Shown piece after piece: positions 1-64,000 of a stretch of 64,000 bases of DNA. This DNA comes from Lachnospiraceae bacterium (lineage in GTDB: Bacteria; Bacillota; Clostridia; Lachnospirales; Lachnospiraceae), in NCBI GenBank assembly GCA_011959105.1, contig BLLU01000264.1, positions 1 to 64,000 of the forward strand, read 5' to 3'. Numbering within the stretch: position 1 is the stretch's first letter; every line of letters starts with the position of its first letter. The translations under genes were made by a program, and so were the position numbers. Under the pieces are notes generated by a model, which was given only the letters and a program-made list of their open reading frames with translations, was not told the DNA's origin and did no database searches.

Positions 1-1
1 C

Positions 2-88
2 CTGGTGCTGGTGGGAGAGCCGTACCTGAACCACATCCTGGACAAGCAGGTGCATATATTGTTTACCTTTGGTAGCGGTTTATCCTAA
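2..88 (+). CDS. C-terminal end of an unidentified protein (partial)
   Basis: An open frame enters from the left edge and stops at a TAA at 86-88, leaving 28 codons. The tail carries a hydrophobic stretch (HILFTFGSGLS). I do not recognise the family. Its position before a DUF3847 gene suggests it belongs to the same conjugative-element remnant. It could also be a chance frame, since only 28 codons are visible. Confidence 0.3.
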   Translation: MVLVGEPYLNHILDKQVHILFTFGSGLS

Positions 89-155
89 TGGAAAATCAGC
101 TACTTTTTTTTTCCAGTAGTTATCAATACAGCACAGAAAGAATGAGGTATCAAAA

Positions 156-497
156 GTGATCGAGAACAAGAACGAAGCCAACAGAAATTTAGAGAAGGCA
201 TTACAGGCATTGGAACAGGCGAAACAGCGTGTAGCCAACGAAAAGAAAAAGCAGAACGAGAAGAAACGCAAAGCCGAGAACCACCACAAGTATATCATGG
301 GCGGTATTATCGTAAAGTATTTCCCCGACTGTTATCGCTATGACGAGGGCAAGTTAAACCGTATCTTATCGGTTGCATTGCAGACAAGGGAGTGTCAGCA
401 GATTATCTCCAAAATCAAGGCAGAAAGCAGAGAAACCACTCCCCCACAATCCACTCTCCCTAATGCCGAAAACGAAAGCGAGGGCGGTACAGAATGA
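156..497 (+). CDS. DUF3847-family mobile-element protein
   Basis: The 113-residue protein has a charged coiled-coil N-terminal half (about residues 1-45, rich in K, E, Q and N). A conserved-looking segment follows, in which HHKYIMGGIIVKYFPD leads into a helical region. This layout matches DUF3847 proteins, which I know as small cytoplasmic proteins next to relaxase genes in clostridial ICEs; their biochemical role is unknown. The acidic, proline-rich tail after about residue 90 looks disordered. The stop overlaps the ATG of the next small ORF (ATGA at 494-497), which suggests translational coupling. The start follows a gap with no strong GGAGG, so an internal start is possible. No relaxase follows, so the element appears to be decayed here. 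Confidence 0.7.
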   Translation: MIENKNEANRNLEKALQALEQAKQRVANEKKKQNEKKRKAENHHKYIMGGIIVKYFPDCYRYDEGKLNRILSVALQTRECQQIISKIKAESRETTPPQSTLPNAENESEGGTE

Positions 498-631
498 CAA
501 AGGCGAGGACACTGGAAAGCCGGGATACAGTCCTTACAATCTTCAGAACGAAAGCCGACAGCATAACAGACAACAAAGCAAGACCAAGCGGAGAGAGGAA
601 GAAATTTAATAAAAATTCGATAGAAATATGA
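494..631 (+). CDS. Small basic ORF coupled to the DUF3847 gene
   Basis: A 45-residue ORF starts at ATG 494, overlapping the upstream TGA by an ATGA junction. It is basic and rich in T, R and K, with no transmembrane or zinc motif. The overlap and same-strand position suggest a real ICE accessory peptide, or the surviving N-terminus of a longer transfer protein whose remainder is gone. The region after it, 632-683, is AT-rich and contains only the leader of the next gene. I do not recognise the family. Confidence 0.35.
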   Translation: MTKARTLESRDTVLTIFRTKADSITDNKARPSGERKKFNKNSIEI

Positions 632-683
632 GAGTGATTGTGGTATCCTGTTAGAAGTACAAATCGGATTTGGAGGTATCAGC

Positions 684-1118
684 GTGAAAAAAATATATTG
701 TATTATAGCGCAGTTGATATTGCTGCTATGGTTTTTCCTGGATATGACAGGATTGTGTTTTGGAAATAAATGTTTAGTTTCAAGATCATATAAAGAGGAT
801 GGTATACTTTTTCTAATTTATTTAATAGTTGTGATATTATTCATTGTTAAAGAACGAATTGGTAAATGGTTTGTAATTGTATGGCTTTCAATGTGGTTTG
901 TGATACAGTTTATCTGCCACGAATGGTATACTATTTTTAATGATGGATTTATGGGTACATTAGAAAGAAAAATTGAGTATTTTTCAGGTACAATACAGTG
1001 GTTACAAATAGATGGTAAATATATACCCGATGTATATCATACTATATTGCATATTCTCATATTGTGCGCCTTAATCAGTACTATTGTATATTCCATAAAG
1101 ATTACAAAAAAGAAATAG
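684..1118 (+). CDS. Hypothetical membrane protein with about four TM helices
   Basis: The 144-residue protein starts at GTG 684, preceded by a good GGAGG at 672-676. It is almost entirely hydrophobic: helices are visible at about residues 5-22, 40-57, 62-78 and 120-138. A polar loop lies at 85-118, and the protein ends in a positively charged KKK tail. No catalytic or transporter motif is visible. It lies inside the ICE remnant and is followed by a hairpin at 1178-1208. Base use is more AT-rich than the preceding DUF3847 gene, so it may be separate cargo. A small immunity-like or accessory membrane protein is possible, but no function can be assigned. Confidence 0.6.
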   Translation: MKKIYCIIAQLILLLWFFLDMTGLCFGNKCLVSRSYKEDGILFLIYLIVVILFIVKERIGKWFVIVWLSMWFVIQFICHEWYTIFNDGFMGTLERKIEYFSGTIQWLQIDGKYIPDVYHTILHILILCALISTIVYSIKITKKK

Positions 1119-1177
1119 CTGCCTCCGTTTTGCCTAAACATCAATTACCGAATCACACAAAATAGTAACATAGCGTT

Positions 1178-1208
1178 AGAGCGTATAGAAAACAATTCTA
1201 TGCGCTCT
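1178..1208 (+). terminator. Perfect hairpin between ICE ORFs
   Basis: A 13-bp stem (1178-1190 with 1196-1208, one G-T pair) closes a five-base loop. The downstream sequence is AT-rich (ATTATATTG) but has no true T-run. It could terminate the membrane-protein transcript or act as a conserved structured site of the element ahead of the small ORF at 1233. Confidence 0.4.
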
Positions 1209-1232
1209 ATTATATTGTAAAGGAGCAGATTT

Positions 1233-1367
1233 ATGAGCAAAGACAGCAACACACAACATAGAACCACCCGACAGCACCCACCCACAAAAATAATCGTGGA
1301 AAGGCATTATGCAGGCACTGAAAAAATGGAAGAAAAGGCTTTTCAAAGACGACGGCACGAACAATGA
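1233..1367 (+). CDS. Small transposon-type ORF (44 aa), probably truncated
   Basis: ATG 1233 has a strong AAAGGAG seven bases upstream. The product contains the stretch TKIIVERHYAGTEKMEE and is otherwise polar and basic. It resembles the short orphan ORFs carried by clostridial ICEs, which usually continue into a helical C-terminus. Here it stops about 40 bp before the IS256 remnant, so the end may have been lost when that element inserted or decayed. The assignment rests on the ribosome site and style only. Confidence 0.4.
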   Translation: MSKDSNTQHRTTRQHPPTKIIVERHYAGTEKMEEKAFQRRRHEQ

Positions 1368-1406
1368 GAGCATGAGTAACAGCACACAGAAGACCATGCT
1401 GAAAGA

Positions 1407-1625
1407 TAGTACATCTTCCAGAATAACGGACATCATGTCCCGCATGACGGCATTGACATCTGTTCCGTTTTTAATGCTGATGTCATTGTCTTTGAGATAG
1501 CTCCGCATCATTTCCCTCATTGCTGCTTTTTGTGGGCTTTCGTTTTTCTTGCCATAATAAAACCTCCAAACTGAGTAATTCGATCTTACATCAGTTTGAA
1601 GGTTTACACAAACTTTTGGATAGCC
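1407..1625 (-). mobile_element. IS256-family insertion sequence remnant (5' end only)
   Basis: On the minus strand an IS256-type transposase N-terminus is readable. It opens with ATG 1555 (M-A-R-K) behind GGAGG, then MREMMRSYLKDNDISIKNG and VMRDMMSVILEDVL down to 1407. Between the M-A-R-K start and the main frame one A is missing from an A-run near 1545-1550, which shifts the frame and kills the gene. After codon VL the similarity ends abruptly, so about 90 percent of the transposase is absent. At 1604-1625 the motif TTTACACAAACTTTTGGATA matches the terminal inverted repeat style of IS256 elements, giving the outer end. Confidence 0.75.
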
Positions 1626-1629
1626 CCTT

Positions 1630-1700
1630 TCAATCTTCCCGCACTTTTAATTGTGTTTTGTTACCGCAGACAGGGCATAGGAGCCATTTTTCTGTGTTTA
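1630..1700 (-). pseudogene. Cysteine-rich KTR-type protein remnant
   Basis: The minus strand reads INTEKWLLCPVCGNKTQLKV then RED and a stop. This is the characteristic CPVCGNKT zinc-ribbon core of the small cysteine-rich KTR proteins found in Tn916/Tn1549-like elements. Intact family members continue through a second CPKC knuckle. Here the frame ends at the IS256 terminal repeat, so the second knuckle is missing. No start codon remains upstream (an in-frame TAG lies near 1735). It is a broken remnant, interrupted by the insertion sequence. Confidence 0.6.
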
Positions 1701-1775
1701 TGGCATATATCCTCGCTGTATATCGGCTTAATATCTATATGAACCGCCGTTAGGCTACTATATTTTGTTTGAAAA

Positions 1776-3452
1776 TTATTTAAGCATTTCGGAAGTCTGA
1801 AACATAAAATAATTTTCCACAACAGACATTTTGACTGTTTCCGTACTACACGTTTCTACGATTGTTTTTAGCTGTTCAAGCATATCATCAGAGGACATAT
1901 CTGCAAGCACCTTTATATCCGTTGAGTTCCAAAAATTTTGGACTTCATTGATTACTTTTGTAAGTGCCAAATCTCTTTCCCCAACCGTTAGTTTGTTGGC
2001 ATCAAATTGATAAGAAAATCCATACATAAGCTGTGTCCATACCGGCGGGTCAAGCTCCATATTCTCTCTTGATAGCTCAAAACTAAGGTCTGGGTCAATA
2101 GGTGGTTTTCCATAATTGCTACGCATTTGCACAGAGTTTTCGTTATTAGAAGCCTTTACAGTCAAAGATAAAAAGCTGCGTTCTTCTGCATCTAAGTATT
2201 CCGGAAATTGGCGGACTGCTATATCATTTTCAATGACTGCTGTATAAGCTCCATCCATGTTTTGAGTAGACCACTCGACCAAGTTATTATTAAACTCGAC
2301 CACAGTTAAATTTTTATAATCTGCTGTTTTTAGAGCCAACAAGGATTGATAATCTTCCTTTGTACCTAAAGGGGTCTTTGATTTTTCTTCATTTGTTACC
2401 TCTGCATTTGACGAAGGACTTGAGCTATATGCTCCCACATATGTTGCTCCACATAAGAATAGTCCTGCAAGTGCTGCTGATACCAACACGATAACCTTTG
2501 ATTGTTTTTTGTACGCCATAATTGCACCTAACCTTTCACTTAATATTTTTTTGCTTTCCCACAGTGTTACAGAAGTTGTAGAATTTTTGTAATTGCCGCC
2601 TGCTTTAATTGCATTAAGTAGTGTATCGCCATAACCTCGCCTTTCTTTGGGGCTAAGACTGGAAATGACTGCTTCATCACAAGACAGTTCACACTCACGA
2701 TTTATTTCTTTACCAATCACATATACAAAGGGGTTAAACCAATGTAAACAGATTACAGCTTGTGTCAACCATTTGTAAAGCAGATCCGTTCGCTTATAGT
2801 GCGTTAACTCATGCAAAATGGTAAATCGAAAATCTGACATAGAAATATCAGCCGCAGGCAATACAATACACGGTTTCCAAAATCCAATTAGCAAGGGCGA
2901 AGAAACCAAGCTATTGCAGCATAATTCGACATTTGTCTTTATGTTCTGACTGTCGATTATTTTGCCGAGTTGTTCCAGTTTCTCTATATCTGTTACTCCG
3001 GTACACCCTGCCCGAACGTACTTTACGAAGCTTTGATAAATAGTGATTTTTCTTATCAGCAAAATCAAAGCCACAACAAACCAAATTGCCCCGATAATTT
3101 CAGTTGCTCCTGCTTTCCTGTTGGCAGGTGATGGGTCATAAAATGGATTTTCTGCTAAAACAGGTTGATTTGTTCCCGCACCATCTCCTAAGAAAAAGTC
3201 ACCGTCTGCATGAGAATAAGCGTTGGTAATGGGTTCGATTACCTCTGTGCTGATGTTGGAAAACAGGTTGCTGACAAGGTTTGTTTCGGGCGCAAATGGT
3301 ATCAGCATTCGAGCTATGACAATAAGCCATACATAATACTGCCATTTATGACTTAACCTGTTTTTGTAAACAGGTTTGAGTAAAAGCAAAATTAAAACAA
3401 GAATTGCCCCTGCAACAGACAGCGAAAGAAAAGTAATAAGCCCGTCATTCAT
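1776..3452 (-). CDS. M56-family BlaR1/MecR1-like membrane metallopeptidase
   Basis: The 558-residue protein has membrane helices at about 5-27, 37-56 and 118-134. A zinc peptidase domain follows with HELTH at 214-218, NPFVY at 240-244 and a downstream ELSCDE segment; a last helix lies at about 322-342. This is the M56 architecture of BlaR1, in which signal perception triggers cleavage of the partner BlaI repressor. The extracellular C-terminus (345-558) does not look like the penicillin-binding domain of true BlaR1: I see no clear SxxK/KTG set. The ligand is therefore probably not a beta-lactam in the classic way. The gene overlaps its regulator by eight bases, so they form one operon. No beta-lactamase gene is adjacent. 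Confidence 0.85.
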   Translation of the reverse strand: MNDGLITFLSLSVAGAILVLILLLLKPVYKNRLSHKWQYYVWLIVIARMLIPFAPETNLVSNLFSNISTEVIEPITNAYSHADGDFFLGDGAGTNQPVLAENPFYDPSPANRKAGATEIIGAIWFVVALILLIRKITIYQSFVKYVRAGCTGVTDIEKLEQLGKIIDSQNIKTNVELCCNSLVSSPLLIGFWKPCIVLPAADISMSDFRFTILHELTHYKRTDLLYKWLTQAVICLHWFNPFVYVIGKEINRECELSCDEAVISSLSPKERRGYGDTLLNAIKAGGNYKNSTTSVTLWESKKILSERLGAIMAYKKQSKVIVLVSAALAGLFLCGATYVGAYSSSPSSNAEVTNEEKSKTPLGTKEDYQSLLALKTADYKNLTVVEFNNNLVEWSTQNMDGAYTAVIENDIAVRQFPEYLDAEERSFLSLTVKASNNENSVQMRSNYGKPPIDPDLSFELSRENMELDPPVWTQLMYGFSYQFDANKLTVGERDLALTKVINEVQNFWNSTDIKVLADMSSDDMLEQLKTIVETCSTETVKMSVVENYFMFQTSEMLK

Positions 3453-3825
3453 TTTCTCTTTCCCCCTCTCTCCATCGTTTTAGCAGCTCTTCATAATCGG
3501 TTGGCGAAAGCATCCTGTTGTCTATCAGCATGGAAACAAAGTTTTTCATGTCACCCTCATAGATTTTATTAACAAACTGCATTGTTTGTGCTGACTGATA
3601 TTCCTCTGCTGAAACAATAGCTTTGTATTCATTTCTGCGCCCGATTTTGTTTGTTGTCAAAAAGCCTTTCTCAATTAAACGAGATGACAATGTGATGATT
3701 GTGTTTTTCGTCCATGGTGTTCCTTTGTCCTCAAGACCTTTGAAAATATCCGCATATAGTGCCGTGCCACCATTTGCCCAAATGATTTTCATTAGTTCCA
3801 ATTCATAATCAGATATTTGCTGCAC
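3445..3825 (-). CDS. BlaI/MecI/CopY-family transcriptional repressor
   Basis: The 126-residue winged-helix repressor begins QQISDYELELMKIIW and has the family segment TPWTKNTIITLSSRLIEKGF, the recognition helix and wing. The C-terminal half is the dimerisation helix region. I chose GTG 3825 because AAAGGAGG lies just upstream and the homology starts there. A longer frame reaching 3975 has no ribosome site and reads into ICE debris. It overlaps the M56 sensor by eight bases. Such repressors bind palindromes near TACANNTGTA and are cleaved by the partner protease. The likely operator lies in 3826-3900, which I could not pin down. Confidence 0.9.
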   Translation of the reverse strand: MQQISDYELELMKIIWANGGTALYADIFKGLEDKGTPWTKNTIITLSSRLIEKGFLTTNKIGRRNEYKAIVSAEEYQSAQTMQFVNKIYEGDMKNFVSMLIDNRMLSPTDYEELLKRWREGERENE

Positions 3826-3989
3826 ATTACTTCCTCCTTTGATGACAATCTGTACTCTATACTTAAGATAACACTTTGTAATCCAAATGTCAATAGCTAA
3901 AATTTGGAACAAGCAGGAATATCTAAAAAGGTAACCACTGCCGCCTTTATCCATAGGATGCAGGAGCCGTTCCAATCGCTCGTTGGTCG

Positions 3990-4556
3990 GTTGCCCACCT
4001 GTGAAAGTGCTATATCCACGGTGTTTTGGTTGCCCTGCCGTTCTCCGTCCACAAACTCCACGCCGCTTAAATCGGTGGAGGGGCTGCCGTCTATGGAGCC
4101 ACCGCCAAAGAGCAGGGGCTTGCTGCCCTTGGTTTGCAGATAGATGTTGTACATTTCAAGCTGTTCGGCGGTGAGAAGGCTGTTTGCCACGGTGTTGACG
4201 GTGACATCGGTCAGGCTGACGTTTAAGATGTAGTAATCATAGGGGAATTCTCCCTGCACCTTGTCTGCCTTGAAGTATTGTAATAAGGCGGTAAGGTATG
4301 ATGCGGGCTGATGTGGGTCATGCCCGATGGGATCTAAATCGTAGCGGTTTTCGTCATAATCGGGGTAGTCGTTTTCTATGCGGTCAATCTGTGCCTGCAA
4401 TGCTGTTTCCGGTGCGGTGTAATCGTCATTGGCGGCAATGAGTTCCTCATTAGCAGGAGGATACCGCCCCGGCGATGACCGCGGCAAGCAGGAAAAGACA
4501 AGCACAAGAAGCAATACCTTTGGATTTTTAGAAATTGCCGCTGCCGCCTTTGTCTG
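3990..4556 (-). pseudogene. Degenerate CHAP/NlpC-type conjugation hydrolase (CD1108-like)
   Basis: The minus strand retains the start of the membrane anchor (AAAISKNPKVLLLVLVFSCL). A helical domain with DRIENDYPDYDENRYDLDPI follows, and then the beginning of the catalytic module (DIALSQVGN). These are hallmarks of the large membrane-bound cell-wall hydrolase of Tn1549-type ICEs. The anchor continues correctly only in a shifted frame (LLAAVIAGAVSSC), so a frameshift lies near 4475. Sequence after GN (about 3990) diverges, so the catalytic domain is gone. Upstream an in-frame TGA precedes the anchor. It is a truncated, frameshifted fragment without expected function. Confidence 0.65.
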
Positions 4557-4747
4557 AACTCAATGCAGCAAAAAGGGAGAATCAGGATTATGAATCAGCT
4601 TGTGTGGAGTATGAAAAAACTTACGGAGAGAAGGTAGTGAATACAAGGAGTGTCAGAGAGAGAATCCAGCAAAAAGAACAGATAGTAAAAGACAGAGAGC
4701 TGGGCAGAGAGAATCCGGCAAAGCAAAAAGATAAAGGCGCGAGGTAA
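4557..4747 (+). pseudogene. C-terminal fragment of an unidentified mobile-element protein
   Basis: From the junction at about 4557 the plus strand encodes some 63 charged residues (ENQDYESACVEYEKTYGEKV and an arginine/lysine-rich tail) ending at TAA 4745. Upstream the frame runs into the antisense of the CHAP remnant, so the true start is lost. The composition resembles the coiled-coil tail of relaxases or other transfer proteins, but no motif proves this. 4748-4885 shows nothing recognisable. Confidence 0.3.
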
Positions 4748-4885
4748 TAAAGGCAGACGATGGTAAAGTGAAAATGTATGTCAGAAAAAAATGAAAGCAA
4801 TATGTAGAAAAAGCGGGGCGTTACAGGTGGAAAGGAAATACAGTGAAAGAGATATAAGGTCACGGGGGTGGTGTGTATAAATTGT

Positions 4886-4925
4886 AAGCAATAGGAACTG
4901 CATTAGTTCGCAGTTCTTATTGCTT
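4886..4925 (-). terminator. Intrinsic-type hairpin at the end of the RR-HK operon
   Basis: A 16-bp stem (4886-4901 with 4910-4925, one G-T pair) closes an eight-base loop. It overlaps the stop codon of the sensor kinase on the minus strand. A short AT-rich run follows rather than a perfect T-tract. It separates the two-component operon from the ICE debris. Confidence 0.65.
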
Positions 4926-6212
4926 TAGCGCAATAATGGTATGAAAAGTGAGCGTACCATCATCGTAGTACATCTGCAAATTGCCATGATATTTTCCGAC
5001 CACTTTGCGGATGCTTTTTAATCCAAATCCATGTCCGTTTTTATTTACGGTTAGCTGCCTGTCCTTACAGAGAAAAGGATTTTTTCGGCAGGAATTGATA
5101 ACTGTTATAACAATAAATGGTGTTTTTTCACGTCTGCATGTATTAATCTCAATAAAAGAGTCAGGAATAATGCCTGCTGCCGTTATAGCATTATCCAGCA
5201 AATTGCAAAACAGAGAGGTAAGGTCATTGTCTGCAATAAAATCCGTTGTCCCACTTCGTATGTCGGCATGAAAAGTTATATGGCTGTCAGTGCATCGCTG
5301 CATATAGCGGCATAGAATGGAATTCAGCATTTCATGGTCACATAGTCTGGAAAACTCTTTCAGGTCTGGAGAAAGTACCAATTGCCGGATATAGGCGCTT
5401 ATTTTGGCATACTCTTTTTGCTCATTCAGCAGGTCAATGGATTGCAGGTGCTTTTTTATGTCATGGATTAAAATACGCTGGTTTTCATTCTGCGCATTCA
5501 GCATTTTATGATATTGGGCTGAATCCGATTCTTTTTGAAACAATAATTGCATTTCTGTAAAATACGTGTTTTTTTTCTGATGATAGTGGTTGATTTCAAA
5601 CATGAGCAGGTTTGCTGTCAGCAAAAGAACAGCCCCCATGGTAACCATCCAGTCAAGCGACGATGGGAGCAAAACAGATTCGCCAATGCTTACGAAAGTA
5701 AGCATAATAAAGATTGAGGTCAGGGGAATGAAAACAAGAAGAAAAACAGACTGATCATGCTGCCCCGCATCCTTCTTTGGGTTTTTCATTAGGTGCATCA
5801 GTATATAAGTAACTGCAAAAAATATGAGTTTACTAAAGACCGAAAAAAATAAAAGATGATAAAATTCCCTGCCGTTATCAAGAAAGCGAGGGGCAAAGTG
5901 CTTGGTAATTCCATAAACGACTAATTCACTCATTGTCATAACAGCCGCCAGTATGGAAGAATGGAATAATGCTGTATACCAATTTAGATAACATTGTGTC
6001 AGCAGGAAAATGAAATTCAGCAAAAAATATAAAATGATATTGATCCATATAGATTCGGACAGTGACACGCAAAACAGGACAAAATATAAACCGCATAGCA
6101 CGGCAAGCTTTCTCTGTGGGGTGTGTCTGGCAGGAAATAAATTGGAGGAGTATTGCCAGAGTATAATTGCTTCTACAAGAAAACTGAAAAAATAACAGAT
6201 TGTATTTATCAT
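4917..6212 (-). CDS. GHKL-domain sensor histidine kinase (AgrC/VirS-like)
   Basis: The 431-residue protein has six or so N-terminal membrane helices (about 1-205) and no extracellular domain, as in AgrC-type kinases. A dimerisation segment RILIHDIKKHLQSID follows, whose histidine is the likely phosphorylation site. The ATPase domain shows the N-box FCNLLDNAITAA and a glycine box GHGFGLKSIRKV. Kinases of this class sense peptides or membrane stress and phosphorylate a LytTR regulator. The gene starts six bases after its regulator in the same operon and ends in a hairpin. It is divergent from a lipoprotein-ABC operon it probably controls. The paralogue at 11820 sits in the corresponding position of a second module. 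Confidence 0.88.
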   Translation of the reverse strand: MINTICYFFSFLVEAIILWQYSSNLFPARHTPQRKLAVLCGLYFVLFCVSLSESIWINIILYFLLNFIFLLTQCYLNWYTALFHSSILAAVMTMSELVVYGITKHFAPRFLDNGREFYHLLFFSVFSKLIFFAVTYILMHLMKNPKKDAGQHDQSVFLLVFIPLTSIFIMLTFVSIGESVLLPSSLDWMVTMGAVLLLTANLLMFEINHYHQKKNTYFTEMQLLFQKESDSAQYHKMLNAQNENQRILIHDIKKHLQSIDLLNEQKEYAKISAYIRQLVLSPDLKEFSRLCDHEMLNSILCRYMQRCTDSHITFHADIRSGTTDFIADNDLTSLFCNLLDNAITAAGIIPDSFIEINTCRREKTPFIVITVINSCRKNPFLCKDRQLTVNKNGHGFGLKSIRKVVGKYHGNLQMYYDDGTLTFHTIIALKQ

Positions 6213-6217
6213 TTGCT

Positions 6218-6922
6218 TTACCTCGTACTTTCCAAATAAAGGAGATAGGCTTCCTTAAATGCGCTGTATTTTCTTTTTGTCAGATAAGCAGACTGATTAT
6301 CTGACATATGGACAAGATTACGGTCAAAATCCGTGACATGTTCAAGATTGATAATGAAACTGCGGTGTGTCTGGAAGAAACGGTTTTTAGGGAGAAGTTC
6401 CAGCCAGTACTGCATATTGTGAATGGATTCAAAATCACACAGAGTGGTATGTACCGTTACTTTTCTGCCCTGCGCTTCCACTGCTATGACGGAAGATGCA
6501 GGCAGTGTATGCACACCTTGTTTTGTTTCAACCGGGATTTTTACTGTCATAGTGTTATACAGGTCAACCGCATCTTTCATATTACGGAAAAACCGTTGTT
6601 TAGCCAAAGGCTTTGAAAGATATCGGAATACATGGAACCGCATTGCATCATCAAGATATTCAGAATAAGAGGTCACAATAAAAATAATAATCTTATCATT
6701 CTTCTTTTTTAATTCCTTTCCCACATAGATACCATTCATTCCGGGCATTTCTATATCAAGAAATAGAATGTCTTTTTCACCTTTATCTGCCAGCAGGGAT
6801 TCCCCGTCAGAAAAGCAGACCATTTCGGGGCATTTTACGCTTATGTTTTCAAAAAAGTTTCTGATATATTTTTGAAGCTGTTCAATTATCAGCGCATCAT
6901 CGTCACAGATTAGTATTCGCAT
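6218..6922 (-). CDS. LytTR-family response regulator (AgrA/VirR type)
   Basis: The 234-residue protein has an N-terminal receiver domain (ICDDD at 5-9, phosphoacceptor D56 in LFLDIEMPGMNG, K near 106 in LSKPLAK). Its C-terminal LytTR DNA-binding domain contains the typical FFQTHRSFIINLEHV segment. I chose ATG 6922 (MRILICDDD), which has AAGGT upstream, over the longer frame from 6976 that would run through a predicted promoter. It is the first gene of a minus-strand operon with the GHKL kinase. LytTR proteins bind direct repeats about a turn apart upstream of target promoters. The 445-bp intergenic region next to it is the obvious place to look. Confidence 0.9.
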   Translation of the reverse strand: MRILICDDDALIIEQLQKYIRNFFENISVKCPEMVCFSDGESLLADKGEKDILFLDIEMPGMNGIYVGKELKKKNDKIIIFIVTSYSEYLDDAMRFHVFRYLSKPLAKQRFFRNMKDAVDLYNTMTVKIPVETKQGVHTLPASSVIAVEAQGRKVTVHTTLCDFESIHNMQYWLELLPKNRFFQTHRSFIINLEHVTDFDRNLVHMSDNQSAYLTKRKYSAFKEAYLLYLESTR

Positions 6923-6967
6923 TTTTATACCTTTTTTCATGTAATTTACTACATATTTACCCTCTGT

Positions 6968-6996
6968 ATTATACAATAAAGATCAGGAAAATACAA
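6968..6996 (-). promoter_or_regulatory. Candidate sigma-A promoter for the RR-HK operon
   Basis: Reading the minus strand, TTGTAT (6996-6991) is followed after 17 bases by TATAAT (6973-6968), about 45 bases before the regulator ATG. The -10 is perfect and the -35 keeps only TTG. A weak -35 is compatible with an autoregulated promoter. Confidence 0.45.
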
Positions 6997-7367
6997 AGAA
7001 ACTGTATGAAAAAAATTTTTTGGTGGATTTTGGACTGAAACAAAGGGAACGGTATCAGTTTTGAACACTTAACAGTCCAATTGATAATGTGAACAGAGAG
7101 TTAGGTTGGGAAGAGTGTCTTCGCTATAAGAAGATAACAACTGTGCTTGTAACAATATTTATATTTACAGAGGCTTTTTGTAAAATGACCAAAAAAGGGC
7201 AAAAAATGTCGTTTCATGCAAGAAAGGTTGAAATTATGGCAAATACAGGGATAATGGAAATTGTCATTGAAAGGCACCCAGAAGCTGAACCCTTGATTTT
7301 TACAGGGGATGAGGCGATTTGGGGTATTGATCTTGACACTACCAATTTGATGGAAAAAGGAGATATT
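6997..7367. other. Intergenic control region of module 1
   Basis: This stretch separates the divergent regulator and lipoprotein genes. An open frame runs in phase with the lipoprotein from 7089, but it has no ribosome site at its start and encodes no recognisable domain before the lipoprotein signal peptide. I read it as leader. Short repeats around 7055-7110 (AACACTTAACAGTCC, AGAGAGTTAGGTTGGG) could be LytTR sites, but the match is not convincing by eye. Confidence 0.35.
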
Positions 7368-8531
7368 ATGAAAAAGAGCGTTTCAAAAAAGATGTTTGCG
7401 TTGTCTGTGCTTATGTCTGCCGGTATTCTGTTGACTGGCTGTTCCGGTACGGAAGCAGAACCCCCGGAGAGCACACCGATGGGAAGCAGCAAAGAGGCGA
7501 TGCAGGGGAGTGTAGGAGGGGCGGAATCTGGAACAAACCATATCAGCGAGAAGTTGTCTGATATGTTGGTAATTGATGCGGAGGTAGTTTTGCCGAAAGA
7601 GCAGGTATATAGCGTGTATGCGTTGACAAAGCAGGCGTTTCCGAGAGAAGATTTAGATGCTTTTTTCGGAGCGTCGGAAGCAGTCGTAACGGTTCACCCG
7701 GAATGGGTGGGGGCATATTCTGCAAAAACGGCAGAGGGCGGATACTTTAGTACGGATCCCTATGGAAATTTTACATATGCTAAGGACGAGGAAAGGGACG
7801 ACTACATCGTATATTTGGTGGAATCCGCATATTATAATGCTGGCAGTTGCTCTTTCCAGAAGGAAGAAATATCGGATTTGTCCTTCCTAAACGCAGAGAA
7901 TGCCATTCAGATGGGAAAGGAAAGGATTAAGGAACTGACCGGACAGGATTCGGAGGTTCTTGCTGCTTATGCTCTGAACCGGGAAATACTAACAGAGTTG
8001 GAGGAGGAGTATAGGCAGACTCAGAAATACCAAGAAGATGCACAGAGAGGGAAAGAAACTGCGGTCGATGACTGGTCGGACGCAGATGAGATATACTATA
8101 TGGAGTATGAACTTACGAAGGATGGTCTGCCAATTTATAGCGGCATCAATGAGCCGGGTATATCCATGGCAGTGGAAACCTTTTGGACGGCTGAAACCCG
8201 AATCACTATGCTGCTTGATAAGGATGGGATTCGCCATATAGTCAGTAGGGGTGGAATTTTTGACGCCAGCCCGGAAGCAGAGGCGCAGACGATTATCTCA
8301 GCGGAGGCAGCACTGGAAGCGGTAAAGGAAATTTATATGAATACCATATTGAACTCGCAGGTTACAATCTCCCGGATATGGCTGGAATATGTCGTTGTAC
8401 CGGACTGGGAAGAGAAGGAACAGTATAAGCTGGTGCCTTATTGGTGTGTGCAGATAGATTCACCTTCGGGAAACAGCAGTGCGGAGCGGATCAATGCGAT
8501 AACGGGAGGTAATCTATCCTATGGAGAATAA
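7368..8531 (+). CDS. Lipoprotein of the module 1 ABC exporter operon
   Basis: The 387-residue protein has a lipoprotein signal peptide (KKSVSKKMFALSVLMSAG, lipobox LLTGC with Cys about 23). ATG 7368 is preceded by AAAGGAGAT; the frame extends upstream but the signal peptide fixes this start. After a low-complexity linker (about 25-60), the mature part is a soluble alpha/beta domain without catalytic motifs. It should sit on the outer face of the membrane. It overlaps the first permease by 11 bases and is therefore co-expressed with the transporter. The same lipoprotein-permease-permease-ATPase order recurs at 13234-17268. A substrate-capturing, sensor or immunity role for the exporter is an inference. 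Confidence 0.75.
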   Translation: MKKSVSKKMFALSVLMSAGILLTGCSGTEAEPPESTPMGSSKEAMQGSVGGAESGTNHISEKLSDMLVIDAEVVLPKEQVYSVYALTKQAFPREDLDAFFGASEAVVTVHPEWVGAYSAKTAEGGYFSTDPYGNFTYAKDEERDDYIVYLVESAYYNAGSCSFQKEEISDLSFLNAENAIQMGKERIKELTGQDSEVLAAYALNREILTELEEEYRQTQKYQEDAQRGKETAVDDWSDADEIYYMEYELTKDGLPIYSGINEPGISMAVETFWTAETRITMLLDKDGIRHIVSRGGIFDASPEAEAQTIISAEAALEAVKEIYMNTILNSQVTISRIWLEYVVVPDWEEKEQYKLVPYWCVQIDSPSGNSSAERINAITGGNLSYGE

Positions 8532-9330
8532 AAGGGCATTGCCCTGTCTGTTTGGTGCTGAATTTAGGAGGAGTCTGACGGTGAGATTTCTCCTTGTACC
8601 GGTCGGCGTGGTGTTGTGCATCTGTCTGGATACCTGGAACCAGATACCATTTATGTGGACATCTCCTGAGACTATGGATGTATACTATTATTGGTGTAAT
8701 TCTTTTATATTTGGAGGTTTTTATGGTATCTATGTGGTTCCGATGCTGGCGGCGCTTCCCTATGCAGTAAGTTTTTGCGAGGAATACAATACGAATATGC
8801 TGAGGGTGCTGCTTATGAAAGCAGGAAAGAAGAAATACTGCATGTCCAAGGTGCTTACGACATTCCTTTCGGGAGCTCTTTCGGTATCGGCAGGTGGGAT
8901 TACTTTTATTCTCCTGGCAAATTTTTTTGTTCAGTTGTTCAATCGGGCTAGATTGCCGGAGACAGAGGCCTTTCCTTATTATGAATTTTTGCTGCAAGGT
9001 AATGTTGCCTGCTATTTTACAGCGGTTATCTTCCTTTTGTTTTTGATCGGAGGGTTATGGGCAACGGTAGCTTTGCTGGTATCGTCATATTTCCCCAATA
9101 TCTATGTGACGGCGGCGTCTCCTTTGATTCTATCCTTTTTGACAGGTCGGGCTTATATGGTTTTGAAGATTCCTGTCAGACTTCGGTTGGATTTATGGCT
9201 GCAGGGTAGAAGTTCTGTCGGTACAGATCAGCTCACCATTTTGTGTTCTGCGTTGGTGGTGCTGGGGCTGACTGTGGGATTTGGTATTCTGTTTTACCAG
9301 AAGCTGAAAAGGAGGGTGCAGAATGAGTAA
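8521..9330 (+). CDS. ABC-2 type permease, module 1, first subunit
   Basis: The 269-residue protein has about six transmembrane helices (first at about 20-36). The loop between the early helices (PYAVSFCEEYNTNMLRVLL) is typical of ABC-2 family permeases related to BcrB/NatB-type exporters. It has no ATPase domain and would pair with the second permease and the downstream ATPase in the membrane. It overlaps the lipoprotein by 11 bases and the next permease by eight bases. It corresponds to the protein at 14393 in module 2 (FCEEYGSGYIKLIYSR in the same place), so the two operons are paralogous. Confidence 0.8.
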   Translation: MENKRALPCLFGAEFRRSLTVRFLLVPVGVVLCICLDTWNQIPFMWTSPETMDVYYYWCNSFIFGGFYGIYVVPMLAALPYAVSFCEEYNTNMLRVLLMKAGKKKYCMSKVLTTFLSGALSVSAGGITFILLANFFVQLFNRARLPETEAFPYYEFLLQGNVACYFTAVIFLLFLIGGLWATVALLVSSYFPNIYVTAASPLILSFLTGRAYMVLKIPVRLRLDLWLQGRSSVGTDQLTILCSALVVLGLTVGFGILFYQKLKRRVQNE

Positions 9331-10168
9331 GGGACTTCGGGTTTTTGGTTTTCAGCTAAAGCAGGAATTGGTGCAAGTCAGGGTGCTGATCCTGTTCATG
9401 ATTCTTGCTGTGTTTATCTATTCCTATCTGGAACCGGTGGCTAATCTGGCACAGGCGGTTGGTGAGAAAGTGAGTCCGTGGGCTTTTCCACATTTGATGA
9501 ATGATTACATCTGTCAGATGGTTTTTATGGTGAGTGCAGTATTCCTGTTTAGCACAGCACCCTTTGAGGGGAAGGCTCATTACTATATTGTTCAGCGTTC
9601 CGGGAGCCTTTCCTGGCAGTTGGGTAATGTACTGTATATTCTGGCATCTTCGTTTTTGTTTGTGGGGTTTATATGGGTATTTAGTGTTATTAGCCTGCTT
9701 TCACGAACCAAGTTTAGTGGCGATTGGGGAATCATCTGGGGGACATTGGCAAGGACAAACGCAGGGAATCAGTATGATGTCCCGTTTACGGTGTTTGCTT
9801 ATATTGTCGGTGTATTTTCGCCGATGGAGGCGACTGCAATCAGCTTCCTGCTTGAGTGGGCGTGTGTCTCATGGATGGGGTTGGTGGTCTATTTGTTCAA
9901 CTATATCACAAAAAAGATGACAGGGATATTGGTGGCATCACTCTTTGTATTTTTGGATGTGATGATCTACAATTCATGGACACCCAAAGCATATCTTTTC
10001 TCACCGGTGACGTTGGCACAACTGAAGGTGATGTCAGGGAACAACTTATCCCATGGCGTATCTTTGAAATATGCGGTGGTGTTCTTTGCGGTGACAATCA
10101 CGTTTTTTATTGTAATATGTTTGGGACAGGGAACAAAAAAAGTAAAGAAATGGGAACTGAAAAAATGA
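9323..10168 (+). CDS. ABC-2 type permease, module 1, second subunit
   Basis: The 281-residue protein has about six membrane helices, a cytoplasmic N-terminus and a KKVKKWELKK tail. Its layout mirrors the protein at 15141 in module 2, including a periplasm-side segment around residues 140-165 (TNAGNQYDVPFTVF against TNNHLGVKYNISFPW). The ATG overlaps the previous gene by eight bases, and the stop overlaps the ATPase start (ATGA). Tight coupling indicates a fixed subunit ratio. The substrate is unknown; peptide antibiotics are usual for transporters regulated by LytTR/GHKL pairs. Confidence 0.78.
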   Translation: MSKGLRVFGFQLKQELVQVRVLILFMILAVFIYSYLEPVANLAQAVGEKVSPWAFPHLMNDYICQMVFMVSAVFLFSTAPFEGKAHYYIVQRSGSLSWQLGNVLYILASSFLFVGFIWVFSVISLLSRTKFSGDWGIIWGTLARTNAGNQYDVPFTVFAYIVGVFSPMEATAISFLLEWACVSWMGLVVYLFNYITKKMTGILVASLFVFLDVMIYNSWTPKAYLFSPVTLAQLKVMSGNNLSHGVSLKYAVVFFAVTITFFIVICLGQGTKKVKKWELKK

Positions 10169-10809
10169 ATGATAGAAGGATTCTTTTTAAAAATGTCTCT
10201 AAGACAATAGACGATCAGATGATATTGAAGGATATCAATCTGGAGATACCTAAGCAGGGGATTTATGGAATTGTGGGCAGGAACGGTTCAGGAAAGACGG
10301 TGCTGATCAAGTGTCTGTGCGGGTTTATGCCTGTCACGGAGGGCGAGATATGGGTAGGAGAAAAACAGGTCGGGCGCGATGTGGAATTTATTGAGGATAC
10401 CGGCTTCATCATCGAAACACCGGGATTTTTGCCCAGAGAATCCGGATTTCGCAATTTGAGATATCTTGCCTCCATCCGGAATGTGGTCGGAAAGGAGCGC
10501 ATCAGGGAGTGTATCACCATGGTTGGTCTTAATCCTGATGATAAGAAATGGGTAGGGAAATACTCATTGGGGATGCGCCAGCGGCTGGGGATCGCACAGG
10601 CTATCATGGAGAATCCCAGTCTGATTATCCTTGACGAACCCATGAATGGGCTGGACAATCATGGTGTGGAGGAGATACGAAAGCTCCTGCTTGGACTGAA
10701 GGAGGAGGGAAAGCTGATTCTTATCATCAGTCATAACCGGGAGGACATCAACCTGCTCTGTGACAGAGTGTATGAGATGGATATGGGAGTGCTGACACAA
10801 GTAAGGTAA
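10165..10809 (+). CDS. ABC transporter ATPase, module 1
   Basis: The 214-residue nucleotide-binding subunit has Walker A GRNGSGKT (38-45), signature YSLGMRQRL in place of LSGGQ, Walker B LIILDEPMNGLD, and the switch histidine in IISHNRED. The SLGMRQRLG signature is characteristic of BcrA/NatA-like ATPases that energise ABC-2 exporters. ATG 10165 overlaps the permease stop; a longer frame from 9856 is only antiparallel reading through the permease. The module 2 ATPase at 16627 shares long identical blocks (GIIETPGFL-type, GKYSLGMRQRLGIAQAIMEN), showing duplication. A weak hairpin plus T-run at 10873-10902 may terminate the operon. Confidence 0.9.
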   Translation: MNDRRILFKNVSKTIDDQMILKDINLEIPKQGIYGIVGRNGSGKTVLIKCLCGFMPVTEGEIWVGEKQVGRDVEFIEDTGFIIETPGFLPRESGFRNLRYLASIRNVVGKERIRECITMVGLNPDDKKWVGKYSLGMRQRLGIAQAIMENPSLIILDEPMNGLDNHGVEEIRKLLLGLKEEGKLILIISHNREDINLLCDRVYEMDMGVLTQVR

Positions 10810-10979
10810 AAATAGCAGAATACAGCGATTATTTTTTATATGTGGGAAGGTGTGCCGTAGTGAAGTGAAAACTGTGTTGCGATACACTTTCTTTTTTTAA
10901 ATATATCACTAAAGTAGTTCTTGGTGGTGCACGAGTAGAGTAGATAAATGCAACTGCTGGTGGGAAGTGTCCTTTTGTT

Positions 10980-11099
10980 ATGGTCAAAAAAGTTATGGAA
11001 AAGGATTACATATCAATAAAGGAGGCATCAGAAAAATGCGGAGAAACCAAAGGATGCAAGAAGAAAGTGATTGGGGCTGTGTTGACTGAAAGGAAATGA
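10980..11099 (+). pseudogene. Truncated helix-turn-helix ORF before module 2
   Basis: A 39-codon frame starts at ATG 10980 (or 10995) and includes KDYISIKEASEKCGE. This matches the opening of small excisionase/MerR-like HTH proteins of clostridial elements, which normally continue with a recognition helix and GAVRFGR-like wing. Here the middle is missing and only a short basic tail remains. Its TGA overlaps an ATG in phase with the next regulator (11096). It may be a decayed gene or a leader peptide coupling translation into the module 2 regulator. 10810-10979 is AT-rich with nothing else clear. Confidence 0.45.
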
Positions 11100-11101
11100 C
11101 C

Positions 11102-11833
11102 ATGTATAGGATTGGGATTTGTGATGACGATAAGGTTTTATGTTCTGTTTTGGAAGAACAGATCTATGAACTTTCAAAAGAGATAGAGATAAAAGTTGAT
11201 GTTGAGGTATGGTATTCCGGGGAAAGCATACAAAATGATTTGAAAAAGGGAACAGAATTAGACCTGCTTTTTCTTGACATAGAATTAGTCCGGAAGAATG
11301 GCATTGCAGTAGGAAATTTTATTCGCAACGAAATGGAGAATATGCAGACGCATATTGTATATATCTCTTCAAAGGAAAGTTATGCCATGCAGTTATTTAA
11401 GGTTCAGCCATTAGACTTTTTGATTAAACCCATCTCTGCCGAAAATATTAGGGAAGTGCTAATAAGAAGCGTAAAGCAAAATAGCAGTGCGGATCTCTAT
11501 TTTGAATACCAAAAAGGAAATTCTGTTTTCAGAGTTCCGATAAGAAACATTGCTTATTTTATGAGCATGGATAAGAAAATAATAATTGTAAAAAAAGATG
11601 GAAAGGAAGAATTTTATGGAAAGCTAAAAAACATAGCAGAGACTCTTCCCGCTGATTTTTTGATGATTCATCAATCATATATTATCAACCAGGCATATGT
11701 TAGTGAATATTCTTATGAAATGGTAAAAATGGTAGATGGAGAAAATTTAAATATCAGTAAGCCGTATAGAAAAGAAACCAGAAGTAAAATAATACAGCAT
11801 CAGAAAGCGAAAATGAACGATGGTATCGTATAG
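11102..11833 (+). CDS. LytTR-family response regulator, module 2
   Basis: The 243-residue protein has a receiver domain (ICDDD at 6-10, D59 in LFLDIELVRKNG, lysine in FLIKPIS) and a C-terminal LytTR domain with DFLMIHQSYIINQAYVSEY. The beta-3 loop lacks the usual proline-glycine after the aspartate. ATG 11102 is favoured by AAAGGA eight bases upstream; the in-frame ATG 11096 overlaps the stop of the small upstream ORF and could be used by coupling. The gene overlaps the kinase by 14 bases. It probably controls the lipoprotein-ABC operon beginning at 13234. Confidence 0.88.
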   Translation: MYRIGICDDDKVLCSVLEEQIYELSKEIEIKVDVEVWYSGESIQNDLKKGTELDLLFLDIELVRKNGIAVGNFIRNEMENMQTHIVYISSKESYAMQLFKVQPLDFLIKPISAENIREVLIRSVKQNSSADLYFEYQKGNSVFRVPIRNIAYFMSMDKKIIIVKKDGKEEFYGKLKNIAETLPADFLMIHQSYIINQAYVSEYSYEMVKMVDGENLNISKPYRKETRSKIIQHQKAKMNDGIV

Positions 11834-13073
11834 CCCAATAATTGTGTTGATCGTAAATATTCTTAGAGTTTTACTATTAAAAAAGGTCATGGATGTACTT
11901 TTGCCAGTAGATGATATAGAGGAAAAATCATTAAAAATTGGTTTGGGGATATATTGCCTGCTAACTACAACAGTGTATAGCATATTTCGGGTATCTGTTG
12001 TGTATGAGATTTGTAATTGTTTAGGGATAATAGGACTTACTTGTTTTTATCAGGAACTGTGGAAAAAAAGATTATGGGTATCATTGGTATTATTTAGTTT
12101 GGATATGGCAAATTCCCTGATAGTCCTTTTTGTTTTTGGGGATATGGCAAAATTTCAGCAGCCGGCAATGCAAGCTCTGTTGATGTTGATTTGTACAACG
12201 ATTATAAGCCATATTTCTTATCCTCCCGAAGCAAAAGAGATAGCTTTTGATAGAAAGCAGACAATATTGCTGTTGGTGATCCCTGCAATGAGTGTTATTG
12301 TCTTAAGTGTGCTAATGCTGGGAGCCTCCTCAAAAATGTTTGCAATATTGATTAGCGGCTGTATGCTGATTATCAATATCAGCGTGTTTTATCTATATAA
12401 TATCCTGATAGAAAATTATATACATTTAAGGGACAGTGATATATATAAACAACAAACATATGCGTATAAAAACCAATTAGAAGTCATTATGGAATCTCAA
12501 AATCAGGTTCGCGCTTTAAGGCATGATATGAAAAACCACATTTTAGCATTGCAGGCCTTAGTACAAAGGAAAGAAGTAGAGGAAACGAATAAATATTTAG
12601 ATTCTATGAAGAATTTTATGACCAATCCGGAGGAGTATGTAAAGACAGGGAATGATACTGTTGACAGTTTGCTGAACTATAAGATCCAAAAGGCGAATGA
12701 GGTTTTAAATGTGGTAGAAACAAAAATCAGCATACCGGAACAGCTGCGCCTGCGTTCGTTTGACTTAAATGTTCTTTTGGGAAATCTATTGGATAATGCA
12801 ATAGATGCTTCTATGCAGACAGAAGATAAAAAACTGAAAATAACAATAAAACTTGATAAGGGAATTATATTTTTAAATATCTGTAATAGCTGTCAGAGAA
12901 TTGCAGACGGGAGAAGTGATTTTTGGGAGACAACAAAAGAAGATAGAGTAAATCATGGGATAGGACTTAAAAACGTCCGCAAAATTGTGGAAAAGCATCA
13001 TGGAGATATAGCGTTTTTATATGAAAATGATTCTATGAAAACGGATGTTATGATGTATGTAAAAGAGATGTAG
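11820..13073 (+). CDS. GHKL-domain sensor histidine kinase, module 2
   Basis: The 417-residue protein has about six N-terminal membrane helices (1-200). A dimerisation segment QVRALRHDMKNHILALQAL follows with the probable phosphohistidine, then an ATPase domain with LLGNLLDNAIDAS and HGIGLKNVRKIV boxes. This is the AgrC/VirS class that senses small peptides or envelope stress. The ATG lies inside the end of the regulator gene, so the two are translationally coupled. Domain order matches the kinase at 4917, with clear divergence in the membrane part, as expected if the two modules recognise different ligands. 13074-13233 carries a possible -10 (TATAAT at 13197) ahead of the lipoprotein. Confidence 0.88.
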   Translation: MVSYSPIIVLIVNILRVLLLKKVMDVLLPVDDIEEKSLKIGLGIYCLLTTTVYSIFRVSVVYEICNCLGIIGLTCFYQELWKKRLWVSLVLFSLDMANSLIVLFVFGDMAKFQQPAMQALLMLICTTIISHISYPPEAKEIAFDRKQTILLLVIPAMSVIVLSVLMLGASSKMFAILISGCMLIINISVFYLYNILIENYIHLRDSDIYKQQTYAYKNQLEVIMESQNQVRALRHDMKNHILALQALVQRKEVEETNKYLDSMKNFMTNPEEYVKTGNDTVDSLLNYKIQKANEVLNVVETKISIPEQLRLRSFDLNVLLGNLLDNAIDASMQTEDKKLKITIKLDKGIIFLNICNSCQRIADGRSDFWETTKEDRVNHGIGLKNVRKIVEKHHGDIAFLYENDSMKTDVMMYVKEM

Positions 13074-13233
13074 CAGAGGGCTGTTGCGAATTCATGCTGA
13101 AAGATGCGATATGATTTTGTAACGGCTCTTTTGGGTTGATTTCGGCAATAATTTGGTCGAATTTCGCAAAACAGAAGAAAACAAAAAAATTGTATTTATA
13201 ATATGCTCATAATAAATCGTACAGGAGGCAGTT

Positions 13234-14391
13234 ATGAGAAATAAAGTTTTGGGATTAGTAGTTGTGACGATGTTGATGGTAGTTAGCGTTTGCGGCTGCC
13301 AGAAGGCTCCGGAAAGTTCGGCCAATGGGGACATTCTTCACGCAAAAGATTCTGTAGAGGATGAAGTGGCTGCAATCGTGAATGAGCCGAAGAGCGCAGC
13401 GGAAAATGATATGCAGGCAATTAACAGTGTCATTGGTACGGGAGATAATGTAATCAGAATTCAGGCACAGATGCCGGATGTTCCGCAGGATGTTTATAAC
13501 ATGGTGCTTGGCGAAAATGATACGCTTACAAAAGACGTTTTGAAAGAGTTTTTAAGAAGTGAAACAGGGAATATTAAGGACTTATCAGAGGAAGCACAAA
13601 GGGAAATGGAACAATCTAAGGCAGATAACGAGCAAGGAGAAGAACGGGCAGTATTTTCGGTCTTTGGCAATGCACCTATTTATAAATTATCGGATGAACA
13701 AAAGACAGCAAGTTTTTCATATGGAACAGGTGCATATTATCAGGATGAACTCTTATATGAAAAGTGTGCATCTATTTATAAATCTGCAGACGAAACTGTG
13801 TTAGAGGAAGCAGACAGTGAAACTGTTTATATGGAAGCAGAAAAAATATTATCAGCAAAGCTTTCCCAGACTGGTATGGCAGAAATTGATATTTATAAAA
13901 TTACGCAGTATCAATACGAAAGCGTTACATTTTATGAAATTGAGTTTACTCCGTCTTACCAGGGCATGGGAGTTATACATGAATTTGGTTCTATTACGTC
14001 AGGAGAAATTTTTCCGTCAGGAAAAGCATGGATCTGTGAAGAAAGCATCGTAACCTTAAGTTTGAATGCTTGTCTCGGCAAAGCGGAAACGCAGGAAAAA
14101 TGCGGGACAGTATTGTCCTGGAGTCAGATTGAAAAGATTTTGGAAACGCATCTGAACAGTGGAAAAATAAGCGGAAGCAATAAAGCGGTTCTGACAGAAG
14201 TTGAATTTTTATATTATCCGATTTTTAAAGAAGATGAAAATAAGTTAGAATTGGTTCCCGTATGGCATATTTATACGCCAATGTCTGCTTGGATGGAGAA
14301 TGAAGAATTAGCTGAAGCATTCGTGGCAAATGGATCTAGTTGGAGTATTTGTGTGAATGCAGTATCGGGAGAAATAGTTAGGAGCGAGTAA
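13234..14391 (+). CDS. Lipoprotein of the module 2 ABC exporter operon
   Basis: The 385-residue protein begins with a lipoprotein signal peptide (MRNKVLGLVVVTMLMVVSVC, lipobox ending GC at about residue 22) behind a strong AGGAGG. The mature region has an acidic linker, then an alpha/beta domain. Its architecture parallels the module 1 lipoprotein, and both end with a segment about conversion to an interaction surface (NAVSGEI against NAITGGN). It would be anchored outside the membrane. No enzymatic motif is visible. The next gene starts two bases after its stop. Function with the exporter (ligand capture, signalling or immunity) is inferred from context alone. Confidence 0.75.
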   Translation: MRNKVLGLVVVTMLMVVSVCGCQKAPESSANGDILHAKDSVEDEVAAIVNEPKSAAENDMQAINSVIGTGDNVIRIQAQMPDVPQDVYNMVLGENDTLTKDVLKEFLRSETGNIKDLSEEAQREMEQSKADNEQGEERAVFSVFGNAPIYKLSDEQKTASFSYGTGAYYQDELLYEKCASIYKSADETVLEEADSETVYMEAEKILSAKLSQTGMAEIDIYKITQYQYESVTFYEIEFTPSYQGMGVIHEFGSITSGEIFPSGKAWICEESIVTLSLNACLGKAETQEKCGTVLSWSQIEKILETHLNSGKISGSNKAVLTEVEFLYYPIFKEDENKLELVPVWHIYTPMSAWMENEELAEAFVANGSSWSICVNAVSGEIVRSE

Positions 14392-14392
14392 T

Positions 14393-15148
14393 ATGCAAGG
14401 GTTCTTTTTACATGATTTGAAAAGAAGTTTTTTAAACAGAGGGTTTTTTGCGGGTCTTTTAATAGTTACATGGATTTTAGTTTCGGCAGCATTCCATGCG
14501 CCGCTTAACAGGAGCAGAAGCAGTTATTTTATTATGATGGAAATATTTGCAGCATCAGGATTTACACCGTTTGCGGCTATATTTCCGGGGCTTGCTTATG
14601 CCTCTGCCTTTTGTGAAGAGTATGGCAGTGGATATATAAAACTGATTTATTCCAGAATGTTACCCAGAAAATTTGCTCTTACCCGTATTGCTACAGTCGC
14701 TCTTTCTGGCGGTACCATGCTGGCTATTCCATTTATCATTGTTTTGAGTATTGCTTACTGCTTCGGTATTCCCGGAATACCAACGGGAAGTGATGAGGGA
14801 CTTATGGCGGGAACGGCATTGATTTTTTATATAGAAAACTATGGAGAGTGGTATATCTTTCTTTGGAAGGTGATATTGGGTTTTCTATTTGGATGTATAT
14901 GGGCATTGGCAGGCCTTGCATTTGCAGTATGGCTTCCCAATAAATATGTGGCGTTAATTGCTCCATTTGTATTGTATGAGGCTATGTGGCTGGCGTTAGG
15001 GAAAATTTCGGTACTGAATCCGATTTATCTTATGCGAGGGGATGATTTGAACAATTATCCATTGTCTGGGTTTATGGAATGTATTTACATTTTGCTGGTA
15101 TCATTTGTAGTCATGTGGGGATTGAAAAGGAGGTATCGGAATGGCTAG
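14393..15148 (+). CDS. ABC-2 type permease, module 2, first subunit
   Basis: The 251-residue protein has about six helices and the conserved SAFCEEYGSGYIKLIYSRML loop. It corresponds position by position to the permease at 8521, including the WLPNKYVALIAPFVLYE segment (SYFPNIYVTAASPLIL in module 1). It starts two bases after the lipoprotein stop and overlaps the following permease by eight bases. It would form a membrane channel with the next one or two proteins, driven by the ATPase at 16627. Confidence 0.8.
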   Translation: MQGFFLHDLKRSFLNRGFFAGLLIVTWILVSAAFHAPLNRSRSSYFIMMEIFAASGFTPFAAIFPGLAYASAFCEEYGSGYIKLIYSRMLPRKFALTRIATVALSGGTMLAIPFIIVLSIAYCFGIPGIPTGSDEGLMAGTALIFYIENYGEWYIFLWKVILGFLFGCIWALAGLAFAVWLPNKYVALIAPFVLYEAMWLALGKISVLNPIYLMRGDDLNNYPLSGFMECIYILLVSFVVMWGLKRRYRNG

Positions 15149-15986
15149 GATAAAGCAGGTCTTTTACATGACGAAAACTACTTTTCTGGAAGAGCAGCAT
15201 AATAAGCGGGTAATTATGGGTTTTATTTTGGGAATAGCATTGTTTGGATACTGGTTGAATTTGTTTTTGCAGTATGCATTGGATATTGGGGAACCGGTTA
15301 ATGTATTGGAAGCATTCGTCGTAGTGGAACATCATCATAAAAGTATTTTGTTTCTTGTCGTTGGTTGGTTATTGATTATATCAGATGCTCCTTTTATTAA
15401 AAAGAATACATATCTGTTATTATGCAGGAGCAGTCGGAAACAATGGGATGCAGCCATGCTGCAATATATTATGATTCAGGCATTTCTATATGTTGCCGGC
15501 ATAGTTGCTGTATCGGTAGCTGTCAGTACATTGCTTGGATTTTGGGGAAATATGTGGAGCAGTCCGATTTATAATTTGGCGATGGATACTAATAATCATT
15601 TAGGAGTAAAATATAATATTTCATTTCCGTGGGTGAATATCATGCAAACAATGACTGTACCGCAGGCATTTATGATTACTTTTGTCTTTCTATTCCTGTA
15701 TTTGGTATTGATCGGATTTTTGCTTTATGTTTGCAATCTTTTGTTAAAAGAAATTTATGGAACATTGATCGTATTCGGTATACAAATTGCAGGATACTTA
15801 TTACAACAAGAGGGAGCTGCATATTTATCTCTCATGGCAAAAGCAATTCCCGGATATGCCATAGATGGAAATGGTGGACAATGGAAAGTTGTAGTTTTGT
15901 TTTGCGCTATCATATTGATTTTGGCGTTGATTTCTTCGTGGTTAATTGGACGGGTAGATTTTAAGGATGCAATGGAGGAGGAATAG
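15141..15986 (+). CDS. ABC-2 type permease, module 2, second subunit
   Basis: The 281-residue protein, the same length as its module 1 counterpart, has about six helices, starting with one at about 25-45. It also has an extracytoplasmic loop near 145-165 (NLAMDTNNHLGVKYNISFPW). An AAAGGAGG-type site inside the previous gene gives a good start at 15141. The overlap with the upstream gene and seven-base spacing to the next gene show operon structure. The substrate is unknown. Confidence 0.78.
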   Translation: MARIKQVFYMTKTTFLEEQHNKRVIMGFILGIALFGYWLNLFLQYALDIGEPVNVLEAFVVVEHHHKSILFLVVGWLLIISDAPFIKKNTYLLLCRSSRKQWDAAMLQYIMIQAFLYVAGIVAVSVAVSTLLGFWGNMWSSPIYNLAMDTNNHLGVKYNISFPWVNIMQTMTVPQAFMITFVFLFLYLVLIGFLLYVCNLLLKEIYGTLIVFGIQIAGYLLQQEGAAYLSLMAKAIPGYAIDGNGGQWKVVVLFCAIILILALISSWLIGRVDFKDAMEEE

Positions 15987-15992
15987 GCGGGA

Positions 15993-16622
15993 ATGTCTTT
16001 GTTTTTTCAGTTATTTGCAGGTGTTGCCATGGATGAAATGGATACTCTGCCGTTAATTCCTTTGGGATGCTGGCTGTTTCCGATAGGAATTTATCTATTG
16101 GTACTTGGTTTCCAACTTGGCATGGATAAGCAGAATAGACGTTTTGTTATTGTCCGATGTGGGTGGATACAGAAGTGGTGGAAACATTTTTTTTTGAGAA
16201 ACTTGTTAAATGGTGTATTTGCAGCGGTAAGTTTATTGACGATATTCAAGATGATTGATTTGTTTGCATTACATATGTTTACAGGAAATCTAAAGGAAAT
16301 ATCAGTGATTTTTGTTTTATGGACAGTTCATGCCATGACTTTATCGGCAATATTTCTTTTTATGGAAACTTTAAGGATTAAAAAAATGATACCGGCAGGT
16401 CTATTGTTATTAGAAGGCTTAACTTTTCTGAGTGGTTTCCATTTTAGAAAGAGTGCAAGATTTATGTTTGGAGTATGGGGAATGTATGTACAAAGCAATT
16501 TATATGAAGATATGTATGGATTCTCTATTATAAGTGTAATAATTGTACAAATCACAATCGTTGTTGCTTGCTATTGGATTGGCGGCTGTTTTCTGAAAGG
16601 CAAAGAAATGGAAGGAGTTTAA
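15993..16622 (+). CDS. Extra membrane protein specific to module 2
   Basis: The 209-residue protein has about five hydrophobic helices (roughly 20-42, 70-88, 98-120, 130-148 and 175-197) and a basic cytoplasmic loop (KQNRRFVIVRCGWIQKWWKH). It has no counterpart in module 1, whose second permease is followed directly by the ATPase. It lies between permease and ATPase, four bases before the latter, so it is likely a third transporter subunit or an accessory or immunity protein. I do not recognise a family; ABC-2 permease-like topology is the best description. Confidence 0.65.
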   Translation: MSLFFQLFAGVAMDEMDTLPLIPLGCWLFPIGIYLLVLGFQLGMDKQNRRFVIVRCGWIQKWWKHFFLRNLLNGVFAAVSLLTIFKMIDLFALHMFTGNLKEISVIFVLWTVHAMTLSAIFLFMETLRIKKMIPAGLLLLEGLTFLSGFHFRKSARFMFGVWGMYVQSNLYEDMYGFSIISVIIVQITIVVACYWIGGCFLKGKEMEGV

Positions 16623-16626
16623 GAGT

Positions 16627-17268
16627 ATGGAAAGCATTATAAAAGTTGATAAAGTAATAAAAAAATTCGGTTCGGATCTTGCTCTTAGCAATGTTTCCAT
16701 AGAATTTGAAAGAGGAAAAATTTATGGGATCGTCGGAAGAAACGGTTCTGGAAAAACTGTTTTATTTAAGACAATAATAGGTTTTTTGAAACCTACCAGC
16801 GGCAGAGTCTTTGTAGGCGGTAAAGAAATCGGCAAGGATACAGATTTTGCTGATAATATAGGAATTATCATTGAAACTCCCGGTTTTCTTAGTTCTTACA
16901 GTGGATATAAAAATCTCGAGTATCTCGCTAGTATTAAAAATATTATTGGGAAAAAAGAAATAAAAGAGAGCATGGAACGGGTTGGACTTGATCCGGGCAG
17001 CAAAAAGAAAGTCGGAAAATATTCTTTGGGGATGCGTCAAAGACTTGGGATTGCACAGGCTATTATGGAAAATCCGGATATTCTGATTTTGGATGAGCCA
17101 ATGAACGGTTTGGACAATCAGGGCGTGGAAGATGTTAGAGAAATCCTTCTAAATTTAAAGGATGAAGGGAAATCTATTATTTTGGCAAGCCATAACAAAG
17201 AGGATATAGAAGTGCTGTGTGATGAAGTGTACGAGATGGATCATGGAAAGTTGACAGTTTCCGGGTAA
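16627..17268 (+). CDS. ABC transporter ATPase, module 2
   Basis: The 213-residue ATPase has Walker A GRNGSGKT, signature YSLGMRQRL, Walker B ILILDEPMNGLD and the switch histidine in LASHNKED. Large blocks are identical to the module 1 ATPase (GKYSLGMRQRLGIAQAIMEN), so both derive from one ancestor. It belongs to the BcrA/NatA-like group that powers ABC-2 exporters of peptides or ions. It closes the five-gene operon started at 13234. No strong terminator follows; 17269-17386 contains an extended -10 for the next operon. Confidence 0.9.
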   Translation: MESIIKVDKVIKKFGSDLALSNVSIEFERGKIYGIVGRNGSGKTVLFKTIIGFLKPTSGRVFVGGKEIGKDTDFADNIGIIIETPGFLSSYSGYKNLEYLASIKNIIGKKEIKESMERVGLDPGSKKKVGKYSLGMRQRLGIAQAIMENPDILILDEPMNGLDNQGVEDVREILLNLKDEGKSIILASHNKEDIEVLCDEVYEMDHGKLTVSG

Positions 17269-17317
17269 TTAGTCTCATGATGTAGTTCTGATATGAGTGG
17301 AATGCAGGCTTATTACA

Positions 17318-17326
17318 TGGTATAAT
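17318..17326 (+). promoter_or_regulatory. Extended -10 promoter element for the OmpR-type two-component operon
   Basis: TGGTATAAT fits the extended -10 consensus TGnTATAAT. No good -35 lies 17 bases upstream, as often with extended -10 promoters. It is 61 bases before the regulator start at 17387. Confidence 0.5.
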
Positions 17327-17386
17327 GGAGAGCGGAAAATTGAATTTTCACTTGAAATGTAAGAACAGTAAGGAAAGAAAAGAAAC

Positions 17387-18049
17387 ATGCTGGATATATT
17401 AATTGTAGAAGATAACAAAGAAATAGGTATTTTGCTGTGTGATTTTTTGCGTAAGGAGAATTACACGGTTAGTGTAGCCCAAACCGGTGAAAAAGCGTTG
17501 GAATTGTATGAAAAATATGGAGCCAAAGTGATTGTGCTGGATATTATGCTTCCCGGAATGGATGGATTTGCGGTTTGCTCCAAGATTAGGGAGACTTCCA
17601 ATACCCATATTTTAATAGCCAGTGCCAGGGTGGAAAAGAATGATAAATTAAAAGGCTTAAATCTTGGTGCAGATGATTACATTGAGAAACCTTATGATAT
17701 AGAGATTTTAATTGCCAAAATAAAAGGCATCTTTAAAAGAAAATATGGTCAGGCAGAGATTGTAGAAGGGAATATCCGTTTGAATACTGTGCAGCAGTCG
17801 GTCTATGTAGATGGGCAGAAAAAAGAAGTTACCGAAAAGGAGTTTGAACTGTTAAAGCTGCTCATCGAGAATAAGAGTGTAACTATGAAGAAGGAATATT
17901 TGTTCAATACCGTTTGGGGAAGTGACAGCGATTCGGAGATTCAGACACTGACGGTACATATTAAGTGGCTTAGGGAAAAAATAGAAGAAGAACCCAAAAA
18001 GCCCAGGCATATTATTACAGAGTGGGGAGTAGGGTATCGGTTTGAGTAA
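17387..18049 (+). CDS. OmpR/PhoB-family response regulator
   Basis: The 220-residue protein has a receiver domain (VEDN at 7-10, phosphoacceptor D52 in VLDIMLPGMDG, lysine in YIEKPYD). The winged-helix DNA-binding domain shows TEKEFELLKLL and ends HIITEWGVGYRFE, the typical wing. The ribosome site is a purine run (AAGGAAAGAAAAG). Its stop overlaps the kinase start. Together with the FtsX-type exporter downstream it resembles the BceRS-BceAB arrangement for peptide antibiotic resistance, although the kinase here has a larger sensor loop than BceS. Confidence 0.92.
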   Translation: MLDILIVEDNKEIGILLCDFLRKENYTVSVAQTGEKALELYEKYGAKVIVLDIMLPGMDGFAVCSKIRETSNTHILIASARVEKNDKLKGLNLGADDYIEKPYDIEILIAKIKGIFKRKYGQAEIVEGNIRLNTVQQSVYVDGQKKEVTEKEFELLKLLIENKSVTMKKEYLFNTVWGSDSDSEIQTLTVHIKWLREKIEEEPKKPRHIITEWGVGYRFE

Positions 18050-19277
18050 ATTTAAATTTTTTATACTTTTGATTGTCATTGTTGAGATATTGCTTATACT
18101 GTCAACGAATATATTATATTTTCGACAAAACAATGGAAGTGAAGGGAAATTATATTTAGTAGAAGCGAGGCGTGTGATTAAGGAAATAGAAGAACAAAAA
18201 CCGGAGGCTTCCGAAATAGAAGCAATGAGCTTCAATCAGTATGAGACGATTGCAGGAATCAGAGAGTTTGTTGCCGGAGAAGCCTGTGATAACGATTATC
18301 TGGTGGAAGAAATAGCTGGTAAACTGTATCGGATAGAATATGCAGAGGAAAGAAGTCAACGATTACCCTTGTACATCAACATCTCGTTGTTTGGGATGAT
18401 GATTGTGACAAATATTGTGCTCGTGTATGTGTATCATAAGGTTTTAAAGCCTTTTTGGGATATGAGTAATTTATCTTATGAGTTGGCGAAAGGGAATTTG
18501 TCCATGCCTGTAAAAGAAGAAAAAAGTAAGCTGTTTGGGCGTTTCCTGTGGGGAATGGACATGCTTCGCGAAAAGTTGGAGGATAACAAGGAGAAAGAGC
18601 TTGCATTTCAAAAAGAGCGGAAGACATTGATTCTTTCTTTGTCTCATGATATTAAAACGCCGCTTTCTTCCATTGAATTGTATTCGAAAGCGTTGTCGGA
18701 GGATTTGTATGACACACAGGAGAGAAAAGATGAAGCTTTGCAGGGCATTGTAAGGAATGTGAAAGAAATAAAGGGGTATGTGAATGAAATCGTAACTGCA
18801 TCCAGAGAAGATTTTCTGAATTTGGAAGTGCGTATGGAAGAGTATTACCTCTCAGAGGTTATGAAAGTCATGGTAAGTTATTACAAAGATAAGTTGTCTG
18901 TCATTCACACCGAATTTCAAGTGGATGAAATATCGGAATGCCTTGTCAAAGGGGATAAGAACCGTATGGTTGAGGTTCTGCAAAATGTTATGGAAAATGC
19001 CATAAAATATGGTGACGGTAAGAGTATCTGTATTTCGTTTGGGGAGGAAGAGGACTGCAAATTAATACAGATCGAGAACTCGGGGTGCAATCTGAAAAAA
19101 GAGGAACTTCCAAATCTTTTTGATTCCTTTTATCGTGGAAGCAATAGTACCGGTATGAAAGGGAACGGTCTGGGGCTTTATATTTGCAAAACATTGATGC
19201 GTAAAATGGGTGGGGAAATCTTTGCGCAAATAAATGAAGATGTTTTTAGGGTGACGATAGTAGTTAGAAAAACATAA
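18042..19277 (+). CDS. Sensor histidine kinase (HisKA type)
   Basis: The 411-residue kinase starts at TTG 18042, overlapping the regulator by eight bases; no better ATG exists nearby. It has a first helix at about 5-24, an extracytoplasmic loop of about 85 residues, a second helix at about 107-128 and a HAMP-like linker. The H-box SLSHDIKTPLSSIELY, N-box VMENAIKYG, and G-boxes with GNGLGLYICKTLM follow. It is a standard membrane-bound kinase rather than the short-loop BceS type. A perfect hairpin terminates the operon at 19289. Confidence 0.9.
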   Translation: MSKFKFFILLIVIVEILLILSTNILYFRQNNGSEGKLYLVEARRVIKEIEEQKPEASEIEAMSFNQYETIAGIREFVAGEACDNDYLVEEIAGKLYRIEYAEERSQRLPLYINISLFGMMIVTNIVLVYVYHKVLKPFWDMSNLSYELAKGNLSMPVKEEKSKLFGRFLWGMDMLREKLEDNKEKELAFQKERKTLILSLSHDIKTPLSSIELYSKALSEDLYDTQERKDEALQGIVRNVKEIKGYVNEIVTASREDFLNLEVRMEEYYLSEVMKVMVSYYKDKLSVIHTEFQVDEISECLVKGDKNRMVEVLQNVMENAIKYGDGKSICISFGEEEDCKLIQIENSGCNLKKEELPNLFDSFYRGSNSTGMKGNGLGLYICKTLMRKMGGEIFAQINEDVFRVTIVVRKT

Positions 19278-19288
19278 TGGGTATGAAG

Positions 19289-19323
19289 ACTTCAGAGTTA
19301 TATTCATGACTCTGAAGTTTTGC
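19289..19323 (+). terminator. Rho-independent terminator after the two-component operon
   Basis: A perfect 10-bp stem (19289-19298 with 19309-19318) closes a ten-base loop and is followed by a short T-rich tract. It separates the two-component genes from the exporter 67 bases downstream, so the exporter likely has its own promoter or depends on read-through. Confidence 0.75.
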
Positions 19324-19389
19324 ATTTAAGGATTATTTAATAATTTCTCTTGTAGAATCAATTCAGAAACAAGAGAAAGGAGTAACAGG

Positions 19390-21759
19390 ATGTATCTAAA
19401 CATACTAAAAAAAGATTTAAAACGAAAAAGGGCAATGAATCTTATTCTTCTATTATTTATTATTCTTGCCACAATGTTTGTAGCGTCAAGTGTAAACAAC
19501 GTTATAAATGTTACCACAGCACTGGACCGTTATTTTGAAATGGCGAATGTGCCTGATTATTTTGTGGTTGCTATGAATAAAAATCTTGCCGTTGACATTG
19601 ACGAAACGGTAAGATCGGCATGTGCGGTAGATCATTATGAAACGGAAGATATATTGTATTTATCGACTGAAAATTTTATCTATGAGGACGGGGATATCGT
19701 TCTCGAGCAAGGTACACATCTGGTTCAGAGCGATATTTATATGAATTATTTTCTTCCTGATGGCAATATCCTTGAAACGGTAGGGCAGGGCGAATTATAT
19801 ATGGCGGAAAGTAAGGCGGACGCTTTTGGTATTGATGTGGGCGATAAGCTTACCATAGAGGTAAATGGTGTGAGCCGTGAATTTGTTCTTGCAGATAAAA
19901 TAAAGGACGCACTTTTCGGCTCAGGTCAGTCCACGATCACCCGTTATATCATAAGCGAGGAAGATTTCGCGTGTTTCCTTTCTGCAGAAAATGCGGAGGA
20001 ATATTACGGTGGTACGCTTGTCTACCTATATTCTTCCAATATGGAAACGGCTCTGCCGCAAATAAAACCGCTTGTAGATAACAGCCTCCTCACAATGGAT
20101 AAAGCCTTGGTGAAATTCTTCTATATTTTTGATATGATAGTGGTAGGTATTCTGCTTGTGGTAAGCATTCTGCTTATTATAATAGCATTTGTGGTTTTGC
20201 GTTTTACCATTTCTTTTACACTTTCCGAGGAATTCCGTGAAATTGGTGTAATGAAGGCTATTGGTATCGGCAATTTTAAAATCCGGGGTTTATACCTTGT
20301 GAAATATATGGGACTTTCTGTGATCGGTGCGGCCATCGGTCTTGCATTTAGCTTCCTTTTCGGTAAAATGCTTATGAGCATTTCCTCGCAGGCAATTATT
20401 GTCGGAAATCAGAGCCCGATTTTGGTAAACATTCTTTGTGCCGTTCTTGTTATCGCAGTCATTTTATTGTTCTGTTATGGCTGTACAGGCAAGGTTAAGA
20501 AATTGACGCCCATTGACGCAATCAGAAACGGTCAAACAGGTGAACGCTTTCGTAAAAAGAGTCTTATGAGTTTAAGTAAATCCAAGTTTCCGATGGCGCC
20601 TTTCCTTGCACTGAATGATATTGTAAGCAGTCCCAGACGATATAGTATTATCACACTCACATTCTTCCTCTGTCTTGCCCTTTTGCTGGTGCTTTCGGCA
20701 ACTGTTTCTACTATGAACAGCAACAGTCTTGCGACAGCATTTGGATGGGCAGGTTGCGATATCTGTTTGGATAATAAAATAATTATGGAATGTATGCAGG
20801 AAGACGGACGCGAAAGGCTTGAAAAGCACCTTGAGGAAATGGAACAAACTCTTGCAGAAAGTGGCATTCCTGCAAAATGCTATCAGGAAATGATGTTTAT
20901 GATGCCTGTATCTTTCGGAGAAAACGAGAGCAATATTGCTATTTATCAGGGCACAGGATCAACAATGGATATGTACGAATACACAGCAGGAATATCGCCG
21001 CAGAATACCGATGAAATTGCAATAACACGAATTGCTGCGGAAAATCTGGACGCAAATATCGGTGATACCGTTACGGTGAAAAACATTGACGGAGATAAGG
21101 AATATATTATTTCGGCGTTTTTTCAGTCTATGAATATGCAGGGCAGCGGGATCAGACTTCACAGTGATGCGTATATAAATTACGTTCAGGCAGCAGGCAG
21201 CCCCTATACGCAGATTGCTTTTACGGATCATCCTGACAGCAAGGAAATAGAACGAAGAATGGAGGAGATTCGGAGGATTTTTCCCGAATATGAAAATATA
21301 AGAACCTGTGCCGAAGCAGTAGCAGATATGCTCGGTATTACGGAAACTCTTGACGCAGTAAAATCCTTTGTAGTTGTTCTGTCAATCCTATTAGCCGCAC
21401 TCATAACCGTACTTATGGAGCGTTCTTTTATCGCAAAGGAGCAAGGTGAAATCGCACTTATGAAAGCCGTAGGCATACGAAACGGAAAAATCTATGCATA
21501 TCACACTTTAAGGTTTTTATTCGTGGGAATCATTGTAGTGATGATCGGTGAAATTTTCGCAATGCCTCTTACGCACCTCTGCATGGACCCGATCTTTGAA
21601 ATGATGGGTATGGAGCTTGCACCCTCCTACGTTATCGATCCTGTTGAAATGTATCTGGTATTCCCTGTTGTGATTCTTGTTACAACAGCCGTAAGTGCAT
21701 TCCTGACCTCAATTTACACAAGAAAAATCAAGCCCTCCGACACTGCTAACATTGAATAA
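19390..21759 (+). CDS. FtsX/MacB-type ABC transporter permease
   Basis: The 789-residue protein has an N-terminal helix (about 17-37) and a large extracytoplasmic domain (40-245). Three helices (about 250-275, 300-325 and 345-365) carry the FtsX signature segment FREIGVMKAIGIGNFKIRGL. A second extracytoplasmic domain (430-640) is followed by a second three-helix FtsX block with QGEIALMKAVGIRNGKIYAY. The two-fold repeat is normal for long MacB-like permeases of the peptide-detoxification and lipoprotein-export class. The ribosome site AAAGGAG precedes ATG 19390. It is followed after 35 bases by its ATPase. It probably moves a peptide or lipid-linked substrate; antimicrobial peptide resistance is inferred from the adjacent two-component system. 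Confidence 0.88.
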   Translation: MYLNILKKDLKRKRAMNLILLLFIILATMFVASSVNNVINVTTALDRYFEMANVPDYFVVAMNKNLAVDIDETVRSACAVDHYETEDILYLSTENFIYEDGDIVLEQGTHLVQSDIYMNYFLPDGNILETVGQGELYMAESKADAFGIDVGDKLTIEVNGVSREFVLADKIKDALFGSGQSTITRYIISEEDFACFLSAENAEEYYGGTLVYLYSSNMETALPQIKPLVDNSLLTMDKALVKFFYIFDMIVVGILLVVSILLIIIAFVVLRFTISFTLSEEFREIGVMKAIGIGNFKIRGLYLVKYMGLSVIGAAIGLAFSFLFGKMLMSISSQAIIVGNQSPILVNILCAVLVIAVILLFCYGCTGKVKKLTPIDAIRNGQTGERFRKKSLMSLSKSKFPMAPFLALNDIVSSPRRYSIITLTFFLCLALLLVLSATVSTMNSNSLATAFGWAGCDICLDNKIIMECMQEDGRERLEKHLEEMEQTLAESGIPAKCYQEMMFMMPVSFGENESNIAIYQGTGSTMDMYEYTAGISPQNTDEIAITRIAAENLDANIGDTVTVKNIDGDKEYIISAFFQSMNMQGSGIRLHSDAYINYVQAAGSPYTQIAFTDHPDSKEIERRMEEIRRIFPEYENIRTCAEAVADMLGITETLDAVKSFVVVLSILLAALITVLMERSFIAKEQGEIALMKAVGIRNGKIYAYHTLRFLFVGIIVVMIGEIFAMPLTHLCMDPIFEMMGMELAPSYVIDPVEMYLVFPVVILVTTAVSAFLTSIYTRKIKPSDTANIE

Positions 21760-21794
21760 CATTGAGTAAAAATGGAATAAGAAAGGAAACTATT

Positions 21795-22556
21795 ATGAAT
21801 ATCTTAGAAGTAAAAGACCTCTGCAAAACATATATCGTAAACAAACGCCAGAACAATGTTTTGAAAAATGTAAACTTTACTGTTTCTGAAGGCGAAATGG
21901 TAGCCATTATGGGTCCGTCTGGCTCGGGTAAATCAACTCTCCTGTATGCCGTTTCGGGCATGGATTCCATTAGCGCAGGCGAAGCAAAATTCTGTGGAAA
22001 GAACATTGCAAAAATGGGTGAAAAGGAGCTTGCAGACTTGCGTCTTGATGAAATGGGCTTTATCTTTCAGCAGATGTATATGCTTAAAAATCTGACCGTG
22101 CTCGACAATATTATTCTTCCTGCAGTACAATCTGATAAGAATACCGAAACACGTAAGGAAACGGCCCGACGTGGACAAGACCTGATGCGTAAGCTGGGTA
22201 TTATTGACATTGCCGATAACGATATCAATGAAGTTTCGGGAGGGCAGCTTCAGAGAGCCTGTATCTGCAGGAGTATGATTAATATGCCCAGGGTTTTATT
22301 TGCGGATGAACCGACGGGAGCTTTGAACAGAACTGCGTCAAATGAGGTAATGGAGGAATTGGTAAAGTTAAACGAAGAAGGGACAACGATTATGATGGTA
22401 ACCCATGATGCAAAGGTAGCCGCAAGGTGTTCCAGAGTGTTGTATATTGTAGATGGTAACATTAAGGGCGAGTATATAAGTCCTAAAGACTTAGAGATAG
22501 AAGAGAAGGATCGGGAGAGGCTACTAAATAGCTGGCTATTGGAACTGGGATGGTAA
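21795..22556 (+). CDS. MacB/BceA-type ABC transporter ATPase
   Basis: The 253-residue ATPase has Walker A GPSGSGKS (40-47), Q-loop in FIFQQMYML, signature VSGGQLQRACICRS, Walker B VLFADEPTGALN and H-loop MVTHDAKVA. DEPTGALN is the family hallmark of ATPases that work with FtsX-type permeases. ATG 21795 is chosen because AAAGGAAA lies upstream; an in-frame start at 21762 has none. The C-terminal extension after residue 220 is acidic and helical. The transcript ends at a strong hairpin at 22623. Confidence 0.9.
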   Translation: MNILEVKDLCKTYIVNKRQNNVLKNVNFTVSEGEMVAIMGPSGSGKSTLLYAVSGMDSISAGEAKFCGKNIAKMGEKELADLRLDEMGFIFQQMYMLKNLTVLDNIILPAVQSDKNTETRKETARRGQDLMRKLGIIDIADNDINEVSGGQLQRACICRSMINMPRVLFADEPTGALNRTASNEVMEELVKLNEEGTTIMMVTHDAKVAARCSRVLYIVDGNIKGEYISPKDLEIEEKDRERLLNSWLLELGW

Positions 22557-22622
22557 GTATATTTTTCCTTCCTTGCAGTCAATCCAACAATTAAGAGATC
22601 GGAAATCAGAAGAAGCAGTATG

Positions 22623-22666
22623 AAAGGCGAATCTGTGCACGAAATGCAGATTCGCCTTTGTTCTTT
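22623..22666 (+). terminator. Rho-independent terminator, exporter operon
   Basis: A perfect 13-bp stem (22623-22635 with 22647-22659) is followed by TTGTTCTTTT. The stem is symmetrical with A-rich upstream sequence, so it may also serve the convergent hexosaminidase gene ending at 22722. Confidence 0.85.
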
Positions 22667-22721
22667 TACAGCAGCAGTATTTTGGCAGAACCGGTCTGCC
22701 ATGCACAGGACAGCATTCCGA

Positions 22722-24494
22722 TTATAGGCCAAGAAGCCTTCCGGCCTCCCTGCGGTATAGTTCCGGCAGATAGAATCTGGAATGAAGGTAAAGGGGAATG
22801 AAAGCTGGGGGAAGCAATTCCGCCAATATTTCTTCCATTGCTGGTTTTATGCGATCCAGCGCGTCATAGTTTTGGTGATAGTTTTCTTTTAAAAATGTAA
22901 TGATTTCCTCATTTTCCGGGCACATATCCGCCCGAAAGAGCATATCCTGCACAGGCAGCCCGGTTACAAGAACTTCATCATATTGCTGCATGATATCCAG
23001 GAGCCGGGCGGTTATATCATTTTTGCGGCACAGGGGCAGATACAAATGGGGAATCAGATAATAGTCCTCCAATGTGAAATGCTCCGTGAGGAAATCCGCA
23101 TCCCCAATGCCGTGGTAAAGAGCGAAAAAACGCCGGGGATAGCTATTCTGCGCGGCGTTGGGATTCCAGGCCTGTTCACAGCCGTAAAAGGTCAGATAGC
23201 GGGTGGTTTCCAGAAGGCCGTAAGGATTTCCCAGGGCAAAGGAAGCGGACCAGTTGGTGAAAATCAACCCGCCCAGCCGGTACTCTTTATTTACCTCTTT
23301 CCAGTTTGCCAGATTGAAAAGGCGTCTTGGCGCCACGGGATGATTTTGAGCGGCGCTGTCGTCCCAACAGCGCACAGACGGGGCCCCCAGCACCGCCAGG
23401 CCGGCGCGGCGGAATTTCTCCACAAGAGAAACCGCCCGCTTTTTCAGATTTCTTCCGCTGTAAAGCCATACGGCGACAATAATTCTTTTGTCTAATAAAG
23501 CAAGTTCCTCTTCCGTGGCCTCCTTTAACATATCATGCCAGATAATGGGTTGTTTCCCCAACGCAACGGCATATGCGGCAACCTGATTCATGAAGCTGAT
23601 AAACAAAGCGCTTCCGCTTTTGCCGGAGGATCTGCACCGGGCGCAGGTACCGATATTCCGCACCTCATCTCCTCCAAGATGCAGATACCGGCTGTGAGGG
23701 TGCAGGTCTGAGATCTCCTTTAACAGTCGGCGGATCAGAGAAAGGGACTGCTCCTTCAGGGGACATAGTTCCGCCACATGGTTTGGCTGCTCCCGCAGAC
23801 CGATAAATTCCGGATGCTTTAAAACATATTCCAGATGGCCATAGGTCTGCTGCAGAGGAATCACATCAATAAAATTTTCATGGGCGGCTTCCAACAGCTC
23901 TTGCAGCTCTGCGCCTGTGAGTCCGTGGGGATGGCGCAGCATTTTTAAATCCGTGAAGGGCAGTTTGTCCTCATATTCTATTAAAAGCCCATTTATTTTA
24001 AAGGAGGCCATGACCCGGATATACTCGATCAGATGCTGACAGGTAGGATGTATGGTTCTCAGATCATAATGGTCGATTCGCAGGGGGGTAAAAGCCCAGT
24101 CCCGGATCTGAAGCAGGGGAATTTCCCTGCCGTAAGATTCCAGAAGCTGCTTCATGGTTTGAATGCCGTAGAAAAGCCCGGCAGCAGTAGGGCTGTGCAC
24201 CAGACAATATTGTTCGGTGACAGAAATCTCGTAATAATCATATTGCTCCCCGGAGGGGACTTCATGAAACCAATCGGAGGAAAGGGATTCCGGACGGCAA
24301 AAGGGGCCGCATCCGCAGAACAGGGCATAGGTTCCTTCCGAAGCGGCTTGGGAGGTGAGCCCGGCAAACAAAGCAGCCCCTCCTTTGACCAGACGGCTGT
24401 CATGCCCCGGCATACACAGAGTTGCCTCCTGCGGCAGAGTATAATGTTTATCCGGCTGAACTGTCAATTCTTGAGGTTCGGGAATCAGATTCAT
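22722..24494 (-). CDS. Family 20 glycoside hydrolase (beta-N-acetylhexosaminidase), cytoplasmic
   Basis: The 590-residue enzyme has an N-terminal GH20b-like domain (about 1-130) and a TIM barrel. The catalytic pair D276-E277 lies in LHLGGDE, and a Trp-rich barrel segment IVAVWLYSGRN follows. GH20 enzymes release terminal GlcNAc or GalNAc by substrate-assisted catalysis. There is no signal peptide, so it acts on oligosaccharides already imported. The C-terminal 120 residues form an extra helical domain. ATG 24494 has AAAGGAG nine bases upstream. It lies 83 bases after the AraC regulator on the same strand and is divergent from the importer operon. This fits intracellular breakdown of GlcNAc/GalNAc-containing glycans. 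Confidence 0.9.
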   Translation of the reverse strand: MNLIPEPQELTVQPDKHYTLPQEATLCMPGHDSRLVKGGAALFAGLTSQAASEGTYALFCGCGPFCRPESLSSDWFHEVPSGEQYDYYEISVTEQYCLVHSPTAAGLFYGIQTMKQLLESYGREIPLLQIRDWAFTPLRIDHYDLRTIHPTCQHLIEYIRVMASFKINGLLIEYEDKLPFTDLKMLRHPHGLTGAELQELLEAAHENFIDVIPLQQTYGHLEYVLKHPEFIGLREQPNHVAELCPLKEQSLSLIRRLLKEISDLHPHSRYLHLGGDEVRNIGTCARCRSSGKSGSALFISFMNQVAAYAVALGKQPIIWHDMLKEATEEELALLDKRIIVAVWLYSGRNLKKRAVSLVEKFRRAGLAVLGAPSVRCWDDSAAQNHPVAPRRLFNLANWKEVNKEYRLGGLIFTNWSASFALGNPYGLLETTRYLTFYGCEQAWNPNAAQNSYPRRFFALYHGIGDADFLTEHFTLEDYYLIPHLYLPLCRKNDITARLLDIMQQYDEVLVTGLPVQDMLFRADMCPENEEIITFLKENYHQNYDALDRIKPAMEEILAELLPPAFIPLYLHSRFYLPELYRREAGRLLGL

Positions 24495-24577
24495 ATATTC
24501 ATCTCCTTTAAAACTTTTGCTTTTATTGTATCTGATTCTCTTTACTTCGTCTTATTCTATTTCACTTTTTCCTTGAC

Positions 24578-25516
24578 CTATTCTCGTGGATTGCCATGAA
24601 AGGATTTGCGGTACTGCAGCGGGGTAAGACCTGTAAAGGCTTTAAAGGTGCGGTTGAAATGATTTACATTCTTAAACCCGGCGTCAAGGCAGATTTCCAA
24701 CACAAAATTGTCTGTATTTTTTAAAAGTTCCATGGCCTTATGAAGACGTATCAGCGTCAAATGTTCAATGAAGGTTTTTCCGGTCATGGTTTTAAAGAGA
24801 TAGCTGAAATAAGAAGGGGAAAGCAGCGCCACACGGGCCACCTGCTCTATGGTAAGGGCTTCCGTATAATGCTCGGCAATATATTTCAGAGATTCATCCA
24901 GCGCATCTTGATGTCTGGCGAAAACCTGCTGTTCCACTTCCTCAATGGATTGGTTGAACTTGCGGCCTAACAGCACCAGAAGAAGTAAAAGAAGCGCCTT
25001 GATGGACAGAATGAAGCTGTCCTCCCTCTGGTTGTATTCGGCTTCGATCTCCGAGAGAAGCGTTTCCGCGTTCACCTGGGATTTACCCGTGAGGTTCAGG
25101 CGGGGCCTTACTTCCCCTTCACTGACCAGGAAGGGTTCTATATATGCAAAATTGAAAAGAGATTTGTAATCCTCCATACTCATATTGTTGTCATGGGAAT
25201 CCCCAAATAGAAATTCCGGTTCAAACTCCAGTTCAATAATTTCAAAAGCATTTTCCCCGTCCTTTATGAGTCTATGAGGAATATATGGGGGAATAATAAA
25301 AACATCCCCTTTTACAATGGGAAAAGTACTGGAGTTAATCTGATGGAATAGCTGTCCTTTCTTTACATAATTAATCTGGATCATTTCATGACGGTGCAGT
25401 TCGGTGGGATTATCCCTGTCACTGTAATGGCGTATGTACACAGGAAGCTGGCTTTTATTATCCTCCATGGTATACAGACGAATGTTCTTGTATTCTTCTC
25501 TGTCTGAGATAAACAT
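24578..25516 (-). CDS. AraC-family transcriptional regulator with cupin domain
   Basis: The 312-residue regulator has an N-terminal cupin sensor (about 30-120, with TELHRHEMIQINYVKKG and GDVFIIPPYIPH). Its C-terminal pair of helix-turn-helix motifs has LTIEQVARVALLSPSYFSYL and the family end segment GFKNVNHFNRTFKAFTGLTP. I chose ATG 25516, which has AGGAGGG just upstream; the frame runs far upstream but only as antisense of the hydrolase. It is divergent from the sugar import operon and upstream of the GH20 gene, so it is the likely activator of both. The inducer is probably the imported amino sugar. Confidence 0.92.
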   Translation of the reverse strand: MFISDREEYKNIRLYTMEDNKSQLPVYIRHYSDRDNPTELHRHEMIQINYVKKGQLFHQINSSTFPIVKGDVFIIPPYIPHRLIKDGENAFEIIELEFEPEFLFGDSHDNNMSMEDYKSLFNFAYIEPFLVSEGEVRPRLNLTGKSQVNAETLLSEIEAEYNQREDSFILSIKALLLLLLVLLGRKFNQSIEEVEQQVFARHQDALDESLKYIAEHYTEALTIEQVARVALLSPSYFSYLFKTMTGKTFIEHLTLIRLHKAMELLKNTDNFVLEICLDAGFKNVNHFNRTFKAFTGLTPLQYRKSFHGNPRE

Positions 25517-25714
25517 ATTCTGCCCTCCTTTTACAAAGCGGTGCTGTAATGGGATAGGACTTATACAATAACACAGATAAAAGGGAAAAACAAGAGGATA
25601 GTTTTGTAAAAGATAGCTAACGAAATCGTAAATAATATCAATTTTTTGAGAAAATATGTGGAGAAATGGAAAGATAAAAGATATTATAATAAATTCATAA
25701 AGGGAGAACTGCCG
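25517..25714. promoter_or_regulatory. Divergent promoter region of the amino-sugar locus
   Basis: This 198-bp AT-rich region lies between the AraC gene and the rightward operon. A perfect -10, TATAAT, occurs at 25685-25690 on the plus strand, 25 bases before the hydrolase ATG. No good -35 sits at the right distance, as expected for an AraC-activated promoter. No CcpA-type operator was recognised. Confidence 0.5.
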
Positions 25715-26512
25715 ATGAAAAAACAAGAGGAAACGGAGTCCATAACTCTGATAAAAAATATTCCATATTGTGAAAGTATCCGGGGGGAGAACCCCGCATT
25801 GGATGCATGGCTTCCGGTAAAGCCGGGGAAAATATTGCCGGCCTGTCTGCTGCTGCACGGAGGAGGATGGACCACGGGGGACAAAGGGGACGAGCGGGAA
25901 AGGAACATGGCAAAAAAGCTGTGCAAAATGGGGTATGCGGCCTTTTCGGCCAATTACCATATGGCATTGTATGAGGAGGGGCCTTATCGGGGCAGAAGGC
26001 TGCAAAGTGCCTGGCCAAAATGCATTGAAGACTGTATGGAAGCCGTGTCTTTTATCAGAAGGAACGCAAATCAATTCTCCATAGATCCGGAAAAAATTGC
26101 CGTAATCGGAAGCTCCGCCGGAGGACATCTGGCACTCTGGCTTGCCACGGAAAAATCCTGCGGGATTTCCTGTGCCATTGCGCTTTACCCGGTGCCGGAT
26201 ATTCTGAAATGGGGAGGAGAGCTGTTGATGCCGGCACCTTTTGAAGAATCCCGGGAGGAATGGAGGAAAGCATCTCCGGCGCAGCGGCTGGAGCGCCGCC
26301 CCAGTCCGATTCTGTTGATCCACGGCGACCGGGATGAGACGGTGGATTTCAGGCTTTCTGTTGATTTTTATAATAAACTGCTGGAAAAGGAGTATGAGGC
26401 GGAAATGATCATTGTGGAGGGGGGACGGCATTCTTTCGATTTTTCGGCGCTGTCGGAGAAACAATTTCAAAGCACGGCCCGTTTTTTGGAGACACATTTT
26501 GGGAAGGAGTAA
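25715..26512 (+). CDS. Alpha/beta-hydrolase (carbohydrate esterase-like)
   Basis: The 265-residue enzyme has the HGGGW oxyanion motif (48-52), nucleophile S134 in GSSAGGHLALW, an acid in HGDRDETVDF and the histidine in EGGRHSF. This is the hormone-sensitive-lipase/acetyl-esterase group. There is no signal peptide. ATG 25715 follows AAAGGGAG. It heads the sugar import operon, six bases before the permease, so de-esterification (for example of O-acetylated amino sugars) is a sensible guess. A peptidase-like role cannot be excluded. It may lie in the cytoplasm together with the GH20 enzyme and NagA. Confidence 0.85.
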   Translation: MKKQEETESITLIKNIPYCESIRGENPALDAWLPVKPGKILPACLLLHGGGWTTGDKGDERERNMAKKLCKMGYAAFSANYHMALYEEGPYRGRRLQSAWPKCIEDCMEAVSFIRRNANQFSIDPEKIAVIGSSAGGHLALWLATEKSCGISCAIALYPVPDILKWGGELLMPAPFEESREEWRKASPAQRLERRPSPILLIHGDRDETVDFRLSVDFYNKLLEKEYEAEMIIVEGGRHSFDFSALSEKQFQSTARFLETHFGKE

Positions 26513-26518
26513 AGGAGC

Positions 26519-27475
26519 ATGAAGAAAAAAGCTAAAATGAGTTTTGAGAGCAGGTTTCGACAGACCTGGAAGGACATAAAACGGGACAGGCTGCTGCTTC
26601 TGATGTTTTTACCGGGTTTGATTTATTTTTTTGTATTCCGCTATCTGCCAATGGGCGGGCTGATAATGGCCTTTCAGGATTTTGATATTTTCAGCGGCTT
26701 TTTGGATAGTCCTTTTGTGGGGCTGAAGCATTTCAGGACTTTGTTCAGCACCCCCCAATTTGCCCGGATTTTTATGAATACAATTCTGATCAGCCTGTAT
26801 TCCATCCTCTTCAGTTTTCCGTTTCCCATTCTGTTTGCGCTGCTGCTGAATGAGATGAAATGGACAAAAATGAAGAAACTGACGCAGACCATCAGTTATC
26901 TGCCTCATTTCATATCCGTGGTGGTAGTGGCGGGAATGGTGGTGGATCTGCTGTCTCCGGGACATGGTGCGATTGCCCGGCTGATCAGTGTCATAACAGG
27001 GAAGGAAGCGCCTTACCTGTTGGCGAATCCTGCCTATTTCAGGACGGTATATATTGTAACGACTATCTGGCAGACAATGGGATGGAATGCCATCATCTTT
27101 ATAGCGGCCTTGACGGGGGTGGACTATGAGCAGTACGAGGCGGCAACGATGGACGGGGCTTCAAGGCTTCAAAAGATGTGGTATATTACGCTGCCGGCGA
27201 TCAAGCCCACCATTGTAATCATGCTGATTTTAAGCCTTGGCAAAATCATGGAAACGGGATTTGACTTGATCTTCCTTCTGCAAAACAGCCTGAATTTAAG
27301 CTCTTCGGAAGTGATTTCTACCTTTGTCTACAAGCGGGGTATTCTGGGAGAACATACGCTGCCGAATTACAGCTTTGCCACAGCGGCCAATCTGTTCCAA
27401 TCCGTTATCAGTATGGTGCTGGTAGTGACATCCAATAAGCTGAGCAAAAAGCTGAGCGAAGTCAGTCTATGGTAA
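26519..27475 (+). CDS. Carbohydrate ABC transporter permease (LplB type)
   Basis: The 318-residue inner-membrane protein has six helices and the EAA loop YEQYEAATMDGASRLQKMWY at about 200-220. It starts with the basic N-terminus and LLLMFLPGLIYFFVFRYLP segment of LplB-type sugar permeases. It pairs with the next gene. No dedicated ATPase is encoded in the operon, as usual for such systems that share MsmK-like ATPases. An AAGGAG lies nine bases before the ATG. Confidence 0.92.
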   Translation: MKKKAKMSFESRFRQTWKDIKRDRLLLLMFLPGLIYFFVFRYLPMGGLIMAFQDFDIFSGFLDSPFVGLKHFRTLFSTPQFARIFMNTILISLYSILFSFPFPILFALLLNEMKWTKMKKLTQTISYLPHFISVVVVAGMVVDLLSPGHGAIARLISVITGKEAPYLLANPAYFRTVYIVTTIWQTMGWNAIIFIAALTGVDYEQYEAATMDGASRLQKMWYITLPAIKPTIVIMLILSLGKIMETGFDLIFLLQNSLNLSSSEVISTFVYKRGILGEHTLPNYSFATAANLFQSVISMVLVVTSNKLSKKLSEVSLW

Positions 27476-27487
27476 GGAGGAGTGGGG

Positions 27488-28357
27488 ATGAGAAAGAAGA
27501 AAAAAACGGACGCCCTGGATCTTTTGATCCTGCTGATTATGCTGCTGGTAATTGCTGTGATGCTGTATCCTTTTCTGCTGATTGTAGCTTCTTCCCTGAG
27601 CGACCCGGTGCTGGTGATGCAGAATAAGGTGCATATTATACCCAAGGGCATTACCCTGCAGAATTACAAGATGATTTTCCAGAAGAGTGATATCTGGACC
27701 TCATATTTTAACACCATATTGTATACCGTAGTGGGGACTTTGATCGGGCTGGTTCTCACGGTGCTGACAGCATATCCTCTCTCCCGGAGCAAATTCACGG
27801 GAAAGAACAAATTTTCTATGCTCATCGCGTTTACCATGATATTTACGGGAGGAATTGTACCTAATTTTATGGTGGTGCGCACCCTGAACTGGATTGACAC
27901 CATCTGGGCCGTGACGGTTCCCGGCTGCATGAGCGCATATTATCTCATCGTGACAAGAACATTTTTTGAGTCCATACCGTCCAGCTTGGAAGAATCTGCC
28001 AAAATAGACGGAGCAAATGATTTTCAGATACTGGGAAAGATTATCCTACCGCTGTCCGGGCCGATTGTGGCAACGCTGACATTGTTTTATGCAGTCACAT
28101 ATTGGAACAGCTTTTTCGGACCGCTGATTTACTTAAACAGTAAGTCCAAATACCCTTTGCAGATTATGCTGCGTTCCATGCTGATTGAGGGTAATATGGC
28201 AGATTTTGCAGGACAGGTGGACACCGGAAATCTGATGGTGGCTACCAGCATTAAGTACACTTGTATTGTAGTGACGTCTCTGCCGATTATCTGCGTATAC
28301 CCTTTCCTGCAAAAGTATTTTGTAAAAGGCGTTATGGTGGGGGCAGTAAAAGGATGA
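27488..28357 (+). CDS. Carbohydrate ABC transporter permease (LplC/YtcP type)
   Basis: The 289-residue permease has six helices and the EAA motif LEESAKIDGANDFQILGKII. It ends with the family motif QKYFVKGVMVGAVKG. I chose ATG 27488, because the in-frame GTG at 27482 sits too close to the AAGGAGG. It forms the heterodimer with the preceding permease for import of an oligosaccharide. Confidence 0.92.
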   Translation: MRKKKKTDALDLLILLIMLLVIAVMLYPFLLIVASSLSDPVLVMQNKVHIIPKGITLQNYKMIFQKSDIWTSYFNTILYTVVGTLIGLVLTVLTAYPLSRSKFTGKNKFSMLIAFTMIFTGGIVPNFMVVRTLNWIDTIWAVTVPGCMSAYYLIVTRTFFESIPSSLEESAKIDGANDFQILGKIILPLSGPIVATLTLFYAVTYWNSFFGPLIYLNSKSKYPLQIMLRSMLIEGNMADFAGQVDTGNLMVATSIKYTCIVVTSLPIICVYPFLQKYFVKGVMVGAVKG

Positions 28358-28384
28358 TAACAATAAAAAAGGGAGGAGAGATTC

Positions 28385-29998
28385 ATGAAAAAGAACAAAA
28401 TCACGGCTGCGGTTATGGCGGTGGCAATGGCGGCGGTAATGCTGTCCGGATGCGGCGCGGAAACAGGGGATGTGAAACCGGAAAGCACTGCGCAGACGGC
28501 GGAAAATCCGTCAACGGAAACAGAAAACGATAATGCCGGTAATTCCACCATTGTGGACGGGCATACCAGAATGAACCAGGAGGTTACATTATCTTATCTC
28601 ATTTACGAGCATACGGACTGGCCTGTGAAAGATGACACGCCGGTGAGAGACAGGATGTTTGAGGCCACAAATGTAAGGATTGAAAGCATTGTGGCTCCCG
28701 CCACTAATTTTGACGAGAAATTTAACGCCAACATCATGGCCAAAAAACTGCCGGATCTGATGATGGGAAATAACATCAACACCTTAAATGAATACGGCCA
28801 GAAAGGAGTGTTTCTTCCGCTGGAGGATTTGATTGCGGAGTATGCTCCCAACATCAATGCGAGACTGGATGAAAGAGCCAGAAAGATGGTTACTGCAAGC
28901 GACGGACATATTTATGCACTGCCGCGCTTCGGCCAGGACCGTCTGAGGACGGCATGGCTGATCCGCAAAGACTGGCTGGATGATCTGGGACTGGAAGTGC
29001 CTGCCACCACAGAGGAGTGGATTGAAGTACTGCGGGCGTTTAAAGAGAAAGACCCGGGAAATGCGGGAGACCGTCTTGTGCCGTTGATGAACCGCTCCGG
29101 AAGCAGTGTATTTTTACTCTACAGCGCGCCTACCTTTGGTCTGCATCCTGAAAGTTATACCAAAATGGGCGACAGTTATGTGCTGAACGCGTATACGGAA
29201 GAATACAGAAACATGGTGGAATGGTATAGAACGCTGTATGAAGAAGGATTGTTCGACAAAGAATTTGTAACCACCAGCAGCAAACAGTGGGAAGAGGCCA
29301 TTTCTGCAGGATATGTGGGTGCTTTTGTGGATTTTGCCAATCGTGCCGATACCTTTACCGCTGTTTTGAGGGAGCAGGATGAAGACGCGGAGTTTGTGGT
29401 GGCGCCGCCCCCGGTTGGCCCTACGGGCGTTCAGGGTGTTCCTTCCTACTCGGATATTTTGACTACCACCTGTGTTTCCATTTCCAAGGACTGTAAAGAT
29501 GTGGAAGCGGCTCTGGCATGGCTTGACTATCTGTATTCCGAGGACGGGTCATGGCTGACTTCCGTAGGCATTGAAGGAGTTACTTATACAGGCGTGGATG
29601 AAAACGGCGCCCCCGTATGGACGGAGGAGATCGCGAACAATCCCAACAATATGTCCATCACATCCAAGTATGGCATTCAGCAGCAGATGTGTCCCAGAGT
29701 TTTGACAGAATATGAATTCCAGCTGATCCAGGGACCTCTTACGCTGGCGGGAAAGGAGCTGTGTGAGCCTTATTATGTGGATCCCTATTTCCCCGTTAAG
29801 TATACGGAGGAGGAAGCAGAACAGATGACCAATTACAATTCTGCGGTGACGCCTGTCATCAATCAGTATACGGACCAGTTTATCTCGGGAGCGCTGCCCA
29901 TGAGCGAATGGGAGACCTTTCAAAAGGAGTTAAAGACCCTGGGAGCAGAGCAGATGGGCGAAATCTTTACTGCGGCCCAGAGCAGGATGGGGGAGTAA
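28385..29998 (+). CDS. Extracellular sugar-binding lipoprotein of the ABC importer
   Basis: The 537-residue protein has a lipoprotein signal (lipobox LSGC, Cys23) and a serine/threonine/glutamate-rich linker to about residue 60. A large solute-binding domain of the LplA/YtcQ type follows, with the family segment KKLPDLMMGNNINTLNEYGQ and WLIRKDWLDDLG. It is anchored outside the membrane and delivers glycans to the permease pair. GGGAGGAG gives the ribosome site. High expression is expected from its position after the permeases. The ligand is likely a GlcNAc- or GalNAc-containing oligosaccharide from the enzyme set around it. Confidence 0.92.
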   Translation: MKKNKITAAVMAVAMAAVMLSGCGAETGDVKPESTAQTAENPSTETENDNAGNSTIVDGHTRMNQEVTLSYLIYEHTDWPVKDDTPVRDRMFEATNVRIESIVAPATNFDEKFNANIMAKKLPDLMMGNNINTLNEYGQKGVFLPLEDLIAEYAPNINARLDERARKMVTASDGHIYALPRFGQDRLRTAWLIRKDWLDDLGLEVPATTEEWIEVLRAFKEKDPGNAGDRLVPLMNRSGSSVFLLYSAPTFGLHPESYTKMGDSYVLNAYTEEYRNMVEWYRTLYEEGLFDKEFVTTSSKQWEEAISAGYVGAFVDFANRADTFTAVLREQDEDAEFVVAPPPVGPTGVQGVPSYSDILTTTCVSISKDCKDVEAALAWLDYLYSEDGSWLTSVGIEGVTYTGVDENGAPVWTEEIANNPNNMSITSKYGIQQQMCPRVLTEYEFQLIQGPLTLAGKELCEPYYVDPYFPVKYTEEEAEQMTNYNSAVTPVINQYTDQFISGALPMSEWETFQKELKTLGAEQMGEIFTAAQSRMGE

Positions 29999-30013
29999 AA
30001 GGAGGAATCATCC

Positions 30014-30766
30014 ATGCAGACCTATTATGACAGCTTATGTGTAAAGACTTATGACAGCAGAGAAGAAATGGGGGCTGCCGCGGCTAAGGACGCGGCGGCC
30101 TGCCTGAAAAAACTTCTGGAGGAAAAGGAGGAGGTGAGCTGCATGTTTGCGGCAGCTCCTTCCCAGAATGAGTTTCTGGAGGCGCTTCTGAAAGAACCGG
30201 GTATAAACTGGCAGAGAGTGCATGCCTTTCACATGGACGAATATTGCGGACTTACACAGGAAAGTGAAGGAACTTTCAGCCATTTTCTGTGCAGCGCCAT
30301 ATTTCACAAAAAGCCTTTCTGCTCCGTAAATCTGATCAACGGAGAAAAGGATTTTGAACAGGAATGTGTACGTTATGAGGCTCTTCTGCAAAAATATCCC
30401 GTGGACATCGTCTTTATGGGAATCGGAGAAAACGGACATATAGCGTTTAACGATCCTTCGGTGGCGGACTTTCAGGACAAGGCAGTGATTAAGAAAGTAG
30501 AACTCGATGAAAAATGCCGCAGGCAGCAGGTGAATGACGGATGCTTTCCCTCTCTGGAGCAGGTGCCTGCATACGCATTGACGGTAACGGTTCCCGGTCT
30601 GATGAAAGCAAAATATCATTTCTGCATTGTGCCGGGAAGCCGTAAGGCGGAGGCGGTGAGAGACACGCTTACAGGGCCTGTGGCAGAAAGCTGCCCCGCA
30701 AGTATTCTGCGCCTGCAGCCCAGGGCCTGTCTGTACTTGGACAGAGAATCCGCTTCCCTGCTTTAA
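30014..30766 (+). CDS. nagB: Glucosamine-6-phosphate deaminase-like isomerase
   Basis: The 250-residue protein of the NagB/6-phosphogluconolactonase fold has HMDEYCGL (73-80) and GIGENGHIAFNDP (136-148). NagB converts glucosamine-6-phosphate to fructose-6-phosphate and ammonia. Compared from memory with E. coli NagB, the general-base region keeps D75. The active-site loop reads E-N-G-H where E. coli has N-D-G-H, and the later Glu is Asp147. This divergent loop is shared by a wider clostridial/planctomycete subfamily, so substrate preference may differ. It is co-transcribed with the transporter (15 bases after its stop) and works with NagA encoded four genes on. Confidence 0.85.
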   Translation: MQTYYDSLCVKTYDSREEMGAAAAKDAAACLKKLLEEKEEVSCMFAAAPSQNEFLEALLKEPGINWQRVHAFHMDEYCGLTQESEGTFSHFLCSAIFHKKPFCSVNLINGEKDFEQECVRYEALLQKYPVDIVFMGIGENGHIAFNDPSVADFQDKAVIKKVELDEKCRRQQVNDGCFPSLEQVPAYALTVTVPGLMKAKYHFCIVPGSRKAEAVRDTLTGPVAESCPASILRLQPRACLYLDRESASLL

Positions 30767-30790
30767 GGCCGGCCGGTAAAGGAGGATGCT

Positions 30791-32029
30791 ATGCTGTTTG
30801 GTACTTCAAAAAAGATAATAACGCCGTCTGCACCGTTACGGCTGGCGGGCTATGCCTCCCGGAAGGAATGTTTTCAGAAAGTGGAGGAGGATATCTATGT
30901 AAGAGTCCATGTACAGCGCACGGCGGAGGCACAGCTTGTCTTCATATATGGGGATTTGCTCTGGTGGAATACGCAGTTTACGGATATTGCCCGGGTGAGA
31001 CTGAAAAAGGAACTTGGACTTGACTGGGACAGCCTGTTCTTTGTGGCTTCCCACAATCATTCCGGGCCGGGAACCGGAAACAGCTTTATTCCCCAGCTGG
31101 AGCAGGCAGAAGAGGGTTATAGGGATTCTTTGCTTGAAAAGATTGTGGAGGCGGTAAAGGAAGCCCTGGAGGATCTGGACGAGGTGACGGTATGGCGTTT
31201 TGACGGGAACTCGGAGCTAAATGTTTTTCGTAGGATGAAGTTGGGGAACCGGATTGAGATGCGTCCCAATTTTCAGACGCCCAGCGATACACATCTGACG
31301 ATTCTGGGATTCTTAAACGCGGACGGAGATATGAAAGGGCTTGTGGTCCATTATCCCTGCCATGCCAATCTTTCCGGACAGAATGTCCTGCATCCGGACT
31401 ATCCCGGGATTGCTCTCGGTTTTTTGGATCAGGCATATCCGGGATCTGTGTCCATGTTCTGGCAGGGCTGCACGGGGGATCTGAGACCCAGAAATGTATT
31501 GGGTAATCATTTCGCGGAAGGGGATTATGAAAAGGCAAAACTTTTTGCCGCGGATTTTGCCGAGGACTGCAAAAGGACGCTTTCCCAATCCGGAAGAAAG
31601 ATTTCCGAAAAATTGTCCGTACATTCCCGGGAACTTCTGCTTCCGCTGGAGAACCGTAAAACCGATGAGGAACTGAGAGAATGCCTGACTTCCCATGATG
31701 AAATTCAGAGAAACTGGGCCGGGAAGGTATTGGAGAAGGGGAATCCGGCATTTGAAAAGCTGAGAATGAAACATGTGAAATACGGAGAGGAACTGGAGGT
31801 TTATTTCTTCGGGGCGGAAATGTCACAGGAATATGCCCTCTGGGCAAGGCAGCAGAATCCCGCGGCAGTCTGCACGGCCTATACGGACGGCATGACAGGC
31901 TATATCTGTACCGCCCGGCAGATTTCCGAAGGAGGTTATGAACCGAAAGATTCCGCAAGATACTTTGCTCTGGGAGGCACTTTCCCCCCGGAGGTTGAGG
32001 AGCTGATTAAGGACAAGATGAAGGCTTAA
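30791..32029 (+). CDS. Neutral ceramidase-family hydrolase, cytoplasmic and short
   Basis: The 412-residue protein matches the N-terminal catalytic domain of neutral/alkaline ceramidases: an opening GTSKKIITPSAPLRLAGY and the metal motif ASHNHSGPGTG (H88, H90). A second metal region VVHYPCHANLSG and an active-site-like SMFWQGCTGDLRPR follow. True ceramidases are longer (about 650-750 residues) and secreted with a C-terminal Ig-like domain. This one lacks both signal peptide and that domain. Such short versions are common beside sugar operons, and their substrate is unknown. Within this operon an N-acyl amide or amino-sugar amide is more plausible than ceramide. It has a GGAGG start and lies 18 bases from the next gene. 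Confidence 0.75.
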   Translation: MLFGTSKKIITPSAPLRLAGYASRKECFQKVEEDIYVRVHVQRTAEAQLVFIYGDLLWWNTQFTDIARVRLKKELGLDWDSLFFVASHNHSGPGTGNSFIPQLEQAEEGYRDSLLEKIVEAVKEALEDLDEVTVWRFDGNSELNVFRRMKLGNRIEMRPNFQTPSDTHLTILGFLNADGDMKGLVVHYPCHANLSGQNVLHPDYPGIALGFLDQAYPGSVSMFWQGCTGDLRPRNVLGNHFAEGDYEKAKLFAADFAEDCKRTLSQSGRKISEKLSVHSRELLLPLENRKTDEELRECLTSHDEIQRNWAGKVLEKGNPAFEKLRMKHVKYGEELEVYFFGAEMSQEYALWARQQNPAAVCTAYTDGMTGYICTARQISEGGYEPKDSARYFALGGTFPPEVEELIKDKMKA

Positions 32030-32046
32030 AAGGTAAGGTGATTGAA

Positions 32047-32808
32047 ATGACAGAAGGAAATGTGATGGATATGTATTACCAGGAGGTTCTGGGAATCATC
32101 CGGGAAATCCATGAGGAGGAAAAGGATCATATTCTTGCGGCGGCAAGAGCCATTGCCGAACAGGTTAAAAAGGACAGGCTTGTCTATATCTGGGGGCCAG
32201 GAGGACATTCCAATCTGGCTGCAATGGAAATCTTTTTCCGCGCCGGCGGCCTGATGCATGTCAGCGCCATATTGAATCAGGACACCATGCTGTCTAACGG
32301 CGCATTGAAATCCATGCAGGTGGAGCGTCTGCCCGGATATGGCAGAATTGTGGTGAACGATTATGGCATCGGGAAGGAGGATTTGCTGATCGTGGTCAAC
32401 GCATACGGGATCAATTCGGCCACCATAGACGCAGCTTTGCAGGCAAAGGAAAACGGTGCTTCCGTAATCGGCGTCAGTTCGTTTACACATGCGCAGAATT
32501 GCCCCTTAGATCATCCGGCAAGACATCCGTCGAAAATGAATCTGCATGAAATTGTGGATTATCCGGTAGACTGCAAGGTGAAGGTGGGAGACGCCACCAT
32601 TACCCTGCCCGGATTCGAACAGAAAATCGGAGCCCTGAGCACTTACGCAAACGCATATGTTTTAAATTGCATTGTGGTAGAAGCCATAAACAGACTGGTG
32701 GAAGAAGGGGTGAATCCTCCTGTATGGCGAAGCGGCAATGCACCGGGAGGAGACGACTGGAATAACAGGTTTTTAGGACGTTTCCGAGACAATGTGAGAT
32801 GTCTGTAA
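32047..32808 (+). CDS. SIS-domain sugar-phosphate protein (UPF0309-like)
   Basis: The 253-residue protein consists of one sugar isomerase (SIS) domain. The N-terminal helices are followed by IWGPGGHSNLAAMEIFFRAG (phosphosugar loop), LLIVVNAYGINSATIDAAL and a GASVIGVSSF strand. SIS proteins bind phosphosugars; this subgroup is found in amino-sugar operons and has been suggested to isomerise or sense hexosamine phosphates. ATG 32047 is supported by AGGTG; ATG 32065 with AAGGAA is an alternative. It overlaps no neighbour but lies 17 bases before NagA. Whether it is an enzyme or a regulator cannot be read from the sequence. Confidence 0.82.
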   Translation: MTEGNVMDMYYQEVLGIIREIHEEEKDHILAAARAIAEQVKKDRLVYIWGPGGHSNLAAMEIFFRAGGLMHVSAILNQDTMLSNGALKSMQVERLPGYGRIVVNDYGIGKEDLLIVVNAYGINSATIDAALQAKENGASVIGVSSFTHAQNCPLDHPARHPSKMNLHEIVDYPVDCKVKVGDATITLPGFEQKIGALSTYANAYVLNCIVVEAINRLVEEGVNPPVWRSGNAPGGDDWNNRFLGRFRDNVRCL

Positions 32809-32825
32809 AAAAGGGAGAGGAAGAA

Positions 32826-34016
32826 ATGGAGAGGTATTTATTCCAAAATGCTGAAATTATTTTTCCCACAGGAATCAGGCCGGGGCAGGTATTGACGGAA
32901 AACGGAAAAATCAAGCAGATTTTCGAGAAAAACCAACCGGTGGCCCCGGCCCCTGGTGTCAGAGTGGTGGACGCGCGGGGAATGTATCTCTCGCCGGGCT
33001 TTATCGACATTCATACCCATGGAGGAGGCGGAGCGGATTTTATGGACGGGGATCCGGAAAGCATCCGCACCGCCTGCAAAATGCATATGGCCCATGGAAC
33101 CACGGCCATAGTTCCCACCACCATGACAAGTACAAAAGAGTCATTGCTGAATTGCCTGGAGTTGTTTGAAAAGGTGGAAGCACGGGAAGAGGAACTGCCG
33201 GAAATTCTGGGGCTGCATTTGGAAGGGCCTTATTTTTCCTATGGACAGCGGGGGGCACAGAGCCCGGAAAACTTACGAAACCCGGAGCCTGAAGAATATG
33301 TAGAGGCATGTAAAAAATCTTCAAAAATCTGCCGTTGGTCCTTTGCGGTAGAACTTGAAGGGGCGGAGGATTTTCTGCAGTTTCTCCGGGAAAAGGGGAT
33401 TGTGGCATCCCTGGCCCATTCCGATGCCGACTGTGAGCAGGTAAAGCGGGCATGTGACCAGGGATTGAAAGCGATGACACATTTCTATTCCGGTATGAGC
33501 GGCGTTACCAGAAAGAATGCTTACCGGGCTGCGGGAGCCATTGAGGCCGGATATCTTCTGGATCAACTGTTTGTGGAGGTAATCGCCGACGGATGTCACC
33601 TGCCGGGAGATTTGCTGCAGTTGATTTATAAGATAAAAGGGGCTCACAGAATCTGTCTGGTCACTGACTCCATGCGCGGCGCGGGAATGCCGGAGGGCGA
33701 ATATATTTTGGGGGGAAGAGAAGGAGGAATTGCGACCATTGTGGAAGAAGGAGTGGCCAAGCTGCCGGACCGCAGCGCCTTTGCGGGAAGTGTCGCTACC
33801 ATGGACCGCCTTGTACGTACCATGCATGAACTGACAACGGCCCCTCTTCATGAAGTCATTCATATGGCCTCCCTGACGCCGGCCATGCTCATGGGGATCG
33901 ACGGGAAAAAAGGTTCCGTAAGTCCCGGAAAAGACGCGGATTTGCTGCTGCTGAACGAAAAACTGGAAGTAAATCTTGTGATGGTGAGGGGAAGGATTAT
34001 GTCTTTTCCTGAGTGA
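32826..34016 (+). CDS. nagA: N-acetylglucosamine-6-phosphate deacetylase
   Basis: The 396-residue amidohydrolase has DIHTHGGGG (H63, H65), metal ligand E133 in LHLEGPYFS, histidines in LAHSDAD and AMTHFYSGM, and the catalytic aspartate in VTDSMRGAGMPEG. NagA hydrolyses GlcNAc-6-phosphate (or GalNAc-6-phosphate) to the amine sugar and acetate in the cytoplasm, feeding NagB. ATG 32826 follows AGGAAG; an in-frame ATG at 32799 lies in the preceding gene. It is the last gene of the operon, followed by a terminator at 34041. No GlcNAc kinase is encoded in the window, so the phosphorylating step must come from elsewhere. Confidence 0.93.
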   Translation: MERYLFQNAEIIFPTGIRPGQVLTENGKIKQIFEKNQPVAPAPGVRVVDARGMYLSPGFIDIHTHGGGGADFMDGDPESIRTACKMHMAHGTTAIVPTTMTSTKESLLNCLELFEKVEAREEELPEILGLHLEGPYFSYGQRGAQSPENLRNPEPEEYVEACKKSSKICRWSFAVELEGAEDFLQFLREKGIVASLAHSDADCEQVKRACDQGLKAMTHFYSGMSGVTRKNAYRAAGAIEAGYLLDQLFVEVIADGCHLPGDLLQLIYKIKGAHRICLVTDSMRGAGMPEGEYILGGREGGIATIVEEGVAKLPDRSAFAGSVATMDRLVRTMHELTTAPLHEVIHMASLTPAMLMGIDGKKGSVSPGKDADLLLLNEKLEVNLVMVRGRIMSFPE

Positions 34017-34040
34017 ATATTTTTGTATAACCGCAGACAT

Positions 34041-34073
34041 TCCTGCCTTTCTTTATGAAGGGCAGGATTTTTG
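34041..34073 (+). terminator. Rho-independent terminator after nagA
   Basis: TCCTGCC pairs with GGCAGGA across a 13-base loop (34041-34067), followed by TTTTTG. It closes the amino-sugar operon. 34074-34290 contains no recognisable gene. Confidence 0.75.
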
Positions 34074-34290
34074 TCTGCTGCCGTGCAAAAAGGTTCAGGA
34101 GGCTGGTGAAAAAACCGATACAGGAATATGTTAAAAATTATTTTTCCTGTCACAGGGAGGAAGAAATACTGTCTAATTCAATATACGGAGAAAATTCTGC
34201 CAGGGAGTGCCGCAGAATTGGTTGCCGGGGCAGGAGCGTTCTCCATGGGCTCTCTGTATAAAACCATTCGCGCTTCAGAAAAGAGGAACC

Positions 34291-35136
34291 ATGAATTCAT
34301 TCACAAAGGAAGAACTGTTGGATCTGATTACAAAGGCCACCGCAGGAGACAAGCCGTCTCTGGAGGCGGTGCTGCTCAGTGTGCAGGATCTGGTATTTAA
34401 CCTGTCCCTTCGCATGTTGGGAACCTTCCCGGATGCGGAAGATGCGTCCCAGGACATTCTTCTGAAGGTTATGACGCATCTGTCATCTTTTAGGGGGGAG
34501 AGTTCCTTTTCCACCTGGGTATTCCGCATCGCAGTGAACCATCTGAAGGACTACAAAAAGCATATGTTTGCCCAGTTCCCCTTAAATTTTGAGTTCTATG
34601 GGGAAGATATCAAAAATGCCAGGACAGAGGACGTACCGGATCTGACGCAGAATGTGGAGAAGGCGGTTCTTGCGGAAGAATTGAAGCTGTCCTGTACCAA
34701 TGTGATGCTGCAGTGCCTGGACCCCGACAGCAGATGCATTTTCATTCTGGGGACCATGTTTCGGCTGGACAGCCGGATGGCCGGGGAGGTCCTGGGAATC
34801 ACGCCGGAGGCCTACCGCCAGCGTCTGTCAAGAGTGCGTAATAAGATGGCTGCTTTTCTGACGGAATACTGCGGCGAATACGGGAAAGGAAAATGTCACT
34901 GCGCGGACAGAGTGAACTATGCGATCCAGAGTCATCGGATCCAGCCCGCACAACTCTACTTTCAGACCGCAGTGCCGGCCCGGGTGATGCTTGATGTGAA
35001 AGAGGCCATGGAGGAGATTGACGCTCTGTCTCAGGAGTTTTCTTTCTGCAAGACGTATCAGTCCCCGGAAAATCTGAAAAAATTTATAGAAGATTTTTTA
35101 CACGGAACTTCTTTTTCTGTTGTTGGGAATAGTTAA
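34291..35136 (+). CDS. ECF-like sigma-70 family factor with a C-terminal extension
   Basis: The 281-residue protein has sigma region 2 (NLSLRMLGTFPDAEDASQDI and FSTWVFRIAVNHLKDY) and region 4 (EVLGITPEAYRQRLSRVRNK). A 110-residue C-terminal extension contains CHC and a helical tail. This resembles ECF sigma factors with added signalling domains rather than those held by a classic anti-sigma gene; no anti-sigma gene is adjacent. ATG 34291 has AGAGGAA upstream; longer frames from 34207 have none. Target promoters are unknown. It is the first gene after the amino-sugar operon and has its own promoter region. Confidence 0.85.
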   Translation: MNSFTKEELLDLITKATAGDKPSLEAVLLSVQDLVFNLSLRMLGTFPDAEDASQDILLKVMTHLSSFRGESSFSTWVFRIAVNHLKDYKKHMFAQFPLNFEFYGEDIKNARTEDVPDLTQNVEKAVLAEELKLSCTNVMLQCLDPDSRCIFILGTMFRLDSRMAGEVLGITPEAYRQRLSRVRNKMAAFLTEYCGEYGKGKCHCADRVNYAIQSHRIQPAQLYFQTAVPARVMLDVKEAMEEIDALSQEFSFCKTYQSPENLKKFIEDFLHGTSFSVVGNS

Positions 35137-35179
35137 TGCACGCATCGGAAACCGATGAACATACCAGAAAGGAACAGAT

Positions 35180-35863
35180 ATGAATACCCGGATTATTTTG
35201 GACTATCTGAAAAATTTAAGTGAAAATAACAATCGGGAATGGTATCATGCCCACAAGGCAGAATACAAAGAGGCAAATGCCCGGTTTGAGGCATTGGTGC
35301 AGGAGTTGATTCTGCAGATCGGAAAATTTGACAGCAGCATCCTGCCCAGGGAAGCAAAAGAATTAACCTTTAAGCTGGTGAGGGATACCCGCTTCAGCAA
35401 TGACAAGTCTCCCTATAATCCGGCCTTCCGGGCGCATATCGGCCCCCGGGGGAAGCTGCCGGTGCCCGTCGGATATTATCTGGTGATCAAACCCGGGGGA
35501 CAGTCTTTTCTTGGAGGAGGGCTGTTTGCGGATATGTTTAAAGAGGCCACCTCCATGGTTCGGGACTATATTGCGTCAAACGGCGGGGAATGGGAGAAGA
35601 TCCTTCATGACCCGGATTTTCAGAAGGCGTTTACCCTGCGGGGAACGGCTTTGAAAAATGTGCCTGCCGGTTATGACAGAGAGCATCCCCAGGCAGAGTA
35701 TTTGAAGTATAAAAGCTGGTATCTGGAATATCCGCTCGGGGATGATATGGTTGCCGATGAAGAAAGGTTTCTGGAAGAGGCGGTAAGGCTGTTCCGGCTT
35801 ATGAAGCCCTTCCATGATTTCCTGAACCGGGCACTGGAAGGCTTTCAGATGCCCGCAAGATAA
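35180..35863 (+). CDS. DUF2461 (TIGR02453) family protein
   Basis: The 227-residue protein has the family pattern LSENNNREWYHAHKAEYKEA near the start, the LVRDTRFSNDKSPYNPAF core at about 62-79 and the LVIKPGGQSFLGGG strand. The family is widespread and cytoplasmic, with no established biochemical role. It starts at ATG 35180 behind AAAGGAAC, 43 bases after the sigma factor, and ends just before the convergent 2H phosphoesterase gene. No signal peptide or membrane segment. Confidence 0.92.
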   Translation: MNTRIILDYLKNLSENNNREWYHAHKAEYKEANARFEALVQELILQIGKFDSSILPREAKELTFKLVRDTRFSNDKSPYNPAFRAHIGPRGKLPVPVGYYLVIKPGGQSFLGGGLFADMFKEATSMVRDYIASNGGEWEKILHDPDFQKAFTLRGTALKNVPAGYDREHPQAEYLKYKSWYLEYPLGDDMVADEERFLEEAVRLFRLMKPFHDFLNRALEGFQMPAR

Positions 35864-35870
35864 GGGCAAT

Positions 35871-36410
35871 CTATCGCTGCAGTGCCGCAGTATAAATCTC
35901 GCATACGGGAAACGTGATTTTCACCAGTCCGATGGCGACGAATTCGCCGCTGATTTTTTGGAATTCCTTCAATATTAAGTCGCTTGCCCGGTAAAATACG
36001 CTGTCCTCATCCTCCCTGGTGAGCGCCAGCGTGCAGTGCGGCGCCCAGTGATCCGGGCAGTACCATTCCCAGCCCCTGGCGTCAAAATCTTCCAGGGATT
36101 TATGTAGTTCTTCCTGCATCCGGTACATACTTTTATTCATAACCGGGGATGCAAAAATGGTTTTTGTGTCGTTGAACATGCCGACGGAACCAATATAGGC
36201 GGGCGCCACCTTATGGCTTTTGGCAAAATCCTTTAAACGCTGGATACATTTTTCCTCATCCACGTCATTAAAGCAGGCCAGGGTAAGGTGGGGCCTTGTT
36301 TTCCATTCCAGGAATTTTGTGCTTAATTTTTCATCGGCCACTCTTTGGGCCAGAGCGGAGAGTTTCTGCTCCGTAGCCGGGTCAAAATATAATTCTATTG
36401 CATATTGCAT
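35871..36410 (-). CDS. 2H phosphoesterase (2'-5' RNA ligase-like)
   Basis: The 179-residue protein has the paired HxT motifs HLT (41-43, in RPHLTLACFND) and HCT (125-127, in WAPHCTLAL) of the 2H superfamily. Members cleave or ligate 2'-5' or cyclic phosphate bonds in RNA or nucleotides. It starts inside the end of the flavodoxin gene upstream (16-base overlap), so the two form an operon. The exact substrate is unknown. Confidence 0.9.
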   Translation of the reverse strand: MQYAIELYFDPATEQKLSALAQRVADEKLSTKFLEWKTRPHLTLACFNDVDEEKCIQRLKDFAKSHKVAPAYIGSVGMFNDTKTIFASPVMNKSMYRMQEELHKSLEDFDARGWEWYCPDHWAPHCTLALTREDEDSVFYRASDLILKEFQKISGEFVAIGLVKITFPVCEIYTAALQR

Positions 36411-37090
36411 GTTATTTCTCCTTCCTTATTTAAGCTATATTGGTTTTGTTCAATTACTTTTTTGCCCAGCAATGTGATTGACTGTTTCGGACATTTGTTG
36501 ATACAGCGGTAACACATTGTGCATTTATCGCCTGAAACCGCAATTCCGTTTTTTGTTTTTCCCCAAAAGTACAGCCTTTGTCCGAATAGACCTGCTAAAT
36601 GAGATACAATTCCCAATCCCTCCTGGGGGGCTTTTCCCTTTTTTAGATTGCCCACGGATTTATATATTTTTTCCTCTGCTTTGGCTACCATTTTCTTATT
36701 TTCTTCAAAGCTGCGTTTTAATACTTTCTCATCGCAAATACTATCCGGCATTTTCAAATGCAATCCACCCACTATAACAGCACCCTGCTTTATTAACAAA
36801 CGAGCCAATATTCCTGCACCGTCTCCACTGAAAAGTGCCATTGTTGCAATAATAAAGATGGTTTTGTCTTTCCATATATACGAATGATCAACGATAAAAT
36901 CCTGCAGTATTTTCGGAATATTGCTGAATTGTACAGGATAGCCCAGGACAATTTCGTTGTGCATAGATATTTTCTGCACTGCATCCGCAGCTTCAATGGA
37001 AAACGTCTCTCCCGCCGGATCATATGCCTGCATAAATGTTTCAACGCAATATCTGGTATTACCGGTTCCGCTAAAATAAATCCCGATCAT
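36395..37090 (-). CDS. EFR1-type flavodoxin-ferredoxin fusion
   Basis: The 231-residue protein has an N-terminal flavodoxin-like domain (FMN loop SGTGNTRYC at 7-15). Its C-terminal [4Fe-4S] motif is KCTMCYRCINKCP at about 190-202. EFR1-like proteins are redox carriers; usually a second four-cysteine motif follows, but only one is present here. The gene overlaps the downstream 2H gene by 16 bases and is preceded by a degenerate kinase-like ORF sharing an ATGA junction. It is cytoplasmic; the electron partner is unknown. Confidence 0.88.
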   Translation of the reverse strand: MIGIYFSGTGNTRYCVETFMQAYDPAGETFSIEAADAVQKISMHNEIVLGYPVQFSNIPKILQDFIVDHSYIWKDKTIFIIATMALFSGDGAGILARLLIKQGAVIVGGLHLKMPDSICDEKVLKRSFEENKKMVAKAEEKIYKSVGNLKKGKAPQEGLGIVSHLAGLFGQRLYFWGKTKNGIAVSGDKCTMCYRCINKCPKQSITLLGKKVIEQNQYSLNKEGEITCNMQ

Positions 37091-37341
37091 TTGGCTTTCA
37101 CCTCATTTTTCTCTTCCAGGTCCTTTATGCGCTTTTTCAGGGCGCACAGTTCGGCATCCTCCGGATGGAGATTACCGTGAAAACCATATGGAAAAATAAT
37201 ATATTCTATATCCTCACACAGAAGATAATTCTTGAATAATGAATAAATGTTTTGGGATACAGCGTATTTTGCAGCATCCGTAAAAGGGAAAGGGTTAATT
37301 GCACGACACCAATCGGCATCTACATAAGCACATTTTTCATA
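37087..37341 (-). pseudogene. Remnant of an AAA/shikimate-kinase-like nucleotide kinase
   Basis: The minus strand reads 84 residues with AYVDADWCRAINPFPFTDAA and IYSLFKNYLLCEDIEYIIFP. This is the segment of small P-loop kinases that binds substrate after the P-loop. The frame begins right after an in-frame TAA and there is no start codon; a frameshift appears to lie at about 37345, and the P-loop itself is missing. After YGFHG the sequence turns into a charged helix (ALKKRIKDLEEKNEVK) unlike the family, suggesting fusion to another fragment. The stop overlaps the flavodoxin ATG (ATGA). Confidence 0.6.
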
Positions 37342-37394
37342 TTATCCAAATCTCCATATCATTTATCTAGAAGGAATTGATATTTGTAAGGTTT

Positions 37395-38024
37395 TCAGCA
37401 TATTAAATTATTTAGCAGGCTGTCCAGTTCATGAAAATTATTTACAATATCACCAGTATAATCCTCATTATCCCGGTTGAACAAAACCGTTTTGATTCCT
37501 GCTTCCTGTGCCGCGTTTAGGTTCTGTACGCTGTTATCAACAAAGACACAATCCTGCGGATCGCATTGCAGATGCTTGATTGTATAGGCGAAAATCCGGT
37601 TTTCAGGCTTACGCATATGAATTTCTCCGCTGATAATACTTTCTTTAAAGTATTTTTTTAGTCCATGTAATTCAAATAAATATTTACTCCATTCCTTCAC
37701 ATCATTTGAAAGCAGGACAAAATTGTACTGCCTGTAATTGCGTTCGGCAAACCACAAAAACTCCTGATCTAATGTCAAAAAATTAGTCAGATAATCTCGC
37801 ATTGTTTCCGCTGGATTCGGATATCCCAATAGGGAAAGAAATTCATCAGAACATAATTCTCCGTTTCCCGCTTTTGTAAATAAAAATTCCTCACGGAATG
37901 CTTTTGTAAGTCTCTCATGTTCATTTCTGTTAAAATGCTCAAATGTGTATGGGATAAAATATCCTTTACTTTCCTTTATGATTACACCATACATATCAAG
38001 CAGAAGTGTTCGCTTTTTTTCCAT
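37395..38024 (-). CDS. HAD-family hydrolase
   Basis: The 209-residue phosphatase-like protein has nucleophile D10 in LLLDMYGVI, motif II serine in LLSNDVKEW, motif III lysine in HMRKPENRIF and acidic motif IV FVDNSVQNL. The C1-type helical cap lies between residues 20 and 90. The second Asp of the DxD pair is Tyr, as in many non-phosphatase-like or DxYG HAD members. Substrate is unknown; sugar phosphates or nucleotides are usual. It is monocistronic, ending 53 bases before the pseudogene. Confidence 0.9.
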   Translation of the reverse strand: MEKKRTLLLDMYGVIIKESKGYFIPYTFEHFNRNEHERLTKAFREEFLFTKAGNGELCSDEFLSLLGYPNPAETMRDYLTNFLTLDQEFLWFAERNYRQYNFVLLSNDVKEWSKYLFELHGLKKYFKESIISGEIHMRKPENRIFAYTIKHLQCDPQDCVFVDNSVQNLNAAQEAGIKTVLFNRDNEDYTGDIVNNFHELDSLLNNLIC

Positions 38025-38415
38025 AAGAAATCATTTTTCCTTTCACAAACCTGTATCCGGCAGTGAGGTTTGCTTCTCACATTTTTTCCCTGATCAGGCT
38101 TTGTATTGTTCAGAGGGAAGGTATAACACAAGGGAAACTTACTTAAAAATCATCAAATTACAATCGGAATTTACCGCTTGCTTCAGAAATTCATTATATA
38201 GCACATCACTCAGATTATCAAGGGAAACAGGGGGAACCGGGATAGGGAAACAAGGGAAGCAGCAATGAGCAAACAGGGGGAAGCCGGAATGGGCACAAAT
38301 GGCGAAATGCGAAAAGGGGTTTACACCGGGCGGGCAGAGAAGTATACTGATGAAAAAACAGGGCCGCCTGTGGAATTCGGGGCGGATTGAGATTGACAAA
38401 GGAGGAAGAGATTCC
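38025..38415. other. Intergenic region upstream of the large lipoprotein
   Basis: The region holds a possible 5' hairpin for the minus-strand HAD gene (AAACCT...AGGTTT, about 38047-38073) and then low-complexity AGGGGGAA repeats (38227-38300). The minus strand carries a plausible protein tail (about 38139-38225, ending DNLSDVLYNEFLKQ and a stop), too short to identify. It may be a decayed gene. Confidence 0.3.
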
Positions 38416-40950
38416 GTGAAAAAGCATTTGATATATTCAGGAAAGTTGTTGTGGGTGGCTCTGGCTTTGCTGGGCCTGTCCACAGTGGGAGGCTGTGGGA
38501 ACAGGAATCAGATCCCTTCAGAGACGGATATTTTATGGGGGGAAGGAGCCGCCGGGGCGGAGAATGCGGCGGGGGAAGAAGCCGCTAGGGCGGAGAATGC
38601 GGCGGGGGAAGAAGCTGCTGGGGCAGAGAATGTGGCGTGGGAAAGTCTTGCCGGGGCGGAGAATGGGACAGGGGAAGGCTTTAACGGGGCAGATTTCCCG
38701 GCGGAAGAGGCTGCCGCTGAGGCGGAGGATGGGTACGCGGAAGCGGAGTATATAGCGGCGCTATACCGCGACCTTTATGACCGGGCGATGGAGGCTGACA
38801 CTCTGGGAAGCCTGGAAAGCCTGCAAGCCATTGTGGGCAGGCTGGGAGAAAACGGCTATGCGGCGGTGGACAGTGAAAATCAGGTGGATATGACGGGGGC
38901 GGAACGGGCTGAGGCTTTCTGCAAAGCAGTGGAGGCCGGGGAGAGCGGGGAACTGACCGTTGTTGTGGTGGCCTCCGGGGGAGGATTTCGGAAGTACGAT
39001 TTCCGAACGGAGGACGGCAAAGTAGATATTGTCAGAGGCTACTACCAGTATGGCCCGGAGGGACGTCTGGAAGAGAGAAGCATTGTGGGCTATACCGCCA
39101 GCTTCTGGGAATATACGGAGGATGGGTATCTGCTGTTTTCCGGGAGTTATTATACGGAGGAGGGCTATATTCTTACACTGAACGACACGCCGGAATCCGC
39201 AGCGTTGCGGGTGCGCCCCCTGGACGCGAAATGCAGGGCGTTAAACCGGCAGTATATTATGCCGGTGGGATATGGCAGAAACAATTTGTTCCTCACGGAT
39301 TGGAGCGGGGAAGATTTGGGAAGCCTGGATTTTTACGATTTGTTTGACAGACTTTACCCGGTCTGTTATGGCAGGGCCGTTCCCTACAGCGGACCGGGCG
39401 GCTCGGACCGGGAGGCATCCCGGCGTGTTCCGGAGCAGGAGTTCGAGGAAGTGATCATGGCCTTTATTCCTGTGAGGACAGAGACATTGCGGGCAAGAAC
39501 GGTGTATTTCCCGGAGGAGCACAGCTACGGATACCGGCCCAGAGGGTTTGAGGAGGCGGAGTACCCGGAAATCCCTTACCCGGAAGTGGTGGACTATACG
39601 GAGCGGGAAGACGGTACCATCCTGCTGACAGTGCAGGCGGTGTACCCGTATGAGAATACCTCCAGGGCATTTTCCCATGAAGTGGTGGTCCGTCCGGGGG
39701 AGGGAGGCAGCTTTACCTATGTGTCCAATAAAATGCTTACGCCGGCGGAGGATTGTGACCTGTGGTGGCATACCGACCGCCTGACCCGGGAGGAGTGGGA
39801 GGAGAATGAAGCAGAGGGCGGCTCAGGCATGGATGCGGATAGAGAATCCACGATGGGGGGGAGCTCAGGCATGGATGCGGATAGAGAATCTATGGCAGGC
39901 GGCCCTTCAGGCAGTGAAAAGGCCCGGGAGGAAATGCAGGGCGGTTCGTTCACGGAGAAGGAAAAGCGGGAATTGGAACGCCAGGCGCTGGAGGCAATGG
40001 AGACGGTGGAGGACGTGTATCGGATCGGGGAGGAGGGGGACGCTTCCGAAGACATTACGGAAAAGGAAGGGTTTTACCGGGAGCGGTGCAGGGAAATTAC
40101 TATATTGCTGGGCCGGGCGGGATATGTGAGCGTCTCCCACGAGGCGGATATGGTAAATTACGAAAAAGTGGAGGATTTTTACGCTGCCTACCTGGAAGAC
40201 AGGGCGGCGGCGGTGACGGTGTATAATGTCAACCCGTACGGCGGTCTGGGAGCCACCACCTTTATGTACCGATCAGGAATGCTGCAGGCTTACTATGTGG
40301 AAACCGGATGGAGCCGGGAAGGGAGAGCAGAGATCAGGACCGCCTATGCCAACCCGGTGAAAGAGATCCGGCTGACAGAAAAAGGATATTTTATCTACGC
40401 CTGTGAAAATGTGCCTGCTCATGCCAATCCCTGCCAGTACTGGCGCATAAAGCCCCTCTCGGAAAAATGCAGGGAGCTGACCGGGAAGTATGTGTTCGGA
40501 CTGCGCTATGAGGACTATCCCCTCCTTACCACCGATTGGGACGAAAGCAATGTGGAGGAGATTCTGGAACCCTGTATGTTCGGGGATATATACCACATTG
40601 TTACAGGGGAACCTCTGGAATTGACAGACGGCAGAATACCGGCGGATCTGTTCGAAGAAGTGATGACGACCTGCTTGCCTGTCACAATAGAGCAGCTGCG
40701 GATAAAATGCGGATACGACCCGGACACCCGCAGTTATCCCTATGAGATGATCTATCCCAGCCTGTGCGCACCCTTTGGGGAGGTGGTGGACTATCGGGAC
40801 AATGAGGATGGGACCATCAGTCTTTTTGTGGACGGGGTTTGGCCCGATTATTTTACAGACTGCGCTTTCCGTACCTGCATTGTGGTACAAGCCTTTTCGG
40901 ACGGTACATTTCGGTATCTTTCCAATCGGCAGAGTTTCGGCAGCAGATAG
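38416..40950 (+). CDS. Large internally duplicated lipoprotein
   Basis: The 844-residue protein starts at GTG 38416 (AAAGGAGG upstream) with a lipoprotein signal ending VGGC (Cys27). It continues with an 11-residue tandem repeat (about 40-95) of the form AGAENAAGEEA. Two homologous halves follow, about 100-430 and 520-844. Each contains an LTDW/TTDW segment, FEEV-PV-EQLR-type stretch and a VVDY(T/R)-DGTI...TF(R/T)Y(V/L)SN ending. Between them lies a second low-complexity linker with 14-residue repeats. It lacks enzymatic motifs; an extracytoplasmic binding or anchoring role is likely. Only an in-frame alternative ATG upstream (38299) exists, but it has no signal peptide. Confidence 0.8.
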   Translation: MKKHLIYSGKLLWVALALLGLSTVGGCGNRNQIPSETDILWGEGAAGAENAAGEEAARAENAAGEEAAGAENVAWESLAGAENGTGEGFNGADFPAEEAAAEAEDGYAEAEYIAALYRDLYDRAMEADTLGSLESLQAIVGRLGENGYAAVDSENQVDMTGAERAEAFCKAVEAGESGELTVVVVASGGGFRKYDFRTEDGKVDIVRGYYQYGPEGRLEERSIVGYTASFWEYTEDGYLLFSGSYYTEEGYILTLNDTPESAALRVRPLDAKCRALNRQYIMPVGYGRNNLFLTDWSGEDLGSLDFYDLFDRLYPVCYGRAVPYSGPGGSDREASRRVPEQEFEEVIMAFIPVRTETLRARTVYFPEEHSYGYRPRGFEEAEYPEIPYPEVVDYTEREDGTILLTVQAVYPYENTSRAFSHEVVVRPGEGGSFTYVSNKMLTPAEDCDLWWHTDRLTREEWEENEAEGGSGMDADRESTMGGSSGMDADRESMAGGPSGSEKAREEMQGGSFTEKEKRELERQALEAMETVEDVYRIGEEGDASEDITEKEGFYRERCREITILLGRAGYVSVSHEADMVNYEKVEDFYAAYLEDRAAAVTVYNVNPYGGLGATTFMYRSGMLQAYYVETGWSREGRAEIRTAYANPVKEIRLTEKGYFIYACENVPAHANPCQYWRIKPLSEKCRELTGKYVFGLRYEDYPLLTTDWDESNVEEILEPCMFGDIYHIVTGEPLELTDGRIPADLFEEVMTTCLPVTIEQLRIKCGYDPDTRSYPYEMIYPSLCAPFGEVVDYRDNEDGTISLFVDGVWPDYFTDCAFRTCIVVQAFSDGTFRYLSNRQSFGSR
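38538..38700 (+). repeat. 33-bp coding minisatellite
   Basis: Four full units of 33 bp (38538, 38571, 38604, 38637) and a partial fifth encode the 11-residue acidic linker. Units 2 and 3 differ by a few bases and unit 4 is more diverged. Length variation between strains would be in-frame. Confidence 0.85.
39821..39915 (+). repeat. 42-bp coding repeat in the lipoprotein linker
   Basis: Two near-identical 42-bp units (39821-39862 and 39863-39904) and the start of a third (CCTTCAGGC) encode a GMDADRES-type linker between the two homologous halves. It is in-frame and looks like replication slippage. Confidence 0.8.
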
Positions 40951-40972
40951 ACCCATTGGGAGGAAATGAGGT

Positions 40973-42151
40973 ATGCGGCAGCCCTACTATTATTTTTTGA
41001 ATCGTAACAAAAATGGCGACGGTTTTCTGGAATTGCTCAACGGCGAGATTTTTGTGGATAAGACAGGTCTGATCGAGATAATCAACAGCAAGATTTCAAC
41101 CAAGGAAAAGTGGATCTGTGTGAGCAGACCCCGGCGCTTTGGCAAAACCATGGCTCTGGAAATGCTGGCGGCCTATTATACCAGGGGCATTCACACCGAA
41201 AATCTGTTTCAGGGATTGAAAGCCATGGAGGGAAGGACTTTCTACAAGCATTTAAATGCCCACAATGTGATATATGTCAACTTTAACGATTATTTTGGAA
41301 AGGATCAGTCCGCAAGCCAGGGGATCGCCGCTTTTTCCGCTCACATGATTAAAGATTTGAACCATGCATTTCCCGATATACTGGGAGATGCGGAGGATCT
41401 GGCCCTATGTTTGGACATGATCTGCCAGGTGACAGGGGAAAAATTTATATTTCTGGCAGATGAATGGGATTGCATTTTCAGAATAAGAAGAGGAAAAAAG
41501 GAAGAACAAGAAGAATATCTGGAATTTCTCAGAACTCTTTTTAAAGATAAAACATATCTGGAACTGGTTTATATGACAGGAATCCTGCCGGTGAAGAAAT
41601 ATAACACCGGCTCTGCGCTGAATATGTTCCGAGAATTTACCATGCTGGAACCCAAGCGGCTCTCTCCCTATTTTGGATTTACAGAGAGCGAAGTTGAGGA
41701 ATTGTGCAGAAAGCAGAATAAACTCACTATGGGAGAACTGAAAGAATGGTATGATGGATATGCCATGGGGGAGTGGGAGCATATCTATAACCCAAGATCT
41801 GTGGTGGAGGCATTAAGCGAAGGGAAATGCTGTGATTATTGGAACAAGACAGGGGGCTATTCGGAACTGGAGGAGTATATCACCCGGGATTTTGACGGGT
41901 TGGGAGAGGCAGTTACCCGGATGCTTGCGGGGGAGGAAGCCGAGGTCAATGTACTTGGTTTTTCCAATGACCTGGACAGCTTTCAAAATAAGGATGAGGT
42001 GTTAACGGCTCTGGTTCATCTGGGGTATCTGGCTTATTCGGCGGGCAGGGTCCGAATCCCCAACAGGGAGATAGCAGAGGAATTTGCCAATTCCGTTAAA
42101 AAGGTATTTACACGCAAAGTTTGTTGCAGAAATGTTGTTTGTCAAGTATAA
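40973..42151 (+). CDS. AAA-ATPase-like protein, C-terminally truncated
   Basis: The 392-residue protein starts behind GGAGGAAATGAGGT with NGDGFLELLNGEIFVDKTGL and a Walker A SRPRRFGKTM (K58, T59). Walker B-like FLADEWDCIFR and the YKT-LMLEPKRL sensor segment follow, as in AAA-ATPase_like (DUF1703-associated) proteins. Full-length members carry about 120-170 more residues with a PD-(D/E)XK nuclease domain. Here the frame ends at VFTRKVCCRNVVCQV, a non-homologous tail, so the nuclease is missing. It is probably a truncated remnant at the defence-island boundary rather than an active gene. Such proteins are common and of uncertain function. Confidence 0.7.
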   Translation: MRQPYYYFLNRNKNGDGFLELLNGEIFVDKTGLIEIINSKISTKEKWICVSRPRRFGKTMALEMLAAYYTRGIHTENLFQGLKAMEGRTFYKHLNAHNVIYVNFNDYFGKDQSASQGIAAFSAHMIKDLNHAFPDILGDAEDLALCLDMICQVTGEKFIFLADEWDCIFRIRRGKKEEQEEYLEFLRTLFKDKTYLELVYMTGILPVKKYNTGSALNMFREFTMLEPKRLSPYFGFTESEVEELCRKQNKLTMGELKEWYDGYAMGEWEHIYNPRSVVEALSEGKCCDYWNKTGGYSELEEYITRDFDGLGEAVTRMLAGEEAEVNVLGFSNDLDSFQNKDEVLTALVHLGYLAYSAGRVRIPNREIAEEFANSVKKVFTRKVCCRNVVCQV

Positions 42152-42152
42152 T
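42124..42152 (+). promoter_or_regulatory. Candidate promoter of the HNH/Wadjet transcript
   Basis: TTGCAG (42124-42129) is followed after 17 bases by TATAAT (42147-42152). It overlaps the unnatural end of the truncated AAA-ATPase frame and points into the HNH remnant and Wadjet genes. Confidence 0.5.
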
Positions 42153-42320
42153 GTACATTACAAATGATAAGAAGCTATAGATGAGGACTTTAAATTATGA
42201 AAAAACCGTTCTATATTCTCTTCAGGCATCTTGCGCCGCTGATTGAGCAGGCAGGAGAAAGTATTTTTGTGAGCCTTTTATTGATCAGACAGTTGGCGCA
42301 GAAACGCGGATCATCTGTAC

Positions 42321-42560
42321 ATGGAGCCCCATCATCTGATTCCCATGGCAAAGACAGAGCATTTCGGCGTGAGCCTGGACCGGGAGCAGAATATTTTTTC
42401 CCTCTGCAGCAACTGCCATAATCAGATCCACTATGGCACCAGGGAGGATGTGCGGCGTATTATCTCCCTGCTGTTCAAAAAAAGGCAGCGGGAAATTGGT
42501 TCCATATTGGGGAGAGATATCACCTTGGAGGAGATTTATCAAATTTATCATGTATTGTGA
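42321..42560 (+). pseudogene. 5'-truncated HNH endonuclease
   Basis: Seventy-nine residues retain the C-terminal half of an HNH nuclease: MEPHHLIPM with the catalytic histidine, then SLCSNCHNQIHYGT with the metal-binding cysteines and His. The helix bundle RRIISLLFKKRQREIGSIL completes the fold. The N-terminal CxxC half and a credible start are absent. Another frame from 42197 (MKKPFYILFRHLAPL) looks like its severed start in a shifted phase. It ends 21 bases before jetA. It could be a nuclease fragment left by the insertion, or a short gene still translated. Confidence 0.6.
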
Positions 42561-42581
42561 GAGACATAGAGGGGACTCGCT

Positions 42582-43967
42582 ATGAAGCGTTTATTCCATA
42601 TCCTTCCGGCAGATTTTTTCAAGCCTCTGACAAGTAAATACAGGCAGGAATACGCAGACTGTATACTGCGGCTTTTTAATGCTTTTAAGCCGGAGATCTC
42701 CTACGGTGTGAACCGGGAGATTGTGGTAAAAGAATTGGCGGATTATTTCGAGGCCGACGATGTGGAGATGAGCTTTGACGGCGAGACCTTTGTGTCCGAT
42801 GCCAGGGAGAAGGCCAACGGGGTTATCGCCATGCTGAAAAAATGCGGCTGGATCGAGTATGAGCAGGAGACGAACCATCAGATCAACGTGGTGCTGCGGG
42901 AGTACGCGATTCCCATGATCGAGGGCATGAACCGGGTCATCCGGGAGGAGGAGGCGGAGTATCAGGGGATTATCTCCCAGATCCATGCCAGCCTCCAGAA
43001 CGAGGAATTGTACGGCAAACCCTATGAACTGATCATCCGGGGCGTGCAGGAGAACACGGAGCGGCTGCTGTCGGAACTGAAGAAATTGAATGCCAGTATC
43101 AAGCGGCATATGGACGCACAGACCAATGATATGGATGCCGCAGAAATTCTGAATCATTTCTTTGATTATCATAAAAATATCGGTTCCAAGGCGTATCTGC
43201 GCATGAAAACCAGCGAAAATATCTCCTATTTTCGAACGGCCATCATAGAGCGGATCCAGTGGATCATGGAGTCTGCCGATATCATGGACCGGGCGGTGGC
43301 CGGTTATATGGAAGTGGAAGAGACGGAGGATGCCGATCTGGCCTATGATCAGGTGATAGCCATGCTTATGGATATCAAATCTTCTTTTTACCGCCTGGAC
43401 GATATTATCGAGGAGATCGACCGCAAACATGCCAGATATATGCGGGGAGCGGTGATGCGGGCCAGGTTCCTGCTGGCCACCGGCAGTAATCTGGAGGGAA
43501 AACTTTCCCGGATTCTGGATCTGTATGTAAAGCGAATCAATGGGGAGGAGGAGCGCGCGGAGGAGGACTACCGGGAATTGTTTTCTCTGTATCCCCAGAA
43601 TTACCTGTCCCCGGAGTCTCTGCAGACCATACCCGTCACCAAAAAGCTGGGAATTATCAACGGTTTTTCCCAAGGCCCGGGTATGAGCGAGGAGGAGCGT
43701 CTGCTGTACAAGGAGGCGCTCAGGGCCAGGAACCGCAGCCGTTTTTCCCGGAAAAACATCAACGATTATGTGGCCGGTCTTCTGGGAGAACGGGACCTGC
43801 TGCCGGTAACGGAGGTGCCTGTGGAATGCGCCAGAGATCTGATCCGCATTATCTATATAAGCATTTATGCGGGAAACCGCTCCAATAATTACACCATCCA
43901 GAGGAGCGGGGAACGGGTGGAGATAAAGGGGTATTCCCTGCCTTATTTTGATATCGTAAAGGTATGA
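42582..43967 (+). CDS. jetA: Wadjet system protein JetA (MksF/kleisin-like)
   Basis: The 461-residue protein starts MKRLFHILPADFFKPLTSKY, the opening I associate with JetA of the DUF5716 type. It has winged-helix (about 20-110) and long helical regions, then a C-terminal winged-helix tail. JetA is the kleisin-like partner of the SMC-like JetC, together with JetB forming a MukBEF-like ring that loads on circular DNA. It differs from type I Wadjet, whose JetA is DUF3375. It starts at ATG 42582 and is followed after 15 bases by jetB. All four components are present in order, so the system may be complete. Confidence 0.9.
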   Translation: MKRLFHILPADFFKPLTSKYRQEYADCILRLFNAFKPEISYGVNREIVVKELADYFEADDVEMSFDGETFVSDAREKANGVIAMLKKCGWIEYEQETNHQINVVLREYAIPMIEGMNRVIREEEAEYQGIISQIHASLQNEELYGKPYELIIRGVQENTERLLSELKKLNASIKRHMDAQTNDMDAAEILNHFFDYHKNIGSKAYLRMKTSENISYFRTAIIERIQWIMESADIMDRAVAGYMEVEETEDADLAYDQVIAMLMDIKSSFYRLDDIIEEIDRKHARYMRGAVMRARFLLATGSNLEGKLSRILDLYVKRINGEEERAEEDYRELFSLYPQNYLSPESLQTIPVTKKLGIINGFSQGPGMSEEERLLYKEALRARNRSRFSRKNINDYVAGLLGERDLLPVTEVPVECARDLIRIIYISIYAGNRSNNYTIQRSGERVEIKGYSLPYFDIVKV

Positions 43968-43982
43968 GAGAGGAAAAGGCAA

Positions 43983-44624
43983 ATGTTTGAGGAAATCATG
44001 GAGTCTACGGCTCAGAAAGAAAAGTTCCGCACAGCCGCCAACAAGCTGCTGAACCAATGTTTTCTGCTGCGCAGGCGGGAGGACACCAAAAAGGAGTATG
44101 TTTATGTCCGGCAGAACCGGGAACTGTTTGTCCCCTTTTTTGACCTGCTGGGATATGAGCTTCGGATCAACGAGGACCAGGGAGTGATCGGCATTGTGAA
44201 CCAGTTCGGCACGGGGCGTCTGGCCCTGGGCAAATACGAGAGTATCTTCCTGTTGATCCTGCGCATCCTGTATGTGGAAAAGCGCAAGGAACTGGGCGCT
44301 TTTTCCGAGGAAGCAACCGTGCTGATGGAGGAGATTCGGGAGAAATACGCCATGCTCAGGATCAAGGCCAAGCCCATGCTGGACAAGGGGATGGAGCGGC
44401 AGATGATCAGCCTGCTGCGCAGATACAATCTGATCCAGAGCCTGGACGGCGATGTGAGCCGGCCGGAAGCCCGGATCGTTGTCTACCCCTCCATCCTTAT
44501 GGCGGTGGCAGTGGAGGATATCAACGATTACTATGCCATGACGGAACAGAAACTGCAGGAGTATGCCGGAGGAAACGGGAATGGAGAACCAGAAGAAGAT
44601 TCTGACCAGAGTACAGTTGATTAA
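43983..44624 (+). CDS. jetB: Wadjet system protein JetB (MksE-like)
   Basis: The 213-residue protein consists of two winged-helix-like regions: ELRINEDQGVIGIVNQFGTG with the LALGKYESIFLLILRILY helix, and a C-terminal IVVYPSILMAVAVEDIND stretch. This is the KITE/MksE-like subunit that bridges JetA and JetC. The ribosome site AGGAAAAGG precedes ATG 43983. Its end overlaps the jetC start by 44 bases, indicating strong translational coupling. Its cellular place is the cytoplasm, on DNA. Confidence 0.88.
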   Translation: MFEEIMESTAQKEKFRTAANKLLNQCFLLRRREDTKKEYVYVRQNRELFVPFFDLLGYELRINEDQGVIGIVNQFGTGRLALGKYESIFLLILRILYVEKRKELGAFSEEATVLMEEIREKYAMLRIKAKPMLDKGMERQMISLLRRYNLIQSLDGDVSRPEARIVVYPSILMAVAVEDINDYYAMTEQKLQEYAGGNGNGEPEEDSDQSTVD

Positions 44625-47600
44625 CTGGCACTATTTTGAGAACGAGCGGGTATCCTTTCACGGCTCTACCTTAGTCAGCGGCGAGAACACCGCAGGAAAA
44701 TCTACTATATTAGATGCCATACAGCTGGTGCTCACCACCAACACCCGGCGGTTCAACGTGGCCGCCAATGAGAGGGGCAACAGGAGCCTGAAAGGCTATG
44801 TCCGCTGTAAGGTGGGGAATGTGGGGGAGACATATCTGCGGAAAAACGCGGTACCGGCCAATGTGGCTCTGGAATTCTATGAAGAGAAGGGAGACCGCTA
44901 TTTTGTCCTGGGTGTACATATGCTTTCCCCGGATGAGGAGAGCCAGGTGACCACACGCTGGTATGTGGAGGAGTGCAGGCTGGAGGATCTGTCTTTCCGG
45001 GTGGAGGGCCGGGCGGCGCTGGCGGAGGAGTTCCGGGTAAAGGGCAGAAAGTTGTCTTATATCGAGCAGAAAAATGCTGCCAGAGACCGATTCAAACGCC
45101 GCCTGGGGAATCTGGACGACAAATTCTTTGATATAATTCCCAAATCCCTGGCATTTAAGCCCATGGATAATGTAAAAGAATTCATCAACAAATTCGTGCT
45201 GTCGGAAGAGCGGGTGGATGTGGTTTCCCTGCGGGAGAATATAGAGACGCTCAGCGAACTGGAGGGGATTCTGGAGCGCTCCAGGAGGCAGCAGGGCGCT
45301 TTGGAGGAAATTCTGGGCAAATACGGGGAGATCGAGGAAAAGGAAAGGGGCATCCTGGTCAACGATCTGCTGCTTAAAATTGCAGGCCGGGACGCTGCCG
45401 GGCTGGAGGTGGAGAATCTGGAGAAGGACATCCGGGTAAAACGCCAGTCCGTGGAATCCAACCGGGAACTCACGGAGGAACTGGGCAAACGGCTGCGGAC
45501 TCTGGAGGAGCAGATTCTGGCGATTCATGTGGACAGGCAGTCCAATCAGTCCAGCCGTCTGTTGGAAAAGGCCCAGAGCCGGATCGGGGAATTGGAAAAC
45601 GATATACGGGAAAAGCAGGAAGAAGAGAAGAGGCTGAAAGAACAACTGGGACATCTGCTGACCTATCTGCGGGATCTGGCAAAGCTGGATTACAGGCCGG
45701 TGAGCCGCCCGGAGGCGGAACTGCTGGGAAAGGCGGCAGAGCAGCCGGAAGGGGCGCCCCTGCAGGAAGAGAAAGCCCGCATCGTAGAGAAGCTGGAGGC
45801 TTTCACGGGGAAAGAGCAGAAAGAGATTGAGGAAAACTGGGCGGTGCTGACCGCGGAGATGAAACAGATTTCCCAGGAGATTACGGATTGCCAGGAACTT
45901 CTTAAAAAACTGGAGAAGCGCCTGCTTCCCTACCCGGAGTATGCCGTCAGGCTGAAAGGGCTGGTGGAAAAGGAATTTTCCCGCAGGGGCATTCGCTCCA
46001 ATGTATATTTTCTCTCCGAACTGCTGGAGATCACGGACCCAGTCTGGAGCAATGCAGTGGAGGGTTATCTGCATACCCAGAAATTCTACCTGGTGGTGGA
46101 ACCGGAGCACTATGAGGCGGCGCTGGAAGTCTATGCCCGACACCTTAAAAATATCCATACCGCAGGTATTATCAACAGCCGCAGGCTTCCCGGGGAACAG
46201 GAGGTGAACCGGGATTCCCTGGCCTATGTGGTAAAGAGCGAGAACCGCTATGCGAAAGCCTATGCCAATTATATTCTGAACCGTGTGACCCGGTGCACGG
46301 ATATCCATGACCTGGAAAAGCATTCCATTGCCATCACGCCGGACTGCATGCTTTACCAGGGGTATGTGGTGCGGCATTTAAACCCCAGGGACTATGAGAA
46401 TCCCTTTATAGGCCAGTATGCCTACCGGGTACAGATTCAGAACGTAAAAAAGGACATTGAGGAAAAGACTTTGCGGCGAAGTGCTCTGCGGGAGAAGAGC
46501 AATCTGTACGGCGATGTGCGGGAGAGCGCCCGGAAGGTGAATCTGGAACTGCTGCATTTATATATGTACGCGCCGGACCGGCTGGAGGAATACAGGAGGC
46601 AGATGGCCCAGGCCAGGGCGGAACTCAAAGAGGCGGAGCGCGATCCCACTTTGATAGAACTGAACATGAAACTGGAGGAGAAGGAGAAGCAGCGGGATAC
46701 TTTGGCAGAGGAAAAGGAGCGGCTGATCAAAGAGTCCATACGGTTGGACAATCTGATAGAGATGAGCCAGGAGAAGATGGCTGAGAAGCGGAAACTTCAT
46801 GAGTCCCTGCGGGAAGAATTGGAGAGGCTGGCGGATACGGAGGGCATGGCTTACGGGGACGCCTGGGAGAAATATCTTCAGAACCGAAAATCCAAGAGTG
46901 CCCGGGAAATATCCCAAAACTTTGTGGCTTCCGGCGCCAAACTGATGAAAGATAAGGAGGAACTGGTGAACGGCAAGGGCGGCCTGCTGGCGCTGCAGAC
47001 CCGGTTCAACCAGGCCTTTGCGCTGGACTTTTTAACGGGCCAGGGAGCCGTCTCGGAATACAGGGAGGCTTTGCAGAAGCTCCGGGGTGTGGAGATCGTG
47101 CGCTATGAGGAAAAGCTGAAGTCTGCCAGAGAGGATTGCGAGCAGATTTTCCGAAGCGACTTTCTGTCCAAGATGAAGGAGAATATAGAGAGCGCTAAAA
47201 ATGAGTTCCGCAGCCTGAACAGGGCGCTGGACAGCATTTACTACGGGGATGACAGTTACCGCTTTAAGATCAGCTTTGACAAGCGCAAGGAAGGACTCTA
47301 CCATATGATCACCTCAGAGAACAACCAGGAGGGTATGAATCTGTGGAGCAACGAATTTGAGGCGGAATACCGGGAGGAGATGGCGGACCTGTTCGCCAAG
47401 CTGATGACCAGGGACGACAATGGTGAGAAGATCGTGGAGGAATATACGGATTACCGTTCCTACCTGGACTATGATATTGAAATTCACAAAAAGGACGGTT
47501 CCGTGCAGCGGTTCTCCGATATCTATGGAGAAAAGAGCGGCAGCGAGACCCAGGTGCCCTATTATGTGGCCATCGCCGCCTCTTTTTACCAGCTTTACCG

Positions 47601-47820
47601 CTATGGCAACAGCGTGAGGCTCATGCTGCTGGACGAGGCCTTTGACAAAATGGATGACGAGAGGATACAGTCTATGATGGACTTTTTCAATGGACTGGAT
47701 CTGCAGGTGATTCTGGCAACCCCTCCGGCCAAGATTGAAGTCATCGGCGAGAAAGTGGGAACCATCCTCACGGCCATCCGGGTGGGGCAGAACAGCATTG
47801 TGGAGGAATATGACCTGTGA
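44581..47820 (+). CDS. jetC: Wadjet SMC-like ATPase JetC (MksB-like)
   Basis: The 1079-residue ATPase has Walker A SGENTAGKST (K40, S41) near the N-terminus. Two long coiled-coil arms (about 250-420 and 650-850) flank a hinge-like central domain (about 450-620). The C-terminal head has signature-like GSETQVPYYVAIAASF and Walker B LMLLDEAFDKMDDERIQ. It is of the SbcC/MukB type. I chose ATG 44581, which has GGAGG eight bases upstream, over ATG 44563. In Wadjet, JetC powers loop extrusion and delivers JetD to plasmids. The antisense strand has a long ORF across this gene, which is a shadow. Confidence 0.92.
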   Translation: MENQKKILTRVQLINWHYFENERVSFHGSTLVSGENTAGKSTILDAIQLVLTTNTRRFNVAANERGNRSLKGYVRCKVGNVGETYLRKNAVPANVALEFYEEKGDRYFVLGVHMLSPDEESQVTTRWYVEECRLEDLSFRVEGRAALAEEFRVKGRKLSYIEQKNAARDRFKRRLGNLDDKFFDIIPKSLAFKPMDNVKEFINKFVLSEERVDVVSLRENIETLSELEGILERSRRQQGALEEILGKYGEIEEKERGILVNDLLLKIAGRDAAGLEVENLEKDIRVKRQSVESNRELTEELGKRLRTLEEQILAIHVDRQSNQSSRLLEKAQSRIGELENDIREKQEEEKRLKEQLGHLLTYLRDLAKLDYRPVSRPEAELLGKAAEQPEGAPLQEEKARIVEKLEAFTGKEQKEIEENWAVLTAEMKQISQEITDCQELLKKLEKRLLPYPEYAVRLKGLVEKEFSRRGIRSNVYFLSELLEITDPVWSNAVEGYLHTQKFYLVVEPEHYEAALEVYARHLKNIHTAGIINSRRLPGEQEVNRDSLAYVVKSENRYAKAYANYILNRVTRCTDIHDLEKHSIAITPDCMLYQGYVVRHLNPRDYENPFIGQYAYRVQIQNVKKDIEEKTLRRSALREKSNLYGDVRESARKVNLELLHLYMYAPDRLEEYRRQMAQARAELKEAERDPTLIELNMKLEEKEKQRDTLAEEKERLIKESIRLDNLIEMSQEKMAEKRKLHESLREELERLADTEGMAYGDAWEKYLQNRKSKSAREISQNFVASGAKLMKDKEELVNGKGGLLALQTRFNQAFALDFLTGQGAVSEYREALQKLRGVEIVRYEEKLKSAREDCEQIFRSDFLSKMKENIESAKNEFRSLNRALDSIYYGDDSYRFKISFDKRKEGLYHMITSENNQEGMNLWSNEFEAEYREEMADLFAKLMTRDDNGEKIVEEYTDYRSYLDYDIEIHKKDGSVQRFSDIYGEKSGSETQVPYYVAIAASFYQLYRYGNSVRLMLLDEAFDKMDDERIQSMMDFFNGLDLQVILATPPAKIEVIGEKVGTILTAIRVGQNSIVEEYDL

Positions 47821-49121
47821 CGGACAAAATGCAGAGCAAGGTGCTGGAGCATCTGCTGGACTCCTATGAAAAGAGCAAGACCTTCCAGGGGGAAAACCTG
47901 GTCAACCAGAACTTCTCGGTGAACATCGGGAAACTTTTTCCCAGATATCAGGACGATGCGGAGTATGATTATTTCTGCCAGGTCAATCAGTCCATGGAGG
48001 AACTTGGGAGCATGTCGTTGGTGACGCTGGAGTACCAGGGGCGGGGGATTTTGAAAAAAGTCCGGCTGAACCTGGAGAAGCTGGAGGACTGCTACAGGCT
48101 CCTGGGGAGAATGCCCCGCCGACAGGAGCAGCAGGAACTGACGGCATTGTGGGAGGATTTGCTGTATTGGGAGGAGGGGGCCGGGCCGGAACGGATTCTG
48201 CCTTTGCTTCGCTATATAGAAGCACAGCGTGTCAGGGTCAGGAAAAATCAGAATGTGGAGTATTATGGCCACGATCTGGTGGAGTACCGGGATCTGCTTA
48301 CGGCGGCCAGGGCAGTTCTGGAGAACCGGGAGGAAGTATTTGTCCGCAATTTTTCCATACAACTGTTCCACGATTCCAAAAGGCTGGAGCTGTTGGCGCC
48401 CAGGCTGGAAGCCCTGCTGTACCAGTATGGGGAGTTCCAGGAGAGAGGAAATGTGTTGGAGGAATGCGGTGTGGTCCATACCCCCACCTATGTGATGATG
48501 AAGGGCAATGGGGGGCTGAGGCTGGGAGATTGCGGGCAGGGCAGACGCCCGGGAGGGCGGGAGTCGGAACCTGCCCAGAAGATTGATCTGTCCGGGCTGA
48601 AGGGAGATCTGGCATTGTCAACAGAGTCTCTTCGAAGTATCACGGAACTGACGGTATGGGGCGGGCGCGTGGTCACGGTGGAGAATCTTACCAGCTTCCA
48701 CGACTATCCTGCCGGGGAAGACTTCGTGGTCTATCTGGGGGGCTTTCACAATAAGGTGAAGCGGGATTTTCTGGCGGAGCTGTATCGGCAGAATCCCACG
48801 AAAGAATACCGGCATTTCGGAGACCTGGACGCCGGGGGTTTTTATATACTGGAGCATTTGAAGCGGAAGACGGGGATTGGCTTCCGCTCCCTGTATATGG
48901 ACGTGGCCACGCTGCGCCGGTATGAAAAGGACCAGAGGCCCCTCACCGAGAATGACAGGAAGCGCCTGCAGCAGCTTTGGCAGATGCTGCAGGACCAGAA
49001 AGAACGGGGAGAGTGCCTGGAGGACTATGGGGAAGTGATAGCCTATATGCTGGACAGGGGATGTAAGCTGGAGCAGGAGGCGGTGAGACTGGGCGGCTTG
49101 GAACGGGAGGAAGATTTGTGA
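47817..49121 (+). CDS. jetD: Wadjet nuclease JetD (DUF2220, TOPRIM fold)
   Basis: The 434-residue protein has a winged-helix N-terminal region (about 1-120) and a C-terminal TOPRIM-type catalytic domain. E289 lies in VVTVENLTSF and the DxD pair D336/D338 in HFGDLDAGGFY. These are the metal-binding residues of a topoisomerase-like nuclease that cuts plasmid DNA once the SMC complex has extruded it. GTG 47817 overlaps the JetC stop (GTGA), giving tight coupling. A proline-glycine-rich segment at 230-255 could be a flexible linker. The operon ends in a strong terminator at 49251. Confidence 0.92.
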   Translation: MTDKMQSKVLEHLLDSYEKSKTFQGENLVNQNFSVNIGKLFPRYQDDAEYDYFCQVNQSMEELGSMSLVTLEYQGRGILKKVRLNLEKLEDCYRLLGRMPRRQEQQELTALWEDLLYWEEGAGPERILPLLRYIEAQRVRVRKNQNVEYYGHDLVEYRDLLTAARAVLENREEVFVRNFSIQLFHDSKRLELLAPRLEALLYQYGEFQERGNVLEECGVVHTPTYVMMKGNGGLRLGDCGQGRRPGGRESEPAQKIDLSGLKGDLALSTESLRSITELTVWGGRVVTVENLTSFHDYPAGEDFVVYLGGFHNKVKRDFLAELYRQNPTKEYRHFGDLDAGGFYILEHLKRKTGIGFRSLYMDVATLRRYEKDQRPLTENDRKRLQQLWQMLQDQKERGECLEDYGEVIAYMLDRGCKLEQEAVRLGGLEREEDL

Positions 49122-49250
49122 ATCGGAGGAGTTGTGGGCTGGAAGCGCTGTGAATTGAGGCGTAGTGAATTAAGGTGCTGTGGATTGAAAGCACCGTGAC
49201 AAGGGCAGAACCAGAAAACCGGCCTGAAACTCTCTCCATGAACCGCAAGT

Positions 49251-49290
49251 GCCGCAGGAGGAGATATGCTCCATCCTGCGGCATTTTTTT
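49251..49290. terminator. Strong Rho-independent terminator after jetD
   Basis: GCCGCAGGA (49251-49259) pairs with TCCTGCGGC (49274-49282), with an inner GGAG/CTCC stem, then T7. It ends the Wadjet transcript and may also end the convergent hydrolase gene stopping at 49300. 49122-49250 contains three imperfect GCTGTGAATTGAGGC-like repeats. Confidence 0.9.
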
Positions 49291-49299
49291 CGTTTTATA

Positions 49300-50268
49300 T
49301 TACTTTATCCAGTCTTTTGTATACTCCACAATTTGTTCCAGATATTCAAAGTGCAGATAATGGCTGCCATCCAGACGGATGACTTCTCCTTTGCCGTTTT
49401 CAGGCAGCACATCCCAGTGCAGTTGCTCCCAGGAGGACAAGAGTTCGCAGTTGCTGCTGGCCACGAACAATAAAACATCGGCTTGATCGGGAAATTTCAT
49501 GCCCCTTGTGGTTTCCACATTGGCGTCCAGATGCTTTAACTCGTTCATGACGGTGCCGTTGTAGGCATTGTCCACAGACAGAATCCGATAAGTCTCCAAT
49601 TCCTTTTCCGTATAGGGATAGGTGGTGTCCGCATAGATGGCGTTGCGGGGATCACCTATGGAGGTAAGCCGGGCAAGACCCACTCCGTTCATGGCTTTCG
49701 TCAGGTAAGCGGATAGCCCGTTGAGGGCCGTCATGCTGATGGGAAGAGGCTGCTCATCATTCATACCGGGTACGGAAGGGTCTATGCCCACAAAGCCCCT
49801 GACCTCTTCCGGGTACTGATTGGCCCAGTAGAGAGAATACAGTCCCCCGATGGAATGTCCCATCAGGTAATACTCCTCATATCCCAGCGTCTCTACACAG
49901 GTATGTAGTTCCTGTACAATTTTGTCAATGGTGCGGTCCTGGTCCGTCTGATCAGACAGCCCATAGCCGAAGGGCTCTATTGTTACCACGCAGTAGTCCT
50001 GAGAAAGGGCAACGGCCAGGGGCTCCAATTCCAACACGGGGGAGGCACAGCCGTATCCCGACAGCAGTATAATCACCGGATTGGCCTGATCTCCCTTTAT
50101 GTCCACCCGCATGCTCTTACCGTCCACCGTTACCGCCTGTCCGTAGGCGTCCTGCAGTTTGGGCCTGGCCAAAAGCCTGCACACGGCATTGACGATTATT
50201 CCGAGAAGGATGACCGCTGCCAGCAGGATCAATAGCCACTTTAGTACTTTTCTGATCTTTCGCCACAT
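49300..50268 (-). CDS. Alpha/beta-hydrolase with N-terminal membrane anchor
   Basis: The 322-residue protein has one N-terminal helix (about 8-30). The fold follows with VIILLSGYGCASPV, the nucleophile serine in LMGHSIGGLYSLYWA, and a C-terminal SHYLHFEYLEQIV histidine. The catalytic set is Ser-Asp-His. ATG 50268 has AAAGGAGG upstream; the in-frame start at 50295 is less favourable. It looks like a surface-tethered lipase or esterase of the proline iminopeptidase/haloperoxidase style. It lies between the two defence operons and points away from the second; no link with either is evident. GC-rich composition is like the block to its left. Confidence 0.88.
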   Translation of the reverse strand: MWRKIRKVLKWLLILLAAVILLGIIVNAVCRLLARPKLQDAYGQAVTVDGKSMRVDIKGDQANPVIILLSGYGCASPVLELEPLAVALSQDYCVVTIEPFGYGLSDQTDQDRTIDKIVQELHTCVETLGYEEYYLMGHSIGGLYSLYWANQYPEEVRGFVGIDPSVPGMNDEQPLPISMTALNGLSAYLTKAMNGVGLARLTSIGDPRNAIYADTTYPYTEKELETYRILSVDNAYNGTVMNELKHLDANVETTRGMKFPDQADVLLFVASSNCELLSSWEQLHWDVLPENGKGEVIRLDGSHYLHFEYLEQIVEYTKDWIK

Positions 50269-50539
50269 GTTAAATTCCTCCTTTGATATAGGCATAGTAT
50301 ATCACATAACGTGTAGTGAGATGTTATTGTGATTTGTATTATCTAAGGCATTATAATATATGTTTTGAGGGTTTGCAAGAGGGGATTTTGGAGAGATCAG
50401 ATCTTATTTCTTGTATAGTGTAATATACTACCGGTTTTTAGGATATGGGGACTAGTTCTATGATGAGGCTAAGAGAACATGTAAATGAATATTAGCAAAG
50501 TTAAAATTTTTCAATTTGCGATAGACGTCCAAGTACGTA

Positions 50540-50568
50540 TTGACTATATGCCGTAAAAGCGATACAAT
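50540..50568 (+). promoter_or_regulatory. Promoter for the candidate defence operon
   Basis: TTGACT (50540-50545), a 17-base spacer and TACAAT (50563-50568) give a near-consensus sigma-A promoter. The first gene starts 225 bases downstream, leaving a long leader. The region 50269-50539 is AT-rich; no gene or other signal was recognised there. Confidence 0.6.
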
Positions 50569-50702
50569 ACACTAAAAGAACAAAATGGATATAGTTTGAG
50601 AATGTAGGTGATATAGAGTTATAAAAATGCTTAGATTAATTATACATTTTAGTTTAGGAATGTTAAAACATGGAGCTTTGGAGTGACGCTTAATAATTTG
50701 TA

Positions 50703-50761
50703 TTTGAGGTAATCTGCGGATTAGGATACCAAATGCAAATATGGTTATTATAAACCTCAAA
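50703..50761 (+). promoter_or_regulatory. Possible structured leader RNA
   Basis: TTTGAGGT (50703-50710) pairs perfectly with ACCTCAAA (50754-50761), enclosing two short arms (AATC TGCG GATT, and ACCA...TGGT). This three-branch layout ends 33 bases before the ATG of the first operon gene. It could be a regulatory leader or a chance fold in AT-rich DNA; no known riboswitch matches. Confidence 0.3.
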
Positions 50762-50793
50762 GAACTAACAGTAGATAAGGGGATAAAGAAAAT

Positions 50794-52110
50794 ATGGAAC
50801 GAGTAGTGAAGGCAAATCCAACCAAAGAATTTTTTGTAAATATGTTGGTTCGGGATATTTTGTTAAAGCAAGCGATTATTGAATTGATTGACAACAGCAT
50901 TGATGGAGCAAGGAGTATTAGGGAAAATAATGAATATAAAGGTTTGGAGATAGTTGTAAAATTTAATGGCGAGAGATTTGAAATAGAAGATAATTGTGGT
51001 GGCATTCCAGTAGATGTCGCGGCAAATTATGCATTTAGATTTGGAAGGCCCAAGAGCGTCCAAAGTAGTAATACTGAAACTACAGGCATATTTGGAATAG
51101 GCATGAAAAGGGCTTTATTTAAGATAGGAAAAAATTTTGCAATTCATTCAACTACGAGAACATCTGAATTTGATTTAGAACTTGATGTAGAAAATTGGTT
51201 ATCTAAAGAAGATTGGGATTTTGAGTTTGCCTCATATAAGGAAAATATAAATAATGAAGGAGTAAAAACAGGAACAAAAATAGTAGTTACTAATTTAAAT
51301 GAAGATATTGCTGGAGAATTATGCAGTCAGGAATTTGAGACGGAACTGATTGAACATGTTCAGCGTAGAGTTGGGTTAGATATTGCATATGGAATAGCGA
51401 TTACCGTAAATGAAAAAACGTTGATTGGAAATAATATTTCTTTAATTAATAATGAAGAGGGAATTAAAGTAGTTAAAGAAGACTATGATGATGACGGAGT
51501 CAATGTTCAAATATTGGGAGGAATAGCACCGCGGGAGGGAAAAAATTATCCACCTGAGAAAGCGGGATGGTATATCTATTGTAATGGGAGATTGGTAGTT
51601 GCGGCAGATAAATCCTCTCTTACGACCTGGAAAGATATGGAGAATAAAAGCAGCGGCGTTGTCTTTCACAATAACTATGCCGGATTTAGAGGTATTGTGT
51701 ACTTTTCCTCCAAACAACCGGAGAAACTGCCGTGGAATACTACTAAAACAGGGCTTGATGAAACATCCCGAGTATATTTGCGGGCACGGGAGAAGATGCT
51801 CGAAATATTTAAGATTGTGAAGGGAATTATTGATGAAATCAAGAAAAATACGGAAGAAAAGGACGATGGAGTAGAAGAATCTGTTGCAAAGATGCAGGGA
51901 ATGGAGATGACGGTATCAGAGATTAAGAAAGTAGTCAAAAACAGGGAAATGGCGATAAAAAGCATCAAAATTACAACGGAGCCTAATGTTACTATTAGTT
52001 ATAAAAAACCTAAAAAAGATGCAGATGAGCTAAAAGGAGTTTTAGGCGTAAAATCCTATAAAGAAGTCGGAGAAAAAACCTTTGAATACTATAAAGATGC
52101 GGAGTGTTAA
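50794..52110 (+). CDS. GHKL (MORC/Hsp90-like) ATPase of candidate defence operon
   Basis: The 438-residue protein has a GHKL ATP-binding fold: N-box E30 and N34 in ELIDNSIDGA, G1 box EDNCGGI (65-71) and G2 loop GIFGIGMKRALF (98-109). A transducer-like domain (190-340) follows. The C-terminal third is a charged coiled coil with KKNTEEKDDG and ends FEYYKDAEC. Such ATPases dimerise on ATP and often act as switches in anti-phage systems (MORC, sacsin-like). It has a weak AAGGGG upstream, and the next gene starts three bases after it. It is the first of six genes in one direction. No nuclease motif is visible in it. Confidence 0.82.
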   Translation: MERVVKANPTKEFFVNMLVRDILLKQAIIELIDNSIDGARSIRENNEYKGLEIVVKFNGERFEIEDNCGGIPVDVAANYAFRFGRPKSVQSSNTETTGIFGIGMKRALFKIGKNFAIHSTTRTSEFDLELDVENWLSKEDWDFEFASYKENINNEGVKTGTKIVVTNLNEDIAGELCSQEFETELIEHVQRRVGLDIAYGIAITVNEKTLIGNNISLINNEEGIKVVKEDYDDDGVNVQILGGIAPREGKNYPPEKAGWYIYCNGRLVVAADKSSLTTWKDMENKSSGVVFHNNYAGFRGIVYFSSKQPEKLPWNTTKTGLDETSRVYLRAREKMLEIFKIVKGIIDEIKKNTEEKDDGVEESVAKMQGMEMTVSEIKKVVKNREMAIKSIKITTEPNVTISYKKPKKDADELKGVLGVKSYKEVGEKTFEYYKDAEC

Positions 52111-52113
52111 GAT

Positions 52114-53079
52114 ATGCCAGGGAGTGACCAAAAAATAAATTATCAATATCGTCCAGCAAAAGCAATCGAGAGAAAAATGCTGTGCGATTTGATCAGGGAG
52201 ATACAATTGATCAGAGCGGATGGAGAAATGAGATATATTGGCTTGGGAGCCAAGTACTTTACCGATTTTCTTTTGCTCCATAATGAGTTTGGTATTACAG
52301 ATATGATTAGCATTGAAGCCCAAAAAGAACGGCAAGTGCGCTATGATTTTAATAAACCCCTCAAGTGTATTCAAATGTGGTATGGTACAACAAACGAAAT
52401 TTTGCCACAGATTTCTGGATTTGACCAGAAAATGAATTTAATATGGCTTGATTTTGACGATGCCTTTGGAGAGTCAATGCTTTATGATCTGCAAACTATT
52501 TGCAGAAATATCAATATAGGAAGTATGTTTTTTATTTCTTGTAATCACTCATACAGGGGGGAGAAGCAGTCTGAAAAAAGGGAGTCATTTAGGGAGAGCA
52601 CAGGTATTTTCTTTGACGAGAATATTAAGAATGGGGATTATACAAACAAAAAGATGCCATATGTCATAAAGAAGATTATCGACGATCAGATCCGAAGGAT
52701 AATTGATCTCAGAAACAGAACAGAAAAAGGTACAACAGTCGAATATATGCAGCTATTGTTTTTAACATATCAGGATGGAGCCCCGATGATGACAATAGGT
52801 GGAATTTTGGTTGATGATGAATTGAAAAACAAGATCAATGAAAGCAAAATAGTTGATAAGTATACATTTATATCTGATGGTGAAAATGTATTTTCAATTG
52901 ATATACCGTGTTTGACAAATAAAGAAATTCAATTAATTCTAAAAAATTTGCCTATTTCCAAGGAGGAATTTCAGGAACATGAGGAAGATTTTTATGGAAT
53001 AGAATATGAAGAAATATGCAAGTTTGAAAAAATTTACAGATATTATCCTTATTACTCAGAAGGGGTGTTTACTACATAG
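52114..53079 (+). CDS. Methyltransferase-like protein of candidate defence operon
   Basis: The 321-residue protein has the YRPAKAIERKMLCDLI start and a Rossmann-like segment MRYIGLGAKYFTDFLLLHNE. An acidic strand end DMISIEAQKERQVRYDF and LIWLDFDDAF follow. I recall homologues annotated as O-methyltransferase that lie next to ATP-binding or helicase genes. The SAM-binding glycine loop (GLGAKYF) is present, but the DPPY/NPPF-type catalytic motif of DNA methyltransferases is not. It may modify protein or nucleic acid, or have lost catalysis. It starts three bases after the GHKL gene and ends 60 bases before the helicase. Function is inferred from context. Confidence 0.6.
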   Translation: MPGSDQKINYQYRPAKAIERKMLCDLIREIQLIRADGEMRYIGLGAKYFTDFLLLHNEFGITDMISIEAQKERQVRYDFNKPLKCIQMWYGTTNEILPQISGFDQKMNLIWLDFDDAFGESMLYDLQTICRNINIGSMFFISCNHSYRGEKQSEKRESFRESTGIFFDENIKNGDYTNKKMPYVIKKIIDDQIRRIIDLRNRTEKGTTVEYMQLLFLTYQDGAPMMTIGGILVDDELKNKINESKIVDKYTFISDGENVFSIDIPCLTNKEIQLILKNLPISKEEFQEHEEDFYGIEYEEICKFEKIYRYYPYYSEGVFTT

Positions 53080-53139
53080 CAAGTCTGTTACTTTAATGAA
53101 AGTATTTTATAGACAAGTAGATAAACGAGGAAATGTACT

Positions 53140-56100
53140 ATGGCTAAAATGATAGATAATGAACCCATATATTCAGGTGAGAAAAAAGTCTGGAAAATGT
53201 TTTATAATAATCTTCCACAACATTTTGTCGTATATAATACTCGCTCAATAAAAGGCTGGGAATTTGATTTTTGCATTATGGCGGAAGGAATGGGGCTATT
53301 TGTTATTGAGGTAAAGGGTTGGAAAGCGGAGACAGTTTTTAATGTTATAAACGAAGATACAATCATTCTAGCCGGTGAGGAAAAGCCATGTTCCAGTCCC
53401 AGAAAGCAGGCTCGGGGATACCGTTTTAGCATGGTCAATATGTTTCGGCAAACGTTGGGAATCAATCCGCTGGTCATGGATCTTGTTTGCTATCCCTTTA
53501 TTACTAAAAAAGAGTATTATGAAAAAAGATTGGATATTATATCGGATGAGGCAGAAACTATTTTTTCAGAAGATTTAGAAAATGTATCCCTGCTGACTCA
53601 AAAACTTACCGCAAGGTATAATATCAATAAAGGTACGCCGCATGATGAGTTAAACGCAAAGCGGTTTGTACTTATCAGACATCATTTTGAGCCGAACTTT
53701 GATTTGAAGAGGAATACGGTAGAGCTGAATCCGGGATACTCAAGATTGAGGATTATCCGGCAGGAGATTAGGGATGAAGTAGTTGATGAGATTATTCAGG
53801 AGTATTTCAGCGGAATAAAGGAGATCATATTTGTCAGTTCAGGTTCATCCCTGATCAAATTGGTTGATCAGGTGGAGGCGCAGTTGGCTGCCCGAAAACT
53901 GTATCCGGAGAAGGGAGATTTAGGGGTTGGGGAGCAAAAAGGCATAAGAGGCAATATAAGTCAGGAGTATAATATTTTTAATTTTGCTGTATTTGAATTG
54001 CCGGAACTAGTTGGTATGACCGAAGAGGATGTCCTGATTGAAGAAGGTAAATATGACGAAAGGCAAAAAATTTTGCTGAAGGAACTGGCGGCTAAAACGG
54101 CATTTAATTTTCAGCAGTATGAAATAGAGCATGCCCCCGGCTACGGGAATATATTAGTTTTGGCAGGTGCAGGCACCGGAAAGACATATTCCATGGTTTC
54201 AAGAATTGCTTTTTTGTGTAACCGGTCGGCAGATGCCATAGTGAATATTGTCAGTGATATTGCCATGATCACTTTTACAAATGATGCCGCAAAAAACATG
54301 AAAAACCGGTTGAAAAAAATGTTTATGAATTATTTTGTGCTTACTTCCAATCAAAAGTATATGCACTTAATAGAAGATATGGGGCAGGTTCAGATATCTA
54401 CCATTCATAAGTTTGCAATATCCCTTTTAAAAAACGAATGTATGTGCCTGGGATTGGGGTATGATTGTCAGGTGACTAATGAGACTTATGACCGAAAGAA
54501 ATTGTACCACTTGTATTTGAATGCATATTTTGCTGAGAAAATGAAAGAAGATCCGAGTTTTGTACATCAAATGACAGCTCCATCGTATATATTGGAGGAG
54601 TTGTTGATCAATTTTTGCGATCAGTTGTATAATAAAAGCATTGATGTAAAGAGATTATCCATGGATGAATTAGATCATCCCATAGAGACGATGCCCTATT
54701 TTAATGAGTTAGTTGTAAAAGTAGTTATAAAAGCGGAAGTGGAGTATGCAAATCTTATCAAGGAAAGAAATATGCTCAGTCTGCGTGATTGCATGATTCA
54801 ACTTCATGGCATGGTAAAAGACGGAAAAATAACGGAGCATAGAAACAAATATAAGTATGTGTTTGTGGATGAATTTCAGGACACAGATGATGGGCAAATT
54901 GAAACTGTGTTGGGATTACAGAAACTGTTTGGTGAGCAGTGCAGGTTATTTGTAGTGGGAGATTTGAAACAGAGTATTTACAGGTTTAGGGGCGCAACTT
55001 TAAGTGCGTTTGATCAGGTGAGAGATAATGGGGGTGACTGGCTCTGTTTCACCTTAAACAGAAATTATCGCACAGACAGCCGACTGCTGGATCAACTGCA
55101 TTGTGTTTTTTTTGAGATGGGAAGACAGATGCGGTTGCCATATGAGGACAAGGATCATTTAACCAGTCGCATAGTGAAAAAATGTGAGGATGCTTTTTTG
55201 CTGTGTAAGATTTCTACACATAGCAAAGATAGCGGATGCTTTTATGATGATCTGTTCAATGAGTTAAAAGTACAGACGAATGCAATAATTAAATTGGGTA
55301 AGCAGAATAAACTGGGGGCTGAAGAGAAGACAATAGCCATTCTTGTGCGGTACAATTGGCAGATTTCCCAAATAGTCAAAGAGGCCGAAAAAAGAGGGAT
55401 TGTAGTCAGAACGGCGGATGGGGGAGATCTGTACAGACTTCCGTCTACGATGGATTTGTATAAGCTGGTTATGGCAGTCACTCACCCGCATAATAAAGTT
55501 TATCTGGCAAATTTAATAATGTCTAACTATGTATCCCTGAATTTGAATATGTCTCTGTTAAAGACAGGAGATTCGGATGTAAAAACGGAGGAATTGATTC
55601 GGGTACTTGATGAGTATTTTATGCTTATTCTTGGGAAAAGATGGAATCAGTTAATTGCGGAGTTTGAGTCAAAGCCAGTGCTTGTGGTATTGCGGGAGAT
55701 CTATGAGGCGACGAAACCCTGGCGGTCAGTCAGCGGAGATCAGGATATGCAATCGGCATACAGGATGAATTATGAGTGCTTGATTGAGAAAATATTGCAG
55801 AAGTATGCGCGAGAATATATGACAATCAATATGGTCAACGATTTCTTGAAAATCAATATTACGACTTATCAGGAAGAGGCATCCAGAAAGCCAGAATATG
55901 ATTCAAAGGATGTGGATGTTATATGTACAACCATCCATAAGGCAAAAGGGTTGGAGTACGGAACGGTTATGCTTCCTTATACGGGGGAGGATATTTCCGA
56001 CATAAGGGTAAAGGGATTAAGTGTCAATGTTCTTGGCGGTAAGATATACTATAGTTTCTCACAGGGGAAAAAGGTGGATTACAGCGAAGGATATGATATA

Positions 56101-56247
56101 AAGGCGGAAATGTATGAAAAGGAATGTGAAGAAACAAGGATTTTATACGTGGCGTTGACAAGAGCGATTCGGAATATTGTGTGGTTTGAAGACTTGGACA
56201 GTGAAGTACAAACGAGCTGGGGCAACTTTTTGGAGGTTGTTGGATAA
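53140..56247 (+). CDS. NERD-nuclease/UvrD-type helicase fusion
   Basis: The 1035-residue protein has an N-terminal NERD nuclease-like domain (EFDF at 41-44, VIEVKGW with E57 and K59). A superfamily 1 helicase follows: Walker A LAGAGTGKT (K348), Walker B YVFVDEFQD (D577, E578) and motif III-like GDLKQSIYRFRGA. The rest comprises motif V TIHKAKGLEYGTV and motif VI LYVALTRAIRN. The helicase body matches UvrD/AddA proteins, but AddA carries its nuclease at the C-terminus and this ends about 20 residues after motif VI. It starts with GAGGAAATG and overlaps the next gene by one base. It likely unwinds and degrades DNA ends of invaders. Confidence 0.88.
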   Translation: MAKMIDNEPIYSGEKKVWKMFYNNLPQHFVVYNTRSIKGWEFDFCIMAEGMGLFVIEVKGWKAETVFNVINEDTIILAGEEKPCSSPRKQARGYRFSMVNMFRQTLGINPLVMDLVCYPFITKKEYYEKRLDIISDEAETIFSEDLENVSLLTQKLTARYNINKGTPHDELNAKRFVLIRHHFEPNFDLKRNTVELNPGYSRLRIIRQEIRDEVVDEIIQEYFSGIKEIIFVSSGSSLIKLVDQVEAQLAARKLYPEKGDLGVGEQKGIRGNISQEYNIFNFAVFELPELVGMTEEDVLIEEGKYDERQKILLKELAAKTAFNFQQYEIEHAPGYGNILVLAGAGTGKTYSMVSRIAFLCNRSADAIVNIVSDIAMITFTNDAAKNMKNRLKKMFMNYFVLTSNQKYMHLIEDMGQVQISTIHKFAISLLKNECMCLGLGYDCQVTNETYDRKKLYHLYLNAYFAEKMKEDPSFVHQMTAPSYILEELLINFCDQLYNKSIDVKRLSMDELDHPIETMPYFNELVVKVVIKAEVEYANLIKERNMLSLRDCMIQLHGMVKDGKITEHRNKYKYVFVDEFQDTDDGQIETVLGLQKLFGEQCRLFVVGDLKQSIYRFRGATLSAFDQVRDNGGDWLCFTLNRNYRTDSRLLDQLHCVFFEMGRQMRLPYEDKDHLTSRIVKKCEDAFLLCKISTHSKDSGCFYDDLFNELKVQTNAIIKLGKQNKLGAEEKTIAILVRYNWQISQIVKEAEKRGIVVRTADGGDLYRLPSTMDLYKLVMAVTHPHNKVYLANLIMSNYVSLNLNMSLLKTGDSDVKTEELIRVLDEYFMLILGKRWNQLIAEFESKPVLVVLREIYEATKPWRSVSGDQDMQSAYRMNYECLIEKILQKYAREYMTINMVNDFLKINITTYQEEASRKPEYDSKDVDVICTTIHKAKGLEYGTVMLPYTGEDISDIRVKGLSVNVLGGKIYYSFSQGKKVDYSEGYDIKAEMYEKECEETRILYVALTRAIRNIVWFEDLDSEVQTSWGNFLEVVG

Positions 56248-58937
56248 TGGCAATAACAATTTATACATACAGTAACCCGTACAAAATTGATAAAGAGCCA
56301 TATTGGGCATCCATTCAGAACTGTTTTCATCTGTGTGTATCACAGACTTTGGCCAACGGTCTGTGTGACCAATACAGAGAATTTTTTCAGGGTAAGCTGA
56401 CCACAATTAAAAATTTTGTCAATGTTTTATATAGAAATTGGGAAAGCGATGTATTTGCGATCAGTCAAAGGGCGGTAATAGACAATGTAATTGATTATTT
56501 GGACTTTTCTCTGGTTGTGCCGGGTACGATGGAGCTTTCAGATGTTATCGGGGCTTTAAAACGCAACAGAAATTCCGTATGCGAAAGTATTCGTACAATG
56601 TTTGAACTGGGTATGGAGCCCGGTCAGATCAAAGAGTCCGAACTGACATATGAACAGCGGTGCGTAGTAGAAATATATAAAGAATTAGAACGAACAGGAA
56701 ATAAGTTTTTTGCGCTGAAAAACAATTTTACGGAAGAGGATATTGATAATGCCATATCAGAAACGATAAAGTTGACGGTGGGATCGGGAACAAAGGGGGA
56801 TATTTCTGAAATACGTGGGGATTCTATCATCATTCATGGTATTCATCAGTTTTCTCCGATTATGCTAAAAACAATAGAAGTTCTCAGCAAATATAAATTG
56901 GTTGTTATTTTATTTAATTATCAACTGGAATATAAAAGTGTGTATCAGACTTGGCTGGATGTATATTCGTTGTTTGAGAGTAAGGTTGTCATATCACCGA
57001 AGGACTTTAGTGATGACCGAGAGAGCTTTCAGGGGGGCAGGGCGGCAAATAATATTGCAGCTTTGATAGGCGGAAATACATGTTCCATTGATTTTGCGGA
57101 GAAGATAGAGGTAGTAGAATATAATAATGCGACGGAATTTGCCGGATATATCGCAAAGCTGTTTGAAGGGGCGGAAAGAGCTCGGCGGGATGAGAATTTT
57201 GCCCATCCTGCGTTATATTATATGGACGAGCAGATTTATGCGGCAAACAGTGCTGTTAATGATATTCTGAAAATTTATTTTCCAGAACAGTTTGGGGAGA
57301 GGGACTTTTTAGACTATCCGATCGGGCATTTTTTCTTTGCTATAACCAATATGTGGGACTTGGAAACGCAGTCGCTTTATATCCGGGATTTGCGGGATAT
57401 TTATGAATGTCTTTCATGTGGGATTATCACAGAGAAAGTTCCCGGCGAATGCGTTTCTATATTTGATAAGGCGAGGCTGTTTTTCTCCAGTGAAACCACC
57501 ATATCAGACATAATCAAAAAGCTCAGGCGACTAAAAAGGCAGCTCAGGGATATAAATGATGATGGGGCAGAAAGGGCAGAATGCCAGAGAATTGAGTATT
57601 TTGATCTGTCTGAAAGCGAAATTGACAAACTGATTATTGCCTTGATGGATTTGAATGGCATTGCGGAACTTTTTTATGCCGACTTCAATGATCAAAACAA
57701 TGATTTCAAAGTATTTTACGGGAAAATCCGAGAGGTGCTGGTTTCCCATGTGTTGGACGCACGGGATATTGATGACGAGTTCAAGGATATTGTGCAGCGG
57801 GTACTGCGCAGAATAGAGGAAGTTGGCAATAGCGAGGCCAATGCGTCCTTTGACTGTCTGAGAGATACAATGCAGTTATATCTTCGGCAGGTTCCGGGGG
57901 AGGGCAGGGGTGCAAAATGGATTGTGCGTAATTTTGAGCAGATTGATGGTGACATATTACGGAAAAAGTCTAACACACAAAAGAGAATACATCATTTTGC
58001 CTGTCTGTCAGATCAAGATATGAGTATCTCTCACAGGGACGAGTTCCCCTGGCCGCTGGATATAGATTTCTTTGAAGTGGCGCAGTCCCCGGTGGATTGG
58101 AAATATCAGGTGTTTGTGACATCACGGTTAGAGTATAAGAATTTCCGGCGCTATGCGTTAATTTATGGACTTGCGTTCAGCAGATGCCCGGTTAAGCTGA
58201 GTTATATAAAGAATAGAGGCGAAAATACATCGGAACTGTACTATCTTTTTAATGCGTTAAACGTAGAAATAAAGCCATATGAACCCGATGTTCCGATCGG
58301 TTATAAACAACGTGGGGAATATATAGAAATAAGGGATTATGGGATGGCCAAGTTTTCCAAGTATGATCTGATGAGATATAACTTGTGTAAATATCGTTTT
58401 TTGCTGGAGTCGATTATAGAAGAAAGAAGTGTGTACAAGGACGAGTTTTTGCTGAAAAGATATTTGAAAGTTCTGTTAGAGCATAGAGCGCGCAGGCATT
58501 TTTCCGGTAAAGTATTTGCCTCTGATATTGTTTCAGATTATCTGCGGGATCAGTTGGAGGATCTAAAACCAAAGTTTGGGTTTGTGAATTACGCGGAAAC
58601 ATGGGATATAATAAAGAGCGCGCGTGAATATCTGGAAAAGTATGCACTATATCATGGTAGGTTTGTGCAGATCAGAGAAGAACAGATGGATCATATGACT
58701 AAGCGTGAGAACTTTTTGGCTACGAAACTTGCGGGAAACCTCATGGCGCATGAGGGAGAGATTTTTAAGAACTCTACACAAGAAGAAATTGACCATACTT
58801 TAAACAAAGAAAATCTGAGCGATGAGAAATATAGGAAAGTTTTGAACAGTTTGTGCGGCAATTGCTCCGAGAAGGATATTTGTCTGGAAAGTTTTCGCTT
58901 TAAGATGAGAGAAAAGAAGGGGAATTACAATGATTAA
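56247..58937 (+). CDS. AddB-like Fe-S protein without visible nuclease core
   Basis: The 896-residue protein is of the RexB/AddB style. A helicase-like but Walker-less N-terminal region is followed by a C-terminus with C714 (in RYNLCKYRF) and C870-x2-C873-x5-C879 (CGNCSEKDIC). This spacing equals the [4Fe-4S] cluster of B. subtilis AddB as I recall it. Between the first cysteine and the last three only 155 helical residues exist, and I see no D...ExK nuclease motif. The Fe-S staple seems kept while the nuclease was lost. It partners the NERD-UvrD protein (one-base overlap) and overlaps the SNF2 gene by eight bases. A structural DNA-end-binding subunit is the most likely role. Confidence 0.72.
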   Translation: MAITIYTYSNPYKIDKEPYWASIQNCFHLCVSQTLANGLCDQYREFFQGKLTTIKNFVNVLYRNWESDVFAISQRAVIDNVIDYLDFSLVVPGTMELSDVIGALKRNRNSVCESIRTMFELGMEPGQIKESELTYEQRCVVEIYKELERTGNKFFALKNNFTEEDIDNAISETIKLTVGSGTKGDISEIRGDSIIIHGIHQFSPIMLKTIEVLSKYKLVVILFNYQLEYKSVYQTWLDVYSLFESKVVISPKDFSDDRESFQGGRAANNIAALIGGNTCSIDFAEKIEVVEYNNATEFAGYIAKLFEGAERARRDENFAHPALYYMDEQIYAANSAVNDILKIYFPEQFGERDFLDYPIGHFFFAITNMWDLETQSLYIRDLRDIYECLSCGIITEKVPGECVSIFDKARLFFSSETTISDIIKKLRRLKRQLRDINDDGAERAECQRIEYFDLSESEIDKLIIALMDLNGIAELFYADFNDQNNDFKVFYGKIREVLVSHVLDARDIDDEFKDIVQRVLRRIEEVGNSEANASFDCLRDTMQLYLRQVPGEGRGAKWIVRNFEQIDGDILRKKSNTQKRIHHFACLSDQDMSISHRDEFPWPLDIDFFEVAQSPVDWKYQVFVTSRLEYKNFRRYALIYGLAFSRCPVKLSYIKNRGENTSELYYLFNALNVEIKPYEPDVPIGYKQRGEYIEIRDYGMAKFSKYDLMRYNLCKYRFLLESIIEERSVYKDEFLLKRYLKVLLEHRARRHFSGKVFASDIVSDYLRDQLEDLKPKFGFVNYAETWDIIKSAREYLEKYALYHGRFVQIREEQMDHMTKRENFLATKLAGNLMAHEGEIFKNSTQEEIDHTLNKENLSDEKYRKVLNSLCGNCSEKDICLESFRFKMREKKGNYND

Positions 58938-61900
58938 AGCAGGAGGGTTCGTGAGATGCCCTATTGACCGGGAATATCCCCAGACTCCAAGAATGTTTGC
59001 CACGGGAAAGGTAGTCAGCGTAAATGATTTTAATGAATCGGCGCATATAGAATTTGCCGATCCCTTTGGGTACAGAAAGTTTTTTGAGTTTATTCCCACA
59101 GAGGTGGAGGAAGCGCCTTTGAGGGCATTGGAACGCTGCCATCTTTTTAAAGGTACTGTTGTGCGGTATGGAAAAAGAGTGGCTACAGTCGTGGAATATA
59201 GGCGGAATGAAAGCGGTGTTTATGAATACTATATCCAGGATAATGCCAGTAAGGAGTATATTCGTGCAGAGGAAGGGGAGCTCACTGCGTCATTCCTTTC
59301 AGGATGTGCCAATCCGGTTCACCAGTTAAAAAAGTATGAGTTTCAAAACCCGTGCTGGTATCTTGGAAGGCAGATTGTAAAAGATACCATGAACATTCTG
59401 GATAATGCGATCTGTGGGTTTAGAGAGTTGGCCGGCTGTAAAATATATTTAAAGGCGTTCCAGCTAAACACAATCATGCGGTGCGTTCAAAGTGAGAAAT
59501 GCAGATTTATGTTAGCTGACGAGGTGGGTTTGGGAAAAACCATCGAGGCATGTTCAATATTAAAAATCTTTTTGACTGACAAGGCGGAGAAAAAGATTGT
59601 TATCGTAGTTCCCCAGTCCCTGACTGCGCAGTGGAAAACGGAATTATTGTTTAAGTTTGGGATTATGGAAGGAAAAAATAAAAATGGGAATTGCGTTTCC
59701 ATATGTTCGGCGGAGGAGTTGTCCGATTGTGAATGCGGCGACAACTGGGACTTCGTAATAGTGGATGAGGTTCATAATTATCTAAAGGAAAGAACGATAT
59801 ATGAAAAAATACATAATCTGAGTGTCAATGCGGAAAATATTATCCTGTTGAGTGCCACTCCGATCCAGCAGCGAAAAGAAGAATATCTGGATCTGTTGAA
59901 ACTGATTTTACCGCAGCGGTACGACCATATGGCGGCCGATCAATTTGAGGAGTTGGTGGAGAAACAGAATAACATAGCGAGAACCGCTTATATTCTTTTG
60001 GATCAGTTGGACAGTTTTAAAAATGAATTGTTGCCGGATGTGGAAGAGGAGGATGCTCATGACAATGAGGATGTTCAAGAGGAATTGGAGGGGATCAACG
60101 AAAACCTGCGCAATTTAGCGGAAATGATAGGGGATGAAAAACTGTCGCAAATAATAGCCGGGATTGATAACGCAAAAGAAGATTTTGGCATGTACGAAGT
60201 TCAGGTTGCCATTTCATATGTCTGCGACAATTATCAGATGGAGAGGAATATTATCAGGGGACGCCGTGCTTTGCTGGGGGTGCATTCCCAGAATAAAGAG
60301 GGGGAATTTGCGGAACGAAAGTTAGAGGAAATCACATACTCTTTTGGAGAAGAAGATAACTATTACGAAAGCGAGGTATATCGCACTCTGAAGGAATGGC
60401 TGGTTTCGCAGCAGGAAACCTTGGATACTGTCAGGATTGAGAGAGAAATCCGACCGGTGCTGGAGGCCTTTTTCAGTTCTCCGTGGGCATATGTGGCCAG
60501 ACTTGAAAAGGTGTATGGAAAAAGTGCTCTACCTGATGATGTGTGGAAGAGCGCCAGCAGATGGCTTGAGGATGAGAACGAGGCCATAGAGCAGCTGGCG
60601 GACATTATGGATGATGTGCAGGTACATCCATCGCGACTGATGAAATTAATCAGTTATATAGACATACATCTATACGGGAAAAAGGTTGTGATATTCACGG
60701 ATCACGCCGAAACCTTTCATATATATTATGATGTTTTGCGGGAGGCTTTTGGTGAGGAGGTAACCGGGTTTGCGAAGTTCCTTGATCGGGAAGAGGCCGA
60801 AAAAAATATCTACAGGTTTCAGTCTGAGGCGGATTGCCGCATACTCATCTGTGATCAAACAGGTGGAGAAGGCCGCAATCTTCAGATAGCGGATTATGTG
60901 GTACATATAGATTTGCCGTGGAACATCAATGTGATTGAGCAGAGAATAGGACGGTTGGACCGAATGGGACGGAATGTGGAGGTGCCTGTTACTTCCGTTG
61001 TTATTCATACAACCGATAGTTATGAAGAGCAGTTGTTTGATTTCTGGAATAAGGGTTTAAATGTGTTTAAACAGTCTCTCAGCGGTCTTGAGATCATTAT
61101 GAATGATATCAATCGAAAGATTGTGGAATCTATAAAGACCGATTTTGAGTATGGGTTATATCGGTTAATCCCAGAACTGATTGAGGAGGCCGAGGGAATC
61201 AGAGAAACTGTTCGCAGAGAACAGATTTTTGATACTACAGCATTAAGATTTCGTCCCATGTATATTCAGTTGGAAAAGCTTTTGGCAGACTATCAGAGTA
61301 AAGAAAATACGATTTTTGCGGAAACAATGATGAGTTGGGCCTCTTTGGCAGGTTTTGGGAAAATTATGCAGGACAAATCCGGCCAATTGGTTTCTTTTGA
61401 CAAAACAAATTTTTCGACTCGGTCTGCGCAGAATTCTTTTCTGATCCCTCCAAATTGGAACGATTTTCTGTCCAGAAAACATAATGAGTTAATGATCCGG
61501 ATACAAAGAGGGGAAAAAAGCGGGAAAGCCGGGACGATCGCATACGGGAACGGGATTATCGCATATGAGAGTGGAGTTATAAAGGGAACCTTTGATCGGG
61601 ATATTGCCATCAAAAATGACTATATACATTTTTATGCTCCGGGTGATGAGATTTTTGACAGTATAGTGAATAATGCCCTGTGCTCCTATAGGGGAAAGTG
61701 TACGGCGTTTGCTGCGGAATCGGCGTTTGATTGGATGGGCTTTATTTATACCTATTCCATAGAGCCCAATGAACGGCTTTTGCTGGAGGAAGGTGTGGAC
61801 CTGCATATGCTTGGAATGTTCAGGCAGTATTTGGCATCGACAATTCAGGTGGTGCCGGTTGCGTTCAGCGCATACAGTGACGTACCGGAAAAGCAGGTGC

Positions 61901-62325
61901 TGTCTGAACATAGGCGAATTTCCCAGATGGGATATTTTAACAGGTCTGATACAATAGAGCATTTGGGGCGGAGGGGCAGAGAGGATGGATTTTTGAAGAT
62001 TTCAACAAAACATTGCGCCAGCAATCTCGACTGGTTCAAAGCGCAATACGATGAAGACAGATGGGAAAGGCTGGTGGATCAAAGCAGCAAAACGGCTCGG
62101 AAAAAGGCGAGGGACAGGTTTGCCATGGCATCTGATCTGGCAGGGGTCAGGGAAATGATGGAACAGATTCTTTCAACAAAAGAGTCAAGGGAAAAGTATT
62201 TTGGAGCATGCAAAGAGGAGTCTGCGGAACAACTGAAGAGACAACATTCCATTATATATGAAAGCCTGTCAAAGCCGGTTATTCGGTTGGAGTCCGCCTG
62301 TTATATGTGGTTGATTAAGAGATGA
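58930..62325 (+). CDS. SNF2-family helicase (DpdE-like)
   Basis: The 1131-residue protein has an N-terminal region of about 170 residues and then the SNF2 ATPase. Motif I is LADEVGLGKTIEA (K203), motif II IVDEVHNYL (D279-H282), motif III LSATPIQQRKEEY. A second RecA-like domain has TGGEGRNLQIADYVVHIDLPW and motif VI EQRIGRLDRMGRN. It resembles RapA/DpdE-type helicases, the latter part of 7-deazaguanine DNA defence. The C-terminal 400 residues have no known domain. The ATG overlaps the previous gene by eight bases, and its stop overlaps the next ATG. It may translocate on DNA to remodel or recognise foreign DNA; no DpdA transglycosylase gene lies in the window. Confidence 0.85.
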   Translation: MIKAGGFVRCPIDREYPQTPRMFATGKVVSVNDFNESAHIEFADPFGYRKFFEFIPTEVEEAPLRALERCHLFKGTVVRYGKRVATVVEYRRNESGVYEYYIQDNASKEYIRAEEGELTASFLSGCANPVHQLKKYEFQNPCWYLGRQIVKDTMNILDNAICGFRELAGCKIYLKAFQLNTIMRCVQSEKCRFMLADEVGLGKTIEACSILKIFLTDKAEKKIVIVVPQSLTAQWKTELLFKFGIMEGKNKNGNCVSICSAEELSDCECGDNWDFVIVDEVHNYLKERTIYEKIHNLSVNAENIILLSATPIQQRKEEYLDLLKLILPQRYDHMAADQFEELVEKQNNIARTAYILLDQLDSFKNELLPDVEEEDAHDNEDVQEELEGINENLRNLAEMIGDEKLSQIIAGIDNAKEDFGMYEVQVAISYVCDNYQMERNIIRGRRALLGVHSQNKEGEFAERKLEEITYSFGEEDNYYESEVYRTLKEWLVSQQETLDTVRIEREIRPVLEAFFSSPWAYVARLEKVYGKSALPDDVWKSASRWLEDENEAIEQLADIMDDVQVHPSRLMKLISYIDIHLYGKKVVIFTDHAETFHIYYDVLREAFGEEVTGFAKFLDREEAEKNIYRFQSEADCRILICDQTGGEGRNLQIADYVVHIDLPWNINVIEQRIGRLDRMGRNVEVPVTSVVIHTTDSYEEQLFDFWNKGLNVFKQSLSGLEIIMNDINRKIVESIKTDFEYGLYRLIPELIEEAEGIRETVRREQIFDTTALRFRPMYIQLEKLLADYQSKENTIFAETMMSWASLAGFGKIMQDKSGQLVSFDKTNFSTRSAQNSFLIPPNWNDFLSRKHNELMIRIQRGEKSGKAGTIAYGNGIIAYESGVIKGTFDRDIAIKNDYIHFYAPGDEIFDSIVNNALCSYRGKCTAFAAESAFDWMGFIYTYSIEPNERLLLEEGVDLHMLGMFRQYLASTIQVVPVAFSAYSDVPEKQVLSEHRRISQMGYFNRSDTIEHLGRRGREDGFLKISTKHCASNLDWFKAQYDEDRWERLVDQSSKTARKKARDRFAMASDLAGVREMMEQILSTKESREKYFGACKEESAEQLKRQHSIIYESLSKPVIRLESACYMWLIKR

Positions 62326-64000
62326 ACAGACAAAATATAATAGATAACTTGGAAAAGTTGATAAATGAAGAGACTGAGGAGCCTTGCTGCATAGAGGAGG
62401 AGGGCGATCAGGATGTGGTTGACGCTTTTATGAGAAATACGGTGCTGCGTCTAGTTAATACATACAGGCAGTACCGAAGTGGAGAATGCGCAGAATCTGA
62501 CTATATGGCGTCTCTTCGAAATTTCATGCTTGTGTTCCAAACGCCTTTACGGATTGAAAAAGCGGATATTTCGGAGAATAATTCTTTTGGGATTTATAAG
62601 TTGGACGATGGATTTAGGTATTACGCGGCATATGATGTCCCTAAATTTATTAAACACAGGTCTTTTGTGGAAAGTGCGTTTATTAACAGCAATACACATA
62701 CAGCGGATACCGATTTGAAGTATCTGTTAAATACAAATGAATACATACGGCGTTTAACTGGTTTTGAATCCTTTAAATCCATTGAGCAAAAGCTTTGTGT
62801 ATATGGGGCTATTAATGCTCCTGCCGGATATACCTTGCTAATCTCCATGCCTACAGGGGGCGGGAAGAGTCTGGTAACGCAGGCTGTGGGATATGAGACA
62901 AAAGGCCTCTCCATTGTGGTAGTGCCCACGGTTTCGCTTGCGATTGATCAGGAAAGAGCAGTCAGGAAAAATGTAAAGAATATAGCGGAGGGCGAAATAT
63001 TTTGCTATTACAGCGGAATCAGCAATTCCGATAAAATCCTGGAGGCAATTGAAAAGAGGACGCTTCGGCTGCTGTTTATTTCGCCGGAGGCATTGCTGAA
63101 GAATGAACAGTTTAAGCAGTCAATTCGGCAGGCTAACCGTGACAGATACATAAAGAATTTAATCATTGATGAGGCTCATATTGCAGTTGCATGGGGTGAC
63201 TATTTCCGGGTGGATTACCAGTGCCTTGGCCCCTGGAGAAATGAACTGCTGAAAGTCAACCCGGATATAAGAACATTTATGCTGTCTGCAACCTTTCGGG
63301 ACGATACAGTTATGGTATTGAAAAAAATATTTGCGGATGCCTGTAAATGGATAGAATTGAGGTGTGACTCCTTGCGCAAAGAACCCCGCTTTATTTTGGA
63401 AGTGGCGAGGGACTATTATGATAAACGCGATAAGGTGCTTGAACTGGTAAATAAACTTCCGCGGCCGATGATCCTCTACGTGGACGCCCCTTATGCCGCA
63501 GGGCAGTGGAAAGAATTTTTGGAGAGGAATGGGTATGAAAATATAAAAACTTATACCGGGGAGACAGCATCTGGGGAACGCAGGGTACTGATTGACCAGT
63601 GGGCAGAAAATCAGTTTGAACTGATGATTGCCACATCGGCGTTTGGAGTGGGTGTCGATAAGCCGGATGTCAGAACGGTGATTCATTTGTATGTTCCTCC
63701 AAGCCCTGATGCATATTACCAGGAGTTGGGGCGGGGAGGAAGAGATGGGTTGCCATGCCTAAGTGTGATGTGCATTGAGAAAGGGGATATTATCAATAAT
63801 AAAAGTGCTAAAGTGCTGACTACTGAAAAACTGTGGGGGCGGTGGTGGAGTATGTACAGAGACACTGCAAATCAATGGCAAAATGGATTGATTGCGGTTT
63901 TGACTTCTACAAAGCCTAACTATAACAGATCCCACTTTTTTGAGTCAGGCAATAGCGCGGATGAGAAATGGAATATATATGTACTGTTGCTGCTTAACAG
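62322..64000 (+). CDS. RecQ-like DEAH helicase (DpdF-like), partial at right edge
   Basis: The gene starts at ATG 62322 (ATGA overlap with the SNF2 gene) and is open to the window end, 559 codons visible. An acidic 150-residue N-terminal region is followed by MPTGGGKS (K182), DEAH (283-286), LSATF and a second RecA domain. That domain carries ATSAFGVGVDKPDVR and motif VI YYQELGRGGRDG. This is the RecQ-type superfamily 2 layout; the combination with an upstream SNF2 gene recalls DpdE-DpdF. The remainder, and whether more system genes follow, lies beyond the window. Confidence 0.82.
   Translation, partial: MNRQNIIDNLEKLINEETEEPCCIEEEGDQDVVDAFMRNTVLRLVNTYRQYRSGECAESDYMASLRNFMLVFQTPLRIEKADISENNSFGIYKLDDGFRYYAAYDVPKFIKHRSFVESAFINSNTHTADTDLKYLLNTNEYIRRLTGFESFKSIEQKLCVYGAINAPAGYTLLISMPTGGGKSLVTQAVGYETKGLSIVVVPTVSLAIDQERAVRKNVKNIAEGEIFCYYSGISNSDKILEAIEKRTLRLLFISPEALLKNEQFKQSIRQANRDRYIKNLIIDEAHIAVAWGDYFRVDYQCLGPWRNELLKVNPDIRTFMLSATFRDDTVMVLKKIFADACKWIELRCDSLRKEPRFILEVARDYYDKRDKVLELVNKLPRPMILYVDAPYAAGQWKEFLERNGYENIKTYTGETASGERRVLIDQWAENQFELMIATSAFGVGVDKPDVRTVIHLYVPPSPDAYYQELGRGGRDGLPCLSVMCIEKGDIINNKSAKVLTTEKLWGRWWSMYRDTANQWQNGLIAVLTSTKPNYNRSHFFESGNSADEKWNIYVLLLLN

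Follow-up and report, generated by a model that had tools for sequence, protein, structure and literature searches.

At the end of the window, by which we mean the whole 64,000-nucleotide stretch analysed (the first part of contig BLLU01000264.1 of a Lachnospiraceae bacterium), lie six co-directional genes encoding a GHKL ATPase, a Methyltransf_35 protein, a NERD nuclease-UvrD helicase fusion, an AddB/RecC-like subunit and DpdE- and DpdF-like proteins (Table 1). The tight operon described in a first-pass annotation is real in both its genes and its spacings (3 and 60 bases, then overlaps of 1, 8 and 4 bases), and an ORF listing of the contig, which extends 16.5 kb beyond the window, showed that the cluster continues there on the same strand, genes 5 and 6 being followed by DpdG-like, DpdH-like and DpdI-position genes and then by DndB-C-D-E-A. 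The single promoter proposed at its start is less secure: a sigma-70-like match lies there, but the frequency of such matches was not above chance, and neither promoter nor terminator matches were clearly more numerous than in shuffled sequence. A Wadjet system adjoins the cluster, so the region gathers defence genes, and the earlier picture, in which a large cluster with several motors surveys DNA next to Wadjet, is supported. The four ATP motors originally counted come down to three helicase or translocase motors, since the AddB-like subunit lacks an N-terminal Walker A; the DpdH-like P-loop ATPase is encoded beyond the window.

Table 1. Features of the cluster, with profile scores where available. 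Positions marked (c) are in the contig frame.
Feature	Position	Strand	Evidence and remarks
Sigma-70-like promoter match TTGACT-17-TACAAT	50540..50568	+	possible operon start; 10/12 matches
GHKL ATPase, taken as accessory	50794..52110	+	N, G1 and G2 boxes present
Methyltransf_35 protein (PF20553), taken as accessory, partner of GHKL protein	52114..53079	+	316 bits
NERD nuclease fused to UvrD/RecB-type helicase	53140..56247	+	profile and motif evidence
AddB/RecC-like subunit	56247..58937	+	structure-model match, cysteine conservation
DpdE-like SNF2 ATPase	58930..62325	+	387 bits, cut-off 500; profile E 3e-124
DpdF-like RecQ-type helicase	62322..64000, cut by window end; stop at 64739 (c)	+	441 bits, cut-off 550; profile E 5e-113
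DpdG-like	64743-65534 (c)	+	44 bits, cut-off 80; profile E 2e-24
DpdH-like P-loop ATPase	65536-68661 (c)	+	310 bits, cut-off 450; profile E 3.7e-85
227-aa protein in DpdI position	68648-69331 (c)	+	profile E 2.4e-12
DndB	69397-70545 (c), start probably 69469	+	403 bits, cut-off 328
DndC	70542-72047 (c)	+	601 bits, cut-off 290
DndD	72051-74003 (c)	+	461 bits, cut-off 246
DndE	74000-74389 (c)	+	110 bits, cut-off 72
DndA-like	74386-75537 (c)	+	415 bits, cut-off 480; NGSACTS loop
HNH_4 protein	75553-76725 (c)	+	taken as accessory
Last methyltransferase	76713-77327 (c)	+	taken as accessory

The genes directly downstream on the same strand form a Dnd module, with DndB, C, D and E over their curated cut-offs (TIGR03183, TIGR03185 and TIGR03184 for DndC, DndD and DndE) and a DndA-like cysteine desulfurase just below its own. 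Among the PADLOC matches listed, the DndD gene scored 857 bits with DndD versus 490 with PbeC and the DpdF-like gene reached only 36 bits with PbeA; no combination of a PbeA PLD-helicase with a CxC-type PbeC ATPase was found in the cluster. Judged by these families, this gut bacterium appears to sulfur-mark its own DNA by phosphorothioation (PT).

The middle of the cluster resembles a different system, Dpd (DpdA-K; 7-deazaguanine in DNA). Four Dpd-type plasmid islands carry homologues of DpdE-F-G-H and of the ORF after them, arranged in the same order; the first four proteins all fall under their NCBIfam cut-offs, with homology clear by profile comparison, and among the PADLOC matches listed the DpdE-like gene scored 255 bits with DpdE versus 134 bits with BrxHI and DrmD. 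A canonical Dpd system was ruled out, as DpdA (NF041059) was found in 0/36 genomes, the window's own included (loci L018 and L036 lie outside both this and the DndC genome search). No ORF of DpdJ size (about 1,490 aa) lies between 50.8 and 77.3 kb, neither DpdK nor DpdD was among the PADLOC matches listed, and DpdJ appeared there only at E 9e-4, as a helicase-motif match on gene 6. Instead of DpdJ/K, the NERD-UvrD and AddB-like genes stand upstream of DpdE, and their profiles matched DpdJ, K and D at best with E 9e-4 and a probability of 22%. The initial statement that hallmarks of DISARM, BREX, Druantia and Dpd were missing stands for DpdA and for DrmA/B, PglZ/BrxC and DruE, with helicase cross-hits only among the PADLOC matches listed; homologues of DpdE-H are nevertheless present. 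The contig past the window holds neither the DpdA nor the DrmB that might have followed, but does hold further Dpd homologues and the Dnd module.

The NERD-UvrD protein keeps its nuclease D..ExK and helicase motifs in 8/8 aligned members (the alignment leaves out G591, in which DpdE is split). In the AddB-like subunit the cysteines C714, C870, C873 and C879 are invariant across 73 sequences, and inspection of the C-terminus by eye recognised no nuclease motif. Its first structure model was poor (pLDDT 59); the matches of a second model, which supersede those of the first, were best to AddB chains and then to UvrD and RecBCD chains, and the AddB-like profile, searched against PDB sequences, gave no match. 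By motifs and fold match, an active-motif SF1A helicase with a nuclease thus stands beside an AddB/RecC-type partner, and the two would form a putative complex built like AddAB/RecBC. AddAB, RecBCD and AdnAB carry a C-terminal RecB nuclease, whereas here an N-terminal NERD domain is joined to the active helicase and the pair is encoded in a sporadic modification cluster. Among viral sequences 72 stretches matched AddB-like patterns, but none of them encodes a relative, and the plasmids searched gave no match. The module is rare: across 398 genomes of the phylum the AddB-like gene was found only in the window's own.

We compared 37 related loci. NERD-UvrD, AddB-like and DpdE-F-G-H share order and strand in 30/37, as the first-pass annotation would require from NERD-UvrD onwards, with DpdG and DpdH following in all 30 complete cores; the other seven are partial. 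DndC lies on the same contig, 0.7-4.7 kb away, in 29/35 loci whose genomes were searched (21 downstream and co-directional, 6 upstream and 2 on the opposite strand); in two it is elsewhere (one on another contig, one inferred from colliding coordinates), and in four genomes, three with cut-short loci and one degenerate, none was seen. Broken copies also occur, with DpdE split in L033, NERD-UvrD split in L011 and L041 decayed. Carriers of the cluster include Catenibacillus scindens DSM 106146 (L005), Pectinatus frisingensis MB174 (L006) and Papillibacter cinnamivorans DSM 12816 (L040). Across 299 Lachnospiraceae genomes DndC exceeded its cut-off in 16 and a DpdF-like gene was present in 9 (441-507 bits, the next match reaching 229 and none the 550-bit cut-off); all 9 fall within the 16 (P 2.5e-13 if genomes are independent) and all 9 also hold NERD-UvrD, AddB-like, DpdE, G and H. 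The recurring unit is NERD-UvrD, AddB-like and DpdE-F-G-H(-I) with Dnd. GHKL and methyltransferase genes, which the first reading had counted in a six-gene unit, occur in 1/37 loci (5/37 extend for under 4 kb on the upstream side of the AddB-like gene), Methyltransf_35 occurs in 2/299 Lachnospiraceae genomes, and GHKL patterns gave no match in viral sequences; we take this pair as an accessory cassette. A self-contained new system made up of the six genes, GHKL through RecQ, is very improbable, for all their tight spacing on one strand, given this rarity, the solitary GHKL and Methyltransf_35 pair of G701, which lacks the other four genes, and the regular company of DpdG/DpdH and Dnd.

The distances of DndC and DpdH gave a Spearman coefficient of 0.51 (32 rows), or 0.43 after thinning to 23, and because the correlation is only moderate the two halves may be exchanged. 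In a DpdH tree (33 Dnd-linked rows, being 29 of the 37 loci, with 8 incomplete ones dropped, plus the window, G683, G616 and G513; 8 Dpd-type rows picked among 30 plasmid matches listed of 241 records, dpdA being annotated in the retrieved stretch of 4) the Dnd-linked rows cluster, but two of these rows form a group with a DpdA-linked protein from Paenibacillus (support 82), which leaves a single origin of the pairing neither shown nor excluded. A phylum-wide DpdH search returned the window's own genome and two matches at 17-19 bits, which we take as chance.

Seven sister Dnd loci without the Dpd-like module carry other restriction genes: DndH in four, PbeA/PbeC in one and, by ORF layout, in another, and Orf5/DndI-like in one. 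Since DndFGH, Pbe-like or DndI-like genes stand there instead, the module seems to be a further restriction partner for Dnd, and it is the commonest in the sampled family (9/16 Dnd loci). The cluster shares its modification module with Dnd-DndFGH systems, and its restriction genes sit immediately upstream of dndB, in the place of dndF-G-H in the four sister loci, but comprise NERD-UvrD, AddB-like and DpdE-I. A true DndFGH partner elsewhere in the genome was ruled out, DndH being found in 0/33 genomes with the module, own included (33 of 39, the DndH and PbeA-profile searches leaving out L016, L020, L026, L032, L039 and L041), with 4/7 sister genomes as positive control. PbeA-profile matches at E 1e-20 occurred in 12/33 of these genomes, the best, in the genome of L031, scoring 271 bits across a fragment of 290 aa and the rest 75-205 bits; we take them mostly as helicase cross-hits, although because of them a second PT partner is possible in some genomes.

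DndCDEA-PbeABCD and IscS-DndBCDE-DndI likewise join a PT module to an alternative restriction partner. PbeA is described as a PLD-helicase and DndI as a DUF262-HNH nickase (PMC6459918, PMC11662687), and neither system includes a Dpd core or an AddAB-like pair. BRIGADE, ARMADA, TALON and BREX-related capture systems are presented, in the accessible parts of their reports, as hybrids reusing Dpd parts or NERD nucleases (PMC12458937, PMC12839542); the first three are defined there by YprA-type helicases, none of which was recognised in this cluster, and a Dnd and DpdE-I pairing is described for none of the four. Searches of one open-access full-text library (PMC) yielded no description of Dnd paired with a Dpd core and an AddAB-like pair, in keeping with the original suggestion of an undescribed system, and the pairing seems unreported.

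Taking PT chemistry, defence role and division of labour from the protein families, we propose, with a probability of about 0.8, a restriction-modification system based on PT; its restriction half would be a Dpd core with an AddAB/RecBC-like helicase-nuclease replacing DpdJ/K. DndA-E, with DndB, would place phosphorothioates on host DNA; DpdE-F-G-H-I, with their SNF2 translocase, RecQ-type helicase and DpdH ATPase, would survey DNA and pass that without the mark to the NERD-UvrD and AddB-like pair, which would unwind and degrade it. By analogy with DndFGH we favour PT as a shield of host DNA from the module. The strongest competitor, a minority possibility to be taken seriously, is that PT activates the module, so that PT on host DNA would be required for action and dnd loss would be harmless. 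The published PT partners Pbe and SspE are reported to be activated by PT (PMC6459918, PMC11662687), and the sequence reads alike for activator and shield; however, a processive helicase-nuclease with translocases would be closer to the way DndFGH-type systems act on DNA without the mark than to a nickase stimulated by PT.

A more speculative and rather unlikely reading is that the phosphorothioate takes the part of a chemical Chi. The sulfur mark would be read during NERD-UvrD unwinding, either by the AddB/RecC-like subunit or by the Dpd core that feeds it, and this reader would switch the machine from degradation to release of the DNA. Were this true, sparsely marked host DNA would survive and unmarked phage DNA would be digested end to end, which would explain whole-genome protection by partial marking, a puzzle of Dnd systems.

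Two further readings are improbable. One is that Dnd and a Dpd-like or stand-alone restriction system are unrelated and merely share an island; the adjoining Wadjet and the moderate correlation of distances would suit this, but the DpdF-like gene co-occurs with DndC in 9/9 genomes against a DndC background of 16/299, same-contig linkage persists through three arrangements, DndH is absent from the module-bearing genomes searched, and in the seven sister loci dnd is accompanied by other PT restriction genes. The other, with equally long odds, is a repair or maintenance cluster in which an AddAB-like machine mends breaks in PT-DNA. PT can give rise to oxidative damage, and the pair is built like AddAB/RecBC; against this, the distribution is sporadic (9/299), DndFGH- or Pbe-type genes take the module's place in sister loci, and the core is akin to Dpd restriction genes.

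On the proposed restriction-modification reading, DNA phosphorothioation gains a seemingly unreported restriction partner, and the Dpd restriction core would seem not to depend on 7-deazaguanine. DpdE-I has the appearance of a reader-motor platform that evolution connects to one mark or another, DpdABC or Dnd, and to one cutter or another, DpdJK or the AddAB-like pair, which makes its roles testable through an exchange of modules. Among gut Dnd strains scored as having no restriction module, some may carry one of this Dpd/AddAB-like kind.

The six genes, from GHKL to the RecQ-like helicase, that the first-pass annotation had proposed as a candidate new defence system are present and laid out as it described. 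However, the contig (C263; the window is C263:1-64000 of a 4.6 Mb genome) reaches 80,565, and the cluster extends well beyond those six genes.

Features of the cluster and its 5' neighbours (positions in window numbering, continued past 64000)
Feature	Start	End	Remarks
Type I Wadjet operon	42582	49121	5' of the cluster
ORF	49300	50295	minus strand
GHKL	50794		
Methyltransf_35		53079	start 52114
NERD-UvrD	53140		
AddB-like	56247		
DpdE-like	58930		
DpdF-like	62322		
DpdG-like	64743		
DpdH-like	65536		
227-aa protein	68648		between DpdH-like and DndB
Promoter-like match	69328	69356	consensus matching, 11/12
DndB	69397		
DndC, DndD, DndE, DndA			in that order after DndB
HNH_4, then methyltransferase	75553	77327	end of cluster

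Intergenic spacing was -14 to 15 bases, except for 60 bases 5' of NERD-UvrD and 65 bases 5' of DndB. The lengths of DndB in relatives suggest a start at 69469 and, given the promoter-like match (of a kind no more frequent than in shuffles), the dnd genes may have their own promoter. The HNH_4 protein (with the methyltransferase, 15553-17327 of locus L002) gave weak Cas9 HNH profile matches, and its gene overlaps that of the methyltransferase; of 8 relatives inspected, 3 had a strong HNH_4 homologue 3' of dnd, and two of these had both genes. The neighbouring Wadjet was confirmed as a complete type I operon by PADLOC matches to all four genes (JetA1, JetB1, JetC1 and JetD1). The ORF between it and the cluster appears alpha/beta-hydrolase-like by eye.

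A scan with the AddB-like alignment over 84,980 species, each represented by a single genome, returned 37 loci, most of them from Lachnospiraceae or elsewhere in Bacillota; two records (L024 and L026) are actinobacterial. Recurrence of the gene order held for the six core genes NERD-UvrD to DpdH, whose order and strand were kept in 30 loci (7 were partial), but not for GHKL/Methyltransf_35, seen in 1/37, with five loci extending too little upstream to reveal them. The latter pair is a separate cassette: its homologues in a genome of the same family (L128/L129, G701:C64; 74% and 73% identity) have no core or Dnd genes alongside. That pair is preceded by a 332-aa ORF, PAPS reductase-like by eye, and the three could possibly form a system of their own. 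The AddB-like gene occurred in 1/398 genomes of the phylum, the window's own, and its product is 98% identical to a protein from an Acetatifactor sp. assembly (Lachnospiraceae). Broken copies were also seen, affecting DpdE in L033, NERD-UvrD in L011 and the whole of L041 (Selenomonas sp. FOBRC6), a decayed cluster in which fragmented NERD-UvrD and AddB-like genes lie beside pieces of dndD, dndE and dndA.

DndC scored above cut-off in 31 of the 35 genomes of related loci searched, and in 29 it lay on the same contig, 0.7-4.7 kb from the core (21 downstream and co-directional, 6 upstream, 2 on the opposite strand). L026 carries it on a different contig and L032 probably elsewhere, its match containing a stop codon. 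It was not found in the genomes of three loci cut short (L016, L020 and L039) or of the decayed L041. DpdA was found in none of 36 genomes searched. Pairwise distances of DndC and DpdH correlated at 0.51 over 32 rows (reached by 0/2000 permutations) and at 0.43 after thinning to 23 rows (1/2000); co-inheritance is thus real but loose. In the DpdH tree the Dnd-linked rows group together, with one DpdA-linked Paenibacillus protein placed among them with weak support.

Independently of Dnd and AddB, a DpdF profile was run against 299 genomes of the window's family. Nine matches scored 441-507 bits, all below the 550-bit cut-off, before a fall to 229 bits, taken as the start of ordinary RecQ-type helicases. 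All nine genomes carry NERD-UvrD, AddB-like, DpdE, G and H genes and Dnd; three were new relative to the AddB-based set, and in two of these (G683 and G616) the core proteins are 24-37% identical to the window's and dnd is on the opposite strand. DndC was above cut-off in 16/299 genomes, which include all nine (hypergeometric P 2.5e-13, relatedness ignored). At the other seven Dnd loci, read over 20-40 kb, core genes were not found, the only match being a 43-bit helicase in G546; four have DndF and DndH, one tested has PbeA and PbeC and another is alike by ORF layout, and one has an Orf5/DndI-like gene. Since the nine fall within Dnd genomes, other partners stand at the remaining seven and DndH was found in 0/33 module-bearing genomes, the Dpd-like module appears to occupy the position of a PT restriction partner. 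Several results count against this reading: 12 of those 33 genomes have matches to the PbeA profile at E 1e-20, co-inheritance of DndC and DpdH is loose, the AddB-like gene is rare in the phylum, a DpdA-linked protein falls among the Dnd-linked rows of the DpdH tree, and some copies of the module are broken.

DndA-E are described as putting sulfur in place of a backbone oxygen within short motifs, and DndFGH as acting against DNA without the sulfur mark (PMC11662687, PMC12707154). Here surveillance would fall to DpdE-I and cutting to the AddAB-like pair. That PT shields DNA is our first choice and PT as activator our second; the boldest reading, in which PT is a chemical Chi read by the AddB-like subunit, we consider improbable. 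At two loci with dnd upstream (L037:6031-6852 and L028:6004-6714) a restriction endonuclease, with Mrr_cat and, below the Pfam cut-off, HARE-HTH domains, lies between a dndA-like gene and NERD-UvrD and is a candidate second cutter.

In Dpd-type islands the partners of the DpdE-I core are DpdJ/K, and on alphaproteobacterial and Deinococcus plasmids they are yet other large proteins, which fits a platform with exchangeable effectors. Plasmids of Skermanella, Caulobacter and Methylobacterium (L090, L091 and L093) have a DpdF-like gene followed by three genes arranged like DpdG-H-I and, on the opposite strand, an approximately 2,100-aa AAA protein and an approximately 770-aa protein in place of DpdJ/K/D, another effector set on this core. 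A Deinococcus taeanensis plasmid (L092), with dpdE, F and H, then a DEAD helicase, a PLD protein and a 3'-5' exonuclease, is a further effector variant.

Other Dpd hybrids have been described (BRIGADE and a BREX-related capture; PMC12458937, PMC12839542). The survey of dpd islands in PMC11888242 treats dpdA and dpdB as obligatory and would therefore miss the present cluster, and the main text of a survey of nucleases in Dnd neighbourhoods (PMC10853773) names no RecQ, UvrD, AddB or GHKL. No description of Dnd paired with a Dpd core and AddAB-like proteins was found in the literature searched, which was main text in an open-access library. Many PT-bearing strains are reported to be without known restriction genes (PMC7464106, PMC11931770). 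In this family sample the commonest apparent PT restriction partner is the Dpd-like module, at 9 of 16.
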